Shown here in pieces: positions 1 to 64,000 of a DNA stretch of 64,000 nt. Position 1 is the stretch's first letter, and each line of letters opens with the position of its first letter. The position numbers were made by a program, and so were the translations under genes. The DNA is from Salinibaculum litoreum. Its GTDB lineage: Archaea; Halobacteriota; Halobacteria; Halobacteriales; Haloarculaceae. Below the pieces are notes generated by a model that saw only the letters and a list, made by a program, of their open reading frames with translations, made no database searches and was not told where the DNA came from. Where the stretch lies: assembly GCA_009789175.1 (NCBI GenBank), contig CP046866.1, forward strand, positions 186,001-250,000. The letters run 5' to 3'.

Positions 1-742
1 CGAGGTTCTCCGAGAACGTCTTGAACTGCTCGCTGGGCGTCCGTTTGGACATCTCTCGAAGAGCGGTAATCATATCCCGTCCGAAGAGGTCCATCTCCCG
101 GACGGTGATGCTCATCTCCCGTGCCGTCTCGCCGTACACTTCGCTGTTCTCCGTGAGCGTGCGCAGAATCTGGGGGAACTCCAGTCCGCCCCGCGAGAGG
201 GCGAACATGAAGGCCGTGGTCCGTGGCAGCCCTTCCTCGATGCTGCGCCGTCGCACTTCGGCGTTGCTGGCCGGGAGTTGCCAGCGGAAGACGTACGCAA
301 GTGCCGACGCGAACAGTCCGACCGTAAACCCGCCACCGAGTACGATGCTCCATCGCTCGGCCGGCGAGAGGACCAACTTGTAATCGACCCGTGCGCCCAG
401 CGGGACGGCAATCGTGTCCGGCAGCCCCGTGAGCAGTCGGACGAACTGCTCGAAGACGAGCAAGACCCCGGAGATGGCGTAGGCACCCGCGATGCCGCCC
501 GCCACGAGTGCCAGCACCGTGTACAGAAGCGTCGTCGCGGCGTAGCCGTTATACGAGTCGTTGATGTAGGCGGCTTCGAGCGTGCGCTTTCGGTCGGCGT
601 TTTCCGAGACGAACCGGCCAAAGAGCAGGCGCGCAAAGCGGTAGACGACGCGTTTGATGCGGGTGTCGACTTTCGCGCCCAGCCACGCGCCGGTAGCGAG
701 TACGACGAACACTGGCGGCAGGAACCAGACTGCGTTCACCAT
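1..742 (-). CDS. Type II/IV secretion system membrane protein, TadC/ArlJ (FlaJ)-like, partial
   Basis: The frame stays open to the left window edge, so only the N-terminal ~247 residues are present. It starts MVNAVWFLPPVFVV with a membrane segment. Further hydrophobic segments lie around residues 70-95 and 130-155, followed by a long cytoplasmic stretch (residues ~165-247) with the FALSRGG...FPQILR pattern typical of the GspF/TadC/FlaJ fold. The start codon lies just beyond the stop of the secretion ATPase (1-nt gap), so the two are co-transcribed. The known role of the family is the inner-membrane platform that the ATPase drives to assemble pili. The substrate pilin is not identifiable here. 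Confidence 0.85.
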   Translation of the reverse strand, partial: MVNAVWFLPPVFVVLATGAWLGAKVDTRIKRVVYRFARLLFGRFVSENADRKRTLEAAYINDSYNGYAATTLLYTVLALVAGGIAGAYAISGVLLVFEQFVRLLTGLPDTIAVPLGARVDYKLVLSPAERWSIVLGGGFTVGLFASALAYVFRWQLPASNAEVRRRSIEEGLPRTTAFMFALSRGGLEFPQILRTLTENSEVYGETAREMSITVREMDLFGRDMITALREMSKRTPSEQFKTFSENL

Positions 743-743
743 G

Positions 744-2438
744 TCAGTCCTTGAGTGTGATGCCCGCGTTGTCTATCCGGTCCATCACCTGCTCTGCGTC
801 GGCGTAGTACTTGTTGACCATCGCGGTGAACCGCCGGTAGTCGGTGATATCCTCCTGCTGGAGGTAGCGGAGGAAGCGCCGGCGGTTGCGCATCTCATGT
901 AACAGGTCGGACTGGCTCCAGCCGCGCTCCTCGCGTATCTCTTCGAGCATCTCGGAGTTGGACTCGCTGAACTCGTCTTCGGTCGCCCGCCAGTTGTAGG
1001 TGTTCGAGTAGTCGAGTTCGCCGGTCCGCTGGTCTATCCCCTCGATTTCGGCCAGCGTTTTCGCCCGCCGGACCCGCTCGTCACCGGACCGGCCCAGCAC
1101 CTGCACACAGAGCACGTCAAGTGACGTGACCATCGGCCGTGGGACGTTTATCGGCTCGTTTTCCAGCCTGTTGATGACCGTCTGCACCGAGTCCGCGTGC
1201 ATCGTCGAGAAGGTCGTGTGGCCGGTGTTCATCGCCTGAAAGAGCGTAATCGCCTCCTCACCACGGACCTCCCCGACGACGATGTACTCCGGGCGGTGAC
1301 GGAGTGCCGACCGCAAGAGGTCGTACATCGTGATGTCTCCCTCGCCCATTCCTTCCCGGGTGACCGCGGACAGCCAGTTGTCGTGATACAGCGATAGCTC
1401 GCGAGTGTCCTCGATGGTGAGTACCTTCGACCGGGGCGGAATGAACATCGAGACGGCGTTCATCGAGGTGGTCTTGCCCGCTGCCGTCCCGCCTGCAAAG
1501 ATGAGCGAGCGGTTGTTTTCGATGGCCAGCCACAGATACGCGAGCATCCGCAGGTCGAAAGTCCCGTAGTTCAGGAGGTCGATGGGGGTGAACGGTTCGT
1601 CGGCGTACTTCCGGATGGTGAAGGCGGAGCCTTTCGGTGTGACCTCCTCGCCGAGTGCGAGCTCGATACGCGACCCATCGGGCAGTGTCGTCGACAGGAC
1701 GGGGTCCGAGACGGAGATGTGTCGCCCCGAGCGCTGGGCCAACTGGATGACGAAGTTGTTCAGTTCGTCGGTTTCGTAGATGACGTTGGTCTCGATATCG
1801 GTGTAATCGTCGTGGTAGACGAACACCGGCAGGCCCGGTCCGTCACAGGAGATGTCCTCGATGTGGGGGTCGTACATCAGCGGGTCAAGCTTCCCGTAGC
1901 CCTGGAACGACCGGTAGAGGTAGTAGAAGAGCCGATAGAACGACTCCTCGTCGATTGCGACGCCGTATTCCTCCAGACGCTCGCGGAGTTCCTCCCGGAG
2001 TGCTACCTCGGGGTTCGATTCGACATCGTCGCGGTACAACAGCGGGTCGCGAATGTCCTCGTAGAGCTTGTCGAGCAGCCGGCGTTCCACGTCGGACAGT
2101 TCCGGCTCGACGACGTAGTAGAGGTGTTCCTGTGCGTCGGCGTCGTAGTTGATAGAGATAAAGGTAAACGGGGCATCCACCCAGTAGCGGTCGATTTCCT
2201 CGTAGCCGTCCAACCCGTCGAAGCTGACCAGACGGCCGTGCCTCCGGGGGTCGTAATCCGTCACCCTCACTGCCGACCCAGTCAGCAGGCGGGCCGTCCG
2301 GGAGAGCCACGCCCGGAGGCCGCCGGACTCATTTGCGGGGCGACTGTCGGCGTCAGTTGGCGGGTCGTCGTCTCCGGTCCCGCCACTGGAGAGCCACCCC
2401 GACTCCAGCGAACTGTTGTCTTCCTCAGGTTCTGACAT
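744..2438 (-). CDS. Type II/IV secretion system ATPase (TadA/ArlI-VirB11 family)
   Basis: 564 residues. Cytoplasmic hexameric ATPase that powers pilus-type filament assembly. Walker A GGTAAGKTTS lies in the C-terminal half, followed by GEVRGEEA (Walker B region) and the His-box region NTGHTTFSTMHAD. The N-terminal third is acidic (SEPEEDNSS...) and precedes the usual N-domain. An in-frame TTG lies 9 nt upstream, but the ATG at 2438 is preferred. A TATA-like CTTAAAT (minus strand TATTTAAGT-type) sits 50-60 nt upstream. It forms an operon with the TadC-like gene. Haloarchaeal genomes carry several such PilB/PilC pairs, and nothing here says which filament this one serves. Confidence 0.92.
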   Translation of the reverse strand: MSEPEEDNSSLESGWLSSGGTGDDDPPTDADSRPANESGGLRAWLSRTARLLTGSAVRVTDYDPRRHGRLVSFDGLDGYEEIDRYWVDAPFTFISINYDADAQEHLYYVVEPELSDVERRLLDKLYEDIRDPLLYRDDVESNPEVALREELRERLEEYGVAIDEESFYRLFYYLYRSFQGYGKLDPLMYDPHIEDISCDGPGLPVFVYHDDYTDIETNVIYETDELNNFVIQLAQRSGRHISVSDPVLSTTLPDGSRIELALGEEVTPKGSAFTIRKYADEPFTPIDLLNYGTFDLRMLAYLWLAIENNRSLIFAGGTAAGKTTSMNAVSMFIPPRSKVLTIEDTRELSLYHDNWLSAVTREGMGEGDITMYDLLRSALRHRPEYIVVGEVRGEEAITLFQAMNTGHTTFSTMHADSVQTVINRLENEPINVPRPMVTSLDVLCVQVLGRSGDERVRRAKTLAEIEGIDQRTGELDYSNTYNWRATEDEFSESNSEMLEEIREERGWSQSDLLHEMRNRRRFLRYLQQEDITDYRRFTAMVNKYYADAEQVMDRIDNAGITLKD

Positions 2439-2485
2439 CGTTCCCAATCCCGGTCCTGCGTACGGTTATGCAGCGCTTACGCGGC

Positions 2486-2499
2486 CAACTACTTAAATC
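2486..2499 (-). promoter_or_regulatory. Putative TATA box of the secretion ATPase operon
   Basis: The minus-strand sequence GGATTTAAGTAGTT is the only AT-rich element between the two minus-strand genes. It would place a transcription start about 25-30 nt before the ATG at 2438. Confidence 0.4.
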
Positions 2500-2510
2500 C
2501 GGACCTGCGG

Positions 2511-2996
2511 TCAAGTCCTGTCAACGCTCAGCAATATGCCGCCGAGACCGAGTTGCACGAGCGTCCCGATTGGGAGGGTCGTGGTCTGGTTGGCCCACAG
2601 CAGTCCGCTGGCTGCAAGCAGGAGCACACCGCTTGCCACCAGTAGCCCACCGAGCGTGCGCACGGGGTCGAACCGCCAGGCTTCGACGCGTTGCTCGTCG
2701 AGGTAATAGACCACGCTGTAGAGGAAGGGGACGAGAAACAGCGCTACACCCGCCAGCCAGGCGTAGGTGGCCAGTTGCTCGCCCGACGAGCCGACGAATC
2801 TCGGCACCTCCCACACCCAGTCGAACCGCGATGGAAGGCCGAGGTTGCGGATGAACAGGAATCGCCCGGGGAGGAATCGTAGCCAGATGGCGCTCCCGTC
2901 GCCGACCTGCAGGAACGACACCGACCACGGCATCAGCGCGGACAGCCACGTCGACAGGACGGCCACCTCGCCAGCGTACTCCGACTTGACCCACAT
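2511..2996 (-). CDS. Conserved haloarchaeal membrane protein (possibly TIGR04206/DUF7549-type)
   Basis: 161 residues beginning MWVKSEYAGEVAVLSTW, with four hydrophobic segments (about residues 10-30, 77-98, 112-130 and 135-157). Tryptophan-rich loops lie between the first two (SAIWLRFLPGRF, FDWVWEVPRF). I recognise the N-terminal MWVKSEYAGE start as characteristic of a haloarchaeal uncharacterised family, but the family number is from memory. No catalytic motif is visible. A TATA-like element about 27 nt before the ATG suggests an independent leaderless transcript. Confidence 0.75.
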   Translation of the reverse strand: MWVKSEYAGEVAVLSTWLSALMPWSVSFLQVGDGSAIWLRFLPGRFLFIRNLGLPSRFDWVWEVPRFVGSSGEQLATYAWLAGVALFLVPFLYSVVYYLDEQRVEAWRFDPVRTLGGLLVASGVLLLAASGLLWANQTTTLPIGTLVQLGLGGILLSVDRT

Positions 2997-3019
2997 ATCT
3001 ACGCCCCCGTCGCCCCTGT

Positions 3020-3031
3020 GGTAAAAAGTAT
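3020..3031 (-). promoter_or_regulatory. TATA box for the 2996 membrane-protein gene
   Basis: The minus strand reads ATACTTTTTACC, about 27 nt upstream of the ATG at 2996. This is the expected distance for a haloarchaeal leaderless transcript. Confidence 0.5.
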
Positions 3032-3110
3032 CGCCTCCGGGGCTACATCTGTCAGGGAAGTGGGCGGCGGCGTTACGTTCATTGCTCCAGACGCCCTACA
3101 GACGAGATAG

Positions 3111-3554
3111 ATGAGGCGCGACCACTTCACCGTCACCGCGGAGAACACTGCCCCCGAGACGGATGCGATGCCGACACTCGCTGTCACCTATAGTGGCCCG
3201 GCCGGGACGCTGACAGCGCGCCTCGAATCGGCGACCGGCGCACTTCCCGATGGTGAGGACGTAGACGCTGCGTTCCGCCTGCAGGCCCCTGCCGACGCTG
3301 AAGACGCGACCGGCGTGTTCAGTCTCAGCCGTCGGCTCACTGGCGATTTCGTCCTCGAAGCCAACGCTGTCGCCGAGGCGGTGTTCGCGCTCGTCGATGC
3401 TGCCCGCCGGGGCGATGGCACCGAGTATCGCATCCGTATCGAGCGGAGTGGGGCGGACGATGTCGTCATCCGAAAAGAGACCCTGCTCGTCTACGACAAC
3501 GAGGGAAGTCTGCTCCGCCAGCACAGTCTCATCCCCAGCGGCGTCGAACTCTAA
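3111..3554 (+). CDS. Conserved haloarchaeal protein, DUF5793-like
   Basis: 147 residues, soluble, no signal peptide or membrane segment. It begins MRRDHFTVTAEN and ends with a conserved-looking segment RKETLLVYDNEGSLLRQHSLIPSG. The middle alternates beta-strand-like stretches. I associate this N-terminus with a haloarchaeal family of unknown function (DUF5793, from memory). It stands alone between a divergent membrane-protein gene and a convergent sirtuin gene, so context gives no role. Confidence 0.7.
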   Translation: MRRDHFTVTAENTAPETDAMPTLAVTYSGPAGTLTARLESATGALPDGEDVDAAFRLQAPADAEDATGVFSLSRRLTGDFVLEANAVAEAVFALVDAARRGDGTEYRIRIERSGADDVVIRKETLLVYDNEGSLLRQHSLIPSGVEL

Positions 3555-3758
3555 ATACCCTTTTTGCTGACGGCACAGGCCAGTCCAGACTGTTGTGGGC
3601 ACAGCCCACAGACGATAGTCGACCACTCACTGCCACGCCGATACGCGACACTCAGCGTGTCGCTTCCCCTGTCGCAGGGGCGTACCTGCTGGTGACACTC
3701 CTCCGGTGCTTTCGATACGCCGGCCGGCGGTGTGGTCGATTCGAGGAACCGCGAGAGA

Positions 3759-4538
3759 TTACTCGCGTCTTCCGAGAGCGTCGGTGAGAGCAGGCAACGT
3801 CTCGGTGACATCGGTTCTGAGGTCGTACTCGGCCTGGCCCGGGAACTCCGTCTCGTCGAGGTTCATGATGGCTACCGTTGCGCCGCGGTTGCCGGCCACG
3901 CGTGGGAGCGAGGCTGCCGGCTCGACGGTCAGCGAGGACCCGACTGCGAGAAACACGTCCGCGTCCCTGGCGTGATTCTGTGCCGTCTGTAACGCGCCGT
4001 CGGGGAGTTGTTGTCCGAACAGCACTACGTCGGGCTTGAGGATACCCTCACAGTCCGGGCACCGCGGGGGGACCTCACCCTCCCGGACGCGGTCGTAGAC
4101 TGGTCCCGCGTCCGTGCGCTTGCCACAGGACTGACAGGCCGCCCGCTGTGCGTTGCCGTGTAACTCGACGACAGATTCCGAGCCGGCGGCCTCGTGCAGT
4201 CCGTCCGTGTTCTGTGTGATTACGGCATCGAGGATACCCCTGTCTTCGAGGTCCACCAGCGCCTCGTGGGCGGCGTTGGGTCGGATACCCTCGCTGTACA
4301 TGTACTCGTGGAGGTCGAGGCGGTCCTGCCAGAACCCCTCGGGGTCGGCGGTGAACCGCGCGTACTGAAAGTCTGACGGGTCGAACTCGGCCCCCCAGAT
4401 GCCGTCCTCGCCGCGAAAGGAGGGGAGCCCGGAGGCTGTGCTGACACCCGCGCCGGTCAGCACGACAGCGTGGTCGGCCGCCGCCAGTTCCTCCGCGAGC
4501 GCGTCGATGGTTTCCCGTGGAACGGCCCCGTCTGTCAT
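3759..4538 (-). CDS. Sir2-family NAD-dependent protein deacylase (sirtuin)
   Basis: 259 residues. Uses NAD to remove acyl groups from lysines of cytoplasmic or chromatin proteins. Visible motifs: GAGVSTASGLPSFRG (residues 29-43, NAD binding), TQNTDGLH (108-115), catalytic His127 in ELHGN, a four-cysteine zinc site (CQSCGK and CPDCEG), and GSSLTVEP near the C-terminus. The ATG at 4538 (MTDGAVPRETI) is chosen because residues further upstream are low-complexity and outside the family. The protein has the usual bacterial/archaeal sirtuin length. Whether it prefers acetyl or longer acyl groups cannot be read here. Confidence 0.95.
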   Translation of the reverse strand: MTDGAVPRETIDALAEELAAADHAVVLTGAGVSTASGLPSFRGEDGIWGAEFDPSDFQYARFTADPEGFWQDRLDLHEYMYSEGIRPNAAHEALVDLEDRGILDAVITQNTDGLHEAAGSESVVELHGNAQRAACQSCGKRTDAGPVYDRVREGEVPPRCPDCEGILKPDVVLFGQQLPDGALQTAQNHARDADVFLAVGSSLTVEPAASLPRVAGNRGATVAIMNLDETEFPGQAEYDLRTDVTETLPALTDALGRRE

Positions 4539-4642
4539 CGCTCCATGCTGGGGCTGGGACGGCGAAAAAACTCTCGCCCGAGACACCTGTGTCCGTATCC
4601 GCGCCAACTCGTCGGCAGAACTGCTGTGCCCCCACGGAGACG

Positions 4643-4652
4643 ACGCTTAAGT
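4643..4652 (+). promoter_or_regulatory. TATA-like element for the gene at 4675
   Basis: ACGCTTAAGT lies about 27 nt before the ATG at 4675, consistent with a leaderless transcript. Confidence 0.4.
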
Positions 4653-4674
4653 GCGTGTGGGCCTACTGTGGGAC

Positions 4675-4956
4675 ATGGGCTGTTACGCGTGTCTGGTCAA
4701 CGGCGAGGCCACGGAGAAGTCACTTCTGCGGTTGCTTCGTGAGGAGACGGCAAGCGCTGTCACCGATGCCGGCATCGCGACTACCGTCGTCGTCGTGATG
4801 TTGCTGGCAGCGGGAACCAGTCCCGTGCTGGTCGCCGGTGGGGCCGTCGCCGCTGCCGGCCTGACCTACGTAGTCCATCAGGTCGTCCTGGTCGCCGGTG
4901 TTGCCATCGCGCGCTGGCGGGCCGATGGTCACACGGGTCGACACGACCCCGCTTGA
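4675..4956 (+). CDS. Small membrane protein, unknown function
   Basis: 93 residues. The N-terminus MGCYACLVNGEATEK holds a CxxC-type pair (C3, C6). Two hydrophobic helices follow (about residues 35-55 and 57-78), then a short basic/His tail (RWRADGHTGRHD). An upstream in-frame GTG exists, but the ATG is at the correct distance from a TATA-like element. I do not recognise a named family. The CYAC motif facing one side of the membrane could bind metal, but this is only a suggestion. Confidence 0.6.
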   Translation: MGCYACLVNGEATEKSLLRLLREETASAVTDAGIATTVVVVMLLAAGTSPVLVAGGAVAAAGLTYVVHQVVLVAGVAIARWRADGHTGRHDPA

Positions 4957-4965
4957 CCGTCGCTG

Positions 4966-5397
4966 CTAGTCCTCCAGCCGCGTCGTGAGGTTCGCCAGCA
5001 ACGTCCGTATCTCGCGCTCGTTGTACCGCCGGACGAACGGTGCCGCGACCCGTTGCAGCGCACGCCCGGGAATGTCGTAGCCGGCGCTGTAGGTGACCCG
5101 GGTTCCCTGCTCGACTGGCTCGAAGGTGAGCGTAATCTCTCCAGTCAACTGGCCGCGCAGTTCGAAGACCATCCGCTCGTCCGGTCGATGAGTTGTCTCG
5201 ACTAACTCGCCGGTGAGCTTGACGCCGCCGATGCTGTAGACGAACTCGGCTCGCTTGCCGCCGTTGTCGAGGGGTTGCACGTTCTCGACGCTGACGAGGC
5301 TGGGTGTGACCTCGACGTGGTGGTGTGGGTCATCGAGGTACTCGAAGGTTTCTCGTGGCGTCGTCGCCACGACGGTGCTGTCGGAGACGCTGACCAT
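4966..5397 (-). CDS. SRPBCC/START-fold protein (polyketide cyclase/CoxG-like)
   Basis: 143 residues of a single helix-grip domain: an N-terminal strand (VSVSDSTVVATTPRETFEYLDDPHHHVEVTPS), then beta strands with FELRGQLTGEITLTFEPVEQGTRVTYSAGYDI and a long C-terminal helix. The fold binds hydrophobic ligands in a central cavity, and the ligand is not predictable. No signal or membrane segment. A monocistronic gene; its upstream neighbour sucC is divergent. Confidence 0.8.
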   Translation of the reverse strand: MVSVSDSTVVATTPRETFEYLDDPHHHVEVTPSLVSVENVQPLDNGGKRAEFVYSIGGVKLTGELVETTHRPDERMVFELRGQLTGEITLTFEPVEQGTRVTYSAGYDIPGRALQRVAAPFVRRYNEREIRTLLANLTTRLED

Positions 5398-5495
5398 ATC
5401 GGCACTTTGGTCGGGAGCGCAAAAGGCGCGACGCCGGTCGATACCGGGGGATACATCGATTCCTGCGTGGTTGGCAGAGTCTCCCAGTCGCTTTC

Positions 5496-5507
5496 GTTAG
5501 TACTAAC
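5496..5507. promoter_or_regulatory. 12-bp perfect palindrome upstream of sucCD
   Basis: GTTAGTACTAAC is a perfect palindrome centred 38 nt before the sucC start codon. It is adjacent to where a TATA box would lie, so it may be an operator or part of the promoter. There is no direct evidence of a binding protein. Confidence 0.35.
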
Positions 5508-5539
5508 CGCCGGCTTCTGGAAGTAGCGAACGGTCACGA

Positions 5540-6685
5540 ATGAGACTACACGAATACCAGGCCAAAGAGGTATTCTCCGAGGCCGGCATCCCGACGCCGG
5601 ACTCGAAACTGGCCGAGACAGTAGACGAGGCAGTCGCCGCTGCCGAGGATGTCGGCTACCCCTGTGCCATCAAAGCGCAGGTCCACGTCGGCGGCCGCGG
5701 CAAGGCTGGCGGTATCAAGCTCGTCGAGAGCGAAGACGAGGCCCGTGAGGCCGCCGAGGACATCATCGGGATGGACCTCAAGGGCTATCACGTCGACAAG
5801 GTGCTCGTTGAGGCTGCCGTCGATTTCGTCAACGAACTCTACGTTGGCGTCACGATGGACCGCGGCGAGGGCAAGCCCGTCGCCATGGTTTCGACACGTG
5901 GTGGCGTCAACATCGAAGAGGTCGCCGAGGAAGACCCCGATGCCATCGCCCGCGAGCACATCGACCCCTCCTTCGGAATGCAGCCCTATCAGGCCCGAAA
6001 GGCCGTCTACGACGCCGGTGTCGACCAGTCGATTGCTGGCGACGTGGCGTCGATTCTGACGACGCTGTACGAACTCTGGGACGACAAGGACGGCTCCGAT
6101 GCCGAGATCAACCCGCTGATGGTCACCGGGGACGACGAGGTCATCGCGGCAGACGCCGTGATGAACGTCGACAGCGACGCCCTGTTCCGACACCCTGACC
6201 TCGCCGAGATGGAAGACGAGGCCGCCGACGACGACCTCGAAGCCAAAGCCAACGAGTACGGCTTCGACTACGTCCGACTCGACGGGAACGTCGGCATCAT
6301 CGGCAACGGTGCCGGACTCGTGATGACGACGCTCGACCTCGTCGACTACTACGGTGGCAAGCCCGCCAACTTCCTCGACATCGGTGGCGGTGCCAAGGCA
6401 GAACGCGTCGCCAACGCGCTCGATATGGTCTTCTCCGACGAGAACGTCGACGCCGTCGTCTTCAACATCTTCGGCGGTATCACCCGCGGCGACGAAGTTG
6501 CCAACGGTATCAACGACGCACTCGAACAGTTCGACGAGATTCCGAAGCCGGTCGTCGTCCGGCTTGCCGGCACGAAAGCGGAAGAAGGTATGGAGATTCT
6601 CAACACCGACCTCGTACAAGTCGAAGCGACGCTCGAAGACGCCGTTCAGGCAACGGTTTCCCTCACCGAGGAGGTGGACCAATGA
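5540..6685 (+). CDS. sucC: Succinate-CoA ligase (ADP-forming) subunit beta
   Basis: 381 residues, the usual SucC length. TCA-cycle enzyme that interconverts succinyl-CoA and succinate with ATP synthesis. N-terminal ATP-grasp domain begins [20 protein letters not shown], with [16 protein letters not shown] (glycine-rich loop, residues ~46-61) and AEINPLMV (metal/nucleotide site, ~189-196). The C-terminal ligase domain has [12 protein letters not shown] and [16 protein letters not shown]. It overlaps sucD by 4 nt (ATGA), so the two subunits are translationally coupled. The 142-nt upstream region carries a palindrome. Confidence 0.98.
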
Positions 6686-7551
6686 GCGTTCTCGTCGACG
6701 ACGACACTCGCGTCGTCGTGCAGGGTATCACCGGCGGCGAGGGCAAGTTCCACACCGAGCAGATGATGGAATACGGCACCAACGTCGTCGCCGGCGCAGT
6801 GCCGGGCAAGGGCGGCGAAGAGGTCGCCGGTGTCCCCGTTTACGACACCGTCGACCAGGCTGTCGAAGCCGAAGACGCGGATGCTTCCGTCGTCTTCGTC
6901 CCACCCGCCTTCGCTGCGGACGCCTGTTTCGAGGCACTCGACACCGACCTCGACCTCGTGGTCGCCATCACCGAGGGTATCCCGACCCAGGACATGAGCA
7001 AGGTCTACAAGCGCCTGGGCGAGACGGACACCCACCTTATCGGCCCGAACTGTCCGGGTATCATCACCCCCGGCGAGGCCAAACTCGGCATCCTGCCGGG
7101 CAACATCTTCTCGTCGGGTAACGTCGGACTGGTCTCCCGGTCGGGGACGCTGACCTACCAGGTCGTCGACAACCTCACCGACCGCGGTCTGGGCCAGTCG
7201 ACGGCCATCGGTATCGGCGGCGACCCCATCATCGGGACGGACTTCATCGACGCACTGGAACTGTTCGAAGAAGACCCCGACACCCACGCCGTCGTCATGT
7301 GCGGCGAAATCGGCGGCGAGGACGAAGAAGAGGCCGCCCGGTACATCGGCGAGTACATGGACACGCCGGTCGTCGGCTTCATCGCTGGCCGCACCGCACC
7401 GCCGGGCAAGCGGATGGGCCACGCCGGCGCTATCGTCTCCGGCAGCGGGACCGGCACTGCAGAGTCGAAAATTAGCGCACTCGAAGACAACGGCGCACCG
7501 GTCGGTGACACCCCCGAGGAAGTCGTCGACCACATCGAAGACCTGCTGTAA
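6682..7551 (+). CDS. sucD: Succinate-CoA ligase subunit alpha
   Basis: 289 residues. Provides the CoA-binding Rossmann domain ([18 protein letters not shown], residues 11-28) and the phosphohistidine active site. The phosphorylated His is H247 in [12 protein letters not shown], followed by GTAESK. Also visible are [10 protein letters not shown] (121-130) and SRSGTLTYQ. It starts within the last codons of sucC, giving 1:1 expression of the heterotetramer. No unusual features. Confidence 0.98.
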
Positions 7552-7598
7552 CGCTGCAGTTTCCTTCTCTTTCCGTCGTGACCCGTTCGTAGCGACGC

Positions 7599-7880
7599 CT
7601 ATATGCTGTCCTCGGGGGCATGCTTTTCGGCCATCCGCTCGGCCTCAGCAGCGTACTGTCGTTGGGTGTCCGCATCGTCGACGTTGGTGAGGTTGGTCGG
7701 CGATACCTCAAGCGCTGCCTTCGTCCCGCGTTCGTCCCCGGTGAAACTCGTCAGCGCACGCTCCTTGCGGAACGTCTGTTCGCCGTCGGGCGTGGCGTAG
7801 GTGAGAATGATGAGGTTCTGTTCGTCGTCGCCGTAGGTCCGTTCCACGAGCCAGACGCGGACGGTCTCGTTGTCGGTCAT
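7599..7880 (-). CDS. Conserved haloarchaeal protein of unknown function
   Basis: 93 residues beginning MTDNETVRVWLVERTYGDDEQNLIILTYATPDGEQ, then an amphipathic C-terminus (QRQYAAEAERMAEKHAPEDSI). It is soluble and acidic with no recognised motif. A GTG at 7943 would add 21 residues. A TATA-like TTTATTT at about 7965-7971 could serve either start (leaderless from 7943, or a ~60-nt leader for 7880). The ATG is preferred because the conserved-looking fold begins there. It lies convergent to sucD. Confidence 0.65.
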   Translation of the reverse strand: MTDNETVRVWLVERTYGDDEQNLIILTYATPDGEQTFRKERALTSFTGDERGTKAALEVSPTNLTNVDDADTQRQYAAEAERMAEKHAPEDSI

Positions 7881-8074
7881 ATCTGCTGCTTCGGCCGCCT
7901 GAATGAACAACGTTCGGTCAGTTCTCGACCGACGAGAAGCCACTCGCCATTTCCGTCATTGAGAAATAAAGTAGGCTCGACCTGTCCCGTTGCCGTCTCG
8001 TGATTGGAGGATTTTCAGTTGCGGCCCGAAACCGCTTCAAAACTGAAAACGCAAGCCGTGAACGTTCCGATGCA

Positions 8075-8083
8075 GTTTTAAGA
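8075..8083 (+). promoter_or_regulatory. TATA box for the zinc-finger gene
   Basis: GTTTTAAGA is located about 27 nt before the ATG at 8106, fitting a leaderless transcript. Confidence 0.5.
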
Positions 8084-8105
8084 AGAGATACAGAAGACTA
8101 GGAAT

Positions 8106-8342
8106 ATGCCACACACTTGCCGGAACTGCAAGCGCACGTTCGGTTCCGAACTCGAACTCGAACTTCACCAGGACAACTGTTCGGAGGGGCAACTCTTCTG
8201 TGACGACTGTGGGGAGCGATTCGCAGAGCGAGCAGCAACAGAGGACGGCTGGCACTATCGCTGCCCGAACGAGGACTGCACAGGCGAAGGTATCGGCGAG
8301 GACATTCACAAAGTCACCGACGTTCGTCTCGAAGTACCCTGA
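8106..8342 (+). CDS. Small two-zinc-finger protein (C2H2-type plus zinc ribbon)
   Basis: 78 residues. Residues 5-25 hold a C2H-type finger (CRNCKRTFGSELELELH..NC). Residues 32-58 hold a zinc-ribbon-like set (CDDCGERF ... HYRCPNEDC). Such small zinc proteins are frequent in haloarchaea and mostly act as regulators or protein-interaction modules; the target here is unknown. It has a TATA box at leaderless distance and no linked operon partner. Confidence 0.8.
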   Translation: MPHTCRNCKRTFGSELELELHQDNCSEGQLFCDDCGERFAERAATEDGWHYRCPNEDCTGEGIGEDIHKVTDVRLEVP

Positions 8343-8380
8343 CTCTCCGAACGTTTTCTTCCAGTTCCGACTCTATTCTC

Positions 8381-8803
8381 TCACTCGTCGCTTGCTGGCT
8401 CCAGTAGGGACGCCATACCGCCCAGCGCACGCACACAGACCGGTGCGTAACCGGCCGCGAGCAGTGGAATCTCGAATCCCAGTCGACAGCCGTCAGCGAC
8501 CGGTTGTGCGAAGTGCCCCGTCGCGGGGATGCGTGCCACGTCCCACGTCCAGCGGCGGTCCACACACGAGGTAATCTCGAAGGGCAGGGAGAGCCCGCCC
8601 GGGAGTTCGACCCGGCCCGTAAGCCCCTCCTCGACGTAGCGGCGCTCGGTATCCACTGCCCGGACCGAGGGTCCCCACTCGGGCCAGCGCTCGGTGTCGA
8701 CGAGGAGTTCCCAGCAGTCGTCGGGGTCGGCGTCGACGGTGCGAGCGACCACTAGCCGTCGGCCGTCGGGCGTGCGCTCGATGCCGACCTCGGTGTCGTT
8801 CAT
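8381..8803 (-). CDS. SRPBCC/START-fold protein
   Basis: 140 residues with the helix-grip pattern: an N-terminal strand (RRLVVARTVDADPDDCWELLVDTERWPEWGPSVRAVD), then LTGRVELPGGLSLPFEITS, and a C-terminal helix. Same superfamily as the protein at 4966-5397, but the sequences differ clearly. It probably binds a small hydrophobic ligand or lipid. The W..WGP motif after the first helix is typical of this group. Divergent from the ABC operon that begins at 8879. Confidence 0.78.
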   Translation of the reverse strand: MNDTEVGIERTPDGRRLVVARTVDADPDDCWELLVDTERWPEWGPSVRAVDTERRYVEEGLTGRVELPGGLSLPFEITSCVDRRWTWDVARIPATGHFAQPVADGCRLGFEIPLLAAGYAPVCVRALGGMASLLEPASDE

Positions 8804-8878
8804 AGCGGAGATGACGAACCACTCGACAATAAACCCGGAGCCAAACTATACGTTTCCGCACTCACAACGGGAGGGTAG

Positions 8879-9757
8879 ATGATCGAGGTCAGCGACCTGC
8901 GCAAGGAGTACGGTGACTTCGCTGCCGTGGAAGGGTCGACCTTTGCCGTCGAGGATGGCGAAGTGTTCGGCATTATCGGCCCGAACGGCGCGGGGAAGAC
9001 GACGACACTGAAGATGCTCGCCGGCCTCATCGAACCAACGTCCGGCCAGGTGTCCGTGGCCGGCTACGATGCTGACGATACGGAGATGCGCCGACGGCTC
9101 GGCTTTCTTCCCGAAGAATCGCCGCTGTACGAGGAGATGACTCCCATCTCCTATCTCACCTTCTTTGCCGACCTCTACGATGTCCCCTCGGATGTCGCCG
9201 AAGAGCGCATCGACGAGACGCTTTCCGAACTCGACCTTGACCACCGCGAGCGCCAACTGGGGGACATGTCGAAGGGGATGAAACGCAAAGTCGCCATCGC
9301 CCGCTCGCTCATCAACGACCCCGACGTGCTCATCTACGACGAACCCGCCAGCGGACTCGACCCGCTGACGACCAACTACATCATCCAGTTCACCGAACGC
9401 CTCGCCGAGGAAGGCAAGACCATCGTCTTCTCGGCACACAACCTCTTTCACGTCGAATCCATCTGTGACCGCGTCGCCATCATGAACGAGGGGTCGATTG
9501 TCGCGAAGGGCGACCTCGAAACCCTTCAGGCGGAACACGGTGAGACCGAATACCACGTCTACACGACCGTCGAGGTACCCGACAGCGTAAAGAAAAACGG
9601 CCGGTACCGCCGCGTCGTCAACTCGATGGACGAAGTCGAGGCGACCCGCGAGGCCGCCACAGAGGCCGGCGGCGAAGTCGTCGATATCCGGACCGAGGAG
9701 TCGAGTCTGGAGGAGGTGTTCCTCAACGTCGCCGAGTCCGGGCGTGTGGAGGCCTGA
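8879..9757 (+). CDS. ABC-2 type exporter ATP-binding protein
   Basis: 292 residues. Walker A GPNGAGKTTT (about residues 34-43), Q-loop region, a degenerate signature GDMSKGMKRKVAIA in place of LSGGQ, Walker B VLIYDEPASGLDP, and the switch His in FSAHNLFHVE. It closely resembles NatA-type ATPases. It is the first gene of a three-gene operon with two permeases (9761 and 11646), separated by only 3 nt from the next gene. Substrate unknown; the protease domain fused to the partner permease suggests a link to envelope proteins or peptides (inference). Confidence 0.93.
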   Translation: MIEVSDLRKEYGDFAAVEGSTFAVEDGEVFGIIGPNGAGKTTTLKMLAGLIEPTSGQVSVAGYDADDTEMRRRLGFLPEESPLYEEMTPISYLTFFADLYDVPSDVAEERIDETLSELDLDHRERQLGDMSKGMKRKVAIARSLINDPDVLIYDEPASGLDPLTTNYIIQFTERLAEEGKTIVFSAHNLFHVESICDRVAIMNEGSIVAKGDLETLQAEHGETEYHVYTTVEVPDSVKKNGRYRRVVNSMDEVEATREAATEAGGEVVDIRTEESSLEEVFLNVAESGRVEA

Positions 9758-9760
9758 CGC

Positions 9761-11653
9761 GTGCGACCCCGGAAACTGCTCCGCATCGCCCGCTGGGAGG
9801 TCACCAAGAACGCGGGCGGGGTGGACAAGCGAACGCTCGCCGTTGCCGGCCTCGCAATCGCTCTCATCGCCGTTCTAGCCCCCGCCGTCGCCGCGCAAGG
9901 TGCGGTACTCGACGAGGGCATCTACCGCGTTGCCGTCGACGAGGACAGCCGCTACTACGACGTCGTCGAGGAGAATCCCACTTTCGTCGCGCGACCCGAT
10001 GCGACCCGCGAGGACCTCGGCGAGTCGGTCGACCTCTACATCGAGGACGGCTACGTCTCCCCCGCTGCGAGTCCGAAAGGGAGGGCCGCGAAGGAGGAAC
10101 TGCGCTCGGCGGTCCAGGCATACAACAACGAGCAACTGCGACAGGAAGCCAACCAGTCCGCGGCCTTTCCCGTCTCGGTCTCACTCGAGTACCGCGAGCA
10201 GTCACAGGCTGGGGGGACACTCGCGACGGACGGTGAGGACCCACAGCAGGTCAGGGACCCGGACAACCGGTCGGACAACCGGACGGGTGACGGCACGCCG
10301 GTCGATGGAAACGGGTCCAACGCAACGGACGGCACCGACGGAACGGACGGCACCGACGGCACTGATGGAACGAACGGCACCGACGGCACTGATGGAACGG
10401 ACGGCACTGCCGGGGCTCCTAACAGCGGGGGTCTCGGTGGCGCCGGCTCGGCTATCTCCGGCGACGGCGATTCGGTCGACTCGCCCTCGCAGCTCTCGCC
10501 ACCGTTTCCCTTCGAGTCGCTGGTGCTTGCGTTCGTCTTTATCATCCCGATGAACTTCCTGATTCAGGCCTACGGGAGTACGATACTCTCCGAGCGGCTG
10601 AACCGCCGGGGCGAGTTGCTGCTCGTTTCGCCGGTCTCGCGCTACGAGATTATCGGCGGGAAGACGCTCCCCTATTTCGCCGGTGCGATGGCAATCGAGG
10701 CGGTGATTGCAGTTGGGCTGACCTACGTTGGGACGGGGACCATTGGCGGGCTGGTCTCCATTGCCGCGATTCTCCCCCTGGTCGCGCTCTTTCTCGCCGC
10801 GACGTTCGTCGGCGCGATGTTCGCCCGCTCGTTCAAGGAACTCACCTTCGTTACCGTCACCATCACGGTCGGGCTGACGAGCTATGCGTTCGTGCCGGCC
10901 ATCTTCACCGACGTGACTCCCATCGCGCTCATCTCGCCGCTGACCGTCGTCGTCCGTGACCTGCAGGGCCAGGCCGTCGCAGCCCCCGAGTTCCTCTTCT
11001 CGGTGACGCCGCCGCTTCTGTCCGCGATTGTTCTTTTCGGGCTCGGCGCTGGGCTGTACCGCGAGGAAGATATGTTCGCCCAGCGGGCGATTCCGCTGAA
11101 GGTGCTGGATGCGCTTGCAGGCCCGGTTCGCAAGCGCTGGCACGTCGGGGCGATGGTCGCCGTGTTGCTGCCCTTCGTCTTCGTTCTCCAGTTGCTGGCT
11201 ATCGCCGTCCTGTTCGCGCTGGGTGAGGTGTCTATCCCGCTGTTGCTGGTCGTCGTCGCCGTCGTCGAGGAGATAGCCAAGAGCCTGCCCGTCTACGCCG
11301 CCTACGCGCACAAGCGCTTCGAGCGGTCAACGGTTTCCGCGCTGGTCCTCGGGGCCATCGCAGGGGCCGGGTTCTTCGTCGGCGAGAAGATTACCCAGCT
11401 CGCCCAGCTCGTCGGTCTGCCCGAACTCGCACAGGGACAGGCTGCGCTCCAGATAGCACCGACCGATGTCGGTGCCCCGATACTGATCGCGCTGTTTTTC
11501 CTCCCCTTGCTTCTCCACGGCGTGACGGCTGCCATCTCGGCAGTCGGTGCCAGCCGCGGCAAGCGCGCCTACGTCGTCGCGCTGGGTGTCGCGATGCTCG
11601 TCCATCTGGTCTATAACCTCGCCGTTCTCTCGGAGGTGCTTGGCAATGTCTAA
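9761..11653 (+). CDS. ABC-2 permease fused to a PrsW-type intramembrane protease domain
   Basis: 630 residues, GTG start 3 nt after the ATPase stop. Residues ~30-50 form TM1. Then comes a large external loop containing a Thr-Asp-Gly repeat (about residues 188-217), followed by five TM helices of an ABC-2 permease (about 250-440). The C-terminal ~180 residues form a second TM bundle with the PrsW/CPBP-like motif E503-E504-I-A-K507 in a hydrophobic helix, and further His residues in LLLHGVTAAIS and HLVYNLAVL. PrsW proteases cleave membrane-bound anti-sigma factors in bacteria. Here the domain is covalently tied to an exporter, so the protease may process what the exporter handles. Its 3' end overlaps the next permease by 8 nt. 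Confidence 0.88.
   Translation: MRPRKLLRIARWEVTKNAGGVDKRTLAVAGLAIALIAVLAPAVAAQGAVLDEGIYRVAVDEDSRYYDVVEENPTFVARPDATREDLGESVDLYIEDGYVSPAASPKGRAAKEELRSAVQAYNNEQLRQEANQSAAFPVSVSLEYREQSQAGGTLATDGEDPQQVRDPDNRSDNRTGDGTPVDGNGSNATDGTDGTDGTDGTDGTNGTDGTDGTDGTAGAPNSGGLGGAGSAISGDGDSVDSPSQLSPPFPFESLVLAFVFIIPMNFLIQAYGSTILSERLNRRGELLLVSPVSRYEIIGGKTLPYFAGAMAIEAVIAVGLTYVGTGTIGGLVSIAAILPLVALFLAATFVGAMFARSFKELTFVTVTITVGLTSYAFVPAIFTDVTPIALISPLTVVVRDLQGQAVAAPEFLFSVTPPLLSAIVLFGLGAGLYREEDMFAQRAIPLKVLDALAGPVRKRWHVGAMVAVLLPFVFVLQLLAIAVLFALGEVSIPLLLVVVAVVEEIAKSLPVYAAYAHKRFERSTVSALVLGAIAGAGFFVGEKITQLAQLVGLPELAQGQAALQIAPTDVGAPILIALFFLPLLLHGVTAAISAVGASRGKRAYVVALGVAMLVHLVYNLAVLSEVLGNV
10321..10410 (+). repeat. In-frame minisatellite encoding Thr-Asp-Gly repeats
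   Basis: Repeating ACNGACGGN-type 9-nt units with 18- to 27-nt higher-order copies (for example ACCGACGGCACTGATGGAACG occurring twice) encode a run of TDG/TNG triplets. They form a flexible, highly acidic and hydroxyl-rich linker in the external loop of the permease-protease. Copy number is likely to vary between strains. Confidence 0.85.
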
Positions 11654-12722
11654 GAGTCGTGGGCTGCTCGATGACGTGCGAACCACCATCGCCCGACGGG
11701 AGATTGCCTCGCTGTCCCGGGAGAAGACCATCGTGCTGGCGTTGCTCATTCAGCTCTTTATCGCCGCCTTTTCGTCGTTTCTCGTCGTCGGATTGACCTC
11801 GCTGTATGACCCGAGTTCCGTCGAGGGCGAGGGCATCCGCGTCGGCGTCTCAGGGGATGTCCAGCAGGACCTCAACGAGACTGCCCGCGAAGTCGACGGC
11901 GTGACTGCCGTCGAGTACGACACACAGGACGGCGCACTGTCGTCATTCGACAGGGGTGAAGTCGACGCCGTCCTTGTGGCGAATCGGACAGCCAACGGCT
12001 CCCGCATCGACGTAACTGCTATCGCCCCCGAAGAGAACCTCCGGACGACGCTCGTGGTCGTCAAGATACGGGAGCTCCTGACCGAGTTCGAGCGCACAGA
12101 GCGCGACCGGCGGTCCGTCGACCTCTCCTTCCAGCCCATCGAGTTGCCGGAAGACGCCGACGCCAGCCCGTACTTCGGCTTCACCTACACCGTCCTGATT
12201 CCGCTGTTGTTGTTCCTGCCGCCGTTTATCAGCGGCTCCGTCTCAGTCGACGCCGTAACGGAGGAGATAGAACGGGGGACGCTCGAACTGCTCAGGGTCG
12301 CCCCCGTCTCGCTGGTCGACATCATCGACGGGAAGGCCTTGGGAATGGCGCTTCTGGCACCGGCACAGGCGCTCCTGTGGATATTCCTGCTGAGTCTCAA
12401 CAACATCGCCGTCAGCAACGTGTTGCCGATACTGGTGTTCGTGACGGCTATCGCGACCGTCGTCGTCGTCCTCGGGGTCGTCCTCGGGTTAGCGACTGCT
12501 CGCCGCCGGCAGGCCCAACTCCTCTATTCGGTACTCGTCATCCTGCTGTTCGGGCTTGCCATCTTCCTGCCCGAACACCCGGCGACGACCGTCGCCAAAC
12601 TCGCCGTCGACAGCGCGACACTCGGCACGTACGCGCACGTGGTCGGGTTCAGCGTCGGGGCTGCGCTCCTGTATGCCGGTGCCCGGCGGTACGCGTCGAG
12701 TATCGACGTCGAATCACTCTGA
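11646..12722 (+). CDS. ABC-2 type transporter permease
   Basis: 358 residues from the ATG at 11646, inside the end of the preceding gene (8-nt overlap). TM1 lies at about residues 28-50 (VLALLIQLFIAAFSSFLVVG). An external domain of ~130 residues follows, then five or six TM helices from about residue 175 (FTYTVLIPLLLFLPPFISG). The motif EEIERGTLELLRVAPVS is the conserved ABC-2 coupling region. It forms the second half-transporter with the ATPase and permease-protease upstream. Substrate unknown. Confidence 0.92.
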   Translation: MSKSRGLLDDVRTTIARREIASLSREKTIVLALLIQLFIAAFSSFLVVGLTSLYDPSSVEGEGIRVGVSGDVQQDLNETAREVDGVTAVEYDTQDGALSSFDRGEVDAVLVANRTANGSRIDVTAIAPEENLRTTLVVVKIRELLTEFERTERDRRSVDLSFQPIELPEDADASPYFGFTYTVLIPLLLFLPPFISGSVSVDAVTEEIERGTLELLRVAPVSLVDIIDGKALGMALLAPAQALLWIFLLSLNNIAVSNVLPILVFVTAIATVVVVLGVVLGLATARRRQAQLLYSVLVILLFGLAIFLPEHPATTVAKLAVDSATLGTYAHVVGFSVGAALLYAGARRYASSIDVESL

Positions 12723-12759
12723 GGGGGTTCCGGTTTTCCAGTGGCTGGCCGCGAGCGGG

Positions 12760-12768
12760 GACTTTATT
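12760..12768 (+). promoter_or_regulatory. TATA-like element for the kinase-like/halocyanin gene
   Basis: ACTTTATTC lies about 30 nt before the ATG at 12795, in the short gap after the ABC operon. It implies a separate transcript. Confidence 0.4.
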
Positions 12769-12794
12769 CGGTGGAGACATGTACAGTTCCGGTA

Positions 12795-14693
12795 ATGGAC
12801 GATGCTGCCGAACGGTTCGCGGACGACGTGCCGAGAATCCACGATGTCCGGAGCATCTCGGAAGGGGCTGTCGTTCACTACTACCATGGTTCGCTGGACC
12901 CCGACCAGCAGACTGTCCGTATTTTCACTCTTAGTCCGACAGTCTCCGACGAGCGGGTCCGTGAGGCGTTTATACATGCTGCTGGACAGTGGCACAACCC
13001 CAGCACGCACGCGAACATCGTCACCATCCACGACCGGGACAGACGGCCCCGTCCGTGGATTGCTGCTGACATGGTCGGCGGCAAGCGTCTCGATGTCGTT
13101 CAGTCCGAACTGTCGGACCCGGAGATAGGGAGCGTCATCGCGGATGCGGCCGAAGCTATCCGCAACGCGTCGTTGTACAACACGTCACACTTCGACCTCA
13201 CGCCGGAATCTATCTGGGTCTGTGACACCGACGACGGCCTCTCTGGGCTGGTCGATGGCTGGGGGCTCACCCGGGCGTGTCAGGTCGCTGCTGGAGACAC
13301 GCCTGTGACCGCATACACGCCGCCCGAACTCCTCGATTCCCCTGACAGTGGCTCCGAACGAACGGACGTGTACGGCCTGGGTGCGGTCGCATATGCCGCC
13401 TTGACCGGCACAGCACCCATCAGCGGACGTGACCTCGATACAGCGATTCGGGACAACGACATCACGCCACCGACTGCAGTCTCGCCAGCCCTCCCAGACG
13501 CTGTCGATGACGTGTTGCTGACCGCACTCGCTGCTGACCCGGGTGAGCGTCAGTCCTCGGCGTATGAGTTCAAAACTGCCATCGAGCAGGCGCTGCCCGC
13601 CGACAGTGACAGCCCAGGTGGGGCGAGTGCCGCTGGGGGGACAGCCACCCAGTCACCGGCAGCGACGGACTCCGAGCCAGACGAACCGAACCCGCAACCG
13701 AGCAACGCCCACTCACAGGACACACAAACGGACCCACAGCCGACCGGACCCGCGGACAAAAGCGACACAACCGCTGGCTCGCCCTCTCGACGGGCCGTCC
13801 TCGGACTCGTGGGCCTTGGCGGCGCGGGGGCTGGCCTGGGATGGCTCTTCTGGCAGCCCCTGTCTGAACTCGGACGTGACTTTCTCTCTGCAAGTGAGTC
13901 GTCACCACGCCCGGACTCAAGCGACGGGAGAGACCCCCCGAGTGGTGAGTATCTCTCTGACGCCAACGCGTACGACGGCTTCGTCGATGCGCGCGGAAAC
14001 AGTACAGTCCCTGTGCGCGTCGGAGGTGGTGACGGCCTTGCGTTCGACCCGCCGGCAGTCCATATCGACCCCGAGACGACGATTCGCTGGGAGTGGACTG
14101 GAAGGGGTGGTTCGCATAACGTCGTCGCTATCGACGGCACGTTTAAATCTGGCGCACCGACTGCGAACCGCGACCAGGCGTTTACGTACACGTTCTCGGA
14201 GCCTGGCAGTACCAGCTACTACTGTTTGCCCCATCGCGTATCGGGTATGAAAGGACTCGTCCTCGTCGGCGGCGAGGAACTCACGGAATACACTGATTCG
14301 TATACCTCAGGTGACCGGGATAGTACGCCTTCCTCTACGCTCGACGACTATCTCGCCGATGCCAACGCATACGACGGTACCGTCGTCAACGCACTGGGTG
14401 CTGATACCGTCCTCGTCGGTGTCGGGGCTGGTAACAGCGGCCTCGCGTTCGACCCGGCAGCAGTCCGCATCTCTCCCGGAACGACAGTCGTCTGGGAGTG
14501 GACTGGCGAAGGTGGCGCACACAACGTCATCCACGATGTCGATGCAAGCTCACAGAGCGTGGAAGCGTTTGACAGCGGCAGCACACAGTCTTCGGGCACC
14601 TTCGAGTACACCTTCAGTACGTCGGGCACGTATCTCTACTACTGTACACCACACAAGGCAGTAGGGATGAAGGGTGCCGTTATCGTCGAGTGA
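12795..14693 (+). CDS. Kinase-like domain, membrane anchor and two halocyanin (blue copper) domains
   Basis: 632 residues. Residues ~20-268 follow a eukaryotic-type protein kinase: HANIVTIHD (72-80), HFDLTPESI (132-140, for HRDLKPEN), GWGLTR (155-160, for DFGLAR), TPPELL (APE region), TDVYGLGAVAYAALTG (190-205). The VAIK lysine is not evident (TVRIFTL), the catalytic-loop Lys and Asn are Thr and Ser, and the Mg-binding Asp is Gly155, so it is probably a pseudokinase. Residues 270-330 are an acidic Pro/Thr/Gln linker. SRRAVLGLVGLGGAG at 331 begins a single hydrophobic segment. Two plastocyanin-like domains follow with full copper ligand sets: H441, C477, H480, M485 and H576, C617, H620, M625. 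The likely topology is kinase-like domain inside, copper domains outside. ATG 12795 is preferred to upstream in-frame codons because of the TATA box spacing. Confidence 0.9.
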   Translation: MDDAAERFADDVPRIHDVRSISEGAVVHYYHGSLDPDQQTVRIFTLSPTVSDERVREAFIHAAGQWHNPSTHANIVTIHDRDRRPRPWIAADMVGGKRLDVVQSELSDPEIGSVIADAAEAIRNASLYNTSHFDLTPESIWVCDTDDGLSGLVDGWGLTRACQVAAGDTPVTAYTPPELLDSPDSGSERTDVYGLGAVAYAALTGTAPISGRDLDTAIRDNDITPPTAVSPALPDAVDDVLLTALAADPGERQSSAYEFKTAIEQALPADSDSPGGASAAGGTATQSPAATDSEPDEPNPQPSNAHSQDTQTDPQPTGPADKSDTTAGSPSRRAVLGLVGLGGAGAGLGWLFWQPLSELGRDFLSASESSPRPDSSDGRDPPSGEYLSDANAYDGFVDARGNSTVPVRVGGGDGLAFDPPAVHIDPETTIRWEWTGRGGSHNVVAIDGTFKSGAPTANRDQAFTYTFSEPGSTSYYCLPHRVSGMKGLVLVGGEELTEYTDSYTSGDRDSTPSSTLDDYLADANAYDGTVVNALGADTVLVGVGAGNSGLAFDPAAVRISPGTTVVWEWTGEGGAHNVIHDVDASSQSVEAFDSGSTQSSGTFEYTFSTSGTYLYYCTPHKAVGMKGAVIVE

Positions 14694-14774
14694 GCGGCGC
14701 ACACAGTCACGAACTGCCCACGAACGGCAGCGACCGTCCCCGCGAGTCCATCGTGACGTGGGCCTGTTTCTCCG

Positions 14775-14784
14775 AAGTTTTTCT
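14775..14784 (+). promoter_or_regulatory. TATA-like element for the aldo/keto reductase operon
   Basis: AGTTTTTCTA lies about 27 nt before the ATG at 14808. Confidence 0.4.
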
Positions 14785-14807
14785 ACGCCACCGGTCAACG
14801 CTCATCC

Positions 14808-15782
14808 ATGGAGTACACCACCCTCGGTGGGACCGGCATGGAGGTCAGCCGCATCTGTCTCGGTTGCATGAGCTTTGGCACGCCGGAGTGGCGTGAGTGG
14901 GTCCTCGACGAAGCGGACAGTCACCCTATCATCGAGCGTGCCATCGACCTCGGTATCAACTTCTTCGACACCGCCAACATGTATTCGACCGGCGAGTCCG
15001 AGCGCATCCTCGGCAACGCCTTGGAGGGTCGGCGCGAGGAGATGGTCGTCGCCACGAAGGTGTTCTTCCAGATGGACGAGGCGGACCCCAACAGCGGGGG
15101 GCTCTCCAGAAAGACCATCGAGCAGGAACTCGACGCGTCACGGGAACGGCTGGGGATGGACACCATCGACCTCTATCAGATTCACCGCTGGGACGACGAC
15201 ACGCCCATCGAGCAGACGATGCGCGCACTCGATGATGCCGTCCGCCGCGAGAAAGTCCGCTATCTCGGCGGGAGTTCGATGTGGACCCACCAGTTCGCCG
15301 AGGCGTTACACACAAGCGAGCGCCTCGGCCTCGACCAGTTTCTCACCATGCAGAACCACTACAATCTCCTCTATCGCGAGGAGGAACGCGAGATGCTCCC
15401 CTTCTGTGAAAAGAAAGACATCGGGGTGATTCCGTGGAGCCCACTCGCCCGTGGCTATCTCGCGCGACCCCACGAGGAGTTCGACGCGACTGCCCGCGGG
15501 GAGTCCGACGAGTACGCGAGAGAACACCCCTACTTCGAGGGCAACGGCCAGGAGATAAACGAGCGCGTCCAGGAACTGGCCGAGCAGAAAGACGCCACGA
15601 TGGCCCAGATTGCGCTGTCGTGGGTCCTGCACAAGGATGTCGTCGACGCACCCATCGTCGGCACCACGAGCGTCGAGCATCTGGAGGAAGCCGTCGAGGC
15701 GCTCGACATCTCGCTGTCGGACAGTGATATCGAGTGGCTGGAAGCGCCCTACGAGCCAGTCAGCGTCAGCGGGCACGAGTGA
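14808..15782 (+). CDS. Aldo/keto reductase
   Basis: 324 residues, TIM-barrel NADPH-dependent oxidoreductase. The family tetrad is visible: Asp in NFFDTANMYSTGESE, the Tyr of the same motif, Lys in VVATKVFF and His in LYQIHRWD. The late barrel motifs QNHYNLLYREEEREMLPFC and VIPWSPLARGYL match the YajO/AKR group. One nucleotide separates its stop from the nitronate monooxygenase-like gene, so the two form an operon. Physiological substrate unknown. Confidence 0.93.
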   Translation: MEYTTLGGTGMEVSRICLGCMSFGTPEWREWVLDEADSHPIIERAIDLGINFFDTANMYSTGESERILGNALEGRREEMVVATKVFFQMDEADPNSGGLSRKTIEQELDASRERLGMDTIDLYQIHRWDDDTPIEQTMRALDDAVRREKVRYLGGSSMWTHQFAEALHTSERLGLDQFLTMQNHYNLLYREEEREMLPFCEKKDIGVIPWSPLARGYLARPHEEFDATARGESDEYAREHPYFEGNGQEINERVQELAEQKDATMAQIALSWVLHKDVVDAPIVGTTSVEHLEEAVEALDISLSDSDIEWLEAPYEPVSVSGHE

Positions 15783-15783
15783 G

Positions 15784-16806
15784 ATGTCGGTCGAAACTGC
15801 ACTCACAGAGCGGCTTGGTCTCGACCATCCCATCGTCCAGGCCCCCATCGGGAGCGCGAGCACGCCGGCGCTGGCAGCAGCAGTCGCCGATGCTGGCGGG
15901 CTGGGACTGCTCGCCGTCACCTGGCGTGACCCTGAGGACACCCGCCAGTGTCTCGAAGCCACACGGGCACAGACCGACGGCGTCGTCGGTGCGAACATCG
16001 TCGTCGACGACGCCGCAGCGGAGACGCCGACGGAGCGACACGTCGAGGCCTGCCTGCAAGCGGGCGTCGATGTCGTCTCCCTCTCGTTTGGCTCGGCTGC
16101 ACCCTTCCTCGACCGTCTGCACGACGCGGGTGTAACCGTGATACAGACCGTCGACAGTGCGGAGGGTGCCCGGGATGCGGTCGCTGCCGGCGTCGACGTG
16201 GTCGTGGCACAGGGCTGGGAGGCGGGTGGCCACGTCCAGAGTGACGTTGCGACGATGCCGCTGGTTCCCCGCGTCGTCGATGCCGTTCCGGACACGCCCG
16301 TCGTCGCCGCCGGCGGCATCGGCGACGGACGGGGGATTGCCGGCGCACTCGCGCTGGGTGCCGACGGCGCGTGGCTGGGAACCCGGTTTCTCGCCACGGC
16401 GGAGGCAAACGTCCACGAGACCTACCGCGAGCGCGTGACCGACGCGGACGAGACCGAGACGGTCTATGGCACGATTTTCGACGAGGGCTGGCCGGGCGTC
16501 CCGCACCGCGTCCTCGAAAACGAGACGACCGAGGCTTACAGCGAGGCCGGGCGGCCGGCAGAGGACCGGCCCGGCGAGGGCGACGTGGTGGCACGGGGGC
16601 CGGACGGGACACCAGTGACGCGATACGAGGATTCACTCGCGACGCCGGAGGTCGACGGTGACCCGGCGGCGCTGCCGCTGTACGCCGGCCAGAGCGCAGG
16701 GCTGGCCGAGGAGGTAGATTCGGCAGCAGATGTCGTCGACCAACTCGCCGCCGAGACGGCAGCAGCCATCGACCGACTGGGCGAGTGCTCCACGGCTCCC
16801 GAGTAG
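15784..16806 (+). CDS. Nitronate monooxygenase / 2-nitropropane dioxygenase family flavoprotein
   Basis: 340 residues. FMN-dependent TIM-barrel oxidase. N-terminal LGLDHPIVQAPIGSASTP, VVAQGWEAGGHVQ (the family's conserved His-containing loop), AAGGIGDGRGI and GAWLGTRFLAT (phosphate binding of FMN) are all present. The C-terminal ~100 residues are longer and acidic. Known members oxidise nitronates such as propionate-3-nitronate, but archaeal members are untested. The ATG at 15784 follows the aldo/keto reductase stop by 1 nt; longer in-frame starts lie inside that gene and are rejected. Confidence 0.9.
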   Translation: MSVETALTERLGLDHPIVQAPIGSASTPALAAAVADAGGLGLLAVTWRDPEDTRQCLEATRAQTDGVVGANIVVDDAAAETPTERHVEACLQAGVDVVSLSFGSAAPFLDRLHDAGVTVIQTVDSAEGARDAVAAGVDVVVAQGWEAGGHVQSDVATMPLVPRVVDAVPDTPVVAAGGIGDGRGIAGALALGADGAWLGTRFLATAEANVHETYRERVTDADETETVYGTIFDEGWPGVPHRVLENETTEAYSEAGRPAEDRPGEGDVVARGPDGTPVTRYEDSLATPEVDGDPAALPLYAGQSAGLAEEVDSAADVVDQLAAETAAAIDRLGECSTAPE

Positions 16807-16810
16807 GTTT

Positions 16811-17323
16811 CTACTCCCTTCGCGACACCTCGTCTGCGACGGTCCGTATCGTCTCGTATTCCTCGTCGCTGTAGGCGATAAAGCGCACGTCCGACAGCGT
16901 CTCCGGTTCGTAGCCGGCGATGGTCTCCGCGATGATGCGGGCCCCCTCTCGCAAACCAAAGCTTGCCACCCCACAGCCAAGCGCGGGCACCACGAGTGAC
17001 TCGGCACCGAGGTCGTCCGCCCGTTCGAGGGTGTGCTGCGTGGCGTTTCGAATCGAGTCGGCGGTCGCCTCGCCGTCGCCGTAGTGTGGCATCGCTGCGG
17101 CGTGGATGACCCACTCCGCATCCAGGTCGTAGGCGTCCGTGACAGCAACCTCGCCGAGGTCGACGGGTCCTTTCGAGGTGGCCTCCTGATTGATTTCCTG
17201 TCCTGCGCCACGCCTGAGCGCGCCTGCGACGCCCGACCCCATCTGGAGGCTGGTCCCCGCAGCGTTGACGAGTGCGTCCGCCGACTGCCGTGCGATGTCT
17301 CCCTGTACCACGTCGAAGTCCAT
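16811..17323 (-). CDS. Macro-domain protein (ADP-ribose / O-acetyl-ADP-ribose hydrolase type)
   Basis: 170 residues that are a single macro domain: MDFDVVQGDIARQSADALVNAAG (the NAAG element), LQMGSGVAGALRRGAG (substrate loop) and VPALGCGVASFGL (second phosphate loop). Such domains hydrolyse O-acetyl-ADP-ribose, the by-product of sirtuin activity, or remove ADP-ribose from proteins. A sirtuin gene is present at 3759-4538 but is not linked in operon. The ATG at 17323 is chosen because residues upstream are Ser/Gly-rich read-through of the divergent acidic gene. Confidence 0.92.
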   Translation of the reverse strand: MDFDVVQGDIARQSADALVNAAGTSLQMGSGVAGALRRGAGQEINQEATSKGPVDLGEVAVTDAYDLDAEWVIHAAAMPHYGDGEATADSIRNATQHTLERADDLGAESLVVPALGCGVASFGLREGARIIAETIAGYEPETLSDVRFIAYSDEEYETIRTVADEVSRRE

Positions 17324-17447
17324 GCGCGTGCGTACTCGGGCCACGGTGAAAATCCTAGCCCGACCACCAAGTGTCGACGCCAGACTGTCGTGGTACACTC
17401 CCCGCGGACCCCAGCATACTTCGGGATGGCGGCCGCAGCATCTCGCA

Positions 17448-18239
17448 ATGACACCGCCCGCTGACGACGAGTCTCCTGTTGATGACGGGACTCCGGCTGA
17501 CGAAGCCGACGACCCCCCTTCCGACGACCCTCCGGACAGTGACGCGTCTCCGGATGACTCCCCCGCCGATACTACACCCACCGGTGAGTCCGCTGGCGAT
17601 GACGCCCCCGTCAGCGACTCCCGGGAAGACGTTCGGTCGTCCGACGCCCCCACTGCGGACGCCCTGTCCGGTGATTCTCCCGCAGAAACCACTCCGGCCA
17701 CGTCAGAGCAGGGTAGGCCAGCAGCGCCGGCCGACGAGCAGCCGTCTCAGTCCCTCGATATCGAGGAATACACGACCGACCACCGGTCACTCTCGGCGAG
17801 CGTCCAGCTTATCTGGGCGCTCCGCGCTCTCGTCGGCGTCGCAATCATCAGCGCCGTCGCCGCGTTCCTCCTGCAGCGGTTCGACGTTCCGTTTTCGTAC
17901 GTGGGAATCGGTGCGCTCGGACTCGCTATCGTCGCGCTCGTCTGGGTGCATCTCCGGCATCGAATCTGGACCTACCGCGTTCGCGAGGACGCACTCTTCT
18001 TGGAGCGTGGCGTCGTGACCCGTGTGAACACCGTCGTGCCGTACGTCCGTATCCAGCACGTCGACACGCAGCGTGGCCCACTGGAGCGGGCGTTCGGACT
18101 GTCGACGCTCGTGGTCTATACCGCTGGCTCCCGCGGCGCTGACGTGTCGATACCCGGCCTGACGACCCACGAAGCCACAGACCTCCAGCAGCGTGTCAAA
18201 GACCTCGCAATCGAGACGGAAGGTGGTGACGCGCTGTGA
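17448..18239 (+). CDS. PH domain-containing membrane protein (YdbS-like) with acidic N-terminal tail
   Basis: 263 residues. Residues 1-115 are a low-complexity tail rich in Asp, Ser, Pro and Thr. Two TM helices follow (about 132-150 and 155-172), then one bacterial PH-like (bPH2) domain with RVREDALFLERGVVTRVNTVVPYVRIQHVDTQRGPLE. It overlaps the larger three-PH-domain protein by 4 nt (GTGA), the classic YdbS-YdbT pairing. Function of the pair is not well established; the bacterial counterparts are linked to membrane stress or acid resistance. Confidence 0.88.
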   Translation: MTPPADDESPVDDGTPADEADDPPSDDPPDSDASPDDSPADTTPTGESAGDDAPVSDSREDVRSSDAPTADALSGDSPAETTPATSEQGRPAAPADEQPSQSLDIEEYTTDHRSLSASVQLIWALRALVGVAIISAVAAFLLQRFDVPFSYVGIGALGLAIVALVWVHLRHRIWTYRVREDALFLERGVVTRVNTVVPYVRIQHVDTQRGPLERAFGLSTLVVYTAGSRGADVSIPGLTTHEATDLQQRVKDLAIETEGGDAL

Positions 18240-19684
18240 AACTCGACCCGCGAACGATTCCGTACCGACTGGTCTCCAACGGCCTCCGTATCGCGGGTAT
18301 TCTGCTGTTCAGCGTCGTCACCTCCGGCGGCGACGGCTTCGGTATCGCGGTACTGGTCGGACTGGTCGCCCTCGGTCTCTTGCTCACGGTCGGCTGGGAG
18401 TACGCGCGGTTCCAGCGCATCGACTACGAACTCACTCCGGACACCTTCGATGTCAGGTCGGGCGTGTTTTCGCGGCGCGAACGGGAGATTCCGTTCCATC
18501 GCATCCAGAACGTCGATATCGAACAGAACGTCGTCCACCGGCTGCTGGGCATCGCCGAGGTCCGTCTGGAGACGGCTGGCGGCGGCTCGACGGAGGCCCA
18601 ACTCCAGTACGTCAGCCGGACGGAAGCCGACCGCCTGCAGGATGTCATCAGCGACCGCAAGCGGGGTGCAACAGCCGGTGAAGAGTCGGACGCGGTCGCC
18701 GACGAGACGATTTTCGAACTCACGGACCGGGAACACATCATTCTCGGACTCGTCTCCGCTGACTTCCGGTTCCTGGGCTTTTTCTCGGTGTTGCTCCCGG
18801 TCATCGTTCCTCAAGTCGCCGGTGCGCTCGACCCCAGTACGCGGCTGTTGCTGTTGCTCGGGCCAGCCCTGGCGTTTGTTGCTCTCGTTGGATTCTGGCT
18901 CCTGAGTGGCTTCCTCCAGATTCTCCGGTACTACGACTTCACGCTCACACGGCACGGCGAGGAACTCCGCTACGAGCGAGGCCTCCTGCAGCGGTACACC
19001 GGGACAGTCCCGCTGTCGAAAGTCCAGACTGTCACCCTTCGTGAGAACGTCCTCGCACGGACGCTTGGATATGCCTCCCTCGTCATCCAGACTGCCGGCT
19101 ACGCACCTGGGCAAGGTGACTCCCAGGTCGAGTCAGCGGTCCCGATAGCGAAACGCGACCGCGCTGTCGCGCTGGCCCGCGAAATCGAGCCGTTCGGTGA
19201 CATCTCGTTCACTCGCCCACCCAAGCGGGCACGGTCGCGCTACGCTGCCCGATACACGCTCGCCTTGCTCGGACTGACGGGGCTGTTCTGGGTAGGTAAC
19301 AGTGTCACCGGTTGGCTACCGTTCTGGTACGCACCGCTGGCAGCGATACCCATCACCCCCGTCGCGGCACACCTCAAGTGGAAACACCTCGGCTACTACG
19401 TCGACGAGGAGTACGTCATCACTCGACGGGGCTTCTGGCGTCGCCAGACTATCGTTGTTCCCCACGACCGGGTCCAGACTGTCTTCAGCAGCCAGACCAT
19501 CTTCCAGCGCCGTCGCCACCTGGGGACTGTCACCGTCGACACCGCCGGCGGTGGCGGTATCGCAAGCGGCGACGCCGTCGCGCTGGATATCGACGCCACG
19601 ACTGCCGACCAACTGCGCGAGGACGTTGCCGGACGCCTCCAGCAGGCGCTTGGTGGACCCTCCTCTCAGAGTGCCAGCCCCTGA
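18236..19684 (+). CDS. PH domain-containing membrane protein (YdbT-like)
   Basis: 482 residues with a GTG start coupled to the upstream YdbS-like gene. Three repeats of a two-TM unit plus bPH2 domain are visible. The domain hallmarks recur: DVRSGVFSRREREIPFHRIQNVD, ELRYERGLLQRYTGTVPLSKVQTV and VITRRGFWRRQTIVVPHDRVQTV. The arrangement suggests an internally triplicated membrane scaffold. Its last 19 nt overlap the convergent ccdA-like gene. Confidence 0.9.
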   Translation: MKLDPRTIPYRLVSNGLRIAGILLFSVVTSGGDGFGIAVLVGLVALGLLLTVGWEYARFQRIDYELTPDTFDVRSGVFSRREREIPFHRIQNVDIEQNVVHRLLGIAEVRLETAGGGSTEAQLQYVSRTEADRLQDVISDRKRGATAGEESDAVADETIFELTDREHIILGLVSADFRFLGFFSVLLPVIVPQVAGALDPSTRLLLLLGPALAFVALVGFWLLSGFLQILRYYDFTLTRHGEELRYERGLLQRYTGTVPLSKVQTVTLRENVLARTLGYASLVIQTAGYAPGQGDSQVESAVPIAKRDRAVALAREIEPFGDISFTRPPKRARSRYAARYTLALLGLTGLFWVGNSVTGWLPFWYAPLAAIPITPVAAHLKWKHLGYYVDEEYVITRRGFWRRQTIVVPHDRVQTVFSSQTIFQRRRHLGTVTVDTAGGGGIASGDAVALDIDATTADQLREDVAGRLQQALGGPSSQSASP

Positions 19685-20367
19685 ATCCCATCGAAGACGA
19701 CAAAAAAGAAATACAGCTGGACGACGCCGGCAACGACCAGCATCCCGCCGGCGAAGCGGGTCACCTGCTGGCCCGACGCGGCGAGTCTATCGACCAGCGT
19801 GTCGCGGCCAAGAGCCGTCGCGAGCGTGACGAGGACCAAAAGCGAGACCATGCCTGCCGCGTACGCACCGAGAAGCGAGACAGCGTTGACCGGGTTCGCC
19901 AGCGCCAGCGAGACGAGGCCGATAAACAGCGGCCCGGTACACCCGGCCGCAGCAGCGGCGTAGACGACGCCAAAGCTGAAATAGCCGACCGGACCCGACC
20001 GCCGCTCGGGAAGCCTGATGCGAACCGACAGCCGGGAGAGACGGCCGGTGACCATCCCAGCCCCGAGAACGATGAGGACGACACCAGCGACCAGTTCGAG
20101 GACGGCGACGTTCCGAAGGACCCGCTCCCCGAGGACGAAGGCGATGGCCGCGAGGAGGGCAAAGACACTCAGCAACCCGAGACTGGTCACTGCTGCCACG
20201 ACCAGCCCGTGCAGGACTCGCTTGCCGAGTGTCTGGCTGGCCGTCCCATCGTCCTGTCCGAGAAAATACGCCACGTAACCGGGCAACAGCGGCAACGCAC
20301 AGGGTGCGAAAAACGTCGCCGTCCCGAGACTGAATGCGAAGCCGAGTTCGACTGCACTCCCGGTCAC
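19666..20367 (-). CDS. CcdA-like thiol-disulfide transport protein
   Basis: 233 residues, six TM helices. CcdA/DsbD-type proteins carry electrons from cytoplasmic thioredoxin across the membrane. Both redox cysteines are visible: one in FFAPCALPLLPGY near the N-terminus and one in AAGCTGPLFIG in the fourth helix. GTG start at 20367; no in-frame ATG is available. It lies 31 nt after a TlpA-like gene on the same strand, forming a donor-acceptor pair, and overlaps the upstream convergent PH gene by 19 nt. Confidence 0.9.
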   Translation of the reverse strand: MTGSAVELGFAFSLGTATFFAPCALPLLPGYVAYFLGQDDGTASQTLGKRVLHGLVVAAVTSLGLLSVFALLAAIAFVLGERVLRNVAVLELVAGVVLIVLGAGMVTGRLSRLSVRIRLPERRSGPVGYFSFGVVYAAAAAGCTGPLFIGLVSLALANPVNAVSLLGAYAAGMVSLLVLVTLATALGRDTLVDRLAASGQQVTRFAGGMLVVAGVVQLYFFFVVFDGIQGLAL

Positions 20368-20398
20368 TGCGCGCTCCCCCGTCGACTGCTGTCCTGGC

Positions 20399-20917
20399 TC
20401 ATCGTATCGCCTCTATCTCTTCGGTGATTGTCCCGGCGGCTGCCAGCCCGGTGTGTCGCCAGACCTCCGCTCCGTCGGCGTCGAGGAGTACCTTCGTGGG
20501 AATGTCATCGACGTCATACGCCTGGAAGGCCTGAAACGTCGGGTCCGAGGTCACCGGCCAGTTCCCATCGTAGTCCTCCCAGAACGCGGTGATTGCCTCG
20601 GTGTCGTCCTCTCTGGTAATCGATACGAGGTGGAGGTCGGGAAACTCCTCGCTGACGGCCCGTAGCTCTGCCATCTGTGGTTTACATGGGGCACACCAGG
20701 TCGCGAAGAAATCGACCAGCGCCGCCTCGCCGTTCGGTCTGACAGGCACTTCTCCGCCGGGTGACCCCTGCGCTTCGACGGCATCCAGCGCAAGCGTCTC
20801 GGCGGTGTCTGCGGTGTCGCTCCCTCCGGTGTCCGCCAGCGGATTCACACTCGAACAGCCGGCCAGCCCTGCCGCTGCCGTGAGGCCCAGGAGATACTGC
20901 CGGCGAGAGCGGGTCAT
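20399..20917 (-). CDS. TlpA-like thioredoxin-fold lipoprotein (Tat-exported)
   Basis: 172 residues from the ATG at 20917. N-terminus MTRSRRQYLLGLTAAAGLAGC is a twin-arginine signal ending in a lipobox, so the protein is anchored outside the membrane. The thioredoxin fold has a CxxC active site, TWCAPCKPQ, and the cis-Pro region DDIPTKVLLD. It probably accepts electrons from the CcdA-like protein encoded just downstream and reduces extracytoplasmic disulfides or metalloprotein thiols. A second TlpA/CcdA pair lies at 51459-52669. Confidence 0.92.
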   Translation of the reverse strand: MTRSRRQYLLGLTAAAGLAGCSSVNPLADTGGSDTADTAETLALDAVEAQGSPGGEVPVRPNGEAALVDFFATWCAPCKPQMAELRAVSEEFPDLHLVSITREDDTEAITAFWEDYDGNWPVTSDPTFQAFQAYDVDDIPTKVLLDADGAEVWRHTGLAAAGTITEEIEAIR

Positions 20918-21120
20918 ACAGTCCGTGACGGGAGCGGTGCTCAAATTCACACGGCGGGTGTGACAGTTTGTCGCACAACCACTCCCACACCATCCTCCTG
21001 GCCTGAGCAGCGAGCAACCACCAGCCGTCTGTCGGTGCTATCAAACACTCCGGAGGCTCCTGCGCCACTTTTCGGGTCGTGGGCGGTACTGTTTTCCCGC
21101 GTAGGTGTGTCCACGCTGCT

Positions 21121-21732
21121 ATGGTCGACCGGCAACGGATGTGGCAGTACACGGGGATACTCACAGTTATCGTGACGCTTCTCGGGGTGCTGTCTGCGAC
21201 GCTGGTTTCGCCTGCTTTCCGGTGGCAGGGCAACGCCCTCTCGGACCTCGGTGTGGCGGCGACTGCAGCGGGAACGCCGCTGACTGTCGCCCTGTTCAAC
21301 GGTGGACTCATCCTCGGTGGGCTTTTGGGGCTGGTATTTGCGGCGTATCTCATTCGACAGGCAGACCAGCACCTGCTCGGTGTGTTCTTCGCGCTGACGG
21401 TTGTCCTGATGGGGCTTGTCGGCGTCTTCCCACAGGACCAGTCCGCACACGTCCCCGTTGCATCGGGGTTTTACCTGTGTATCACGCTGACGCTGTGGCT
21501 AGATAGCGGGTTGCGATTCCGCGAGGGGTGGCATCTGCGTGGGGCCGTCGCTGCACTTCTCGGGGGTATCAATATCGGCGGACTCGTCGTCTGGGGCCTG
21601 ACCGGAGCAGTGTCCAGGCCAGGGATTGCAATCCCGGAAATCGTCGGCGCGCTCGCCTTCGGAACGTGGGCAGCACTCGTCTCACTCGACTCCCTCCCCG
21701 TGTCATCGACGGCGACGAACGCAGGCATATAA
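21121..21732 (+). CDS. DUF998-family membrane protein
   Basis: 203 residues, about six TM helices (at residues ~10-30, 55-75, 80-97, 105-125, 135-160, 168-190). The motif FRWQGNALSDLG after the first helix and the GVFPQDQSAHVPVASGFY segment are typical of DUF998 proteins. Function unknown. The last codons contain the TATA box of the next gene, so the two are separate transcripts. Confidence 0.8.
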   Translation: MVDRQRMWQYTGILTVIVTLLGVLSATLVSPAFRWQGNALSDLGVAATAAGTPLTVALFNGGLILGGLLGLVFAAYLIRQADQHLLGVFFALTVVLMGLVGVFPQDQSAHVPVASGFYLCITLTLWLDSGLRFREGWHLRGAVAALLGGINIGGLVVWGLTGAVSRPGIAIPEIVGALAFGTWAALVSLDSLPVSSTATNAGI

Positions 21733-21733
21733 G
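21725..21733 (+). promoter_or_regulatory. TATA box for the second ABC-2 exporter
   Basis: GCATATAAG overlaps the stop codon of the DUF998 gene and lies 27 nt before the ATG at 21760. It is a strong leaderless promoter. Confidence 0.6.
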
Positions 21734-21759
21734 TTCGTGGCAACCGATAGCACGGCTGA

Positions 21760-22503
21760 ATGCCAGCTGTCGAGACTGATGGGTTGACCAAGCGCTACGG
21801 TGACGTGGTCGCGCTGGATAAACTCTCGTTGACTGTCGACGACGGCGAACTGTTCGGGTTGCTCGGTCCCAACGGGTCGGGCAAAACCACGACTATCGAA
21901 ATCCTCACTGGCCAGCGCGAGCCGACTGCCGGGTCGGCGTCAGTGCTGGGGCGGGACCCGGTGGCTGACCCACTCGCGGTGCGGCAGGCGGTGGGTATTC
22001 TCCCCGAACGGGAGGACCCGCCGAGCTTTCTCACACCGCGGGAGTATCTCCAGTTCGTCGGCGACGTGCGGGACATCGAGGACGTGGACGACCGTATCGA
22101 ACGATGGGCGCGCAAACTGGAGTTCCGTGGCGTGCTGGACACTCTCTCCGGTGACCTCTCGGAGGGGGAACGCCAGCGGGTGATGCTCTCACAGACGTTC
22201 ATCCACGAACCCGAACTCGTCTTTATCGACGAACCGCTCGTCAATCTCGACCCCCTGATGCAAGAGAAGGTCAAGCGACACCTCTCCGAGTACTGTGCCC
22301 AGGGCAACACGCTCTTTCTCTCGACGCATTTCATGGCCGTCGCCGAGGAACTCTGCACGCAGGTGGGCATCATCGCCGACGGCCAACTCGTCGCCACGCG
22401 GGACACCCGCGAGTTCGACGAGGGAGAACTCCTGGAAACCTTCGCCGAGACCGTCGACTCCGAGAGTGTTCCGTCACAGCCGATGGAGGTGACCGACGAG
22501 TGA
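21760..22503 (+). CDS. ABC-2 type exporter ATP-binding protein
   Basis: 247 residues. Walker A GPNGSGKTTT, signature LSGDLSEGERQRVMLS (LSEGE variant of LSGGQ), Walker B LVFIDEPLVNLDP and switch His in LSTHFMAVAE. The D-loop reads VNLDPLM. Followed after 49 nt by a large integral membrane protein that is its likely permease. Substrate unknown. Confidence 0.93.
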   Translation: MPAVETDGLTKRYGDVVALDKLSLTVDDGELFGLLGPNGSGKTTTIEILTGQREPTAGSASVLGRDPVADPLAVRQAVGILPEREDPPSFLTPREYLQFVGDVRDIEDVDDRIERWARKLEFRGVLDTLSGDLSEGERQRVMLSQTFIHEPELVFIDEPLVNLDPLMQEKVKRHLSEYCAQGNTLFLSTHFMAVAEELCTQVGIIADGQLVATRDTREFDEGELLETFAETVDSESVPSQPMEVTDE

Positions 22504-22552
22504 CAACTCCGACCGACAGCATACGTTCCCTCGTGGGAGAGAGGTGGCAGGG

Positions 22553-23956
22553 ATGAAGCTGTTCCGGCGCATGCTTCGCGAGGAGTACCGCCTGCACACC
22601 GACCTGTTCGGGCCGACCCGGTTCCTCGCCTTCCCGCTGTTTATCGCCGCAATCGTCGGTGGGGGTGTCTATCTCCTGCAGTTGACGGGCACGTCGATGG
22701 GTGCTATCGTCGCCGGGTTACACGCGCTGGTGGTCTTTTTCGGGTTGCAGGTCGGGACGCTCGGGCTGGTCGGTCGGGACGCTGCCCGGGACCTGCTGGG
22801 CGACGTAACACTGCTCGTCTTTTCGGCGCGGACTCTGCCAATCACCTGGCGGCGGTTGCTCGGGACTTTCCTGCTGAAAGACCTCGTCTACTACGCGGCC
22901 TTTTTCCTGACGCCGCTGGTGGTCGGATTTCTCCCCGCCGCTGCCCTCGATGGATTCGCCGTCTGGCGGGCCGGCTTGCTGTGGGTAACGCTGCTCGGGA
23001 CCTTCGCGCTCGGGGCTGCCGGGAGCCTCGCGCTGGTCGCGCTTGGGACCCGGAGTACCCCCGCGCTGGTCGCGGTGGTGGCTGCACTCGCCGGGCTGGC
23101 GGTGTTGAGGACCGCCGATATCGTTGCGCTGACGCCGTATGCGTTCTACGGCGACCCGACGGCCGAGACGGGGCTGCTGGCGCTGGTTCCGCTCGTGTTG
23201 GCAGCCGTCGCCGGACCGTTGCTGTTCGAGCCGGCGGCGGGGAGTTCGACCCGCCGCGTTCGGACGGACCGGTATCGCTCACTCCAGCGAGTCCCGGGTG
23301 TCGACGAACTGACTGCCCGGCCGCTGCTGGAAGTCGTCCGCTCCAGCGGGTCAGTCTGGAAGGTGGCCTTCTCGCTTGGCGTGCTCTTTGGCGTCGCGGC
23401 GCTGTTGCTGGACCGCGTCGTCGCCGCGACCGGTATCCAGCCCTCCGCGGGCATCGCCTTCGGAACGTTGCTCGGACTTGGGACGTTCACCACCTACAAC
23501 TGGGTAACACAGTTCGACGACCCGCGCGAGTACCTCCGGTACCCGGCGGGAATGGACGCCGTCTTCAGAGCGAAGTTCCGTGCCCACCTTCTGCTTGCGG
23601 TCCCTACCGGCTTGGGGTATCTGGCAGTCGCTGCGCTGTGGTATCCCGTTGCCGACCTGCTGGTCGGGGTCGTCGTCTTCCCGCTTGTGGCAGTGTACGT
23701 CTACGGCCTGACTGCGTATCTGACGGGGCTGTCGGCGAACGAGCTCCTGTTCGATACGCCGCTGTTTGCTGCATTCGGTGGCGGGCTGGCGCTGCTCGCC
23801 GTGCCACTGCTGGTCGCTGCGCTGGCTGCCGGGACGGCCCCGGTCCTCGCCACGGGCACTGCAGTCGGCCTCGCCGTCGCGTTCGCGCTCGTCGGTCTCG
23901 TCCTGTCCCGGCGGGCAGGTTCACGGTGGGAACAGCGGTTGCGGACGGGAGCGTGA
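22553..23956 (+). CDS. Integral membrane protein, probable ABC exporter permease
   Basis: 467 residues with about 10-12 hydrophobic helices spread over the length. Starts MKLFRRMLREEYRLHTDLFG, where an amphipathic N-terminus precedes TM1 (about 22-45). An in-frame GTG lies 9 nt upstream, but the ATG is preferred. It lacks recognisable motifs beyond its hydrophobic pattern. Assignment as permease comes from its position after the ATPase. GC-rich, with Leu/Ala/Val/Gly helices. Confidence 0.8.
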   Translation: MKLFRRMLREEYRLHTDLFGPTRFLAFPLFIAAIVGGGVYLLQLTGTSMGAIVAGLHALVVFFGLQVGTLGLVGRDAARDLLGDVTLLVFSARTLPITWRRLLGTFLLKDLVYYAAFFLTPLVVGFLPAAALDGFAVWRAGLLWVTLLGTFALGAAGSLALVALGTRSTPALVAVVAALAGLAVLRTADIVALTPYAFYGDPTAETGLLALVPLVLAAVAGPLLFEPAAGSSTRRVRTDRYRSLQRVPGVDELTARPLLEVVRSSGSVWKVAFSLGVLFGVAALLLDRVVAATGIQPSAGIAFGTLLGLGTFTTYNWVTQFDDPREYLRYPAGMDAVFRAKFRAHLLLAVPTGLGYLAVAALWYPVADLLVGVVVFPLVAVYVYGLTAYLTGLSANELLFDTPLFAAFGGGLALLAVPLLVAALAAGTAPVLATGTAVGLAVAFALVGLVLSRRAGSRWEQRLRTGA

Positions 23957-24050
23957 GCAGAAACCTTTTGTTCGGGGTCGCGAAACTGTGGTATCGAACG
24001 ATGAAGACGCCCGATGTGGTCCGACGAGTGTCTCGGGCGGGAGCGCCGAG

Positions 24051-25418
24051 ATGACGCCAACGGGACCGATACGCGCACTTGTCGTCGACGACAGCGAGTT
24101 TTTTGCGGAGATGACTGCGTCGACGCTGACCGAGGAACACGATATCGAGGCGACCTACGAGACTAGCGCCGAGGACGCCCTCGACTGGCTCGAAGAGACC
24201 GATGTCGACTGTATCGTCAGTGACTACGAGATGCCGGGAATGGACGGGCTGACCTTCCTCAGTCGTGTTCAGGAACGCTACGACGACCTCCCCTTTATTC
24301 TCCTGACCGGCCGTGGCGACGAAGAGGTCGCCAGCGAAGCCATCGCTTCCGGCGTGGCCGATTATCTCCTGAAACTGGAGGTTGTCGAAGACGAGCAATA
24401 CGAGCGTCTCGCCAACCGAATCGAGGGCGTTGTCAGCCAGCAACAGACCCAGAAAAAGTACGAACACCTCATCGAGAACTCACCGGACGGTATCGCACAC
24501 GTCACCGAGTCGGGACAGATTCTGGCAGTGAACCCGGCCCTGGCCGAGCGCCTCGGCGTCGACAGCGAGTCACTCGTCGGTTCGCACCTGCCGGATGTCT
24601 TCGACGACGAGGTCGGCAGGCAACGTCTCGACGCTGGCCGACGCGTCGTCGAGACCGGCGAAACAGAGCGCACAGAGGACAGCTACGGTGGCCGCCACTT
24701 CCACAATATCTTCGTCCCGGTCGAGACCCGCAGTGCGCACGACTCCTTTCAGCTCATCTCGCGTGATATCACGGAACGCCGGGAGCGCGAGGAGGAACTG
24801 GAGCGGCAAAACGACCGCCTGGAGAGTTTCGCCAGTGTCGTCAGTCACGACCTCCGGAACCCGCTCAACGTCGCCCAGAGCTCCGTCGAACTGCTGAAAG
24901 ACGAGGCCGAAAGCGACCACGTCGACCGCATCGACCGCTCGCTGGTTCGGATGGCCGACATCATTGAGGACGTGCTGACACTGGCCAGACAGGGCGAAAC
25001 CGTCGACTCCCCGTCGCCGGTCGCCCTCGAAACGATGGCCCGCGACGCGTGGTCCTACATCGATGCGGGTGCGGTCGACCTCGTGGTCGAGACAGACAGA
25101 CGAATCGAGGCCGACGCTAGCCGCCTGAAAGACCTGCTTGGCAATCTCTATCGGAATGCCATCGAACACGGCGAGGCAGAGGTCATCACTGTTGGCGCGC
25201 TCGATACCGGCTTTTTCGTCGCCGATGACGGCTCGGGCATCGCCGAGACGGACCGGGACGATATCTTCGATGCCGGTTACTCGACCGCTCGACAGGGTAC
25301 CGGTCTCGGATTGGTCATCGTCGAGGAGATAGCCGCCGCCCACGGGTGGGAGGTCGCCGTCACCGATAGCGAGACGGGCGGTGCTCGCTTCGAAGTCACC
25401 GGCGTCTCGGCCCGCTGA
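24051..25418 (+). CDS. Receiver-PAS-histidine kinase hybrid (soluble)
   Basis: 455 residues. N-terminal CheY-like receiver (residues 7-120; acidic D13-D14, phospho-acceptor D58 in IVSDYEMPGMDG, Lys in DYLLKLEV). A PAS domain (about 138-250) starts YEHLIENSPDGIAHV. The HisKA box is FASVVSHDLRNPLN with the phospho-His, and the HATPase has NLYRNAIEHG, DDGSGI and GTGLGLVIVEEI. No TM segment, so it senses an internal signal or takes phosphate from another kinase. An in-frame GTG about 60 nt upstream is possible; the ATG at 24051 is adopted since the receiver fold begins there. No cognate regulator is adjacent. Confidence 0.93.
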   Translation: MTPTGPIRALVVDDSEFFAEMTASTLTEEHDIEATYETSAEDALDWLEETDVDCIVSDYEMPGMDGLTFLSRVQERYDDLPFILLTGRGDEEVASEAIASGVADYLLKLEVVEDEQYERLANRIEGVVSQQQTQKKYEHLIENSPDGIAHVTESGQILAVNPALAERLGVDSESLVGSHLPDVFDDEVGRQRLDAGRRVVETGETERTEDSYGGRHFHNIFVPVETRSAHDSFQLISRDITERREREEELERQNDRLESFASVVSHDLRNPLNVAQSSVELLKDEAESDHVDRIDRSLVRMADIIEDVLTLARQGETVDSPSPVALETMARDAWSYIDAGAVDLVVETDRRIEADASRLKDLLGNLYRNAIEHGEAEVITVGALDTGFFVADDGSGIAETDRDDIFDAGYSTARQGTGLGLVIVEEIAAAHGWEVAVTDSETGGARFEVTGVSAR

Positions 25419-25527
25419 CCACAACTTCTCTGCTCGGCACGTTTGCAGATGCATACGATGCAAACACTCGACAATCAGGCCGACGGCGACCGTCGGGGTT
25501 ATGTCGTTGCTGTCCAACCATCTCGCG

Positions 25528-26322
25528 ATGGCACACAACGGTGCGGTGGTCGACCTCGACGGGACGGTCTATCGCGGTGACCGCCTCGTTCCGGGCGCAG
25601 GAGACGGCATCGACAGATTGCGGGGTGCTGGTCTCTCGGTCATGTTCGTCTCGAACAATCCGACGCGCAGCGGCCGGGAGTACATCGAGCGCCTCTCCGG
25701 GTTCGGTGTCGACGCCCGACCGGGCGAGGCAATTTCCGCTGGCGACGCAGCGGTCGAATACCTCCGCGCAAATCATCCCGACGATGATGTACTGCTCGTC
25801 GGGGCCCAGGGACTGTATGACCAGCTCGTCGATGCCGACATCTCTGTGACCGATGACCCTACTGTGACGGACGTTGTTCTCGGTTCGTGGACGCGGGAGT
25901 TCGATTACGAGGACCTGAATGCAGCGTTGCAGGCTGTCGATGACTCGACGGCGTTTCTGGGGACCGACCCCGACCGCACCTTCCCCCGCGAGGACGACCG
26001 TGTCGAACCGGGGTCGGGCGCTATCATCGGCGCACTCGCCGAGACTGTGGGCCGTGAGCCGGACGCGATGCTCGGGAAGCCGTCGGAGCATATGGCCAGT
26101 CTCGTGACGGAGCGACTCGGCGAGGACCCGGCTGAGTGTCTCGTCGTGGGCGACCGCCTCAGTACCGACCTCCTGCTCGGCGAACGTGTCGGCATGACGA
26201 CCGTCCTCGTTCTCTCCGGAGTCAGTGACCGGTCGGACGTTGCGGCCAGTGATGTCGACCCGGACTACGTCGTCGACAGCCTCGCCGATGTCGAGGCCGT
26301 TCTCGACGGCGCTGACTCCTGA
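25528..26322 (+). CDS. HAD-superfamily IIA phosphatase (NagD / p-nitrophenylphosphatase-like)
   Basis: 264 residues. Haloacid dehalogenase motif I is VVDLDGTVYRGD, motif II VMFVSNNPTRSGREY, motif III Lys in MLGKPSEHM, and motif IV VVGDRLSTDLLLGERVG. The C2A cap lies between motifs II and III. It dephosphorylates small phosphoesters, probably sugar phosphates or phosphoglycolate. The start at 25528 matches the family's usual N-terminus; an ATG at 25501 would add nine residues. No linked genes. Confidence 0.93.
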   Translation: MAHNGAVVDLDGTVYRGDRLVPGAGDGIDRLRGAGLSVMFVSNNPTRSGREYIERLSGFGVDARPGEAISAGDAAVEYLRANHPDDDVLLVGAQGLYDQLVDADISVTDDPTVTDVVLGSWTREFDYEDLNAALQAVDDSTAFLGTDPDRTFPREDDRVEPGSGAIIGALAETVGREPDAMLGKPSEHMASLVTERLGEDPAECLVVGDRLSTDLLLGERVGMTTVLVLSGVSDRSDVAASDVDPDYVVDSLADVEAVLDGADS

Positions 26323-26426
26323 CCGCCGTCGAACATACCACATCTCAGACCTGACCATACACTTTCATTGATACTTTTGCCAACAGCCACGTTAGTTGCT
26401 ATCGCGCCACACGCGCACGAGATACC

Positions 26427-27020
26427 ATGGCTAAAGACATCCTGATGATCGTCGGCGACTTCGGCGAGGACTACGAGATTATGGTACCGTTCCAGGCCCT
26501 CCAGATGGTCGGCCACAGCGTCGATGCAGTCTGTCCGGAGAGGGAGAGCGGCGAGGTCTGCAAGACGGCGATTCACGACTTCCGCGGTGACCAGACCTAC
26601 CTCGAAGAGCGCGGACACGACTTCGAGTTGAACGCGACGATGGCGGAGGTCGACCCCGCTGATTACGATGCCCTTGTCGTTCCCGGTGGGCGCGCACCCG
26701 AGTACCTCCGGACGTACGAGTCGGTCATCGAGACGGTCCAGCACTTCTTCGAGGCTGACAAACCCGTCGCGGCACTGTGTCACGGGCCACAGATTCTGGC
26801 TGCCGCTGACGTACTGGAGGGCTACGAGATGACCGCCTACCCCGCAGTTCGCGCCGAATGCGAGGCTGCGGGCTGTTCGTGGGTCGATGATGTCGTCCGT
26901 GACGGGAACCTCGTTACGGGCCAGGCGTGGCCGGACCACGACGAGTGGCTCGCGGAGTTTTTGGACCTGCTGGGGACTGACATCGAACACGGGCCGGTCG
27001 CAGCGGCGAGTGATGACTGA
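26427..27020 (+). CDS. DJ-1/PfpI family protein
   Basis: 197 residues, flavodoxin-like fold. The nucleophile-elbow Cys is in AALCHGPQILAAADV, preceded by YDALVVPGGRAPEYLR and followed by the YPAVRAECEAAG segment. Members are glyoxalase/deglycase-like enzymes or proteases of the PfpI type. The acidic residue N-terminal to the elbow (E in FGEDYEIM) is present. No signal peptide. Monocistronic. Confidence 0.93.
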   Translation: MAKDILMIVGDFGEDYEIMVPFQALQMVGHSVDAVCPERESGEVCKTAIHDFRGDQTYLEERGHDFELNATMAEVDPADYDALVVPGGRAPEYLRTYESVIETVQHFFEADKPVAALCHGPQILAAADVLEGYEMTAYPAVRAECEAAGCSWVDDVVRDGNLVTGQAWPDHDEWLAEFLDLLGTDIEHGPVAAASDD

Positions 27021-27059
27021 ATAAACACCCAACAACTCGTATTGTTTCTTAATGTGGCT

Positions 27060-27068
27060 GGTTTTTAG
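27060..27068 (+). promoter_or_regulatory. TATA box for the MTH865-like gene
   Basis: GGTTTTTAG lies about 28 nt before the ATG at 27093 (leaderless). Confidence 0.5.
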
Positions 27069-27092
27069 TGTACCCCGGTCCAGTGTAGTGAT

Positions 27093-27344
27093 ATGGTCGA
27101 CAAAGAAGACCTGCGAGAGCAGTTCACCGAGGCCTTCGAGGGCGCAGACTATCCGATAAACAGTCCGATGGACCTTGTTCCGGCGCTGCCGGACGGGCCA
27201 TCGACGACATTCGAATCGGGGGATTTCTCGATGACAGCAATGGAGCTGAACACGAAAGTAAGCGGCGCCGAGTTCCCCTACGAAGATGTGGAGTCCTTCG
27301 TCGACGAAGTGATGGATGGACTCGAAGAGCAGGGCCTCATCTGA
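27093..27344 (+). CDS. MTH865-like small protein
   Basis: 83 residues. MVDKEDLREQFTEAFEGADYPINSPMDLVPALPDGPSTTFESGDFSMTAMEL and a C-terminal helix match the archaeal MTH865 family (an EF-hand-like helical fold by structural studies of the founding member). Function unknown. Own leaderless promoter. Confidence 0.85.
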   Translation: MVDKEDLREQFTEAFEGADYPINSPMDLVPALPDGPSTTFESGDFSMTAMELNTKVSGAEFPYEDVESFVDEVMDGLEEQGLI

Positions 27345-27356
27345 CTGTGACGTAAC

Positions 27357-27367
27357 CGATTTATACG
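27357..27367 (+). promoter_or_regulatory. TATA box of the tRNA-Gln gene
   Basis: CGATTTATACG lies about 27 nt upstream of the first base of the tRNA. Confidence 0.6.
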
Positions 27368-27389
27368 CTGCTTCCGAACGTGCGTTCGA

Positions 27390-27495
27390 AGTCCCGTGGT
27401 GTAGTGGCCAATCATAGTGGCCTTTGGATTGTAATCGTAGTCACGCGGTTGCGAGGAGAAAGCCACTGACGGCGGTTCGAATCCGCCCGGGACTA
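27390..27495 (+). tRNA. tRNA-Gln (anticodon UUG) with a ~33-nt intron
   Basis: The acceptor stem pairs AGTCCCG (27390-27396) with CGGGACT (27488-27494), discriminator A at 27495. The T-arm is GGCGG-TTCGAAT-CCGCC. The anticodon stem pairs GTGGC with GCCAC. The loop begins CTTTGG, so the anticodon is TTG. About 33 extra nt (starting ATTGTAATCG and ending GGAGAA) follow position 37; the intron contains a hairpin (TAATCG with CGGTTG). Removal leaves a 73-nt tRNA. An intron in tRNA-Gln(UUG) is known from Haloferax volcanii, so the archaeal splicing endonuclease presumably removes this one. Confidence 0.92.
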
Positions 27496-27661
27496 TCCTG
27501 TTCGCACGTCAGCGAACCGAGTAGCCGAACAGCCATTTTCGACCTCAGGTGCGTGGGTGGCCAGACGACGGCCGAGACACGCCTGCTGTCGGCCACGAGT
27601 TGCCGACGGGTCACGGCCACAGTGCCAGTATCCTTTTACAGCAGACGGAGGTGGTGACCAC

Positions 27662-28339
27662 ATGGGCTTTTCAGAGACGACCAAAACGAGTCTCATCACC
27701 GGATTGGCACTGCTCGCGCCGCTCGTAATCACGTTCGTCGCCATCCAGCTCCTCTTCAGCTGGCTCCGTGGTTTCCTGAACCCGATAATCGAAAGTGCCG
27801 ACCTCGTGACGCTGTCGGGGAACATCGAAATCGTCGCGGAGGTTATTGCACTCTGTCTCCTGCTTGCGGGTATCGCGTTGCTCGGCTATTTTGCCCAGCG
27901 AAGCGTCGGAATCGGTTTGTTCAGCCTGCTCGACCGGGTCATCGGCCTCATCCCGATGGTGAGTGTCATCTACACTAGCGTCCGGCAGGTCTCGAACGCG
28001 CTGATGGAAGGCGAGTCGCGCTACGAGAGCGCGACGCTGGTCGAGTACCCCCGCGAGGGTGTCTACTCCATCGGTTTTGTCACCTCCGAGAGTCCGACGC
28101 CGGTCCAGAACAGCGTCGGCGAGGAGGTCTACAACGTCTACCTCCCGAACAGTCCCAACCCCACACAGGGGCGGTTCGTGCTCGTGCCGGAAGACCAGGT
28201 CCACGATGTGGATATGAGTGTGAGTCAGTCGATTCGACTGCTCGTGACGACTGGTATCGCCGAGGACCAGCAGGAACTGGCGGAGTACAGCCACGACCTG
28301 GACGCGTTCGACGGCGAGAAAGCGGCCGACGGCGACTAG
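27662..28339 (+). CDS. DUF502 family membrane protein
   Basis: 225 residues. Two TM helices (about 12-33 and 55-80) separated by a loop, then a conserved cytoplasmic/peripheral domain with IPMVSVIYTSVRQVSNAL, GVYSIGFVTSE and VYLPNSPNPTQGRFVLVPEDQVHDVDMSV, which is the DUF502 signature. The ATG at 27662 has a Shine-Dalgarno-like GGAGGTGGTGA at 27647-27657 and a TATA-like CCTTTTAC further upstream. Function unknown. It overlaps the convergent acetyltransferase by 4 nt. Confidence 0.9.
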   Translation: MGFSETTKTSLITGLALLAPLVITFVAIQLLFSWLRGFLNPIIESADLVTLSGNIEIVAEVIALCLLLAGIALLGYFAQRSVGIGLFSLLDRVIGLIPMVSVIYTSVRQVSNALMEGESRYESATLVEYPREGVYSIGFVTSESPTPVQNSVGEEVYNVYLPNSPNPTQGRFVLVPEDQVHDVDMSVSQSIRLLVTTGIAEDQQELAEYSHDLDAFDGEKAADGD

Positions 28340-29061
28340 AGGTACGCGGCGTCCCAGCGAGTGGGCTTGCGGGCGTTACCACACTCGTCACACTGGATAC
28401 GGCCCGATGCGTCCATGGCGTTGGCGAGCTGGTCGCACTTGCCACACCAGTACCCGTAGATGTCCTCTGCACTCTTGTCGGTGTAGACGACGTAGAAGGA
28501 GTCGATAGAACCGGTTTCCTCGTTTTCGCGGTCGACGTAGACCGTTTCGCCGTCCTCCAATTCGACTGCCTGCATCCGGTCGGCCTCGACTTCCGCGTAG
28601 ACGTTCTCGACGTATGGGGTACCGTCGATATCGACTTCCTCCTCGCCAACCTTCACGAGTCCCCGGTTCTCGTAGAAGGCGTTCCCGCCGGCGTTGTCCG
28701 CGAGGACGCGTCCGCGGAGGTTGGCTGCGCCGACGCTGGCGAGGTGATTCTTGGTCGCCTTGAACAGGTCGATACCGATGTCCTCACCGCGGTAGTCGGG
28801 GTCGACGTGAAGCCAGAGAATCTCTCCGGTGTCACCGCTGATGAACGAATCCGAGAAGGCGACCACCTGGTCGTTGGTCTCGGCGACCAGCAGGACCTTG
28901 TCTTCGTCTTCCAGCAGATTCCGGAGTCGGTTCTCGTCGTACCACTCCTCGATGGCACCGATGATGGCCTTCGGGTCCAGGGTGTACGACGCCTGCAGCG
29001 ACCGGCGAGCGACATCTCTGATAGCGGGCCTATCGTCGGCACGGGCTTCTCGAATCTCCAT
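28336..29061 (-). CDS. GNAT acetyltransferase fused to a DUF5816-type zinc domain
   Basis: 241 residues. Residues 1-155 are a GNAT domain (MEIREARADDRPAI..., acetyl-CoA loop region HVDPDYRGEDIGIDLF, NAGGNAFYENRG). The C-terminal ~75 residues carry four cysteines in WCGKCDQLANAMDASGRIQCDECGN. That domain matches the whole of the small protein at 37563-37802 (same DSFYVVYTD/GPFYVVYAT lead-in). The ATG at 29061 is chosen over upstream in-frame codons that lack the family fold. The enzyme may acetylate small molecules or proteins; target unknown. Confidence 0.88.
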   Translation of the reverse strand: MEIREARADDRPAIRDVARRSLQASYTLDPKAIIGAIEEWYDENRLRNLLEDEDKVLLVAETNDQVVAFSDSFISGDTGEILWLHVDPDYRGEDIGIDLFKATKNHLASVGAANLRGRVLADNAGGNAFYENRGLVKVGEEEVDIDGTPYVENVYAEVEADRMQAVELEDGETVYVDRENEETGSIDSFYVVYTDKSAEDIYGYWCGKCDQLANAMDASGRIQCDECGNARKPTRWDAAYL

Positions 29062-29426
29062 ACGCGTTGGTTCACGCCGATGTGCAATAAACGTACAGCA
29101 CACTCCCGCCCCGCCCGGACAGTCGGTCCTGCCCCGTCGAATCACCGGAAGGGGTCCGGCAGTCCCGGTTGACTGTTCGTACTCTCCAAGTGGGTCTATC
29201 CCAGTGTGTGGCTGGAACCTCACCGACTGGTCCAACACCCTGCGTAATATCAGGGATATAATAGCAATACCGCACCGACTGACGTGGCGAGTTTCGCGGG
29301 ACTCGATGGGAGCGGGGCTGCATTTGGGGTTTGTTGGCGTGCTGTCTCCTGTCGTAACGCTAAAGAGTCGAACCACCGTTTATATCTACAAGATGACTAA
29401 CACGCGGTTCGTCTGGAGGTGGTGCC
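29062..29426. other. Divergent intergenic region, 365 nt, no gene seen
   Basis: Lies between the divergent acetyltransferase and HD-domain genes. It holds a TATA-like GTTTATATC at 29378-29386 on the plus strand and a Shine-Dalgarno-like GGAGGTGG at 29415-29422 before the GTG at 29427. The AT-rich stretch around 29248-29266 (GTAATATCAGGGATATAAT) could serve either direction. No tRNA or conserved protein is readable. Confidence 0.5.
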
Positions 29427-30107
29427 GTGGGTGTTGAGATACGCGAGTCGCCCGTCTCAGAGGAGGAGTTTGCTCGGATGGAGGAGTTCGTCCGGGATTA
29501 TCTGACGGCAAGCGTCGAGAGCGAAGAGGAAGGCGGCAGGATGCGGTGGTACCCCTGGCACTCCGCCGAGTACCGGTTCAACCACATCCGAAACGTCGTG
29601 GAACTCTCCGCGGAGATTGCCCGCGAGGAGGGTGCAAACGTCGACATCACCCGCGTCGCGGCACTGTTTCACGACATCGCCAAACTCGAAGTCGAACAGG
29701 ACGCACACGCCGAGGAGGGCGCTCGCATCGCACGGGAGTATCTGACCACGCAGTGTGAGTACCCACAGTCCTTCATCGACCAGGTCTGTGGGGCCGTCGC
29801 GGACCACTCCTACCAGGGGGAGTTGACGGACCTGCCAAAGGAGACCCAGTGTCTCATCGAGGCGGACATCCTCGACAAGGTCGGCGCAAACGGCGCGGCG
29901 CTGATGCTGTTGCGGATGGGCTATGAGTCCCGCACGCACATGGACGCCGCCGAGATGGTCGGCCGGGTCCTCGAACGCGGGAAAGACGCCAAAAAGCGCG
30001 TCAGAAGCCAGACCGCACAGGACGTGGCTCACCGCCGGCTCAAACGCGTCAAGTGGTTCCGTGAGTGGCTCGACGCCGAGGTTGCCGGTATCGACCTCGA
30101 CGACTAG
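29427..30107 (+). CDS. HD-domain phosphohydrolase
   Basis: 226 residues, GTG start preceded by GGAGGTGG. Metal-binding motif residues are H53 (FNHIRNVVEL), H82-D83 (ALFHDIAKLE), a later His in AVADHSYQG and Asp in EADILDKVG, giving a full HD set. Such proteins hydrolyse nucleotides or phosphoesters. The N-terminal ~40 residues are acidic and charged. Substrate unknown. Convergent and overlapping by 4 nt with the LysE-type gene. Confidence 0.9.
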   Translation: MGVEIRESPVSEEEFARMEEFVRDYLTASVESEEEGGRMRWYPWHSAEYRFNHIRNVVELSAEIAREEGANVDITRVAALFHDIAKLEVEQDAHAEEGARIAREYLTTQCEYPQSFIDQVCGAVADHSYQGELTDLPKETQCLIEADILDKVGANGAALMLLRMGYESRTHMDAAEMVGRVLERGKDAKKRVRSQTAQDVAHRRLKRVKWFREWLDAEVAGIDLDD

Positions 30108-30784
30108 AGCAGGGCACCTGCCGCCGCGGCGAGAAACGCCACACCGAACCCACAGAGCACGAGCGCGCTCACAGCGGCCACGGCGGGCGTCGCCGTCTCG
30201 AAGCGCTCACCGGTAGCCACCAGTCCGGCCGGAAACCCGGTTATCCAGATGAGAATACCACCGAACAGGCCCGCGAGCAGCGCCGGACTCCCGGTCTCGA
30301 CGACGAGAATTCCCGACAGCGACCCACCGAGTTGCGTCTCGGCAAGCAGGTCGTGTGTTCCCGGAGTCAGCAGCCCAACACCGACCGTCAGCCAGAACAC
30401 GATCTGATAGGGGTTGGTCAGTGCCAGCACGAACGCTCGCCGGAAGCCCTTGCTCTCGCCTTCGGGTGTCTCCGTCTGTGTTAGCGTTGCTCGCACGCCT
30501 CTGGCAGCGTCGACGCCGAAATATAGCATGAGGAGTCCACCGACGGCAAAGAGAACGCCTCGGAGCCCGGGGACGGTTTCGACGACGGCCACGATGCCCG
30601 CCAGCGAGAGGACCAGAAAACAGAGGTCGGCGGTCAGCGCACCCAGTCCCGCTTTAAATCCGGCCTGCCAGCCCCGGAGGACACTCTCTTCGGCGATGAT
30701 GGCGTTCATCGGACCCGGCGGTGCCGCAAGCGCAAGCCCGAAGACGGCACCGGCAAGCAGCGTCGTCAGCGTCTCCCCGATCAT
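30104..30784 (-). CDS. LysE/RhtB family amino-acid exporter-like protein
   Basis: 226 residues, six TM helices (first about 5-25 and 35-60). The diagnostic motif LALAAPPGPMNAIIAEESVLRGW sits near the N-terminus, and ALTNPYQIVFWLTV in the fourth helix. Members export basic amino acids, homoserine or threonine, and the haloarchaeal substrates are not defined. Starts 12 nt after the stop of the upstream gene at 30797, so it may be co-transcribed with the two membrane proteins upstream. Confidence 0.9.
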   Translation of the reverse strand: MIGETLTTLLAGAVFGLALAAPPGPMNAIIAEESVLRGWQAGFKAGLGALTADLCFLVLSLAGIVAVVETVPGLRGVLFAVGGLLMLYFGVDAARGVRATLTQTETPEGESKGFRRAFVLALTNPYQIVFWLTVGVGLLTPGTHDLLAETQLGGSLSGILVVETGSPALLAGLFGGILIWITGFPAGLVATGERFETATPAVAAVSALVLCGFGVAFLAAAAGALL

Positions 30785-30796
30785 AGTTTCACACTA

Positions 30797-31456
30797 TCAG
30801 TTGCTGGTTCGTGTCTCCAGTTGGTCGGCAATGTACCTCGATACGTCGGTGAGATGTGCCGTGCCCCAGATGGCGACAATGACAGCGCCGACGGTGTCAA
30901 AGAGGAGGTCGAGCATCGAGTCATCGAGGCCGTGCTGGGTGAGCAACGCGTCGTTGCCGAGCATCCGAGCGAGTTCACCCAGCGAAAACTCGATGACCTC
31001 CCAGATGACCCCGAAGGCCAGCACGAAGAGGAGGATGAAAACGAACATGAACCGCCGGGGGAGGTGAATCTCGTCGGAGTGGACATCCAGTGCACGGGCG
31101 GTCGAGTAGCCCACGGCAGCGACAACCGATGAGGACAGCGCATGCGTAACGTGGTCAAATCCTGGCACCCCATAGAGGTTTCCCTCCGAGCCAGGCAACC
31201 CCGCGACGCCGAAGGCGTGCAGGAAGACAGCACCGGTAATCCAGAGCGTCAGCGCCGGGTCCATCGGGATGTCGTAGTCCCGTTCCAGAATGGGCGGAAT
31301 CTGCGTGGCGAGAACGCCAACCAGCGCGTTGACGAAGATAGTCGTGCTACCTTCCCAGATGCCGACGAACATGATACCGACCAGCCCCGTCTCCATGGCG
31401 TACGAGGCCTGCTTCTGGCGGTGCTTGCTGATGCCGATGCGGTCGCGTATTCTCAT
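30797..31456 (-). CDS. Membrane protein, YjdF/DUF2238-like
   Basis: 219 residues, about six TM helices. The conserved acidic-helix elements are DHVTHALSSSVVAAVGYSTARALD, FGVIWEVIEFSLGE and LDLLFDTVGAVIVAIWG, which resemble the YjdF family. No function is known. Its ATG overlaps the stop of the upstream membrane gene by 4 nt (ATGA), so it is the second gene of a small membrane-protein operon. Confidence 0.78.
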   Translation of the reverse strand: MRIRDRIGISKHRQKQASYAMETGLVGIMFVGIWEGSTTIFVNALVGVLATQIPPILERDYDIPMDPALTLWITGAVFLHAFGVAGLPGSEGNLYGVPGFDHVTHALSSSVVAAVGYSTARALDVHSDEIHLPRRFMFVFILLFVLAFGVIWEVIEFSLGELARMLGNDALLTQHGLDDSMLDLLFDTVGAVIVAIWGTAHLTDVSRYIADQLETRTSN

Positions 31457-32085
31457 CTGTCGACCTCCACGTCGATTCCTTCGGGGATGCGCCGCTCGAT
31501 GCGAGCGGTCCGGCGGACGTAGAACTCGAAGATAAGTCCGGCAAGAATGCCCGCGATGAAGGAGGCGACGAACTCAAGCATCACTGCCCGCTCGATGGCC
31601 GCCTCGTCAGCCCCCAGTCCGTCGAGAAATGTGGTTCCGAGCCAGATGTCTGCGGCCCACCGGGTCCACGCCCAGACGCCGGCGACGGCCATGGTCGTCA
31701 CCACGACGAACGCGACAGCAAAGGACGGCGTCATCCTGACGTTAGTGAAGATATGTAACTCCACGGCGAGAACGAGTGCCAGCGCCGCAACCGAGAGATA
31801 GGTCGCGATGCGGTTGCTGAGGGCGAACGTGGCGAATGCCCGACCCAGCACGGGCAGACAGGCAAGGAGCAGTACCTCCCAGGGAAGCATCGTCCGCACG
31901 GAGAAAAACGCCAGTGGCGGGATGAGTACGAGAGCGAGGACAGCCAGCGCGAACCCTCCCCAGAGGATGTCCCCGGTCAGAAATCCCTCGACGGCTACGA
32001 GTGCGACCACGCCCGAAATCGCCCATGCGAGTGCGGCGTTGAGTCGGGCACCCCGCAGCAGTTGCTCGAACTGAATCTCGGCCAT
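31453..32085 (-). CDS. Integral membrane protein of unknown function
   Basis: 210 residues with six hydrophobic segments. N-terminus MAEIQFEQLLRGARLNAALAW is amphipathic, and the C-terminus is charged (RRTARIERRIPEGIDVEVDR). It resembles the neighbouring YjdF-like protein in helix layout but lacks its motifs. It overlaps the downstream gene by 4 nt, so the two proteins are probably partners. No named family recognised. Confidence 0.7.
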   Translation of the reverse strand: MAEIQFEQLLRGARLNAALAWAISGVVALVAVEGFLTGDILWGGFALAVLALVLIPPLAFFSVRTMLPWEVLLLACLPVLGRAFATFALSNRIATYLSVAALALVLAVELHIFTNVRMTPSFAVAFVVVTTMAVAGVWAWTRWAADIWLGTTFLDGLGADEAAIERAVMLEFVASFIAGILAGLIFEFYVRRTARIERRIPEGIDVEVDR

Positions 32086-32295
32086 GCGGGAGTGTTCCGC
32101 TCGCCGCCGTAAAAGCTATCGGCCGGCCCTGCCACGATGTCGCCAGTCGATGTCTCCGGGACACGACTCCGGATTGGACGGTCCGTTCCTGATTCACGGG
32201 ACCTCTTTGACTCGGTCCCTCATAGAGTCGGATTGACGTGCCTACACTTGACAATACCACTGCCGAAGATGCAGGCTCGGTTTAGATACTGTCTA

Positions 32296-32326
32296 AAGTT
32301 TAAACTTGTAGGAAATAACGTACGTT
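32296..32326. promoter_or_regulatory. Two perfect palindromes upstream of the Bas-like operon
   Basis: AAGTTTAAACTT and AACGTACGTT are perfect palindromes 9 bp apart, in an AT-rich tract about 80-110 nt before the first start codon. They are candidate binding sites for a dimeric regulator, or for upstream DNA bending. Confidence 0.35.
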
Positions 32327-32371
32327 CAACTTTCTTCCGGAGAGTGAAAATCATTTTTGATAATCGGGTCA

Positions 32372-32398
32372 CTACATATTTATCGAAAGTTCCGATAA
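32372..32398 (+). promoter_or_regulatory. TATA region overlapped by inverted repeat
   Basis: CTACATATTTATCG contains a TATA-like ACATATTTA. The arms TTATCG (32380-32385) and CGATAA (32393-32398) form a 6-bp inverted repeat with a 7-bp spacer that overlaps the promoter and the expected start region before the ATG at 32408. Confidence 0.45.
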
Positions 32399-32407
32399 CA
32401 CGCGTCG

Positions 32408-33649
32408 ATGAAAGACGCGTGCAGACGGAGAACAGTACTCCGCGGCATCGCTGGAGGGGCGGCCGTCGCTTCGCTCTCCGGCTGTATCGGCGCGGTCACC
32501 GATTCAAATCAGCCCGTGAAATTTGGGCTGATAACACCGTTGAGTGGGCAACTAGAGCGTGTTGGCACCCACCACAAGCGCACGGTCGAGCAAGCCGCAG
32601 CCGATATCAACCGGGCTGGCGGAATCGACGGCCGTGAGGTCGAGGTGTCGGCCGTCGATAGCGAGCTAGACCCGGAGAAATCCGTCGAGAAGTTCGGCTC
32701 ACTCGTCGATTCGGGTATCGTCGGGCTCGTGGGCGGGCTCACGAGTGGCGTGTCGATGGCGTTGGTGCCGGAGGCAGCCGACGCTGGCGTCATGACGGTC
32801 AGTCCGTCGAGTACGAGCCCCCAGCTTACCGACGCCGGACGCAGTGACGGCCGGAAGTACTTCGGTCGCACCGTCTCCAGTGACGCCATCCAGGCGGCTG
32901 CGATGGCCAAGGTGATGCACTCCTCGCAATATCTCGGTGCTGAGTCGGTCGCGCTGTTGAGTATCGACAACTCCTTTGGCGCCGGCCTCGCGCAGGCACA
33001 GCGTTCGAACCTCGACGCTGACGTCGTCGCCGACGTTCGGTACGACCCGTCAGTCTCGTCGTTCGACGATGTACTCGCCGAGACGTTCGCGAACGACCCC
33101 GACGCAGTCGGGTTCACGAGCGTCTCTGGGCAGGAACATGGCATTCTCGACGCGTACGCCCAGTCCGAGTACGAGGCACCGTGGGTGTTCTCCGCCGGGA
33201 TGTTCGGTGGCGAACTTCCGTCGTTCTACGAGGGATTTTACAGCGCGTCCCTCTCGTCGACCCGGACCGACGGCTACTTCGATATCGCCCAGCGCCTGTC
33301 GGATATCACGCCGCTTGCGTCCTACTCCGAGAACGCCTACGACGCGCTGTTTCTGATGGCGATGGCTGCCGAACAGGCGGGCGAGATAAGCGGGACTGCC
33401 ATCGCAGACACGATTCAGTCCGTTTCCGGTGGTTCCGGGCACACCATCTCTGTCGGGGAGTTCGACCGCGTTCGCTCGCTCGTCGAGGCTGGTCGGGAAC
33501 TGAACTATCGGGGTGCATCGGGGCCGCTCGACCTGACTGCGGACCTCGAACCTCTGAGTTCCTATCTCATCCAGCACGTGGAGGACGGTTCCGTGGTGTC
33601 GCTGGAACTCCTCAATCGTCAGTTCTTCCAGTCGGGAGGTGACCAATGA
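32408..33649 (+). CDS. Substrate-binding lipoprotein, branched-chain amino-acid type (BasB-like)
   Basis: 413 residues. A Tat lipoprotein signal (RRRTVLRGIAGGAAVASLSGC26) anchors it outside the membrane. The body is a type I periplasmic-binding fold of the Leu/Ile/Val family: KFGLITPLSGQLERVGTHH, AADINRAGGIDGREVEV, SPSSTSPQLTDAGRS and SENAYDALFLMAMAAEQAG. No ABC permease or ATPase gene follows; instead the stop codon overlaps the start of a chemotaxis transducer. This matches the Halobacterium BasB-BasT arrangement, in which a binding protein senses amino acids for chemotaxis. The ligand here is inferred from fold only. Confidence 0.9.
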   Translation: MKDACRRRTVLRGIAGGAAVASLSGCIGAVTDSNQPVKFGLITPLSGQLERVGTHHKRTVEQAAADINRAGGIDGREVEVSAVDSELDPEKSVEKFGSLVDSGIVGLVGGLTSGVSMALVPEAADAGVMTVSPSSTSPQLTDAGRSDGRKYFGRTVSSDAIQAAAMAKVMHSSQYLGAESVALLSIDNSFGAGLAQAQRSNLDADVVADVRYDPSVSSFDDVLAETFANDPDAVGFTSVSGQEHGILDAYAQSEYEAPWVFSAGMFGGELPSFYEGFYSASLSSTRTDGYFDIAQRLSDITPLASYSENAYDALFLMAMAAEQAGEISGTAIADTIQSVSGGSGHTISVGEFDRVRSLVEAGRELNYRGASGPLDLTADLEPLSSYLIQHVEDGSVVSLELLNRQFFQSGGDQ

Positions 33650-36039
33650 GCCTCCGAAAGCGTCTGACCAGCGGGCTGGAGCGGGCGCTCCCGAACGCGG
33701 TCCGCCGGCGCTACGTCGTGAAGTTCAACGTCGTGCTCTTGCTGGTCGCTATCATCCTGGCGGGCGGTGGCATCTTCATTCACTTCAACACCGAGTCGCT
33801 GGTCCAGGCACAGACCCAGGACCAGATACGCGGTAACGCCGAGTCCGAAGCACAATCCGTCTCGGAGTGGGTCTCGACCAAACAGTCGACCACTACGTTC
33901 CTCGCTGACTCGGTCGACGAACGGGGTGCCAACGTCTCCGCTCAGGAACACCAGCGGTGGCTCGAACAGAAACTCGTCGGCTTACCCGTCGACGTCCAGT
34001 CGCTGCACTACGTCGACCGGGACAACGGAACGGTCATCGCGAGTACGACCGACGACCTGCGTGGGCAGTCACTCGGGGCAGTCCAAGAGCCCTGGGCGGC
34101 TTCTGACTCGTCGGAGCCCTCGACCGGTTCAGTCGCCCTTTCTGAGCCGTATGAGGTGAACGACGAGGCGGTCATCGCCTTCAGTGCGCCGCTTGCTGGT
34201 ACGAACGAGTCCGTCGTGCTCACCGCATCGCTTTCGAGCCAATCCCAGGAGTTCAGGTCGTCAATCGCAACGGGTGACATCAAAGTCGTCACGTCGGACG
34301 GGACTATCCTGCTCGACAACCGGCAGCAGTCGCTGCTCGACCAGTACGAGGCGACCGACGGCGGGAACGTCACGGCCATCGAGGCGGCGCTGTCCGGTGA
34401 GACCGGATACAAACGCGTCTCCGCACGCACCGGGATGGAATCTGGTGACTACGCGATGGCATACGCGCCGGTCACGGGGACTGACTGGGTCATCACGTAT
34501 CACGTCCCCGCATCGCAGGCGTTTGCGCTTCAGACCCAGGTCTCCGAGAACATCGGACTCCTGTTCGCGCTTGCGGTCGGTGCGCTCCTCATCATCGGCG
34601 CGACGATGGGGCGGGGCACCGCGAAGTCCCTCTCCGTGCTGTCCGAGGCCGCCGAGGATATCGCCAGCGGCGAGATAGACAGCGACCTGCCTGAGACGGA
34701 ACGGGTCGATGAGATGGGGCAGTTGTATGACTCGTTCGCGTCCATGCAGGCGTATCTGCGGACTGCCGCAGGCCAGGCCGACGCCCTCGCGGACAAGCGG
34801 TTCGACGACCCCGTTCTCGACGACGAAATCCCTGGGGCATTCGGCAAGGCACTCGAGGCCATGGGAACCGACCTCGAAGCGCTGATTACCGATATCGAGG
34901 AGGCAAAGGAAGAGGCCGAAACCGCCCAGCAGGAGGCGGAGGCCATGGCCGCCTCGCTCGAAGCGAAAGCCACCGAGTTCAGTGCCGTCATGAACGAGGC
35001 GGCCGCCGGTGACCTCACACAGCGAATGGACACTGACAGCGACCACGAGGCGATGGTCAACATTGCCGAGAGCTTCAACGCCATGCTGGCGGAGCTGGAC
35101 GAAACCATCAGTACCATTCAGCAGTTCAGCGACGACGTGGCGGTCGTCAGCGAGGAGATGAGCGCAAGCGTCGCCGAGGTCAAAGACTCCAGTGAGGACG
35201 TGAGCCGCTCCATCCAGGAAATCGCCGACGGCGCGACCGACCAAAGCGAGAGTCTCCAGCAGGTGTCCAACGAGATGAACGACCTGTCGGCGACTATCGA
35301 GGAGGTCGCCGCGACCGCGGACACGGTGGCCGAGAAGTCACGCGAGACTGCCGACATCGGGCAGCAAGGGCGCGAGCGCGGTGACTCGGCGGTCGGCGGA
35401 ATGGAGGCCATCCAGACCAAGATGCAACGGAGCGTCGAGGCCGTCGAATCCCTCGATGACCAGATGGACCAGATCGGCGACATCGTCGGGGTCATCTCCG
35501 ACATCGCCGAGCAGACGAATATCCTCGCGCTCAACGCCAACATCGAGGCCGCCCACGGGCAGGCCAGCGGCGACGGGTTCGAGGTCGTCGCCAACGAGGT
35601 GAAGCAACTGGCCGAGGAGACCAAAGACTCCGCCTCCCAGATCGAGGACATCATCGCCGATGTCGAGACCCAGGTCGAGCGGACCGTCGAGGACATCCGG
35701 ACCGCCGAAACCGAGGTCCAGCGTGGTGCCGAGACGGTCGAAACGGCCGTCGAGGCGTTCGACCAGGTCGTCGAGAACGTCGACGAGACGGACAAAGGCA
35801 TCCAGGAAATCAGCGACGTAACCGACGACCAGGCCGCCTCGACCCAGGAAGTCGTCTCCATGGTCGATACGGCCGCCGAAATCAGCGACGAAACGCAGTC
35901 CGGAGCCAACAACGTCGCTGCGGCCGCCGAGGAACAAACGTCCGCACTGACCGAGATATCCTCCGGCGTCACCGACCTCGCGGAGTCGGCACAGCAACTC
36001 GAAGACGAACTCAATCAGTTCGAGGTCGACGACGAATAG
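33646..36039 (+). CDS. Methyl-accepting chemotaxis transducer (BasT-like)
   Basis: 797 residues. TM1 at about 29-47, an external sensing domain ~48-295, TM2 near 301-322 (IGLLFALAVGALLIIGATMG), HAMP ~325-380, then a long coiled-coil signalling domain. The signalling tip contains AEQTNILALNANIEAAHGQASG and GFEVVANEVKQLAEET, which bind CheA/CheW. Glu/Gln-rich methylation heptads flank it. It starts within the stop of the binding-protein gene (ATGA overlap), so transducer and sensor lipoprotein are co-translated. The loop between the two TM helices is where the lipoprotein would dock. Confidence 0.94.
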   Translation: MSLRKRLTSGLERALPNAVRRRYVVKFNVVLLLVAIILAGGGIFIHFNTESLVQAQTQDQIRGNAESEAQSVSEWVSTKQSTTTFLADSVDERGANVSAQEHQRWLEQKLVGLPVDVQSLHYVDRDNGTVIASTTDDLRGQSLGAVQEPWAASDSSEPSTGSVALSEPYEVNDEAVIAFSAPLAGTNESVVLTASLSSQSQEFRSSIATGDIKVVTSDGTILLDNRQQSLLDQYEATDGGNVTAIEAALSGETGYKRVSARTGMESGDYAMAYAPVTGTDWVITYHVPASQAFALQTQVSENIGLLFALAVGALLIIGATMGRGTAKSLSVLSEAAEDIASGEIDSDLPETERVDEMGQLYDSFASMQAYLRTAAGQADALADKRFDDPVLDDEIPGAFGKALEAMGTDLEALITDIEEAKEEAETAQQEAEAMAASLEAKATEFSAVMNEAAAGDLTQRMDTDSDHEAMVNIAESFNAMLAELDETISTIQQFSDDVAVVSEEMSASVAEVKDSSEDVSRSIQEIADGATDQSESLQQVSNEMNDLSATIEEVAATADTVAEKSRETADIGQQGRERGDSAVGGMEAIQTKMQRSVEAVESLDDQMDQIGDIVGVISDIAEQTNILALNANIEAAHGQASGDGFEVVANEVKQLAEETKDSASQIEDIIADVETQVERTVEDIRTAETEVQRGAETVETAVEAFDQVVENVDETDKGIQEISDVTDDQAASTQEVVSMVDTAAEISDETQSGANNVAAAAEEQTSALTEISSGVTDLAESAQQLEDELNQFEVDDE

Positions 36040-36190
36040 CTGGCACGGCTGGCCTCACCGTATCACCGACGACTGCCTGTCGGCGCGGTTCGGGGTGCAG
36101 TGTGTCGGTCAGGGTGAGACCCGAGGTTCGCGCTCTGTGGGAACTCTCCAGCTTTGGACTGGGTCTACGAGCCACCTGTTGAGGTGGGTG

Positions 36191-37114
36191 CTAGCCGACG
36201 ACCAGGTAGGCGCTCGTGTAGGCCAGTGCAGCGACCGTCACCGCGGTCAACGCCGTCGTGACGGTGTACCAGAGGCCGGCAGTTTCCGACCGAAGTCGCA
36301 GCGGCACGCCGAGCAGACCGACACCGAGGACGCTGAACACGAACGGCCAGGAGACTTCGAGTGTCGGGGCCGGAAGCATGAACACGGCTCCGGCATAGCC
36401 GACCCCGAGCCCTGCACGACGGGATATCCGCAGCCGCAGGTCCCAGCCCCGCAAGCGGGCCAACACTACCAGCCCGAGCCACAGCGTCGCTAGCTCGACG
36501 AAGAAAGCGCCGAGCAGATGCAGCGTCGGGTCGGGGTGCAGCGTCACGCGCTCGGCCAGCAGCGTCACCTCGACCGGGTAGAGAAACTGCGGGGGTGTCC
36601 CGGTCAGGAGGTCACCGAAGGGGTGTGACAGCAGGCCTAAAAGTGCCGTCCCCAGCACGACCTGCGGGCTGAACCCAACAGAGCGTGCGGCCCGGACGAT
36701 GCCGAGCCCTGCGAGCAGGAAGACGCTCATCACGACCGCAGCAACCGGCCCCCCGACGGAGGCGACGACCCCGACCATCCCGCCAAGGAAGAGGACGGCT
36801 ACGGCGAGCAGACGAGGGTCCGAGCGGCCGTGCCACGCGGCGAAGCCGATAGCTGCGACGGCCCCCAGTACGAGCGAGTGTGTCACGGCCCGATGGACGA
36901 CGGAGGCGGCGTTCCAGAACGCATCCGAGGCCGCAAACAGCCCCTCGGCTCCCGAGAGCAGCCCCAGCAGTGCATAGACCATATCGACATCCGGCAAGGT
37001 CCCGAACAGGCCAGCGACGACGCCGACCAGCAGCGCGCGGTCGCTCGTCCAGCCACGGTGGGCGGCGATGCTGGCTACGATAGCGAACGCCAACACACCG
37101 TGACCGATGAACAT
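36191..37114 (-). CDS. Membrane-bound metal-dependent hydrolase-like protein (DUF457/YdjM-like)
   Basis: 307 residues, about eight TM helices. The N-terminus MFIGHGVLAFAIVASIAAHRG, with LPDVDMVYAL and VHRAVTHSLVLG, contains the His/Asp positions that mark this family (metal-coordinating HxxxTHS). A later LSHPFGDLLTG repeats the theme. The enzymatic reaction is unproven for most members. Preceded by 150 nt with no gene after the transducer. Confidence 0.85.
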   Translation of the reverse strand: MFIGHGVLAFAIVASIAAHRGWTSDRALLVGVVAGLFGTLPDVDMVYALLGLLSGAEGLFAASDAFWNAASVVHRAVTHSLVLGAVAAIGFAAWHGRSDPRLLAVAVLFLGGMVGVVASVGGPVAAVVMSVFLLAGLGIVRAARSVGFSPQVVLGTALLGLLSHPFGDLLTGTPPQFLYPVEVTLLAERVTLHPDPTLHLLGAFFVELATLWLGLVVLARLRGWDLRLRISRRAGLGVGYAGAVFMLPAPTLEVSWPFVFSVLGVGLLGVPLRLRSETAGLWYTVTTALTAVTVAALAYTSAYLVVG

Positions 37115-37182
37115 GAGTGGGGGACATACGTGTCAGGGGATGATAAACTGCTCGCAAGGTGTGATAACCTCTCACGTGCGAA

Positions 37183-37485
37183 TCAGACGGTCCGGCCGGC
37201 GACGGTGTACTCACCGCCTTCCCGCACTCCGATGACTGCCCACTCGTAGTCGAGGTCCTCACAGTGCAGGCGCTGTTTGAGGTCTTCCGCCCGTTCTTCC
37301 CATGTGACGAAACAGTGCATGTCCCCGGATGCTGGCGGCTCCTCGGGTTCGGGCATCGGTGTGACCTCTACGACCCGCCACTTGCGCTGGGCGCGTATCT
37401 TCCCCCCGGACCCCGACACGTCGTAGCCGAGGTCGGTGAATATCGACTGGGCCTCTCGTTTGAGCGAGGTGGTAACAGTCCCCAT
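37183..37485 (-). CDS. Conserved small haloarchaeal protein (DUF7116-like)
   Basis: 100 residues. MGTVTTSLKREAQSIFTDLGYDVSGSGGKIRAQRKWRVVEVTP starts with a helix and continues with beta strands. Residues 56-100 hold a WEERAEDLKQRL helix and a C-terminal beta region. I associate this with a haloarchaeal family of unknown function; the number is from memory. No neighbour suggests a role. Confidence 0.65.
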   Translation of the reverse strand: MGTVTTSLKREAQSIFTDLGYDVSGSGGKIRAQRKWRVVEVTPMPEPEEPPASGDMHCFVTWEERAEDLKQRLHCEDLDYEWAVIGVREGGEYTVAGRTV

Positions 37486-37562
37486 TCGGTATCGTCTACC
37501 GCACCCTCCGTATTAAGAATATCTAACTGACACTGACACAACAGAAAACTGCTATGGGGCCG

Positions 37563-37802
37563 TTACTCGTGAGCGGGGTCCCACTCTTCGGCTTTGGTAC
37601 GGTTGGAGCACTCGTTGCACTGGATGCGTCCCATCGCGTCGACGGCGTTGTCGAAGGTTTCGCAGTTGCCACAGAAAAAGCCCCAGCGCGAATCGGCGTC
37701 TTCAGTGGCGTAGACGACGTAGAAGGGGCCTTTCGAGCCACGTTGTCCCTCCGAGTGGGCGACATACAGCGTCTCCCCGTTCGGTCCGGTCCGGGATTCC
37801 AT
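37563..37802 (-). CDS. DUF5816-type small zinc protein
   Basis: 79 residues. MESRTGPNGETLYVAHSEGQRGSKGPFYVVYATEDADSRWGFFCGNCETFDNAVDAMGRIQCNECSN contains two CxxC pairs. It aligns along its length with the C-terminal domain of the acetyltransferase at 28336-29061 (GxFYVVY, CGxC, NAMDAxGRIQCxEC). It is therefore a freestanding copy of that domain. Function unknown; zinc binding is inferred from the cysteines. Confidence 0.8.
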   Translation of the reverse strand: MESRTGPNGETLYVAHSEGQRGSKGPFYVVYATEDADSRWGFFCGNCETFDNAVDAMGRIQCNECSNRTKAEEWDPAHE

Positions 37803-37926
37803 GATCGCCTTTCGATGTCGACGCCCAAATGTGTGCTGTTCGACCCGCAACTGGTCGCCGGCGCGGCGTCTGTAGCCCGGAGTCACGTGGAAAAGTTCAG
37901 GTGTGGCGATGGTGAACACCGGGACG

Positions 37927-38331
37927 ATGCAACAGGTCGTGGTCCCAGTCAGGTACCCACTCACCCACCACTCCCGGGCGACACTTGGCGAGGCTATCGA
38001 CATCGCCGACGAACGCGACGCCGCGCTGGTCGTCCTCCACGTAAACCTCTATCAGGAGAGCCACGCCGTCACCCGGAACGACCTCAAAGATGCTGTCGAG
38101 GAGGCGTTCGGCGAACTCACGAACGCCCGCTATGCCGTCCGGAAGGGATTGCTCGTCGAGGAAACCATCCTCGAAGAAATCGCCGCCGAGGGGGCCGACG
38201 TGGTCGTCATCGGGAAGAAACAGGCCAGCCGCTGGCGGCGGATGATTCGCCGACTCGTCGACGACCCCGACATCGAACACTACCTCCAGAACGAACTCGA
38301 CTGCGACGTGGTCACTGTCTCCGCGACGTAA
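37927..38331 (+). CDS. Universal stress protein (UspA family)
   Basis: 134 residues beginning MQQVVVPVRYPLTHHSRATLGEAIDIADERDAALVVLHVN, a Rossmann-like alpha/beta domain; DVVVIGKKQASRWRRMIRR is the late beta-alpha-beta portion. The classic ATP-binding GxxGx9G(S/T) motif is not obvious, suggesting a non-nucleotide-binding variant. Longer starts at 37903 (GTG) and 37909 are possible; 37927 aligns with the family N-terminus. Convergent with the MscS gene, 3 nt apart. Confidence 0.85.
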   Translation: MQQVVVPVRYPLTHHSRATLGEAIDIADERDAALVVLHVNLYQESHAVTRNDLKDAVEEAFGELTNARYAVRKGLLVEETILEEIAAEGADVVVIGKKQASRWRRMIRRLVDDPDIEHYLQNELDCDVVTVSAT

Positions 38332-38334
38332 CGC

Positions 38335-39441
38335 TCACTGCCGGTTGCTTCCGTCCTCGTCTGACTCCGCCGTCGGGCCTGTCATGTCGGCGGTCTCCCC
38401 GTCCGAGACACGCTCTCCATCTGGAGTGGTGTCCTCGGCACTGTCGCTGTCGGGGTGTGTGCTGTTTGCTGGTGGAGACTGGCGTTCGCGGTGCCCCATC
38501 ACCCTGTGCTCGTCCTCGTGCTCGCCCATCGACACGTCGAGCGTCCCACTGGTATCGTCGAAGTACAGGTGTGAGTGGGGGTAGGCGATTTCCACGTCAG
38601 CATCTTCCAGTGCCTCCCAGATGTTGGTCTGGAGTTTTGATTTCACTTTCTGGAGGCGGTAGGGCTCTTTCACCCAGTAGCGCAGTCGCAGGAGAACGCC
38701 GTGGTCGGCGAACTCGGCGATGAGACAGTCCGGCTGTGCCGGGTATCGCGCCCCACCGATGCGGATACGGGGGCCGCCCTCGATGACGCCCTCCACGTTC
38801 CGGGCGCTCCGTTCGAGCAGGTCACGGGCCACGGCGATATCGCTCTCGTAGGTCACGAGCACGTCGAGCGTATTCCGGGTTCGGGGGTCCTCCGCGGAGT
38901 AGTTGTACACGTCCCGTTCGCGGATGTTCCCGTTTGGCACCACGAGGAATGTGTTGTCAAGCGTGAATATCTTGGTGTATCTGAGGGTGATGTCCTCGAC
39001 GAACCCTTTCTTGCCTTCGTCGGTTAGCTCCACCATGTCACCGATTTCGTATGGCTGGTCGGCGAGCAGGAAGACACCGCTGATGATGCTGCCGACGATA
39101 GGCGCGAGGATGACACCCACCACGGCCGAGAAGACGGCCACGGAGAGGGTGAGGTCGCCGAGGTCAAGGCCATTGATACGCAGGACGATGAGGAACCCGA
39201 AGACGTAGACACCGGCGCGGATGCCCCGGAGCGCGGTCCGGGTGAGACTCGGCCGGCCAAAGCGCTGGGCGAGCCGCCGGCTGGCGAGTTTGACGACGAG
39301 TCGTGCCCCCGCCCAGGAAAGCACCAGCACGACCAGCGTCGCGACGAGGGGAGCCGTCCAGCCCGGCACCCAGTTGGGGACCCACCCCGGCCACTGGACG
39401 GTCGCCTGGCCGACTGCCGTGCCAACTGTCCCCCTGTCCAT
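38335..39441 (-). CDS. MscS-family mechanosensitive ion channel
   Basis: 368 residues from the ATG at 39441. TM helices near residues 26-48, 76-98 and 100-125; the pore-lining helix and conserved loop follow as VFSAVVGVILAPIVGSIISGVFLLADQPYEIGDMVEL, then the beta domain (KKGFVEDITLRYTKIFTLDNTFLVVPNGNI). The C-terminal ~80 residues are acidic and low complexity. Opens under membrane tension to release solutes, relevant to salt shock. Upstream in-frame extension to 39609 is rejected (it lies outside the family and is Pro/Cys-rich). Confidence 0.93.
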   Translation of the reverse strand: MDRGTVGTAVGQATVQWPGWVPNWVPGWTAPLVATLVVLVLSWAGARLVVKLASRRLAQRFGRPSLTRTALRGIRAGVYVFGFLIVLRINGLDLGDLTLSVAVFSAVVGVILAPIVGSIISGVFLLADQPYEIGDMVELTDEGKKGFVEDITLRYTKIFTLDNTFLVVPNGNIRERDVYNYSAEDPRTRNTLDVLVTYESDIAVARDLLERSARNVEGVIEGGPRIRIGGARYPAQPDCLIAEFADHGVLLRLRYWVKEPYRLQKVKSKLQTNIWEALEDADVEIAYPHSHLYFDDTSGTLDVSMGEHEDEHRVMGHRERQSPPANSTHPDSDSAEDTTPDGERVSDGETADMTGPTAESDEDGSNRQ

Positions 39442-39487
39442 GCTCCAACCGTGCGCGTGCCATGAGATAAGGGTTGTGTCACATCCA

Positions 39488-39506
39488 CCGTAGGCCCGGA
39501 CTACGG
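39488..39506. promoter_or_regulatory. Short inverted repeat in mscS-rtcB intergenic region
   Basis: CCGTAG and CTACGG are separated by 7 nt. The rest of this 256-nt divergent gap contains the rtcB TATA box near its right end but no gene. Confidence 0.3.
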
Positions 39507-39663
39507 CGGCTGAACTGTTGCTATCCTGTCGTTTGCGGGCTGGAACGAACCGGCAAACCGAAGTGAGACGAGCCGGCTGTGGTGGTCCCGGGTCAGCATG
39601 ACTGCCCACCGTCGACAGTGCTGGGTACGTCTTCGCTGTCGCCGCTCTGGAGGACTGGGACGA

Positions 39664-39674
39664 ACCTTATTTTG
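39664..39674 (+). promoter_or_regulatory. TATA box of rtcB
   Basis: ACCTTATTTTG lies about 28 nt before the ATG at 39698. Confidence 0.5.
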
Positions 39675-39697
39675 CCGTCCCGCTCGCAGTCTCGGGT

Positions 39698-41152
39698 ATG
39701 ACTACGTTCGAGGCTGGCTCCATCACTCTGGAAAAGATACGGGACCACGTCTGGGAGATTCCACAGGAAGGGGACATGCGCGTCCCCGCTCGCGTGCTGG
39801 CGAGTGAATCGCTGCTGGAGGAAATCACGGAGGACAAAACCCTCCAGCAACTCAAGAACACGACCCACCTCCCCGGCATCCGCGAGTACGCCATCTGCAT
39901 GCCCGACGGCCACCAGGGCTATGGCTTCCCCGTCGGCGGCGTCGCCGGCATCGACGCCGAAAACGGCTGTATCAGCCCGGGTGCGGTCGGTTATGACATC
40001 AACTGCGGCGTCCGGATGATGAAGACGCCGCTCACCTACGACGACATCCAGGGTCGAGAAGAAGAACTCGTCGACAAACTCTTCGCCAACGTTCCCTCGG
40101 GGCTGGGCGGTGGCGGCATCCACGACGGGCGCATGAGCGATGTGGAGGCCATCCTCGAGAAGGGCGTCGAGTGGGCACTGGAGGAAGGCTATGCGATTCC
40201 CGAGGACCTCGACCACTGCGAGGACGAGGGTCGCCGAACCGATGCCGACCCCAGCGCGGTCTCGAAAAAAGCCAAGGACCGCGGCCAGAACCAAATCGGG
40301 AGTCTCGGGTCGGGCAATCACTTCCTCGAAGTCCAGCGCGTCACCGATGTCTACCGCGAGGACGTGGCTGCCGATTTCGGACTGGCGGAGGATCAGGTCG
40401 TCGTACTCATCCACTGTGGCTCCCGCGGGCTTGGCCATCAGGTCTGTACTGATTACCTGCGGGACATCGAGCAGACCCACGAAGGGCTGTTGAATCAGCT
40501 CCCGGACAAGGAACTCGCGGCCGCACCCGCCGGCTCGCGGCTGGCCGAGGAGTACTACGGGGCGATGTGTGCGGCCATCAACTTCGCCTGGGTGAACCGC
40601 CAGCTCATCATGCACCAGACGCGGAAGGTCTTCGAGCAGGTCTTTGATGTTTCGGCCGACGAGATGTCGCTGCTCTACGACGTGGCCCACAACATCGCGA
40701 AAAAGGAGACCCACGACGTAGACGGGGAAGACCGTGAACTGTTCGTCCACCGGAAGGGTGCCACGCGGGCGTTCCCCGCGGGCCGGCCCGAGGTGCCGGC
40801 CGCCTACCGCGACGTGGGCCAGCCCATCATCATCCCCGGCAGCATGGGAGCGGGCAGCTACGTTCTCCGGGGTGGCGAGAACTCCCTCTCGGAGACGTTC
40901 GGGTCGACGGCCCACGGTGCCGGCCGGCTGATGAGCCGGACACAGGCGAAAAACGAGTACTGGGGCGAAGACGTTCAGGACGACCTGCGTGAACAGGACC
41001 ATATCTACGTGAAAGCCCAGAGCGGGGCGACTGTCGCCGAGGAGGCCCCCGGCGTCTACAAGGATGTCGACGAGGTGGTTCGCGTCTCCGATGCGCTCGG
41101 CATCGGCGACCGTGTCGCGCGCACCTATCCGGTCTGCAATATCAAGGGCTGA
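39698..41152 (+). CDS. rtcB: RNA-splicing ligase RtcB
   Basis: 484 residues, the family's inteinless length. GTP- and Mn-dependent ligase that joins 2',3'-cyclic phosphate or 3'-phosphate ends to 5'-OH, as in archaeal tRNA splicing. Motifs include MPDGHQGYGFPVGG (about 67-80), PGAVGYDINCGVRM (metal Cys), GSGNHFLEVQ (Asn/His), HCGSRGLGHQV, NRQLIMHQT, YDVAHNIAKKE and the guanylylated His in STAHGAGRLMSR. It is the expected partner of the intron-containing tRNA at 27390, though not linked. Own TATA box. Confidence 0.97.
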   Translation: MTTFEAGSITLEKIRDHVWEIPQEGDMRVPARVLASESLLEEITEDKTLQQLKNTTHLPGIREYAICMPDGHQGYGFPVGGVAGIDAENGCISPGAVGYDINCGVRMMKTPLTYDDIQGREEELVDKLFANVPSGLGGGGIHDGRMSDVEAILEKGVEWALEEGYAIPEDLDHCEDEGRRTDADPSAVSKKAKDRGQNQIGSLGSGNHFLEVQRVTDVYREDVAADFGLAEDQVVVLIHCGSRGLGHQVCTDYLRDIEQTHEGLLNQLPDKELAAAPAGSRLAEEYYGAMCAAINFAWVNRQLIMHQTRKVFEQVFDVSADEMSLLYDVAHNIAKKETHDVDGEDRELFVHRKGATRAFPAGRPEVPAAYRDVGQPIIIPGSMGAGSYVLRGGENSLSETFGSTAHGAGRLMSRTQAKNEYWGEDVQDDLREQDHIYVKAQSGATVAEEAPGVYKDVDEVVRVSDALGIGDRVARTYPVCNIKG

Positions 41153-41157
41153 GCCAC

Positions 41158-41592
41158 TCAGAACTGGGAGCTTTCCGACCCGTTCCAGGTATCGAGTGTC
41201 GTCTGGTTCCCGCTGTCGTCTACGTATACGATATTGATGGTGTCTGACTGGCTCACACTGCTCCCGTACGCACTCTGCTGGCTCAACTGTATGATGTCCC
41301 CTTCCGAGACCATTCGGGACTCGTTCCAGCCGGCAGTCTCTGCCCAAGTCACGTTCGTTCGCGGCCCCTCGATATAGAGATTCCCGGCCCTGAGTTCGTC
41401 ACCCTCTGCGTGTGTCACTGTCATGCTCGACGTGTCGGACCGGTGGTCGAACGAGAAATTGGCCTGGATACCGGCACCGCCCTCATCGACGAAGAGGACG
41501 CCGATGCCGACCGAAGCCGTCACGATGACGGTGAACAACACGAGCGTCGCCACGCCCGCGGTCTCGGAGACGAGACGGTCACCGATTGCCAT
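41158..41592 (-). CDS. Archaeal type IV pilin-like protein (DUF1628-type)
   Basis: 144 residues. The class III N-terminus (DRLVSETAGVATLVLFTVIVTASVGIGV) has a basic n-region ending before a hydrophobic helix of about 20 residues, as in haloarchaeal PilA-like proteins. A Ser/Thr/Asp-rich external domain follows. It would be an exported surface or pilus subunit. Processing peptidase PibD is not in the window. The ATG at 41592 is preferred over upstream in-frame starts that lack the signal layout. Divergent from the aIF2B-like gene. Confidence 0.85.
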   Translation of the reverse strand: MAIGDRLVSETAGVATLVLFTVIVTASVGIGVLFVDEGGAGIQANFSFDHRSDTSSMTVTHAEGDELRAGNLYIEGPRTNVTWAETAGWNESRMVSEGDIIQLSQQSAYGSSVSQSDTINIVYVDDSGNQTTLDTWNGSESSQF

Positions 41593-41612
41593 GCACCACC
41601 GTAGCGGGCCGT

Positions 41613-41622
41613 GGGTTAAATG
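41613..41622 (-). promoter_or_regulatory. TATA-like element of the pilin gene
   Basis: The minus strand reads ACATTTAACC about 25 nt upstream of the ATG at 41592. Confidence 0.45.
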
Positions 41623-41675
41623 TCGTTCGACAGGGACGGGAAAGCACTTAGTTGCGCGGGGGCGACTGACAGCGT

Positions 41676-42527
41676 ATGATAGACGAGACCGCCGAGGAAA
41701 TCGCGGATATGCAGACACACAGCTCCTCGGTCGTCGCTGTCAAGGCCGCCCGCGCACTGCTGGCGCTCACTGACGAGGAGTACCCGACCGTCGAGCAGTA
41801 CCAGCGTGCGCTGGAGCGAAACAGTAGCGCCCTCACGCGGGCCAACCCTTCCCACGCCTCTCTGCACAACACCCAGCGGGACATCGTTTCGACCGTCGCC
41901 GACGCCGACCCCGAGTCAGTTGCACGGGCACAGGAGTTGACGACGGAGGCTGTCGAGTCTGTCGTCGACCGGGTCCAGACGGCCAAGCGACGGGCCGCGG
42001 AGAACGCCGCCGGCCTGCTTTCTCCCGGCGACACGCTACTCACACACGACTACTCCACGACGGTTCTCTCGGCGATTCGTCAGGCTGCCGAAGACGGAGC
42101 CTCCCTCTCGGTGTACGTGACCGAGGCCCGGCCGCGGTATCTCGGCCGGAAGATGGCCCGCCGGCTCGCGGCGTTCGACTCCGTCGACACAACGCTTATC
42201 GTCGACGGTGCCAGCGGCAACTACCTCCCCGAGTGCGACCGCGTTGTCGTCGGGATGGACTGTATCGTCGAGGACACTCTGTACAACCGCGTCGGGACCT
42301 ATCCGCTTGCGGCGACGGCTGCAGACCTCGGCGTCCCGGTCACGACGCTCGGATCGGTGGACAAACTCGTCGACAGTGGCTTCGCATTCGAGAACGAACA
42401 CCGCGTGGCCAGCGAGGTGATGCGGGAACCGGCGGAGGGGTTCGATGTTGCCAACCCGGCTTACGACGCGACGCCGACTAGATTGCTCGACTCGGTCGTC
42501 ACCGACGAGGGTGTCGAGGAGTTCTGA
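41676..42527 (+). CDS. aIF2B/eIF2B-like family protein (translation factor or sugar-phosphate isomerase)
   Basis: 283 residues. Helical N-terminal region (IDETAEEIADMQTHSSSVVAVKAARALLAL), then the Rossmann-like core with LLTHDYSTTVLSAI, VTEARPRYLGRKMARRL, VVVGMDCIVEDTLYNRVGTYPLA and VPVTTLGSVDK. This group includes ribose-1,5-bisphosphate isomerases and the methylthioribose-1-phosphate isomerases, so translation is not certain. The family name is secure, the reaction is not. Confidence 0.85.
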   Translation: MIDETAEEIADMQTHSSSVVAVKAARALLALTDEEYPTVEQYQRALERNSSALTRANPSHASLHNTQRDIVSTVADADPESVARAQELTTEAVESVVDRVQTAKRRAAENAAGLLSPGDTLLTHDYSTTVLSAIRQAAEDGASLSVYVTEARPRYLGRKMARRLAAFDSVDTTLIVDGASGNYLPECDRVVVGMDCIVEDTLYNRVGTYPLAATAADLGVPVTTLGSVDKLVDSGFAFENEHRVASEVMREPAEGFDVANPAYDATPTRLLDSVVTDEGVEEF

Positions 42528-42599
42528 TACCGGGACCCTCTGTTCCGGGCGCGTTGTGTTGCCGGACCGGTGGCAATCCCGGGGTGAACGGTAGAGAGG

Positions 42600-42608
42600 A
42601 TTTTTATT
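42600..42608 (+). promoter_or_regulatory. TATA box of the DUF373 gene
   Basis: ATTTTTATT lies about 27 nt before the GTG at 42631. Confidence 0.5.
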
Positions 42609-42630
42609 CCGTCCCCTGTAGACTCGTACC

Positions 42631-43761
42631 GTGAGCACGCTTGTCGTCTGTCTCCACCGCGGTGACCCCCTCCCCGGAGCCGACCCGCCAGTCGTCGGCC
42701 GTGCTGCGGTCGAGTCGCTCGTGACTGCCGTCGGCGTCGATGACCCCGAAGATAGCCGCGTCAACTGCCTCCTCGAAGGGCTGCGCGTCGACAGCGATAT
42801 CGAGGACGGGACTATCGCAGTCGTCTCCGGCACCGGCGAGACGGTCTCGGCCGACCGCGAAGTCGCCCGCCAGATTGAGGACCTGGTCGCCGAGTACGAC
42901 CCCGAGTCGGCCGTCGTGGTCGTCGACAGTGCCGAAGACGAGCGACTGGTCCCCATCATCGAGAGCCGGGTGACCGTCGATGCCGTCGACCGCGTCGTCG
43001 TCCGGCAGGCACGGGATATCGAGTCGACCTACTACCTCCTCAAGCAGTTCCTGGCCGACGAGCAACTCAGAAAGACCGTTCTCGTTCCGCTGGGTGCGGC
43101 GTTGCTCGCCTTCCCGATTCTCCTGTTTTTCGCCCAGAGCCCGGCAGCTGCGCTCGGTGCCATCGCGGCGACGTTCGGCTTCTATCTGCTGTACAAGGGC
43201 CTCGGTGTCGATTCCTACATCGCCAGGTTGCCCGGCCAGATTCGCGAAGCGATGTACTCCGGACAGGTGTCGCTGGTCACCTACGTCGTTGCCGTCGGGC
43301 TTGCGCTCGTGGGTATCTTCGTGGGTGTCCTCGGCGTCTCCTCGATGCAGGTCGAGGAAATCGGGGCGGTCATCCTCGCCACTCGCTTTGCCTACGATGC
43401 CATCCCGTGGGTGACTGCCGCTGCGCTGGCCGCCAGTACTGGCCGTCTGCTTGATGAACTCATCGGCGACGACGACATCGGCAGCGCCTACGTCAACCTC
43501 CCGTTTGTCGCTGTCGCCGTCGGCCTCGCTGTCCGTGGCTTCTCGGTGTACTTCCTCGAACGTTCGGGCGTCTTCGGAACGGTGACGATTCCCGCGACCG
43601 AGATGGGCCCAGCTAACTTCGATGCGATTCCGCTCACCTCCGCCGAACACCTCGCCGTGCTCATCCTCGCGAGCATCCTCATCAGCCTCGTCGGCGTCCG
43701 CGTCGCCGCCTACGTCAGCGGGACCGGCGTGGACGTGAGCTTCGAGGAACGTAGTTCCTGA
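42631..43761 (+). CDS. DUF373 family membrane protein
   Basis: 376 residues with a GTG start. A soluble alpha/beta N-terminal domain (residues 1-150; STLVVCLHRGDPLPGADPPVVGRAAVESL and VVVDSAEDERLVPIIESRV) is followed by about seven TM helices from residue ~150. DUF373 is widespread in archaea and of unknown function. Strong TATA box at leaderless distance. Confidence 0.9.
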   Translation: MSTLVVCLHRGDPLPGADPPVVGRAAVESLVTAVGVDDPEDSRVNCLLEGLRVDSDIEDGTIAVVSGTGETVSADREVARQIEDLVAEYDPESAVVVVDSAEDERLVPIIESRVTVDAVDRVVVRQARDIESTYYLLKQFLADEQLRKTVLVPLGAALLAFPILLFFAQSPAAALGAIAATFGFYLLYKGLGVDSYIARLPGQIREAMYSGQVSLVTYVVAVGLALVGIFVGVLGVSSMQVEEIGAVILATRFAYDAIPWVTAAALAASTGRLLDELIGDDDIGSAYVNLPFVAVAVGLAVRGFSVYFLERSGVFGTVTIPATEMGPANFDAIPLTSAEHLAVLILASILISLVGVRVAAYVSGTGVDVSFEERSS

Positions 43762-43780
43762 TAGTCGACGAATCGTCTGT

Positions 43781-43790
43781 CTCAAATATC
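43781..43790 (+). promoter_or_regulatory. TATA-like element of the DUF371 gene
   Basis: CTCAAATATC lies about 25 nt before the ATG at 43811. Confidence 0.45.
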
Positions 43791-43810
43791 CCCAGCAGGG
43801 AGAGGCCTGT

Positions 43811-44227
43811 ATGGAAGAAGTCCTACGCGGACGCGGCCACGAGAACGTCTCGGCCGCCCACGCGAGTACGTTCGAGGTGACAAGTGACGACTACCTGACG
43901 CCGGCCGGCGATTGCATTCTCGCTATCGAGGCCGACCGCACACCCGCGGATTTCGACGAGGCGTTTATCGAGGCTTGCCAGTCATCGGAGGCGACTATCG
44001 TCGCCACCATCGAGGTAGGCGACTACACCGAACGCATCGAGGGGCGGGGCCACCCCGACCTCTCTTTCGAGAACGACCGCAGCGCCGTTGGCCGCACTAG
44101 CGACTACGTCGACGACCGGACCATCATGGTCGGTGCCGACAAGGCGGCCGGTGACCTCGACCGCGACCTCGTGACTGCACTCGCCGAGGGTGCCGACTGT
44201 ACACTCCGGCTCACGGTCGAGGAATGA
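43811..44227 (+). CDS. DUF371 family protein
   Basis: 138 residues, soluble. MEEVLRGRGHENVSAAHASTFEVTSDDYLTPAGDCILAIEADR matches the archaeal DUF371 N-terminus; the C-terminal half has RIEGRGHPDLSFEN and VDDRTIMVGADKAAGDLDR. Function unknown. Followed at 65 nt by a small gene with its own promoter. Confidence 0.88.
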   Translation: MEEVLRGRGHENVSAAHASTFEVTSDDYLTPAGDCILAIEADRTPADFDEAFIEACQSSEATIVATIEVGDYTERIEGRGHPDLSFENDRSAVGRTSDYVDDRTIMVGADKAAGDLDRDLVTALAEGADCTLRLTVEE

Positions 44228-44260
44228 CCGTGTGGTCCCCGGTACCGATGGTCCCTGTAG

Positions 44261-44268
44261 ACTTTTAC
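44261..44268 (+). promoter_or_regulatory. TATA box of the gene at 44292
   Basis: ACTTTTAC lies about 27 nt before the ATG. Confidence 0.45.
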
Positions 44269-44291
44269 CGGACAGTCGCCTACGAGGGAAT

Positions 44292-44489
44292 ATGACGCTC
44301 CTTTCTTTCGACGAAACCGGCGTCGATGTGGTGTACGAGGGGACCGAGTTCCGCCTCGACAAGCCCCTCATCGAGGACGCCCTGCAAAAGGAGTACCCGG
44401 ACGTGACCGACCACGAAGTCCTGAAGATGGTCGACCCCGACCCGTCGCTGTCGGGCGAACCCCAGCGCGTCGAAGACATCCTGACATAA
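44292..44489 (+). CDS. Small conserved haloarchaeal protein (DUF5800-like)
   Basis: 65 residues: MTLLSFDETGVDVVYEGTEF and a helix LIEDALQKEYPDVTDHEVLKMVDPDPSLS. Acidic, soluble, no cysteines. The family number is from memory. Longer in-frame starts overlap the upstream DUF371 gene and are rejected. Confidence 0.7.
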   Translation: MTLLSFDETGVDVVYEGTEFRLDKPLIEDALQKEYPDVTDHEVLKMVDPDPSLSGEPQRVEDILT

Positions 44490-44698
44490 CTCGGCTGCGC
44501 GTATCGTCGCTCCTGTTTCGGCTACAGCGGCTTTTCTGGCCCATTTTATCGGTGTCTAGGGTGTTTGCTGGCGCTCAGCCGATACAGTCCATGCTGCTAT
44601 ATCGAATCGGCCGGGGCGGGTCGGCTACCTGTTCTTGTTGATTGACAACGATGTGCGCGCCAACAACACTATCTCCCCTGCGTCCGTGATTCGAGCCA

Positions 44699-44914
44699 AT
44701 GGACGACGAGACTGCGAGTCGCCGGTCGCTGTTAGGGCTCGCTGGCCTGGCGAGTCTGTGCTGTCTCGGCCCCGGCGCGGCCGCTCTCGCCGGCGGCGCT
44801 GCGGTCGGTGGCGTGGGTGCCAGCCTCGCCCAGGTAGCGGTGACCGCACTGACACTCGGTGTCGTTGCCGTCGTGATTCGTCGCCGCACCGGCTGCACGG
44901 AGTGTGAGACGTAG
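44699..44914 (+). CDS. Small two-TM protein with cysteines
   Basis: 71 residues. Two hydrophobic segments (residues ~10-34 and 36-59), with C21-C22 in the first helix (LASLCCLGPGAAAL) and CTEC at the end (C66, C69 in RRTGCTECET). The cysteine arrangement resembles small metal or mercury transport-type membrane proteins, but no family assignment can be made. Preceded by about 200 nt without a gene. Confidence 0.55.
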   Translation: MDDETASRRSLLGLAGLASLCCLGPGAAALAGGAAVGGVGASLAQVAVTALTLGVVAVVIRRRTGCTECET

Positions 44915-45080
44915 CCGCGTCCTTGGCCAGTCACTTGGTTGACGAGGCGACGACGAACAGCATGCTGTCGCTTCACGCCAGCACGGGGACGGCGGCGCTT
45001 GGCTGCGTCAAGAGGCCTGTTCCGACCCTGATAGAACCGTCACAATGCCTTTGTCACATGTCACCGTATATTTACGTCCA

Positions 45081-45536
45081 ATGTCCAGTGACCGTGTCGT
45101 CGACTTGCTTCGGAAAGCGTACAGTGACGAAATAGAGACGGTGATGAACTACCAGACCAACGCCATCGTCCTCGACGGTGTCCGCGCCGAGGAGATAAAG
45201 GAGAGTCTCCGGGCCGACATCCAGGAAGAACTGGGCCACGCCGAACAGATTGGCCAACGACTCAAGCAACTGGGCGCACAGCCACCCGGTTCCGGCGAGT
45301 TCGTCGCGCGGCAGGACTCGCTGCAACCGCCCGAGGACTCCACCGACGTCCTCGCGGTTATCCGGGGTGTCCTCGACGCCGAGGAGGGCGCAATCGAGAC
45401 CTACCGCGACCTGATCGACGCTGCCGAGGAGGCCGAGGACCCTGTCACGGAGGACCTCGCAGTGACGATACTGGCCGACGAAGAGGCACACCGCACGGAG
45501 TTTCGGGGCTTCGAGAAGGAGTATCAAAACGAGTAG
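45081..45536 (+). CDS. Ferritin-like di-iron protein (rubrerythrin/Dps-like fold)
   Basis: 151 residues, four-helix bundle. Two ExxH motifs, E50-L-G-H53 and E134-E135-A-H137, with further Glu residues near 17-19 and 102-106, fit a carboxylate-bridged di-iron site. It lacks the rubredoxin domain of rubrerythrins. Likely role in peroxide detoxification or iron handling. A start at 45045 would add 12 residues; the ATG at 45081 fits the bundle. Confidence 0.85.
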   Translation: MSSDRVVDLLRKAYSDEIETVMNYQTNAIVLDGVRAEEIKESLRADIQEELGHAEQIGQRLKQLGAQPPGSGEFVARQDSLQPPEDSTDVLAVIRGVLDAEEGAIETYRDLIDAAEEAEDPVTEDLAVTILADEEAHRTEFRGFEKEYQNE

Positions 45537-45604
45537 ACGCGTCGCGCGATAGCCTTCGCCCGTCCGCTGCTATTCTGGGTGGACCCTTTCCGAGCCGAGG
45601 ACGG

Positions 45605-46540
45605 TCAGACCTCGGCTTCGAGGTCGTCCCGCACTGCGTCGAGGAACCGGTCGGGGTGTTCGACGTGGGGTAACAGGAGGGCCTCGTCGAAGACGACCAG
45701 CCCCGTATCGCCTTCTTTGGCGAGTTCCCGGCCATCGTCCAGTGGCGTGATGTCGGCCTCACGGCCCCAGATGAGCGTCACCGGGCTGTCGAGGTCTGCG
45801 AGCACATCCCCAAGGTTCTCGTCGGGGTCGAGAAAGCCGCTGAGGAAGGAAGCAGGGGCAAAGCGAGCGCCGGACTGGTGGGCCGACTGCCACTCGTAGT
45901 CGACTACGTCATCGGGGAGGTTCTCGGTATCGTAGTAGCCGTGGTCGTCGTGGAAGTACCGCAGGCCCGGCTTGCTGGTGACGAGGTTGTGAAGCCCCTG
46001 CCCGACCACCGGCGCACGCATGAGTGCGCGCAGCCAGACCCGGCGGCCACCCATGGACGTATCCGTCGGCGTGATGAGGACGAGTTCGTCCACTTCGACT
46101 GTCCGGGCTGCTATCGCGGCGTAGGACCCCGTCAGCGAGGACGCGACGACGACCGGCGGCTCGTCGGCCAGGTCCTCGATGGCGTCCCCGACGAAGGTCG
46201 TATACAGCGATGCCGAGTACAGCAGTGGCGGCCGGTCGGAGTGCCCGAAGCCGGGCAGGTCGACGGCGACGACGTGGTAATCTTCCGCGAGGTCCTCAAA
46301 GACCTGCCAGAATTCGTGGCTGGACCCGGCGGCGTTGATGCCGTGAAAGAGCAACAGGTCCTGGTCTTCGGGGTCGCCGGCCTCGGTGTAAGCCACATCG
46401 AATCCGCGCCAGCGATAGGTGCCGTACTCGCCGTCGAGATACGGCTCGAAGTCGCTGCTGCGAGCGGTCAGCAGACGGTTGGCGACCGCGGTGAGACCGA
46501 CAGTCCCTGCCGCGACGCCGAATACGTTCCGGAGCTTCAT
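45605..46540 (-). CDS. Alpha/beta hydrolase
   Basis: 311 residues. LLFHGINAAGSSHEFW is the oxyanion HG region; VVASSLTGSYAAIA holds the nucleophile-elbow Ser (a GxSxG variant with Ser-Ser-Leu-Thr-Gly). GFGHSDRPPLLYSA is another family element. Begins with an N-terminal hydrophobic stretch MKLRNVFGVAAGTVGLTAVANRLL (possible membrane anchor). Substrate unknown; it flanks the copper cluster but has no evident link. Confidence 0.88.
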   Translation of the reverse strand: MKLRNVFGVAAGTVGLTAVANRLLTARSSDFEPYLDGEYGTYRWRGFDVAYTEAGDPEDQDLLLFHGINAAGSSHEFWQVFEDLAEDYHVVAVDLPGFGHSDRPPLLYSASLYTTFVGDAIEDLADEPPVVVASSLTGSYAAIAARTVEVDELVLITPTDTSMGGRRVWLRALMRAPVVGQGLHNLVTSKPGLRYFHDDHGYYDTENLPDDVVDYEWQSAHQSGARFAPASFLSGFLDPDENLGDVLADLDSPVTLIWGREADITPLDDGRELAKEGDTGLVVFDEALLLPHVEHPDRFLDAVRDDLEAEV

Positions 46541-46609
46541 GTCCGATACGTAGGGCGTCGAGTGTATATACGTGATGTTCGTTCCAGCCAGCGCGGGGCA
46601 ACCGTCCGG

Positions 46610-47416
46610 TCACGACCGCCAGGCCAGCACCGCCGCGAGGACGAGAGCGCCGACCAGCCAGCCGACCAGACCGAGCGTGCTGGTCACCACCGCCGGACCC
46701 GTCGGGACAGAGAGCCCGGCCGGTGCGAGCGCGAGGCCGAACACCAGACTCCGATAGGCGCTGGCGGGGCTGACAGCCAGCAAGACATCGACGCCGCCCG
46801 GTGAGACTGCGCCGCCCATGAGGGCGGCGATGAGCGTGCTGTCGAGTCCGACGACCAGTGCGAGCACTGCGACCGTGGCGAGTGCCAACCCGCTGCGGGT
46901 CGACCGGGCTGCCGCGGAGACGAGCACCGCAACCGCTAGCACGACAAGCGCGAACGCGGCCGTCAGGACGACGTACCGGAGATATAGCGCCGGTGAGTCG
47001 ACGGTCCCGTGGGAGGCGATAACGGACAGTTGCTCGCTCTCTGCAAGCGGTACGAACACCGCAGCGACGAGCAATCCGAGCAGGACAACCGCGAGGACGG
47101 CGACCGCTCGCCCGAGGTAGACGCCGAGGACGTAGCGGGTGCTGTTTATCGGATAGGTCCGCAGCGTCTCCAGTTCGCCCCGCTCGCGGTCGCCGAGAAT
47201 CGAGCGATAGCCGACGGCGAAGGCAAACACCGGGACGAGCACCTCGACCGGCGTGAGGAGGTCATAGATGAGCGCGAGGTATGCCCCCGAGGAACCCAGC
47301 CAGGACAGCCCCGCCAGCAGGAGCACGAACCCGGCGCTCAAAAGCAGGAGCATCCGCGTCCGGAGGACCGTCAGGAACTCCCGCTGTGCCACGTCTAACA
47401 CGTAGCGGTTACTCAC
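46610..47416 (-). CDS. nosY: NosY-like ABC-2 permease of the nos cluster
   Basis: 268 residues and about six TM helices. The motif DRERGELETLRTYPINSTRYVLGVYLGR is the NosY coupling region. Start GTG at 47416 is chosen because GGAGGTG lies 6 nt upstream in the mRNA; the GTG at 47425 falls inside that Shine-Dalgarno sequence. It overlaps nosF by 8 nt. NosFY-type transporters move a sulfur or copper-related substrate for maturation of nitrous-oxide reductase in bacteria. Confidence 0.87.
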   Translation of the reverse strand: MSNRYVLDVAQREFLTVLRTRMLLLLSAGFVLLLAGLSWLGSSGAYLALIYDLLTPVEVLVPVFAFAVGYRSILGDRERGELETLRTYPINSTRYVLGVYLGRAVAVLAVVLLGLLVAAVFVPLAESEQLSVIASHGTVDSPALYLRYVVLTAAFALVVLAVAVLVSAAARSTRSGLALATVAVLALVVGLDSTLIAALMGGAVSPGGVDVLLAVSPASAYRSLVFGLALAPAGLSVPTGPAVVTSTLGLVGWLVGALVLAAVLAWRS

Positions 47417-48182
47417 TCTTCCCACCTCCCTGGAGGCCGGCCGAGACGCCGATTGCGTCGTCTGTCAGCTCTGTGAGTACGTCTTCGAGGGTTTCGCCGC
47501 CGACTTCCTCGACGAGCGCTGTCGGCGCATCGGCCGCGACCACTTCGCCGTCGGAGAGGACCAGCACCTTGTCGGCGACGCGCTCGACCGACCGGAGGTC
47601 GTGGGTAGCCAGTACCACGCCGACACCCTCGTCGGCGATGTCGGCGGTCGTGTCGATGATGTGGCGTGTCATCGTCGGGTCGAGACCGCTTGTGGGTTCG
47701 TCGAGTACCAGCACACGCGGGTCGCCGATGGTCGTCTGGGCGACCGCGAGCAGACGGAGCATCCCGCCGGAGAGTGCGTCGACTCGGCGGTCCGCGACCG
47801 CGGTCAGTCCCACCCGGTCCAGAACCGCGTCCACGTCGGTCTCGGTCTCGACCAGCGAACTGTAGAACGCGAGTGTCTCGCGGACGGTAAACTGCGCCCG
47901 GAACTCCGGTTGCTGTGCGAGATAGCCGACTGCGCGGTCGCCGTTTGCTGCAACCTCGATTGTCCCCTCGTCCGGGTCGAGCAGGCCGGCAATCAATCGT
48001 AGCAGCGTCGTCTTGCCGGACCCGTTGGGGCCGATGAGACAGGCGACTGTTCCTGCGTCGATGCGTGCGGTGACCTCGCTGAGGACATCGACATCGCCAA
48101 AGGAGTGTGCGACTTCCGTGATGTCGACGGCCGACTGCTCGTCCGGTGTCGTTTGTCGTGTCTGTGGTGTCTGTGAACTCAT
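47409..48182 (-). CDS. nosF: NosF-like ABC transporter ATPase
   Basis: 257 residues. Walker A GPNGSGKTTL, signature DALSGGMLRLLAVAQ, Walker B VLVLDEPTSGLDP and switch His in VVLATHDLRSVE. N-terminus is Thr/Gln-rich. Its ATG overlaps nosD's stop by 4 nt, and nosY overlaps its end, so nosD-nosF-nosY are translationally coupled. Supplies energy for the NosY transporter. Confidence 0.93.
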   Translation of the reverse strand: MSSQTPQTRQTTPDEQSAVDITEVAHSFGDVDVLSEVTARIDAGTVACLIGPNGSGKTTLLRLIAGLLDPDEGTIEVAANGDRAVGYLAQQPEFRAQFTVRETLAFYSSLVETETDVDAVLDRVGLTAVADRRVDALSGGMLRLLAVAQTTIGDPRVLVLDEPTSGLDPTMTRHIIDTTADIADEGVGVVLATHDLRSVERVADKVLVLSDGEVVAADAPTALVEEVGGETLEDVLTELTDDAIGVSAGLQGGGKSE

Positions 48183-50086
48183 CGTGCCTCCGTAGAGACG
48201 TTCAGTGCGTCGAGTCGGTCGGGGTGGACCGGCTCGGAGAGCGGTGCTGTGTCGACGATGCTCGACGGTCGCAATCCGGGAACGCTCCGCTGGAAGGCCC
48301 GGAGGCCACCGAGTGTCGGAGCCTGGGCCAGCGTACGCGCGCCGATGGAGTCCCCGGCACTCCTGTCGACGGTGTCCGAGGGACGGTAGGTTCGGTCGAC
48401 GACGCCGTCCCCGTCGCGGTCGATACCGGGGATTGGACCCCAGTAGTTACCGCGACCGCCGACAGTCCAGATGTTCAGCGTTCCCAGGTCGGTCTTCACC
48501 GGCTGGTCGTTGGCCACGATGTCGTTTCCGGTCACGTCGTTGGTCGGCAACAGGGTCGCCGAGCGGACGCCGACCTCGTTTCGTACTGCCGTATTGTTGT
48601 GGACGACCGACCGGCTCATCCCAATCGAGAGCCCGATGTCGTTGTCGACTGCGACGTTCTCGGTCATCCATGAGGCTGCCCCGACAGTGATGACACCCAC
48701 GTCGTTGCCCCGGAGGTGGTTGCCGACGATGGCGTTGCCGGTGGGACGGGTCATCAGGATGATGCCGACGTTGGACTGCCTGATAGTGTTGTTCAGCACC
48801 AGGGCGTCGCTGGTGTACATCTGGTGGACGCCGTAGCGCATGTTCTGCATCCGGTTGTCCCGGACGACAAGCCCGTTCGAGTAGTGGGTGTAGACGGCGT
48901 CGCGGCCGCCGTCGAATGTGGAGTCCTCGACGACCATCCGGGAGTACATCGCCAGCACGCCCATCGACCCCTCTTCCCACGTGTCGCTGCCCTGCAGGTC
49001 GATGTCCCTGACGACCGTTCCGGTGCTGTTGTGGACGATGACCCCGTTTGCCGATGTCTCGACGGAGACGTTCTCGACCAGCGACCGGGGTGCCTCCGAG
49101 AGCCTGATGGCGGCATCCCCGCGGCCGTAGACGAGTTCGATAGACTTGTCCCACGACGTCTCCCCGTCCGTGCTGGGTGAGCCGAGTTCGGTGTCACCCA
49201 CTCCGGTGACACGGAGCGACTCGATGCCGACCCGCGGTGCCGTCGCTCGCACCACGGTCCCCTCTCCGCGGCCGTCGAGTACCGTTCGGTTGCCCGCCCC
49301 GCTGAGCGTCACCGACTTCGAGACGTTCAGGTCCACTGTGTACCGCCCTGCCGGGATTTCGACGGCCGTATTCGGCGGGGCCTGCTCGATGGCGGCCTCG
49401 ATGGTTTCTGCGTCCTCGCCGACGGTGACCGAGACCGGGCGGTCGAGCGTCTCCCGGGCCCGCTCGACACTCTCGTTTGCCCACTGCTGGCGTTGTTCTG
49501 TCGGGGCGTTGAGTCGGTCCGCGCTTTCGTTGCCCGTCGTCGGCTGGCGCTCTTTGAGCGTCTCCCAGTCGACGATTTCGCCGTCGTACTCCTCGGCGAA
49601 GGCCGCTGCGGCGTCGCGGTCACCGAAGGGGACGGCGGTCGGACCGCCCGGGGTCCGTGCCGGCGTCTCGATGACGAAATACACGTCTTCGGCGCGCGTC
49701 CAGGTCTGTGCTGCGCTGTTCGAGAGCCTGAGATACTGGCCGTCGGTCAGCGTGGGATTGGTCCCGGTGTAGTCGGTCACGTAGATACCGAGTGGCTCGC
49801 CGAACTGCTCTGTGTATCGTTGTTGGGTCGCCCCGCGGACGAGGCTGTCCGTCCCGTAGAACCCGACGACGTACTGGTACTGGCCGTAGAACACCTGTCC
49901 CTTGGGGATGGCGTAGTCTTTCTCCTCGGCCTGCTGGATGTCGACCCCGGTCAACCCTGATTTGAGTGTCTGGTCGAACGGCACCGGCGAAAACTGCTCT
50001 TCCCCGGCCGGAGCCGACGTGAAGCCACTCGCGGCAACGAGCAACACCGCTACGACCACGAGTCCGACGAGTGTCACTGTTCTCAT
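48179..50086 (-). CDS. nosD: NosD-like beta-helix protein with an N-terminal NosL-like domain
   Basis: 635 residues. Signal-like N-terminus (MRTVTLVGLVVVAVLLVAASGFTSA). Residues ~45-200 resemble NosL without its cysteines (YGTDSLVRGATQ..., GIYVTDYTG, FGDRDAAAAFAEEYDGEIVDW). Residues ~230 onward form right-handed parallel beta-helix (CASH) repeats rich in Asn and Val. NosD-type proteins are extracytoplasmic maturation factors for copper enzymes. The domain order NosL-like plus NosD is unusual relative to the separate bacterial genes. It starts 6 nt after nosL. Confidence 0.9.
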   Translation of the reverse strand: MRTVTLVGLVVVAVLLVAASGFTSAPAGEEQFSPVPFDQTLKSGLTGVDIQQAEEKDYAIPKGQVFYGQYQYVVGFYGTDSLVRGATQQRYTEQFGEPLGIYVTDYTGTNPTLTDGQYLRLSNSAAQTWTRAEDVYFVIETPARTPGGPTAVPFGDRDAAAAFAEEYDGEIVDWETLKERQPTTGNESADRLNAPTEQRQQWANESVERARETLDRPVSVTVGEDAETIEAAIEQAPPNTAVEIPAGRYTVDLNVSKSVTLSGAGNRTVLDGRGEGTVVRATAPRVGIESLRVTGVGDTELGSPSTDGETSWDKSIELVYGRGDAAIRLSEAPRSLVENVSVETSANGVIVHNSTGTVVRDIDLQGSDTWEEGSMGVLAMYSRMVVEDSTFDGGRDAVYTHYSNGLVVRDNRMQNMRYGVHQMYTSDALVLNNTIRQSNVGIILMTRPTGNAIVGNHLRGNDVGVITVGAASWMTENVAVDNDIGLSIGMSRSVVHNNTAVRNEVGVRSATLLPTNDVTGNDIVANDQPVKTDLGTLNIWTVGGRGNYWGPIPGIDRDGDGVVDRTYRPSDTVDRSAGDSIGARTLAQAPTLGGLRAFQRSVPGLRPSSIVDTAPLSEPVHPDRLDALNVSTEAR

Positions 50087-50092
50087 CTGTGC

Positions 50093-50767
50093 TTACTGGC
50101 TCGCGAGTTGCTGGATAGTCGTCTCGGAGACATCCTCGAAGGCCACGACCTGTCCCCCGTGTTCGGACTCGAACGCCTCCGCGTCGCCCTGTTCGGAGAA
50201 GCCGATGAGGTCTTTCCCCATCGCGCCCTTGACGTTCGAGCCCGCGACGAACGTCACATCGGTTGCGTCGGTGAAGGCCTCGCTCTCGACGTGTGCAGAG
50301 ATGAGCGTGTCACCGGCGTCGGTTAGGAGTTCGTACTCGACCGTCGAGTAGTCCGTGACGTAAAACGCCTGTCGCTCCCAGCCCCGGTTGTCACGCTTGA
50401 AATCGTATTTGAACGCTTCCCACGTGCTACAAAACCGCGCCGGGTTCTCGTGGTCCGAGGGCTGTTCGTCCGCGTAGAACACCTCGGCGCTCGGGCCGGG
50501 GTGGTTCGGAATCACCATCCCACAGATATCACAGCTATGCTCCTGTGTCAGGGTAATCGGGTCGGGCTGTGCAGTCGTCTCGTCGCCGCCGACGAGACCA
50601 CCACCGTCGGAGTCGAGACAGCCTGCCAGCCACGCCGCTATCCCGACTCCACCCGCTACGGCCGCCCGTCGTGTGAGTCCCACCTCGCTCCGTGACTGCC
50701 CGCGACCGTCGCTTTCCATCGACTGGTCGTGCTCACACGCTGCACAACTGTGGTCCTCTGTGCACAT
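50093..50767 (-). CDS. nosL: NosL-like copper-chaperone lipoprotein
   Basis: 224 residues. Tat-lipoprotein signal (LTRRAAVAGGVGIAAWLAGC50) is preceded by a Cys-rich 20-residue extension, MCTEDHSCAACEHDQS. The mature domain has the copper-binding CDICGM (C79, C82, M84), then ENPARFCSTW and AFKYDF typical of NosL. It transfers Cu(I) to copper enzymes, known for nitrous-oxide reductase in bacteria. A shorter start at M17 (50719) would remove the Cys-rich extension. First gene of the nosLDFY operon. Confidence 0.93.
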   Translation of the reverse strand: MCTEDHSCAACEHDQSMESDGRGQSRSEVGLTRRAAVAGGVGIAAWLAGCLDSDGGGLVGGDETTAQPDPITLTQEHSCDICGMVIPNHPGPSAEVFYADEQPSDHENPARFCSTWEAFKYDFKRDNRGWERQAFYVTDYSTVEYELLTDAGDTLISAHVESEAFTDATDVTFVAGSNVKGAMGKDLIGFSEQGDAEAFESEHGGQVVAFEDVSETTIQQLASQ

Positions 50768-50980
50768 GTCTATCTATCTCCTGTCAAAGCGTTTAGTCGG
50801 ACAGCCCATTTCCATATCGTGGGAACGACCATAGCAGTTATAGATATATCGAATTTTTAACTGCTTACGAGAGCCGTACTAGTGTAATAGGTGAACACTA
50901 CCGGCTGTGTGCTGTGTGTCGCTATCGCTCACGTCGGAGGTGCAAGAAATCGTCCGTCGCGGAGTGGGCCTCTGGTGGCG
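50768..50980. other. AT-rich regulatory gap before nosL, 213 nt
   Basis: It contains the nosL promoter and a 7-bp inverted repeat but no readable gene. The left end of the trx gene lies at 50981, so the gap separates two same-strand units. Confidence 0.6.
50834..50864 (-). promoter_or_regulatory. nosL promoter with inverted repeat flanking a TATA box
   Basis: GCAGTTA (50834-50840) and TAACTGC (50858-50864) are perfect 7-bp arms around a 17-nt AT-rich core, TAGATATATCGAATTTT. The core contains the TATA-like region, so the repeat is positioned to act as an operator. It would be read on the minus strand to drive nosLDFY. Confidence 0.5.
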
Positions 50981-51394
50981 TTACTGGTACTGTGCGATGG
51001 TGTTTGCCAGGGCGTCCTTGTCCTGGACACCGACCAGTCGTTCGACGGGTTCGCCGTCGGCAAACAGTATCAGTGTCGGGACGCCCTGGACGCCGTACTC
51101 TCTCGCGAGTGGCTGGTTCGCGTCCACGTCGACTTTCGCCACGGCTGCGTCGGTGTCGGCGGCGAGGTCGGTGACGACCGGTTCGAGCATCTTGCAGGGG
51201 CCACACCAGTCCGCGTAGAAGTCGACGAGCACGACATCGTACTGCTCGGTTGCCTCTGTCAGCTCGTCCGTGCCGCTTACGTGAATCGGTTCGGCCGGCG
51301 TATCCCCAGCCCCGGTTGCCGGGGACTCTCTTTCCATGAGCTGCTCTCGCTTTCGCTGTCGGATGTCCTCCAGTGACTCCTCGTCACTCATCAT
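50981..51394 (-). CDS. Thioredoxin
   Basis: 137 residues. An N-terminal ~35-residue acidic extension precedes a complete thioredoxin domain with the active site ADWCGPCKM and cis-Pro GVPTLILF. No signal peptide, so it is cytoplasmic and can reduce the CcdA protein encoded upstream. A second ATG lies one codon downstream (51391). The TATA box at 51418-51427 gives it its own promoter at 27 nt. Confidence 0.94.
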   Translation of the reverse strand: MMSDEESLEDIRQRKREQLMERESPATGAGDTPAEPIHVSGTDELTEATEQYDVVLVDFYADWCGPCKMLEPVVTDLAADTDAAVAKVDVDANQPLAREYGVQGVPTLILFADGEPVERLVGVQDKDALANTIAQYQ

Positions 51395-51416
51395 CCGAGG
51401 GTAAGGGCTCACCGCA

Positions 51417-51427
51417 CTTATAATTTT
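51417..51427 (-). promoter_or_regulatory. TATA box of trx
   Basis: The minus strand reads AAATTATAAGT about 27 nt upstream of the ATG at 51394, within the 64-nt gap after ccdA. Confidence 0.55.
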
Positions 51428-51458
51428 GTGAAAAGCGCACAATACTGGATATGCGGTG

Positions 51459-52136
51459 TCACGAGAACGTCGGCACCATCTCCGGCGCGACGGCCACGAC
51501 GACCTGTCCGACGCCGGCACCAATCAGGACGACCCCGGCGGCCCGTTTCAGGTGGCTGCCGTAGGCGGTGAGTCGTCCCAGCGTCGCGTCGACGCCCAAC
51601 CCGATACCGAGGGTCAGTCCCAGCATGCCGACTGCCACGCTTCCCGCGTAGGCAGCCACGACGAGGGCTGCCGCCGAGACTGACAGCGTGAGTGCCTGGA
51701 CGACGACTCCCAGAAATACCGGCAGTGTACAGCCCGCTGCTGCGCCAGCGTACCCGACGCCAAACAGCGCGAACCCACCGACATCGGCGCGACGCTCCGG
51801 CAGCGGGAGCGTCCAGTTTGGCCCCTGTCCCGTCAGCACGACCGCCCCGAGTGCGACCAGCGCGACACCGACGAGTGGCTCGACGACCGACAGGGACCGG
51901 ACGATGGGTCGTCCCACGAGGACGGCCCCGCCGGCAAGGGCCACGAGCGTCACCACGATGCCCGCGGCCACCCCGATGCCCCGAACCAGCAGCCCCGTCC
52001 GCTGGCGGTCGGTGTCGGTCGCCGAGACGTAATAACCCACATAGCCCGGGACAAGCGGGAGCGCACACGGCGACAGAAGCGTCGCCACGCCGGCACCGAC
52101 TGCAAAGGCAAGACTCCCCGCGAGGCCGCCGCTCAC
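51459..52136 (-). CDS. CcdA-like thiol-disulfide transport protein
   Basis: 225 residues, six TM helices, redox cysteines in SPCALPLVPGYVGYY and AGCTLPVFLG. GTG start at 52136 overlaps the stop codon of the TlpA gene (GTGA), so the two are coupled. Upstream in-frame codons are within tlpA and lack the family sequence. Carries electrons from cytoplasmic thioredoxin (gene just downstream) to the exported TlpA. Parallels the pair at 19666-20917. Confidence 0.92.
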   Translation of the reverse strand: MSGGLAGSLAFAVGAGVATLLSPCALPLVPGYVGYYVSATDTDRQRTGLLVRGIGVAAGIVVTLVALAGGAVLVGRPIVRSLSVVEPLVGVALVALGAVVLTGQGPNWTLPLPERRADVGGFALFGVGYAGAAAGCTLPVFLGVVVQALTLSVSAAALVVAAYAGSVAVGMLGLTLGIGLGVDATLGRLTAYGSHLKRAAGVVLIGAGVGQVVVAVAPEMVPTFS

Positions 52137-52669
52137 GCCTGTTCCCCCGTCGTCTCCCGGACCGCCTCGACGATTCTGTCCGTGTTTATCTCGCCGGTGT
52201 GTGACCACGCCACCGACCCGTCAGGACGGATGAGGAGTGCCGTTGGCACGCTAGTCGCATCGTATCGCTGTGCCAGTGCCGTTCCGTCGTCGACACCGAT
52301 AGGCCACGAGCCACCGTGGTCGTCCCACCACGACGCGACCTCCGACCGGGAGACAGTGTACCCGACCGGCTGGCTGGTCACCGAGAGAAACTGCACCTCC
52401 GACCCCACAGTCTCGTGTGCCTCGGCGAGTGTGTCCATCTGGCCCTCACAGACCGAACACGTCGTCGCAAAGAACTCGACGAACGACACCTGGCTCTCGG
52501 CCGGAACCGTCGCCGTCCCTCCGTCGCTTCCTGGCGCGTCGAGGAGGTCGACCGTAATCGGGTCCTGCCCGTCGCCGGCCTGTGTCGACCCGGTCGGTGA
52601 CCCGCTGCAGCCGGCACTCGCGACGACTGCCGTGCCGGCGAGTGTCCGCAGCAGGTCACGCCGGCGCAT
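52133..52669 (-). CDS. TlpA-like thioredoxin-fold lipoprotein
   Basis: 178 residues from the ATG at 52669. The Shine-Dalgarno GGAGGTGA ends 5 nt before it; an in-frame GTG at 52678 would leave no spacer. Tat-lipoprotein signal MRRRDLLRTLAGTAVVASAGC. Thioredoxin fold with CxxC active site in TTCSVCEGQMDTL and cis-Pro TSVPTALLI. It sits in the order sco, safE, tlpA, ccdA, trx on one strand, fitting a chain that supplies reductant for copper-site assembly. Confidence 0.93.
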   Translation of the reverse strand: MRRRDLLRTLAGTAVVASAGCSGSPTGSTQAGDGQDPITVDLLDAPGSDGGTATVPAESQVSFVEFFATTCSVCEGQMDTLAEAHETVGSEVQFLSVTSQPVGYTVSRSEVASWWDDHGGSWPIGVDDGTALAQRYDATSVPTALLIRPDGSVAWSHTGEINTDRIVEAVRETTGEQA

Positions 52670-52681
52670 ACCACTCACCTC

Positions 52682-53470
52682 CTACCATGGCTGGACGTGT
52701 GGTAGCGGGATGGCCGGCAGCGCGATACCCAGTGCTGCGAGCCCGTGCTGGAGCGGGATGTACCCGAGCACGAGGAAGGCAACCCCGAGCGCGCGGTGAA
52801 GCGTCCGTCGGCCGCCGATATCGACCGAGGTGAACACCGTTCCGGTGAGGAACACGGCCGGGATGGTTCCCAGTCCGAGCGCGCCGAGGGCTGTGGCCCC
52901 GCCCAGTGCCGACCCCTGGATGAACGCATAGAGATACGCTGGATACAACAGCGGACACGGCAACACGCCGTGGACGGCTCCCAGACCGACGATACGGGAG
53001 TCGTTCACCCAGGCGTCGACCCGTGGGAGCAACTGCCGGTGGACGGTGCTGCTGATGCGGTCGACACCCGGTACGGAGAGGTCCCGGCCCGCTCCGCCCA
53101 TTGCGTAGCTGACACCGACACCGCCGACGACCAGCCCGACGCCGATGCCCGAGATGGCGTGGATGTCGGTCGCGACCATCGTCACCTGGCGCATGCTGAG
53201 GAAGACGAGTTCGCCCGCGAGACCGAACAGCCCGCCGATGACCGCGTAACTCGCCGTTCGACCGACGTTGAACAGCACCTGCTGGCGTACCTCCCACAGC
53301 GTGAGCACCGACTCGCGTGCGTCCGCTTCCAGGCGGTCGGCGTAGGTTGCTACCAGCGGGCCACACATGCCGATACAGTGTGCGCCCCCGAACAGCCCCA
53401 CGAGCGCCAGTACCGGGAGGCCAAGCGTCTCCGTTCCGAGCAGCGGGTTGGCTGGTGTACATGAACTCAT
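52682..53470 (-). CDS. SafE/TauE-like membrane protein with H-C-x-x-M-C motif
   Basis: 262 residues, about seven TM helices. GGAHCIGMCGP (H31, C32, M35, C36) is the signature of the sulfite-exporter-family subgroup linked to cytochrome oxidase and copper assembly. Its ATG overlaps the stop of the SCO gene (1 nt). The motif could bind copper in the membrane. Function inferred from context and family, not shown. Confidence 0.85.
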   Translation of the reverse strand: MSSCTPANPLLGTETLGLPVLALVGLFGGAHCIGMCGPLVATYADRLEADARESVLTLWEVRQQVLFNVGRTASYAVIGGLFGLAGELVFLSMRQVTMVATDIHAISGIGVGLVVGGVGVSYAMGGAGRDLSVPGVDRISSTVHRQLLPRVDAWVNDSRIVGLGAVHGVLPCPLLYPAYLYAFIQGSALGGATALGALGLGTIPAVFLTGTVFTSVDIGGRRTLHRALGVAFLVLGYIPLQHGLAALGIALPAIPLPHVQPW

Positions 53471-54165
53471 CAGTACGCATCGACGACTGTTTTGGTGTCG
53501 GACAGCACTTGCTCATGGTCGGGGGTGTCGGTCCGGTAGGCCCGTTCGACGATACCGTCCGGGTTACGCAGGAACGTCAACGAGAGGTGCGTGAAATCAT
53601 AGCCGGGTAGCCGACCCGACTCGCCGGCCCCCACGCGGTCGTAGGTGATGCCGAGTTTCCCCTCGACGACTTCCTCCGCGCGCTCTGGCGATTGCGGGCG
53701 CAGGAAGTGCCAGTTCCCTGCGTCCATGTCGATGTTCATCCTGTCGCCGTACTCCCGCAGCGCCGCTGCGTCGTCGCGTTCGGGGTCGAAAGTGATTGCG
53801 AGGAAGGTCACCTCGTCCGCGATGCCGTCTTCGACAGTCCCCTGCTGGACGCCCGCAAGCTGAGTGATGAGGTTGAGACACTCCTCCGGACAGGTGGCGA
53901 AAAACCCCGTCACGAGCAGCGTCTTCTCGATGTCACGCGTGTCGATTTGCTCCCCCGAGAGGGGGTCCGGGAGGGCAAAATCCGGCAGCGCCTGTCCGTG
54001 GGCGGGGTAGGGAATGTCCTCGCTGTCGAACTGCCGGTCCTCCGGCGGTTCGAGGACTGGCTCGGCATCCGTTTCGGAGTCGGTCCCGAAGACGGTCTGC
54101 AGACACCCCGCCGTCGCAGCGATACTCCCGATACCGACCGTGCTGAGGAACGCCCGTCTCTCCAT
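53470..54165 (-). CDS. SCO1/SenC family copper chaperone lipoprotein
   Basis: 231 residues. Tat-lipoprotein signal RRAFLSTVGIGSIAATAGC21. Thioredoxin-like fold with TCPEEC (C92, C96) and His193 in DFTHLSLTF, which is the full SCO copper-binding triad. SCO proteins deliver copper to or reduce the Cu(A) site of cytochrome oxidase or other exported cuproenzymes. First gene of the minus-strand set sco-safE-tlpA-ccdA-trx, divergent from the tandem NosL gene (107-nt gap). Confidence 0.95.
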   Translation of the reverse strand: MERRAFLSTVGIGSIAATAGCLQTVFGTDSETDAEPVLEPPEDRQFDSEDIPYPAHGQALPDFALPDPLSGEQIDTRDIEKTLLVTGFFATCPEECLNLITQLAGVQQGTVEDGIADEVTFLAITFDPERDDAAALREYGDRMNIDMDAGNWHFLRPQSPERAEEVVEGKLGITYDRVGAGESGRLPGYDFTHLSLTFLRNPDGIVERAYRTDTPDHEQVLSDTKTVVDAY

Positions 54166-54272
54166 CAGTCGAAGCTATGGCGGGTAGTGAGGTAAGCGGT
54201 CTGGTGCGGTCGTCGAAATACTCCGAGAGTCGCACCAGACCGGTTTTGGTGGCTGCTTCGGTAGGATTGCAT

Positions 54273-55340
54273 ATGCCGACAGGAGACCGATTCGCGGTCG
54301 GCCGGCGGACAGTCCTCACAATGCTCGGTACTGCGGCGTCGGTGTCTCTCGCAGGTTGTAGTGGTGACGACGACGGCGAAGGCGACGGTGGGGACGGTGG
54401 CACGTCGACTCCGACCCCGACCGAGGGCGAGCAAAACGATGGAACTGACGGGAATCAGGATGCAGTCGAGATTTCCGAGGATGCCAGCTGTGCGGTCTGT
54501 GGGATGACCGCCGCCAACTTCCCCAAGTGGAACGGCAAGGTGCGCCACGAGGACGACACCGAGGCGTCCTTCTGTACGTCCGGCTGTGCAACGACCTATT
54601 ATGCGGTGCCCGAGCAGTTCGCCGAGACGGACGCCGCTATCAGCGACTTGTGGGTAACCGGCTTCGAGAGCGGCGAGTTCATCGACGGGATGGACGCCGC
54701 CTACGCGCTGGAGACCGACTCCGACCGGGTGGACGACCCGATGCGGCTCAACCCCGCACCCTTCGCCGACCGGGCGGACGCCGTCGCGTACGTCGACGCG
54801 GTGGAGTACCTCACCGAAGACGACGTCGTCGAGCTATCGGCCTTCGACCGTGAGCTGGCCGAGCAGTACCGCGGGATGCATCTGGAACCGACCGACGAGG
54901 ACACACGGGCCGCAGTCGAGGTTCCGGAGGACGCCAGCTGTGCGGTCTGTGGGATGACCGCCGCCAACTTCCCCGAGTGGAACGGACAGGCGGTCCACGC
55001 CGACGACACGCGGGCGTATTTCTGCTCGTCCGGCTGTGCGACGACCTACCATGCTGTACCCGACGAGTTCGCGGAGACCGATGCCGACATCGCTGGCCTC
55101 TGGGTGACCGGCTTCGAGAGCGGCGAGTTCATCGATGGGACGGACGCCTCCTACGCGCTGGAGACGGACTCGGAGCGAGTCGACGACCCCATGGGGACCA
55201 ACCCGGCACCGTTTGCCGACCGTGCGGACGCCGTCGCGTACGTCGACGCGGTGGAGTACCTCACCGAAGACGACGTCGTCGAGCTATCGGCCTTCGACCG
55301 CGAGCTGGCCGAGCAGTACCGCGGGATGCACCTCGGTTAG
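54273..55340 (+). CDS. Lipoprotein with two tandem NosL domains
   Basis: 355 residues. A Tat signal (VGRRTVLTMLGTAASVSLAGC29) and a Gly/Asp/Thr-rich linker precede two copies of a ~150-residue NosL domain. Each has CAVCGMTAANFP (C73, C76, M78 and C223, C226, M228) plus a second pair in SF/YFC.SGCATTY (C101, C105 and C251, C255). The copies are nearly identical, some at DNA level (see repeat entry). It could chaperone two copper ions. Divergent to sco, overlaps the regulator gene by 4 nt at its 3' end. The ATG at 54273 follows CAT without clear Shine-Dalgarno. Confidence 0.95.
   Translation: MPTGDRFAVGRRTVLTMLGTAASVSLAGCSGDDDGEGDGGDGGTSTPTPTEGEQNDGTDGNQDAVEISEDASCAVCGMTAANFPKWNGKVRHEDDTEASFCTSGCATTYYAVPEQFAETDAAISDLWVTGFESGEFIDGMDAAYALETDSDRVDDPMRLNPAPFADRADAVAYVDAVEYLTEDDVVELSAFDRELAEQYRGMHLEPTDEDTRAAVEVPEDASCAVCGMTAANFPEWNGQAVHADDTRAYFCSSGCATTYHAVPDEFAETDADIAGLWVTGFESGEFIDGTDASYALETDSERVDDPMGTNPAPFADRADAVAYVDAVEYLTEDDVVELSAFDRELAEQYRGMHLG
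54480..55331 (+). repeat. Internal tandem duplication of a 450-nt NosL-domain unit
   Basis: The two domain copies are exactly 450 nt apart. From 54774 to 54850 (77 nt) the DNA is identical to 55224-55300. One synonymous change follows, then 29 more identical bases. Silent sites have therefore not diverged in this part, in contrast to the first third of each unit. Confidence 0.92.
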
Positions 55341-55849
55341 CCGTAGAAACTGGCGTCGACGAGTCGGGTGAACCGGTCGACGAGTTTGTCCGGCAGCGAG
55401 GGGCTGACCTCGCTCAGTAACGCCCGCACTTCGTCAGGTCTGGTGATACGAACGTGTGCCCGACCCTGCGCGTCGTACTCTTTTTCGGCAACGCCGGCCT
55501 CGACCAGCGTCGAGACGTGCCAGGACACCGTCGACCGCGCCACGTCGAGTTCCTCGGTGAGTTCAGTCGCCGAAATCCGCTCCGCGTCGAGTGCGCGGAC
55601 GATGACCTCTCGCGCGGTCTCGCGTCGCAGTAACGCGATAACGCGGCGCTCCCAGGCGTCGTATCCCGTCGTGAAGTAATGCGTGCGCCCGCGGAGTCGC
55701 TCGGCGTCGAGTCGGTCCGCGTCGAGCAGCCTGTCGATGTGGTACTGGGCCTGCCCCGTCGCCACATCCAGTGTCCGGACGAGTTCGTTGAAGTGTACCC
55801 CCGGGTGCGTGTCGACGTGTTGTCTGATTTGCTTCCTCGCGTCGCTCAT
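55337..55849 (-). CDS. Double winged-helix transcriptional regulator
   Basis: 170 residues. The first winged-helix (residues ~1-65: HPGVHFNELVRTLDVATGQAQYHIDRL) and the second (~85-150: AERISATELTEELDVARSTVSWHVSTLVEAGVAEKE) both have recognition helices. The C-terminal tail SLPDKLVDRFTRLVD is helical. Tandem ArsR/MarR-like domains are common in haloarchaeal regulators. The gene sits convergent to the NosL tandem gene and may regulate the copper island. TATA box 29 nt upstream. Confidence 0.9.
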   Translation of the reverse strand: MSDARKQIRQHVDTHPGVHFNELVRTLDVATGQAQYHIDRLLDADRLDAERLRGRTHYFTTGYDAWERRVIALLRRETAREVIVRALDAERISATELTEELDVARSTVSWHVSTLVEAGVAEKEYDAQGRAHVRITRPDEVRALLSEVSPSLPDKLVDRFTRLVDASFYG

Positions 55850-55875
55850 CTTGGCTTCCGATAGTGGTTGCCCAC

Positions 55876-55885
55876 CTAAATATCG
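55876..55885 (-). promoter_or_regulatory. TATA box of the winged-helix gene
   Basis: The minus strand reads GATATTTAGG about 29 nt before the ATG at 55849. Confidence 0.45.
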
Positions 55886-55912
55886 CCGAGGTGTTCCCGG
55901 CCCGTGAGAACG

Positions 55913-56236
55913 CTACGTCCCCTCGGCGGCTGGTGGTCCTGCCTGGTACAGCGCATACAGGACAAGCGTCGCCACGCCCACGTCGGAACCGTGCTCGACG
56001 AGGTGATGAACCGGCATGGGGACGAGTCCAAGCGCGGTCCCGAAGCCGACGACCGACCGCGCCACGAGCAAGGCGAGTGCCACCGTCAACAGCATGTAGG
56101 TTGTCGTCCGCCGGCGGCGGTAGCCGACCACCCCCACGAGAAACAGCGCCGCCGTCGTCACTGTCGCCAGCGCGAGTACGACCAGCAACGCCACTGCTTC
56201 TATCCCGCTCACCCACTCGCCGACAGCCTGGAACAT
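55913..56236 (-). CDS. Small membrane protein next to the regulator
   Basis: 107 residues, three TM helices (residues ~12-36, 46-68, 83-100). The sequence MFQAVGEWVSGIEAVALLVVLALATVTTAALFLVGVVGYRRR is typical of small haloarchaeal membrane proteins that sit next to winged-helix regulator genes (possibly DUF7521, from memory). It shares strand with the regulator downstream (63-nt gap), suggesting a regulator/membrane partner pair. Confidence 0.75.
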   Translation of the reverse strand: MFQAVGEWVSGIEAVALLVVLALATVTTAALFLVGVVGYRRRRTTTYMLLTVALALLVARSVVGFGTALGLVPMPVHHLVEHGSDVGVATLVLYALYQAGPPAAEGT

Positions 56237-56320
56237 GTCTGCTCTGGAGCCGTGTTCTCTCTCCTCCGGCGAGTGTGTTACGACTCACCCGCCGCTATGT
56301 TTGTGTGGGTATGGTGCAAT

Positions 56321-56337
56321 AAATACAAATCTATTTG
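56321..56337 (+). promoter_or_regulatory. AT-rich divergent promoter element
   Basis: AAATACAAATCTATTTG includes a CAAAT-CT-ATTTG inverted repeat about 28 nt before the ATG at 56362, overlapping the predicted TATA. Confidence 0.4.
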
Positions 56338-56361
56338 GTCCCTGGTCCCCAACATTGATGT

Positions 56362-56577
56362 ATGGAACGAAACGTCGGAGGCTACGACAAACTCGCACGA
56401 CTCGTCGTCGGGCCGGTACTGATACTGGTCGGCATCGCTGTGGTCGCTGAACTGCTGGAGTTTGGGCTCGTCGTGGGCGCGGCCGCGCTGCTGGTGGGGG
56501 TTGTGTTCACTGTCACCGGTTCAGTCCAGAAATGCCCGCTGAACAGCCTGTTCGGCATCAACACCTGCAGTCGGTAA
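56362..56577 (+). CDS. DUF2892-type small membrane protein (YgaP-like membrane hairpin)
   Basis: 71 residues. MERNVGGYDKLARLVVGPVLI and a second helix form a two-TM hairpin; the tail VQKCPLNSLFGINTC has two cysteines in the conserved DUF2892 pattern. In YgaP this hairpin is fused to a rhodanese, and free forms like this are common in haloarchaea. Probably connected with sulfur or thiol metabolism in the neighbouring island (inference). Confidence 0.85.
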   Translation: MERNVGGYDKLARLVVGPVLILVGIAVVAELLEFGLVVGAAALLVGVVFTVTGSVQKCPLNSLFGINTCSR

Positions 56578-56640
56578 TCTGCACCCGCGCAGTTTGCGGG
56601 TCCTGTAGCGACAGACCAGGGCGGCTTCCTTTTCCCCGGG

Positions 56641-57687
56641 TCACTCTTCGCGTTGTTCGAGACACTCCGCAATCGGTTCGAGCAGTTCATCGGAGACGGC
56701 GTAGGGGTCTATCTCCTTCGAGCGTACGCGCCCGACGTAAGCATCGAGTCCGCCCTGGCGGTCGATTTCCTGCTCTAGCAACCCACGAACATCCTCCTGC
56801 AGCAAGGTCCGAATCTCCTCGGCATAGCGCATCCGCTCCTGTTCGGCGAGTTCGCCGCTGTCGGCGAGGTGTTCGCGGTGGTCGGCGAGAACCTCCAGTA
56901 CGTCGTCGACGCCCTCGCCTTTGTTTGCGACTGTCTCGACGATGGGCGGGTGCCACCGCTGCTCGGGGGGGTCACCCGATTCAGGTTGCTCGAAGCCGTC
57001 ACCGCTCCCGGCAGCACCGTGGTGGCCTACTGTCGCGGGGACGCCGCCGTCCCGGTACTCCAGCATTTCCTTGAGTTCCTGAACGGTCCGGTCAGCACCG
57101 TCGAGGTCGGCCTTGTTGACGATAAAGAGGTCAGCGATTTCGAGAATCCCGGCCTTGAGCATCTGGACATCGTCGCCGCTGCCCGGCGGGACCAGCACGC
57201 CGACTGTATCGGCAGTCTTGACGATATCTATCTCGTTCTGGCCGGCACCCACCGTCTCGATGATGATTTTGTCCTTGCCAAAGGCATCGAGTGCTTTCAC
57301 GGCGTCCGTCGTGGCCGTCGAGAGGCCGCCCAGCGTGCCCCGTGCGGACATCGAGCGGAAAAAGACCTCCATGTCGCCGACGTTTGACCCCATGCGAATG
57401 CGGTCGCCCAGGACGGCCCCGCCGGTGAAGGGCGAAGAGGGGTCGATGGCGATAACCCCGACCGTGAGGCCCTGCTCGCGGTAGGCAGCGGCCATTTTGT
57501 CGACGAGTGTCGATTTCCCGGCACCGGGGCTGCCGGTGATGCCGATGACATCCGCATCGCCGGTGTGTTCGTGGAGCTGTGAGACGAGTTCTCGATAGCC
57601 CGCCTGGCGGTTCTCGATTTTCGTTATCGTGCGTGCGAGCGCGCGGTGTTTCCCCGCGAGTAGCTCGTCGATGAGATTCCCACTCAT
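56641..57687 (-). CDS. meaB: Methylmalonyl-CoA mutase-associated GTPase MeaB
   Basis: 348 residues. Walker A GITGSPGAGKSTLVDK (about 50-65). The segment IETVGAGQNEIDIVKTADTVGVLVPPGSGDDVQMLKAGILEIADLFIVNKADLDGADR contains the G3 and NKxD motifs of the G3E family. Known to gate cobalamin loading and protect the mutase. Followed upstream by the B12-binding mutase subunit (28-nt gap) on the same strand. The long acidic insertion near residue 240 (GDGFEQPESGDPPEQ) is not usual in bacterial homologues. Confidence 0.95.
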   Translation of the reverse strand: MSGNLIDELLAGKHRALARTITKIENRQAGYRELVSQLHEHTGDADVIGITGSPGAGKSTLVDKMAAAYREQGLTVGVIAIDPSSPFTGGAVLGDRIRMGSNVGDMEVFFRSMSARGTLGGLSTATTDAVKALDAFGKDKIIIETVGAGQNEIDIVKTADTVGVLVPPGSGDDVQMLKAGILEIADLFIVNKADLDGADRTVQELKEMLEYRDGGVPATVGHHGAAGSGDGFEQPESGDPPEQRWHPPIVETVANKGEGVDDVLEVLADHREHLADSGELAEQERMRYAEEIRTLLQEDVRGLLEQEIDRQGGLDAYVGRVRSKEIDPYAVSDELLEPIAECLEQREE

Positions 57688-57715
57688 ATGCTGGCGAGTC
57701 CAGTGGATACCGGAG

Positions 57716-58132
57716 TCATCGCTCCGGGACGTTCTGGCGGACGAACTCGATCATCTCGTCCATCGAGGCACCGGGCCCGAACACCTCGGAGACGCCCAGC
57801 GCTTTGAGTTCGTCCTCGTCGTCGTCAGGGATGATACCGCCGACTAACAAGAGCGTGTCCTCGAAGGCGTCGTACTCCTGCAGACCGTCGACGATTTTGG
57901 GGACGAGCGTGTCGTGTGCGCCCGAGAGAATCGAGATGCCGAGTACGTCGACGTCCTCCTGGACTGCGGCCTGCACGATCTCCTCCGGTGCGCGGTGCAG
58001 GCCCGAGTAGATGACCTCGAAGCCGGCGTCACGAAACGCACGCGAGATGACGTGGGCCCCTCGGTCGTGGCCGTCGAGTCCCACCTTCGCCACCAGACAC
58101 CGTATCGTTCGCTGTTCCTGGTCTACGCCCAT
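57716..58132 (-). CDS. Cobalamin-binding subunit of methylmalonyl-CoA mutase
   Basis: 138 residues. Standalone B12-binding domain with D-x-H-x-x-G (D20, H22 in KVGLDGHDRGAH), SILSGAH and VGGIIPDDDEDEL (the GG motif). It corresponds to the small subunit found in archaea where the catalytic subunit is encoded elsewhere. The catalytic subunit is not in the window. Co-transcribed with meaB. Confidence 0.95.
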   Translation of the reverse strand: MGVDQEQRTIRCLVAKVGLDGHDRGAHVISRAFRDAGFEVIYSGLHRAPEEIVQAAVQEDVDVLGISILSGAHDTLVPKIVDGLQEYDAFEDTLLLVGGIIPDDDEDELKALGVSEVFGPGASMDEMIEFVRQNVPER

Positions 58133-58262
58133 ACTGTACGAGTACCCAGTTTTCCCGTTTCACTGTTACGGTGTGATAGTGTGACTACCCACCAATGGTA
58201 CAACGATTGTCGAACTCCTCGCCGGGGGCGAGCTTTTGTCGCTTGCCCCCTATCGAACGACA

Positions 58263-59261
58263 ATGGCAACACCGGACGGCGTCCCCGCCGGGTCAGACGA
58301 CCCGATACCCTCCACAGAGCAGTCCCCGGAACCGGCCCTCCAGGTCGAGGGACTGCGCAAGCGCTTCGGTTCTGTCACCGCTGTCGAGGATGTTTCGTTG
58401 ACCATCGAACAGGGCTCGGTCGTCGGGATTCTCGGTCCCAACGGCGCGGGCAAGACGACGACAATCAAGTGCATCCTCGGGATGGTCCTTCCCGACGAGG
58501 GAACAGCCCGTGTGTTCGGGACGGATGTTCAAGCGTCCCCGCGGCAGGCCTACAGACACATCGACGCGATGCTCGAAGGCGCTCGCAACGACTACTGGCG
58601 GCTCACGGTCCGGGAGAACCTCCGCTATTTCACGGTCATCAAGGGGACCGACCCGGATTCACTCGCCGACCGCCACGAGCGGCTGCTGGACAAGCTTGAC
58701 CTCGCAGAGAAGGCAGACACCGCGGTCCGTGACCTCTCCCGTGGGATGAAACAAAAAGTGTCGCTTGCGAGCGTCCTCGCCAGCGAGGCCGACCTGGTCT
58801 TTCTCGATGAGCCCACCCTCGGGCTCGACGTCGAGAGTTCGCTCACGTTACGGCAGGAACTGCGTCGCATCGTCGAGGAGCGCGATATGACGATTGTCCT
58901 GAGCAGCCACGACATGGCCGTCGTCGAGGATGTCTGTGACAGAGTGGTTATCATGCGGGATGGCGAAGTCGTTGCCGACGACCCGGTATCGAAGCTCCGG
59001 CCGAGCGGGGCCGAACGGACCTACCGTGTCACCAGTCCCGACCTCACCCCCTCGCTGGTCGCTACCCTGCGCGGGCGCTTCGATATCGTCGCCGTCGACA
59101 GGGACGGGGTCCCGAGCGTCGATGTCGCTGCCGACAGCGAGGACTTTTACGAACTGATAGCGGCACTCCGCAAACACGATGTCCAGTTAGACGGCGTGAC
59201 GACTGTCGAATTGGACCTCGAAGACGCTTTCCTCCGGCTCACGGACGGTGAGCACACGTGA
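58263..59261 (+). CDS. ABC-2 exporter ATP-binding protein
   Basis: 332 residues. Walker A GPNGAGKTTTIK, signature VRDLSRGMKQKVSLAS (LSRGM), Walker B LVFLDEPTLGLDVE, switch His in VLSSHDMAVVE, and a C-terminal ~75-residue extension. The N-terminal ~28 residues are Pro/Ser-rich. Its stop overlaps the permease start by 4 nt (GTGA). Substrate unknown. The upstream divergent gap includes CGAGCTTTTGTCGC before the ATG. Confidence 0.94.
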   Translation: MATPDGVPAGSDDPIPSTEQSPEPALQVEGLRKRFGSVTAVEDVSLTIEQGSVVGILGPNGAGKTTTIKCILGMVLPDEGTARVFGTDVQASPRQAYRHIDAMLEGARNDYWRLTVRENLRYFTVIKGTDPDSLADRHERLLDKLDLAEKADTAVRDLSRGMKQKVSLASVLASEADLVFLDEPTLGLDVESSLTLRQELRRIVEERDMTIVLSSHDMAVVEDVCDRVVIMRDGEVVADDPVSKLRPSGAERTYRVTSPDLTPSLVATLRGRFDIVAVDRDGVPSVDVAADSEDFYELIAALRKHDVQLDGVTTVELDLEDAFLRLTDGEHT

Positions 59262-60058
59262 CAACGCAACCTGACGCTGGGCAGCCTGCGGGGTATCGTG
59301 ACCTGGCTCGTGCCGTCCTCTATCGGGAGTATCTCGTGTTCATCCGGTATCCGGCGAACGCTCTCGCCGGTGTCTTGCTCGCGCTTTTCTTCTTCGGTCT
59401 CCTGTTCTACGGCGGGCGGATGGTCGCCGGTCAGGCGTTGACCGACTCCATCGAGGGCATCATCGTCGGCTACTTCCTGTGGACGCTGTCGGTGGGAGCG
59501 TACTCGGCTCTCTCGAACGACATCAGCAGCGAGGTGCAGTGGGGCACGCTTGAACGCCACGTCATGACCCCCTTCGGGTTCGCTCCGGTGGCGTTCCTGA
59601 AAGGGGCCGCCAAGGTCGTTCGCACCTTTCTCACCTCGGCGTTCGTCCTCGTGGTGATGCTCGTCCTGACGGGCGTCGAACTCGCACTCCCGGTCCTGAC
59701 GACAGTCGTCGTCGCGACGCTCGCTATCCTGTCGGTTCTCGGACTGGGCTTTGCTGCTGGTGGCATCGCCGTCCTCTACAAGCGCATCGGCAACTGGCTG
59801 AACTTCCTCCAGTTCGGGTTCATCCTGCTCATCTCCGCGCCGGCGTTTGACCTCGGTTGGACGCGTGTCCTCCCGCTCGTCCAGGGCAGCGCACTCCTCC
59901 AGCGTGCGATGCTCGATGGCACCCGGCTCTGGGAGTTCCCGGCGCTCGACCTCGCGGTTCTGGTCGGCACCGCTGTCGGGTATCTCCTGTTGGGGTATCT
60001 CGTCTTCCAGTGGGCCACCCGCCGCGCCCGCCGACTCGGCGTGCTCGGGGATTACTGA
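59258..60058 (+). CDS. ABC-2 exporter permease
   Basis: 266 residues with a GTG start coupled to the ATPase. Six TM helices (near 28-48, 65-90, 105-130, 142-165, 175-195 and 232-252). The element GTLERHVMTPFGFAPVAFLKGAAKVVR is the ABC-2 coupling region. Completes the two-gene exporter. The 3' gap of 154 nt to the convergent gene has no readable gene. Confidence 0.92.
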   Translation: MTTQPDAGQPAGYRDLARAVLYREYLVFIRYPANALAGVLLALFFFGLLFYGGRMVAGQALTDSIEGIIVGYFLWTLSVGAYSALSNDISSEVQWGTLERHVMTPFGFAPVAFLKGAAKVVRTFLTSAFVLVVMLVLTGVELALPVLTTVVVATLAILSVLGLGFAAGGIAVLYKRIGNWLNFLQFGFILLISAPAFDLGWTRVLPLVQGSALLQRAMLDGTRLWEFPALDLAVLVGTAVGYLLLGYLVFQWATRRARRLGVLGDY

Positions 60059-60212
60059 ACGACCCGGCGTGTCATAGAACTGCTCACAACCGATTTACTG
60101 CGGTGCAGCCGGAGAGGGTTGGGTTATGTGGTTACGGAAGGAAGTACAAAATATAGGAGAGGTGGTCAGCAGCTCGTCGTTCGTCTCCACTCCTGTTCGT
60201 GAACTGAAGTGA

Positions 60213-61397
60213 TTATGGGAGAGCTGTCCGAAGATCCTCGCAGAGGTCATCGGCGTCTTCAAGGCCAACGGATACCCGGACCAATGTCTCAGGAATGTCC
60301 GCTGACTCTTCACTACGACTGAACTCGTCGGGAAGCATTAGTGATGGTATTTCAATAAGGCTCTCGACCCCACCAAGACTGGCTCCCGGCGTGAATATAT
60401 CGAGCCCCTCGATGAACGCTTCAAGTTCGATGAGTGTGCCATCAAACTCGAAGGACAGCATCCCACTGTACCCCGACATCTGCTCACTCGCCAGATCGTG
60501 TTGTGGGTAACTCTCAAGGCCCGGATAGTGGACGCGGTCTACCCGATCATGGCTTTCGAGGAACTGAGCAACTGCCATCGCGTTCTTTTCATGCTGTTCC
60601 ATCCGTGCGGGAAGTGTCCTGATACCTCGTGCAACAAGGTAGCAGTCAAACGGAGAAAGCATATTTCCAAGCCCAACACGCTGTGCGAACGCCAATTGTT
60701 GGAAAACTTCATCATTGTCGGTGATAACGGCACCGCCGATCGAGTCGGAATGCCCATTGAGATACTTGGTGGTGCTGTGAACGACGATGTCAGCACCCAG
60801 TTCGAGTGGGGTTTGATAGTACGGACTCCCAAAGGTGCTATCCACGGCGAACAGGGTGTCATTGTCATCGGCGATGTCGGCTATCGTTTGGACATCACAC
60901 AACCTGATCAAGGGGTTCGACGGTGTTTCTGCCCAGACCAAGGCGGTGTCCGCGTCGACTGTATCAGCAACGTCGTCAGGATCACGGATATCAACAAAGT
61001 CGATGTCTACGCCGAGATGTTCCGCCATGTGTTCGGTGAGCAGCTTTTCGGTCCCGCTATAGATGGTATCCGAGGAGACAATGTGGCCTCCCGAGGGGAC
61101 CAGCGACAGCATTGTCGTCGATGTGGCAGCCATGCCGGAAGCGAACGCCAATCCATGCTCGCCGCCTTCGAGGCGGGCTAACTGCTCTTCAAGTGCTGCC
61201 CGCGTCGGATTGCTCTCGCGCGAATAGTCGTGTTCATTGGTGTCCTCCCCGCTGGCCCACTCGAACGTCGTCGAAAGGTGAATCGGTGGAACGACATCAT
61301 TTGTTCCATCTCTGTGGGGATTCGTCTTGATTTCAGATGCGCCGACTGCGATGGTTGCGAACCGATTCCTGTCGGACGGACTATTGTGTCGTGTCAT
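60213..61397 (-). CDS. Cystathionine gamma-synthase/gamma-lyase-like PLP enzyme
   Basis: 394 residues. PLP-binding Lys211 in VVHSTTKYLNGHSD, with YSRESNPTRAALEEQLARLEGG and FASGMAATSTTML before it, and AETPSNPLIRLCD. Such enzymes act in methionine/cysteine trans-sulfuration; exact reaction (synthase, beta-/gamma-lyase or sulfhydrylase) cannot be told. The codon use is visibly AT-richer than neighbours. It diverges from an ABM-fold gene; a long inverted repeat lies between. Confidence 0.92.
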   Translation of the reverse strand: MTRHNSPSDRNRFATIAVGASEIKTNPHRDGTNDVVPPIHLSTTFEWASGEDTNEHDYSRESNPTRAALEEQLARLEGGEHGLAFASGMAATSTTMLSLVPSGGHIVSSDTIYSGTEKLLTEHMAEHLGVDIDFVDIRDPDDVADTVDADTALVWAETPSNPLIRLCDVQTIADIADDNDTLFAVDSTFGSPYYQTPLELGADIVVHSTTKYLNGHSDSIGGAVITDNDEVFQQLAFAQRVGLGNMLSPFDCYLVARGIRTLPARMEQHEKNAMAVAQFLESHDRVDRVHYPGLESYPQHDLASEQMSGYSGMLSFEFDGTLIELEAFIEGLDIFTPGASLGGVESLIEIPSLMLPDEFSRSEESADIPETLVRVSVGLEDADDLCEDLRTALP

Positions 61398-61447
61398 CGG
61401 ATACTCACCACGGAACCCACTCGAATCCGATTTAGAGGGGTATTCAT

Positions 61448-61512
61448 AGGACTGTTTTCAGTTGTGAAGGATAAGCGTGAAGTTCCCGGCGAGGCCGGCC
61501 AGAAACAGTCCT
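61448..61512. promoter_or_regulatory. 10-bp inverted repeat in the divergent promoter
   Basis: AGGACTGTTT (61448-61457) and AAACAGTCCT (61503-61512) are perfect inverted arms separated by 45 nt. The right arm ends 1 nt before the ATG at 61514, and the left arm is about 50 nt upstream of the minus-strand start at 61397. Candidate shared operator or RNA hairpin. Confidence 0.5.
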
Positions 61513-61513
61513 A

Positions 61514-61834
61514 ATGTACTTGATAACATTTCGCCTCGCTCCCGGTGAGTACGACGCAGAGTTTCATGAGTTGAATGATGCGATACAAGCGGCGGCCGAG
61601 GATACGGAGGGATATCTTGGTAAGCAGACCTGGCATACACCGGATAGTGAGGAGGTCCTTGTCGTCTACTACTGGGAATCGTTGGACGCGATTGAGTCGT
61701 TTGGAGCGAATGCGGACCACAAACACGCGAAACAACGGTGGAGGGAGTGGTACGATGCGTATGAGGTCACCATTACGGAAGTCATTGAGACATATGGGCG
61801 CGGGTTCGGTGACGATGCGAGTCCGCTCGTGTAG
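61514..61834 (+). CDS. Antibiotic-biosynthesis monooxygenase (ABM) fold protein
   Basis: 106 residues: MYLITFRLAPGEYDAEFHELNDAIQAAAEDTEGYLGKQTWHTPDSEEVLVVYYWESLDAIESF. The beta-alpha-beta-beta-alpha-beta layout and W-E-S-L-D-A-I segment match ABM/dimeric ferredoxin-like proteins. These can be cofactor-free oxygenases, heme-degrading or simply small-molecule binders. Base use is AT-richer than the surroundings, like the divergent partner. Confidence 0.82.
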   Translation: MYLITFRLAPGEYDAEFHELNDAIQAAAEDTEGYLGKQTWHTPDSEEVLVVYYWESLDAIESFGANADHKHAKQRWREWYDAYEVTITEVIETYGRGFGDDASPLV

Positions 61835-62063
61835 GGAGTCACTGACTGAGTTGATGGGTAAGCCACAAACGAACAACGGGGCCGTTCCTGTATCGAACAC
61901 TCCTGTAGCCTGATTGAACACTTTCGATGCTGCAAGATACACAGCCATTTTTGTGATATGTTATTGATGGGTGTCGGCTACCTGATGCACGCCGAGAGTC
62001 TCTGACACGCTCGCCCTACCAGAACCCAAAACCCAGTTAACGCTGCATTCCTGACTCTCTACA
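61835..62063. other. Intergenic stretch after the ABM gene, no gene seen
   Basis: A 229-nt stretch, AT-rich in its left part (for example CACAGCCATTTTTGTGATATG near 61941). It may hold a terminator; no protein or RNA is readable. Confidence 0.4.
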
Positions 62064-62693
62064 ATGGCAGTTGCCGATAGCGTCAGGTCAGGTCTCCGCG
62101 CTCGCCCGCGTGCCATCACCGCTGTACTCTCGATTGTGGGATACGTGCTGGTCGGCGGTGCGCTGTACGGGTTCATTCCGCTCTTTCCGGAACTCTCGGA
62201 TAGTACGGTCGACCTGTTCAGCCACATCATCGCTGGCATCAACACGCTGGCGTTGCTGTCGATTCTCGCCGGTGTGTACTTCATCAAAACCGACCAGGTG
62301 CGAAAACACCGTGCCGCGATGCTGTCTGCCTTCTCGCTCATCCTGCTGTTTCTGGTCTTCTACCTCTGGAAGACCGGCGGCGGCTACGAGAAGTCAATCG
62401 TCGCTCCGTCGGGTGTCACGCTTGTCTATCTCGTCATGCTCGGCATCCACATCTTCCTCTCGGTGGTCTCGGTCCCGGTGGTGCTGTATGCCGCCATCCT
62501 CGGGTTGACACACACGCCCGACGAACTCCGTGAGACCGCCCACGCCCGTGTCGGCCGCATCGCCGCCGTCGCCTGGAGCGTGAGCCTCTTTCTCGGCATC
62601 ATCACGTACGTGCTTCTGAACTGGGCGTTCGATTCCGTTCCCCGGGAAGAAGCCCTCTTGCTCCTGCTTGCAGTTCCGCGACCCTGGCGGTAA
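62064..62693 (+). CDS. DUF420 family membrane protein
   Basis: 209 residues, five to six TM helices, with VDLFSHIIAGINTLALLSILAG, KTDQVRKHRAAMLSAFSLIL and TLVYLVMLGIHIFLSVVSVP. The conserved His residues in helices fit the DUF420 family, which is often found with heme-copper oxidase assembly genes. Function unproven. The gene starts about 230 nt after the ABM gene. Confidence 0.88.
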   Translation: MAVADSVRSGLRARPRAITAVLSIVGYVLVGGALYGFIPLFPELSDSTVDLFSHIIAGINTLALLSILAGVYFIKTDQVRKHRAAMLSAFSLILLFLVFYLWKTGGGYEKSIVAPSGVTLVYLVMLGIHIFLSVVSVPVVLYAAILGLTHTPDELRETAHARVGRIAAVAWSVSLFLGIITYVLLNWAFDSVPREEALLLLLAVPRPWR

Positions 62694-62720
62694 CGGACGC
62701 CCATCGTCAACACCCCACAC

Positions 62721-62729
62721 GGTTTTGGG
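62721..62729 (+). promoter_or_regulatory. TATA-like element of the RecA-like gene
   Basis: GGTTTTGGG is AT-poor but sits about 27 nt before the ATG at 62752. Weak call. Confidence 0.25.
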
Positions 62730-62751
62730 AGTGCCCCGTCAAGGGTGTGTT

Positions 62752-63810
62752 ATGACAGCGGAGGACAGCACAGCCGGGCGTGCATCCGGTGAGGAGACCG
62801 ACGCCGAGGTTCGGCGGTGTGATTACTGCCGGTTGCCGATACCGGGTGAGGCGGTCGAACACGACCACGACGGCGTCACCTATACGTTCTGTTCGGCGGC
62901 TTGCCGGGATGCCGTCGAGAACGGGGACAGGGTGTTCACGCAGTTCCACGGGTTCCGGCGCTTGCAGACCGGTGTGTCAGTCCTCGATGCCAGCCTCCCG
63001 CAGGGGATACCGCGCAACTCCTTTATCATGCTGACCGACCTCGCGGGGACGCGCACGGAGGCGTTACAGGCCGAACTCGTCTGGCGGGCGCTCCAGCGCG
63101 GCGAACCGGTCGTCTACATGTCCTTTACTGAGCCGCCGGTCTCGGTCGTCCAGGAGTTCGTCTCGCTTTCCTGGAACGTGCTGCCCTCGCTCGAAGCCGG
63201 GGACCTTCGCATCATCGACTGTTTCAGCTATCGCGTCGACGACCGCGACCGGATGTACGACCGGGTGAACGCCTGGAACGCCCACCTCTGGGAAGTGACA
63301 CAGGATGCAACGACGACAGTCCGGGACCCATCCGATATCGGGCAGTTACAGAACCGACTCGACAGCGCGCTCGAAAGGGTCGACGGCCAGGACCAGGGCA
63401 TCGTCGTCATCGACTCGCTGACCGAACTCGGCTCGCTCGTCCAGCCCGTCCAGGCATACAACTTCGTCAAGGACGTTCGTGCCGATGTCTGTAAAGGCCG
63501 GTTTGTCCCTGTCTTTGCGGGGGCGACAGTGACGACTGACACCGAGCAGTTCCCCCACGATATGGGCTACATCGTTGACGGCATCATCGAGATGCGCCTC
63601 AACGAGGACATCGTCGAGGGCGCACTCGTCAAACAACTCCGCGTTCGAAAGATGAGTGGCGTGCTCACTTTCCCCGAGTGGGAGGTCTACGAGTTCACCC
63701 CCGGTGACGGTATCGTCACTTTCGACCCCGTCGCACAGATGGAGGCTGCCGCGGAAGACGGCGTCCAGACCGAACTGCCACAGGAGGGTGACGCCCCTGG
63801 TGAGGAGTGA
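62752..63810 (+). CDS. KaiC/RecA-fold protein with N-terminal zinc motif and degenerate Walker A
   Basis: 352 residues. Residues 22-60 form a TRASH/YHS-like cysteine motif (CDYCRLPIPGEAVEHDHDGVTYTFCSAAC). The rest is a RecA/KaiC core: GVSVLDASLPQGIPRNSFIML, then LTDLAGTRTEALQAELVWRAL in place of the P-loop, so the Walker A lysine is absent. The Walker B-like GIVVIDSLTELG is intact. ATP binding is doubtful. Such HTR-like proteins occur across haloarchaea with unknown role. The ATG at 62752 is chosen since upstream residues overlap the DUF420 gene. Confidence 0.82.
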   Translation: MTAEDSTAGRASGEETDAEVRRCDYCRLPIPGEAVEHDHDGVTYTFCSAACRDAVENGDRVFTQFHGFRRLQTGVSVLDASLPQGIPRNSFIMLTDLAGTRTEALQAELVWRALQRGEPVVYMSFTEPPVSVVQEFVSLSWNVLPSLEAGDLRIIDCFSYRVDDRDRMYDRVNAWNAHLWEVTQDATTTVRDPSDIGQLQNRLDSALERVDGQDQGIVVIDSLTELGSLVQPVQAYNFVKDVRADVCKGRFVPVFAGATVTTDTEQFPHDMGYIVDGIIEMRLNEDIVEGALVKQLRVRKMSGVLTFPEWEVYEFTPGDGIVTFDPVAQMEAAAEDGVQTELPQEGDAPGEE

Positions 63811-63844
63811 CGGCCTGGCTCGCCGTGGTCGGGGGCTGCCAGTA

Positions 63845-64000
63845 TCAGTCCGTCCGCGGCAGTAACTGCGCACCGACGACGAACAGGACGGCTGCCGAGA
63901 CGCTGACTATAAGCAGGGACTCCACGGCTCCGGCACCGCTGCCGCCCGTGAGAAAGCCGGTCGGCTGCACCTCGTAGGCGACCGCACGCACACCTCGGGA
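63845..64000 (-). CDS. C-terminus of a membrane protein, partial
   Basis: The minus strand is open from the right edge to a TGA at 63845-63847. It encodes about 51 residues ending ESLLIVSVSAAVLFVVGAQLLPRTD, i.e. a last TM helix followed by a short tail, preceded by a YEVQPTGFLTGG segment. Too short to name. Possibly a permease subunit, which is only a guess. Confidence 0.5.
   Translation of the reverse strand, partial: SRGVRAVAYEVQPTGFLTGGSGAGAVESLLIVSVSAAVLFVVGAQLLPRTD

Follow-up and report, generated by a model that had tools for sequence, protein, structure and literature searches.

Within the 64,000-nucleotide stretch of DNA analysed here (the window), from a salt-loving archaeon, one unbroken frame on the plus strand (12795-14693) encodes a complete 632-residue protein in which a Hanks-type kinase-like domain is followed by a low-complexity linker, a single hydrophobic segment and two halocyanin domains. 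The frame opens with an ATG at 12795 and ends with a stop at 14691-14693; an alternative GTG start at 12741 would make the protein 18 amino acids longer. The sequence-only reading had placed a kinase-like domain, a membrane segment and two four-ligand halocyanin domains in one frame, and the open frame, the profile matches and the ligand positions all bear this out. The same kinase–transmembrane–halocyanin order is present in other genera and is therefore not due to chance, and a frameshift or chimera is ruled out by the clean frame together with the equal architecture in other genomes.

The gene is flanked on one side by an ABC-2 transporter set, made up of an ATPase, a PrsW-type membrane protein and a permease, and on the other by an aldo/keto reductase gene, and no signalling or copper gene is evident directly beside it. 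Upstream, positions 9761-11653 encode a membrane protein of 630 residues that is associated with the ABC transporter, contains NGTDGTDG repeats and has a PrsW-type protease domain at its C-terminus. On the minus strand at 19666-20950, some 5 kb away from the halocyanin gene, a CcdA-like membrane protein (recognised by eye and with no Pfam match) adjoins a thioredoxin-like lipoprotein, a pair that is possibly related to envelope redox or copper. Window positions 12722-14808 correspond to an empty site in a sister species (L223 8493-8554), which represents the genus with a second genome: there the permease gene directly adjoins the aldo/keto reductase gene and the kinase-like gene is absent. Since the locus is otherwise intact, the gene is accessory.

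A degenerate kinase domain

The kinase-like domain covers about residues 20-266 (12852-13592) and is identified by profile and structure-sequence matches. PknB is the nearest solved kinase, with E 1.9e-12 in a single-sequence search, and a profile of the protein's own degenerate clade matches PknB with E 5e-28 over most of the domain. The Pfam Pkinase profile gives E 3e-7 and 30.4 bits, slightly below its cut-off of 31.7. An AlphaFold2 model of this part, built on only two sequences, had a pLDDT of 37.5, did not confirm the kinase fold and was discarded. Because the profile match is significant and spans most of the domain, the protein is assigned by fold to the Hanks-type protein kinase superfamily, and the kinase-like domain first proposed from the letters holds up.

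In the family alignment the position of the ATP-binding (VAIK) Lys is taken by Phe44 (12924-12926) and that of the DFG Asp, which is part of DWG in active relatives, by Gly155 (13257-13259). The catalytic loop HFDLTPESI (13188-13214) retains Asp134, with Thr136 in place of the Lys and Ser139 in place of the Asn. The earlier reading had named these same losses; alignment with relatives adds the helix-C Glu, replaced by Ala62, and leaves the HRD-type Asp134 as the sole retained one of the catalytic residues tested (VAIK Lys, helix-C Glu, HRDxKxxN and DFG Asp). The fold-defining residues (HxxL, WG, PE, helix-F Asp and helix-I Arg) are all retained. Much the same losses occur in close relatives, several of which also have no HRD Asp (HGALSP, HGSLSP, HLALDP), whereas one, L122, retains HLDLKPDN, and among these degenerate relatives too the fold-defining positions persist. 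This comparative evidence fits the initial call of a pseudokinase: judged by its replaced residues, the kinase half is a pseudokinase that does not carry the residue set of a catalytically active Ser/Thr kinase.

Linker, membrane segment and predicted outer copper domains

The linker that follows (residues 277-330, 13623-13784) had been described as acidic, a description that needs correction: the stretch 277-332 is not notably acidic but rich in Pro, Ser, Thr, Gly and Ala, with 8 acidic and 2 basic residues among its 56. A hydropathy scan finds one hydrophobic signal-anchor segment at residues 334-352 (13794-13850), and the motif SRRAVLG at residues 331-337 (13785-13805) reads as a twin-arginine motif, although it lies internally and its TIGR01409 score of 15.1 bits is slightly below the cut-off of 16.7. 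Across the family, an [S/T/N]RRxxL-like motif stands immediately before the transmembrane segment in about 24 of the 26 members that combine an N-terminal kinase with a recognised exported domain, by our own count, which includes many close relatives. It is absent from all multi-spanning members and from two members with a very hydrophobic transmembrane segment and carboxypeptidase-regulatory-like domains. Because the motif marks this segment in nearly all members with an exported domain, it is likely that the copper half is exported through Tat behind a cytosolic kinase domain, and the predicted topology puts the kinase-like half inside the cell and the halocyanin domains outside.

The TIGR03102 halocyanin profile scores 241.9 bits against a cut-off of 93.8 and matches in two stretches. 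Domain 1 covers residues 384-492 (13944-14270), with ligands H441, C477, H480 and M485, and domain 2 residues 517-632 (14343-14690), with ligands H576, C617, H620 and M625; in both the type-1 copper set of His, Cys, His and Met is complete, all eight ligands being retained. Structure prediction agrees, giving two cupredoxin folds with a mean pLDDT of 88.9 and plastocyanins among the best structural matches; the pTM is 0.52, so the model does not fix how the two domains are oriented to one another. On profile and ligands both are clear members of the halocyanin family with predicted copper sites, which on our reading would be occupied in the exported protein. Domain 2 has its closest match (67% identical) in a halocyanin elsewhere in the same genome and the two domains are 56% identical to each other, so that the outer half looks locally recruited, in a halocyanin tree that is poorly resolved. 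A scan of genome contigs gave mostly halocyanins, with one fusion among them, and tandem halocyanins were also found as stand-alone proteins.

Relatives with exchanged outer domains

Relatives of the kinase half were sought in the taxonomic family and a class-wide sample, some 450 distinct genomes, and many were found; as scoring was confined to the top few candidates of each genome, counts of relatives are lower bounds. The tree built from 103 kinase domains groups 54 rows in a degenerate clade (support 98), which in turn contains a 13-row clade (support 99) that includes the window protein. The protein is placed by this tree in a haloarchaeal family of degenerate kinases. Members of the 13-row clade have the kinase–linker–transmembrane half in common and differ in what lies outside, which may be PBP_like_2, SBP_bac_5, Peripla_BP_6, PQQ propellers or a multi-spanning membrane part. 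In more distant members the kinase is C-terminal, behind PQQ, PKD or CARDB modules, and PKD, CARDB or Laminin_G modules lie outside in other family members.

Outer domains have been exchanged on one kinase–transmembrane chassis, and swapped modules on a constant chassis are the pattern expected of exchangeable sensors. Binding-protein relatives were also considered as parts of importers; no ABC importer genes (permease or ATPase) are evident next door to the versions inspected, an assignment to importers was rejected on these grounds, and sensing is therefore favoured over uptake. A search with an active-kinase profile returned distant kinases only, and viral contigs scanned with the kinase part held no relative. 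One odd architecture came to light at L155 2923-4728, where an intact-looking kinase domain is joined to domains 2 and 3 of elongation factor Tu / eEF1A and a transmembrane segment is lacking.

Repeated fusion of kinases to halocyanins

Fusions of a kinase to a halocyanin are found in the window genome, in G121, G332 and G370, and in three Halorubrum-group genomes. The G121 fusion carries two halocyanins and intact kinase motifs, and those of G332 and G370 carry one halocyanin each, likewise with intact kinase motifs, and have flanking genes in common. The three Halorubrum-group fusions consist of a degenerate kinase, one halocyanin and then a binding-protein-like part, and their orthologues in other species are without the halocyanin. 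Two fusion groups (L147/L159, and L145/L206 with L205) retain VAIK, HxDLKPxN and DWG, with kinase scores of 125 and 113 bits for their representatives.

On the kinase tree the halocyanin trait requires six state changes and turns up in no fewer than four separate places, and an AU test, run on a 38-row tree rather than the 103-row tree, rejects one clade uniting all fusions (p-AU 8.4e-8). Halocyanins have been recruited onto kinases repeatedly and independently, and this recurrence suggests a sensor, as yet uncharacterised, of the copper or redox state. A sample of the phylum held no fusion outside the haloarchaeal order, and plasmid records gave halocyanin matches, none of which covers 80% of the query.

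Two further observations belong to these genomes. The Halorubrum group offers a natural comparison with and without the halocyanin between the transmembrane segment and the binding-protein-like end (L161, L162 and L163 against L165-L168 and L180). At G121:C1:1465000-1500000 (L146, L147) many kinase genes surround a PP2C-type phosphatase gene, the gene for the kinase with a double halocyanin lying among them, and similar kinase clusters are seen at G079:C42 (L128, L129) and G062:C2 (L156).

A proposed receptor-like pseudokinase and its alternatives

The reading that we favour, and consider somewhat probable, is that the window protein is a transmembrane receptor-like pseudokinase that passes the copper or redox state outside the cell inward by non-catalytic means. 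The kinase-like half would remain in the cytosol, and the internal twin-arginine signal-anchor would export both halocyanin domains via Tat and keep them held at the membrane. Once outside, the copper domains could take up copper, or pass electrons to and from redox partners at the cell surface, and their copper or redox state would alter the conformation or oligomerisation of the protein. The inner pseudokinase may then relay that state without catalysis, either by offering a docking surface or by pairing allosterically with an intact kinase. One putative partner is an intact Hanks kinase with an FHA-like end, whose gene neighbours those of a vWA protein and a PP2C-type phosphatase in the same genome (L201 3646-8478; G000:C1:342600-347500).

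An inside-outside sensor had already been suggested by the sequence-only reading, and the suggestion fits the swaps of outer domains, the repeated recruitment of halocyanins and the existence of intact kinases with halocyanins; the sensing of copper or redox state is a step that we infer. Other considerations count against it. Halocyanins are common in these genomes and some of the recruitment could therefore reflect supply, the sister species lacks the gene, its direct neighbours in the window include no evident signalling or copper gene, the structure model did not confirm the kinase fold, and signalling by a halocyanin through a single helix has no precedent that we know of.

It is unlikely, if less so than the explanations that follow, that the protein is instead a membrane-anchored electron carrier whose halocyanins perform surface electron transfer and whose kinase-like half is a cytosolic handle for anchoring, positioning or export regulation. 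Such a carrier would sit well with the stand-alone tandem halocyanins, with a pseudokinase that is not expected to phosphorylate and with a family that frequently has ordinary exported carriers or binding proteins as its outer modules. However, a large conserved kinase fold would be a costly anchor where lipid or transmembrane anchors would suffice, and the PKD, CARDB or Laminin_G modules of other members carry no electrons. The retention of a complete kinase in some fusions and the accessory status of the gene within the genus also speak against a carrier.

An active unconventional kinase, or a nucleotide-binding switch, in which a shifted Asp154 and the retained Asp134 replace the lost residues and copper outside controls the activity, appears improbable. 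Asp134 and the VD(G/E)WG context are indeed kept, halocyanin relatives with full catalytic residues exist, and some bacterial pseudokinases have been modelled as ATP-binding despite their losses (PMC12599244). Yet none of the ATP-binding Lys, helix-C Glu, catalytic Lys, catalytic Asn and DFG Asp survives, and the HRD Asp is lost too in the close relatives noted above. A decaying or neutral accessory gene, the functionless leftover of domain shuffling, is equally improbable, for while degenerate kinase residues and a sister-species locus intact but for this gene would suit it, the full-length frame, eight copper ligands, twin-arginine transmembrane segment and fold-defining kinase residues are all retained and the degenerate clade is diverse and widespread.

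Relation to known systems

Transmembrane receptor Ser/Thr kinases with outer sensor domains are well established (PMC6213207). The PASTA kinases PknB/PrkC, and PknD with its propeller, have a common plan with the window protein, namely a cytosolic kinase fold, one transmembrane segment and an outer sensor domain, and all three elements are found here, with residues 334-352 as the segment, the halocyanins as the outer part and the topology as predicted. Unlike those receptor kinases, the window protein has a dead kinase, two blue-copper outer domains and a twin-arginine motif at the membrane segment, and the Pfam and NCBIfam profiles find no PASTA repeats that would make it a PASTA kinase.

Two bacterial systems offer partial likenesses. 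ActPs1 is an actinobacterial pseudokinase family in which a C-terminal PQQ_2 domain is common but not universal, many members carrying it, and in which most members are missing the G-helix (PMC12599244). Compared by domain layout, it likewise sets a pseudokinase before another module, and PQQ_2 is present in some relatives of the window protein as well; ActPs1 is, however, described from bacteria, whereas the window protein is archaeal and has halocyanins instead of PQQ_2, a domain that Pfam does not find in it. RqkA (DR2518) of Deinococcus radiodurans, a Ser/Thr kinase that responds to stimulation by PQQ, a redox cofactor, serves like the transmembrane kinases with outer sensors as a precedent for the favoured reading, and resembles the window protein in joining a redox-cofactor-linked module to a Hanks-type kinase (PMC11007091). 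RqkA is active and has a propeller with PQQ, whereas the window protein combines copper domains with a degenerate kinase. Among halocyanins the setting also differs, most of those found here being short proteins of one or two domains and those of the window protein sitting on a kinase-like receptor chassis.

The literature searched held no paper on a kinase–halocyanin or kinase–plastocyanin fusion and nothing specific on haloarchaeal pseudokinases or internal Tat signals. It does not contradict the opening claim that no characterised protein has this architecture; the architecture is nevertheless not unique, being present in several uncharacterised haloarchaeal proteins, and the wider plan of kinase, transmembrane segment and outer sensor already occurs in known receptor Ser/Thr kinases. 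Within the literature searched, the window protein is an uncharacterised variant of that plan.

To our knowledge, Ser/Thr kinase signalling at the archaeal membrane is poorly known. A chassis whose outer domains can be exchanged would provide archaea with an equivalent of receptor kinases, in which the outer domain hints at the signal. We propose, tentatively, a transmembrane form of copper or redox sensing particular to haloarchaea, in which blue-copper carriers, exported by internal Tat signals while the kinase domain stays in the cytosol, act as outer receptors of kinases and pseudokinases and are interchangeable with nutrient-binding receptors on one chassis. The members with intact kinases make this idea testable by phosphorylation, and a non-catalytic role can be tested in the dead ones. 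A Tat signal placed internally, after a folded kinase domain, would widen what Tat is thought to accept, and blue-copper receptors, if true, would tie respiratory or copper state directly to cytosolic regulation.

Follow-up and report, generated by a model that had tools for sequence, protein, structure and literature searches.

A NosZ-independent NosDFYL and thiol-redox gene island in haloarchaea that may insert copper into haem-copper oxidases

Introduction

NosL has been described as a dedicated chaperone for the CuZ site of one enzyme, and the NosDFYL machine is held to serve nitrous oxide reductase alone. In the haloarchaea, excerpts of PMC9240420 report nosFY without nosZ in H. volcanii (citing Zumft and Kroneck) and assign both a NosL domain and a NosD domain to the NosD of H. 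mediterranei. PMC8241124 gives the NosD of H. volcanii as HVO_0892. A NosZ-free nosDFY has already been published and is not itself new. Another described route to copper insertion is that of Bradyrhizobium, in which, according to passages of PMC6696091, ScoI and COX II are reduced by TlpA. Here we describe a locus that places counterparts of components of both systems side by side, in a 64,000-nt window of the Salinibaculum litoreum genome.

Results

Layout and protein families of the island

Nine genes lie on the minus strand of the window in the order sco-safE(DsbD_2)-tlpA-ccdA, then trx, then nosL-nosD-nosF-nosY. Junctions in the first block are a 1-nt overlap (sco/safE), 12 nt (safE/tlpA) and a 4-nt overlap (tlpA/ccdA), and those in the nos block are 6 nt (nosL/nosD) and overlaps of 4 nt (nosD/nosF) and 17 nt (nosF/nosY). 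The trx gene is set apart by its spacing, 64 nt from ccdA and 213 nt from nosL. Upstream of sco, a plus-strand tandem-NosL gene and an HTH regulator gene meet tail to tail with a 4-nt overlap. The open reading frame coordinates thus bear out the sequence-only reading, which had placed trx, ccdA, tlpA, a safE-like gene and sco in this order on one strand, all but trx within 1–12 nt of each other or overlapping, with nosLDFY on one flank and the tandem NosL and regulator on the other. A scan with sigma-70 promoter and terminator models, which are unsuited to archaea, gave no signal exceeding that of shuffled sequence.

The gene identities proposed in that reading stood as named, except that the 'safE-like' gene is better described as a PF13386 (DsbD_2) member and that the window's CcdA has no Pfam match of its own. 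The Sco copper chaperone lipoprotein (53470–54165; PF02630, 47 bits) contains CPEEC and a distal His193, with C92, C96 and H193 invariant in all 19 aligned sequences, and its family profile matches solved Sco1 (E=3.6e-13). In the SafE-like membrane protein (52682–53470; 148 bits against a cut-off of 24.9), H31, C32 and C36 of the HCxGMC motif and C172 are invariant in 15/15 aligned sequences. The TlpA/ResA-like lipoprotein thioredoxin (52133–52669; CSVC) scores above the cut-offs of PF08534 and PF00578 and below those of the NCBIfam ResA/StoA models. The CcdA-type thiol-electron carrier (51459–52136) is a membrane protein with two conserved cysteines, Cys24 and Cys136 (12/12 aligned); PF02683 matches two of the 12 family members, the window's protein not among them, and the family profile matches solved CcdA 5vkv (E=2e-13). 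The thioredoxin (50981–51394; CGPC; PF00085, 96 bits) has no evident signal peptide.

The free NosL lipoprotein (50093–50767; PF05573, 147 bits) carries at aa 79 the sequence CDICGM, which contains the CXM Cu(I) motif of the NosDFY(L) complex as defined in an excerpt of PMC6530538. The tandem NosL lipoprotein (54273–55340, plus strand; PF05573, 103 bits over two stretches) is encoded by two 300-nt copies, 83% identical and spaced 450 nt, and has CAVCGM at aa 73 and aa 223. Catalytic or copper-ligand residues are kept in every member of the island, in keeping with the predicted roles in reduction or copper insertion of exported proteins. On the minus strand beyond the tandem NosL lie the HVO_0163-type double-HTH regulator (55337–55849; PF24266, 118 bits; HTH_20) and a small, probably membrane-bound DUF7471 protein (55913–56236; PF24283, 102 bits).

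NosD is fused to a NosL fold without the copper motif

NosD (48179–50086, minus strand) is a single open reading frame matching PF05573 and PF05048, with a NosL-fold domain at about aa 31–183 followed by the NosD beta-helix at about aa 217–627. It scores above the cut-off of PF05048 and below that of TIGR04247 (221 bits against 300), and its modelled beta-helix superimposes on that of NosD 7osf_A (Z 41.5, 365 aligned residues). As in NosDFY(L), the adjacent genes encode a NosF-like ABC ATPase (47409–48182; PF00005, 102 bits) and a NosY-like ABC-2 permease (46610–47425; PF12679, 51 bits, above cut-off).

In the VIA-align rows of the full-length NosD model, which mostly cover 217–626, the fused NosL domain is not seen, and we therefore folded the domain alone. 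The best of five models was confident (91.8; the other four 46.7–68.1) and matches NosL 7og7 with Z 14.8 over 131 residues; the domain also matches 2hpu (E=9e-8). A CXM motif is missing from the N-terminal 190 aa in all 96 homologues, and the second conserved Met of NosL lies opposite Gly/Ala. The domain inside NosD thus has the NosL fold but lacks the known Cu(I)-ligand motif.

A fusion class separate from nosZ-linked NosD

Searches with TIGR04244, L-NosZ NF052460 and TIGR04246 identified no NosZ in the window genome, yielding only CuA/cupredoxin-domain fragments or matches with E about 5e-4. The system therefore lacks the client that characterizes a nitrous oxide reductase maturation system. 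An alternative type of NosZ was considered and rejected, as L-NosZ exceeds its cut-off in 0/116 genomes and clade II NosZ is absent from the window genome.

Fusion NosD occurs in 79 of 116 haloarchaeal genomes (a count that leaves out G018, where the gene is in split fragments) and NosZ in 39, with eight genomes having NosZ and no fusion NosD. Homologues of the fusion cover query residues 1–635 at 35–49% identity, whereas nosZ-linked NosD proteins cover about 220–623 at 26–32%, and the split between the two is fully supported in a tree. By these sequence measures, fusion NosD is a haloarchaeal class distinct from nosZ-linked NosD. Fusion and nosZ genes were no more than 20 kb apart in 0/37 pairs, although a counterexample exists among the named loci, the Halosimplex carlsbadense fusion cluster (L237) about 6 kb from nosZ. 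For these distances, and for those to ba3 genes below, fusion starts were rounded by hand in G095:C20, G091, G107, G025 and one G049 copy.

Fusion NosD co-occurs with ba3 oxidase

Cytochrome ba3 oxidase is encoded in 72/79 genomes with fusion NosD and in 10/37 without it (72/7/10/27; OR 27.8, p=4e-12, 116 genomes). The association persists (25/2/3/16, p=1.2e-7) after genera are collapsed, which is the sole correction for relatedness in this test. All 56 genomes with NosD clade B have ba3. Seven cases of ba3 within 20 kb of fusion NosD were found against about 1.2 expected. G054 and G066 have the ba3 genes within the cluster itself, and among the named loci these genes adjoin nosD in Natronoglomus (L234) and are close to it in Haloarcula salina (L239). 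The ba3 of the window genome is 1.3 Mb from the island, beside its own SafE and Cu-ATPase, and a second COX2 oxidase gene is present. We rejected a tight link to ba3 for clade A, to which the window's NosD belongs (15/22 genomes against 67/94 others, p=0.80). The closest correlate of fusion NosD is thus ba3 oxidase, though not for the window's clade. One genome (G079) has a Sco-TlpA-CcdA-NosLDFY cluster, yet neither ba3 nor NirK.

Conservation of the neighbourhood

We counted neighbours within 8 kb at 96 fusion loci, the window included; these counts are lower bounds because some loci stop at contig ends. NosF (92/96) and NosY (91/96) accompany almost every fusion NosD. Sco is found at 28 loci and SafE at 24, against 0/9 and 1/9 at nosZ loci, so their vicinity goes beyond chance. 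An HVO_0163-type regulator is present at 41/96 loci, DUF7471 at 36/96 and any thioredoxin at 11/96. The recurring neighbours are Sco, SafE, the regulator and DUF7471, and trx is excluded as a conserved partner.

A first scan of named genomes with a single protein as query gave no match. Our named set comprises 77 loci, drawn from the 80 top-ranking of 215 relatives, and is not independent evidence because it overlaps with the 116-genome sample. Halorientalis, the nearest named relative of the window genome, keeps the order Sco-SafE-NosL-NosD-F-Y in H. pallida and H. persicus, although in H. persicus a NosL match is absent at the expected place between SafE and NosD. Halorussus halobius has Sco-SafE-TlpA-CcdA-NosD-F-Y. 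The synteny in other haloarchaea that had been suggested as a check is therefore present in other genera. The claim that the genes form a complete pathway from cytoplasmic thioredoxin to copper chaperones is unsupported as a statement about a unit, because all ten partners occur together in the window alone (1/96 loci) and trx is not conserved.

The sequence-only reading had not remarked on the absence of NosZ, the NosD fusion with its ligand-less NosL domain, the ba3 correlate or the separate haloarchaeal class.

Discussion

Gene content, motifs, both NosD folds, the absence of NosZ, synteny and co-occurrence with ba3 are direct observations. On this basis we favour, with moderate confidence, a NosZ-independent copper-insertion island that combines thiol reduction with NosDFYL-type loading and that most likely serves the CuA/CuB sites of haem-copper oxidases. 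In this reading the island would act in thiol reduction and copper insertion for exported cuproproteins, CuA oxidases being the most likely. Electrons would pass from cytoplasmic thioredoxin through CcdA to lipoprotein TlpA, which would maintain the paired cysteines of Sco and of the client copper sites in the reduced state. The free and the tandem NosL would hold Cu(I) outside the membrane at their CXXCXM sites, and the NosDFY ABC machine may assist client loading in the way that NosDFYL serves N2O reductase. The ligand-less NosL-fold domain of NosD is probably a docking adaptor, and the clients would most likely be ba3-type and other haem-copper oxidases. More tentatively, and with somewhat less than an even chance of being right, haloarchaea may have turned NosDFYL into an oxidase copper maturase with a copper-free NosL look-alike as permanent adaptor and with Sco/TlpA/CcdA providing reduced thiols.

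The main clients of clade A could instead be NirK (and halocyanins), the island then supplying copper for denitrification rather than to an oxidase. Clade A tracks NirK better than ba3 (18/22 genomes, OR 5.6, p=0.002), which the window genome encodes at C1:69339, but four clade A genomes (G048, G076, G079 and G095) lack it and a NirK-like match falls within 8 kb at only 1/96 loci, at 31% identity. To our knowledge, NirK sites also contain no Cys pair that would require TlpA/Sco-type reduction, and we regard NirK as an unlikely main client. It is quite improbable that the locus serves copper and oxidative-stress homeostasis through copper storage, buffering and thiol repair under the control of an ArsR-like repressor and without a dedicated client. 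Such a role would suit the several Cu(I)-type sites, two tandem NosL domains among them, and an excerpt of PMC10294847 reports that H. volcanii exposed to hypochlorite has higher levels of HVO_0163 protein. However, the window cluster has no Cu-efflux ATPase, and the linkage of Sco, TlpA and ba3 indicates assembly rather than detoxification. That the nos genes are remnants of nosZ loss without a specific role is very improbable and was rejected as the main reading: nosZ is indeed patchy and missing from the window genome, but the fusion class is separate, intact and twice as common as NosZ, and both the spacing of the pairs and the genomes with NosZ alone speak against it.

If copper insertion into oxidases is the function, a widespread NosZ-free class that tracks an oxidase would make the machine a general one and would explain how archaeal CuA/CuB sites are loaded outside the membrane; nosD or nosDFY would then be a poor survey marker for N2O reduction.

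The published passages on NosZ-free nosDFY(L) that we compared describe neither a distinct fusion class nor the loss of ligands, and neither co-occurrence with an oxidase nor synteny with Sco/SafE. Our searches of the open-licence PMC literature listed no paper that ties haloarchaeal NosDFY to oxidase assembly, a gap that may stem from that scope. The island shares with bacterial NosDFYL of nitrous oxide reductase (PDB 7osf, 7o0y, 7znq) the NosD beta-helix, the ABC ATPase, the ABC-2 permease and a CXXCXM NosL, but differs from it in the absence of NosZ from the genome, in a NosD with a ligand-less NosL-fold domain and in its coupling to Sco, SafE, TlpA and CcdA. As in the CcoI/CcoGHIS clusters of cbb3 oxidase, the ba3 genes of G054, G066 and the window genome have a Cu P-type ATPase beside them, although here the client would be a ba3-type oxidase and the ATPase is absent from the window cluster. 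With the TlpA-ScoI-COX II pathway of Bradyrhizobium japonicum it has in common a membrane TlpA-like thioredoxin and a Sco with CxxxC...H; the Bradyrhizobium scheme includes PCuAC, whose place NosL/NosDFY may take in the window island.

Organization of the island

The genes sco, safE-like, tlpA, ccdA and trx lie on the minus strand in that order of transcription (50981-54165) and are followed by nosL, nosD, nosF and nosY. As described in the sequence-only reading, all but trx are tightly spaced: sco, safE-like, tlpA and ccdA overlap or are at most 12 nt apart, and trx is separated from ccdA by 64 nt and from nosL by 213 nt. Upstream, a tandem NosL lipoprotein gene on the plus strand (two 300-nt copies, 83% identical) faces the gene for an HVO_0163-type double-HTH regulator, after which comes a DUF7471 gene.

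All island partners retain their key residues. The window proteins carry CGPC in Trx, CSVC in TlpA, CPEEC in Sco, CDICGM in NosL and, twice, CAVCGM in the tandem NosL. Sco His193 is invariant (19/19 aligned), CcdA Cys24 and Cys136 are kept in 12/12, and HCxGMC and Cys172 are present in 15/15 for the SafE-like protein, which is a Pfam DsbD_2 product. Because Pfam gives no match on the window CcdA, this protein is confirmed solely by its family profile, which finds 5vkv (E=2e-13).

NosD is a NosL-fold fusion lacking the copper motif

A single 635-aa ORF combines a NosL domain with a NosD domain (Pfam). In the full-length AlphaFold model (30 sequences, pLDDT 88.4), the beta-helix aligns structurally with the NosD subunit of NosDFYL (7osf_A; Z 41.5, rmsd 3.9, 365 aligned). 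The N-terminal part modelled alone (best model pLDDT 91.8) aligns in the same way with NosL, a copper chaperone (7og7; Z 14.8, rmsd 2.6, 131 aligned), in agreement with its sequence profile (2hpu, E=9e-8). The proposed Cu(I) site of NosL, as given in part of PMC6530538, is a CXM motif; none of the 96 fusion homologues has CXM within its first 190 residues, and Gly/Ala aligns opposite the second conserved Met of NosL. Stand-alone NosL beside fusion genes retains CXXCXM in 66 of 72 matches, some of which are one gene counted in overlapping loci.

At nosZ loci, the motif is missing from 3/7 NosL matches, and the nosZ-linked NosL of some haloarchaea (L123:9322-9885 and L131:9652-10206) reads DDQGGM or DDLGGM, without the Cys of CXXCGM; NosZ is present nonetheless.

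The fusion is separate from nosZ-linked NosD

The window genome lacks NosZ: the best TIGR04244 hit has E=4e-4, the L-NosZ model reaches 6e-4, and TIGR04246 finds nothing beyond fragments of the cupredoxin domain, which fall on the NirK gene and two COX2 genes. Among 116 class genomes, NosZ is above cut-off in 39 and the fusion is present in 79 (both 31, fusion only 48, NosZ only 8, neither 29; p=0.09). None of the 37 same-genome pairs places the fusion within 20 kb of nosZ; one exception, beyond this sample, is Halosimplex carlsbadense (L237), where nosZ and a fusion cluster are about 6 kb apart. Fusions align over their whole length (35-49% identity); for nosZ-linked NosD, only the beta-helix aligns (26-32%), and a midpoint-rooted tree made by a quick method separates the two fully.

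Conservation of the neighbourhood

Within 8 kb of the 96 fusion genes (79 genomes) we found NosF in 92, NosY in 91, NosL in 77, the HTH regulator in 41, DUF7471 in 36, Sco in 28, SafE in 24, Trx in 11, NosL2-type proteins in 10, and CcdA and TlpA in 7 each. At nine control nosZ loci, read off the locus map, Sco, HTH and DUF7471 are each 0/9 and SafE 1/9. Among 77 named loci (from the best 80 of 215 relatives), Sco and SafE occur in 23 each, and TlpA, CcdA and Trx in 3 each. Halorientalis pallida and persicus share DUF7471-HTH-NosL2-Sco-SafE-(NosL)-NosD-NosF-NosY at 55-71% identity, with NosL detected there in pallida and not in persicus; Halorussus halobius has HTH-Sco-SafE-TlpA-CcdA-NosD-NosF-NosY. 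These counts and gene orders therefore show that the block is real and that trx is its weakest part. The full partner set occurs at one locus of the 96, that of the window (genome G095 lacks only NosL), so the complete thiol-to-copper pathway that had been proposed is not supported as a unit.

In H. pallida a hydrolase gene separates two nosLDFY clusters that lie tail to tail (L190:6368-20279); the window has just one, closest to the first (61% vs 48% for the second). Several NosL2-type matches stand in a row near fusion NosD in Natronolimnohabitans and Natribaculum (L249, L252, L265). NosD-NosF-NosY of haloarchaeal type is also present on a contig labelled as a bacterial Nitriliruptoraceae MAG (L251), which was probably binned wrongly. 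A second Sco-TlpA-CcdA unit of the window's own genome (L185:8305-10186, 316-kb contig C2) is 36-45% identical to that of the window.

A GTPase gene, which we take to be MeaB/ArgK-like (56641-57687), and an alpha/beta hydrolase gene (45605-46540) also border nosLDFY clusters of clade A, the fusion tree group holding the window gene, in several Haloarculaceae; this is a conserved chromosomal site.

Candidate clients

Fusion and cytochrome ba3 oxidase occur together in 72 of 116 genomes (fusion only 7, ba3 only 10, neither 27; by genus majority 25/2/3/16, p=1.2e-7), and fusion and NirK in 49 (30/11/26, p=0.001). ba3 lies within 20 kb of the fusion in 7 cases (1.2 expected). In two genomes (G054, G066) the fusion borders one side of a group made up of ba3, Cu-ATPase, NosL, Sco and SafE, to which G054 adds CcdA and TlpA, and in Natronoglomus (L234) ba3 directly adjoins nosD. 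The tree tempers this association: ba3 is present in 56/56 genomes of clade B (67 genes), but clade A goes better with NirK (18/22 genomes) than with ba3 (15/22), and G079 has a clade A cluster with neither. Because of this distribution, we can only infer the client of the window island; oxidase CuA sites are favoured, since these are where bacterial Sco and TlpA work, as described in passages of PMC6696091 and PMC7558416.

In the window's own genome, genes for ba3, DUF7546, a Cu P-type ATPase and a second SafE paralogue are neighbours (L118:6124-13027, at ~1.53 Mb of contig C1).

Relation to known systems

NosDFY without NosZ was noted earlier in Bacillus azotoformans (PMC3475470) and, by PMC9240420 with reference to Zumft and Kroneck, in H. 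volcanii; the latter source also lists H. mediterranei NosD as having a NosL domain besides its NosD domain. In the open-licence literature we found no report of the fusion's ligand loss, its separate class, its co-occurrence with ba3 or the Sco/SafE synteny. The island is real, conserved and probably for copper insertion, as the sequence-only reading rightly sensed, although not as a standard fixed pathway. Compared with NosDFYL, it is a system of the same kind in varied form.
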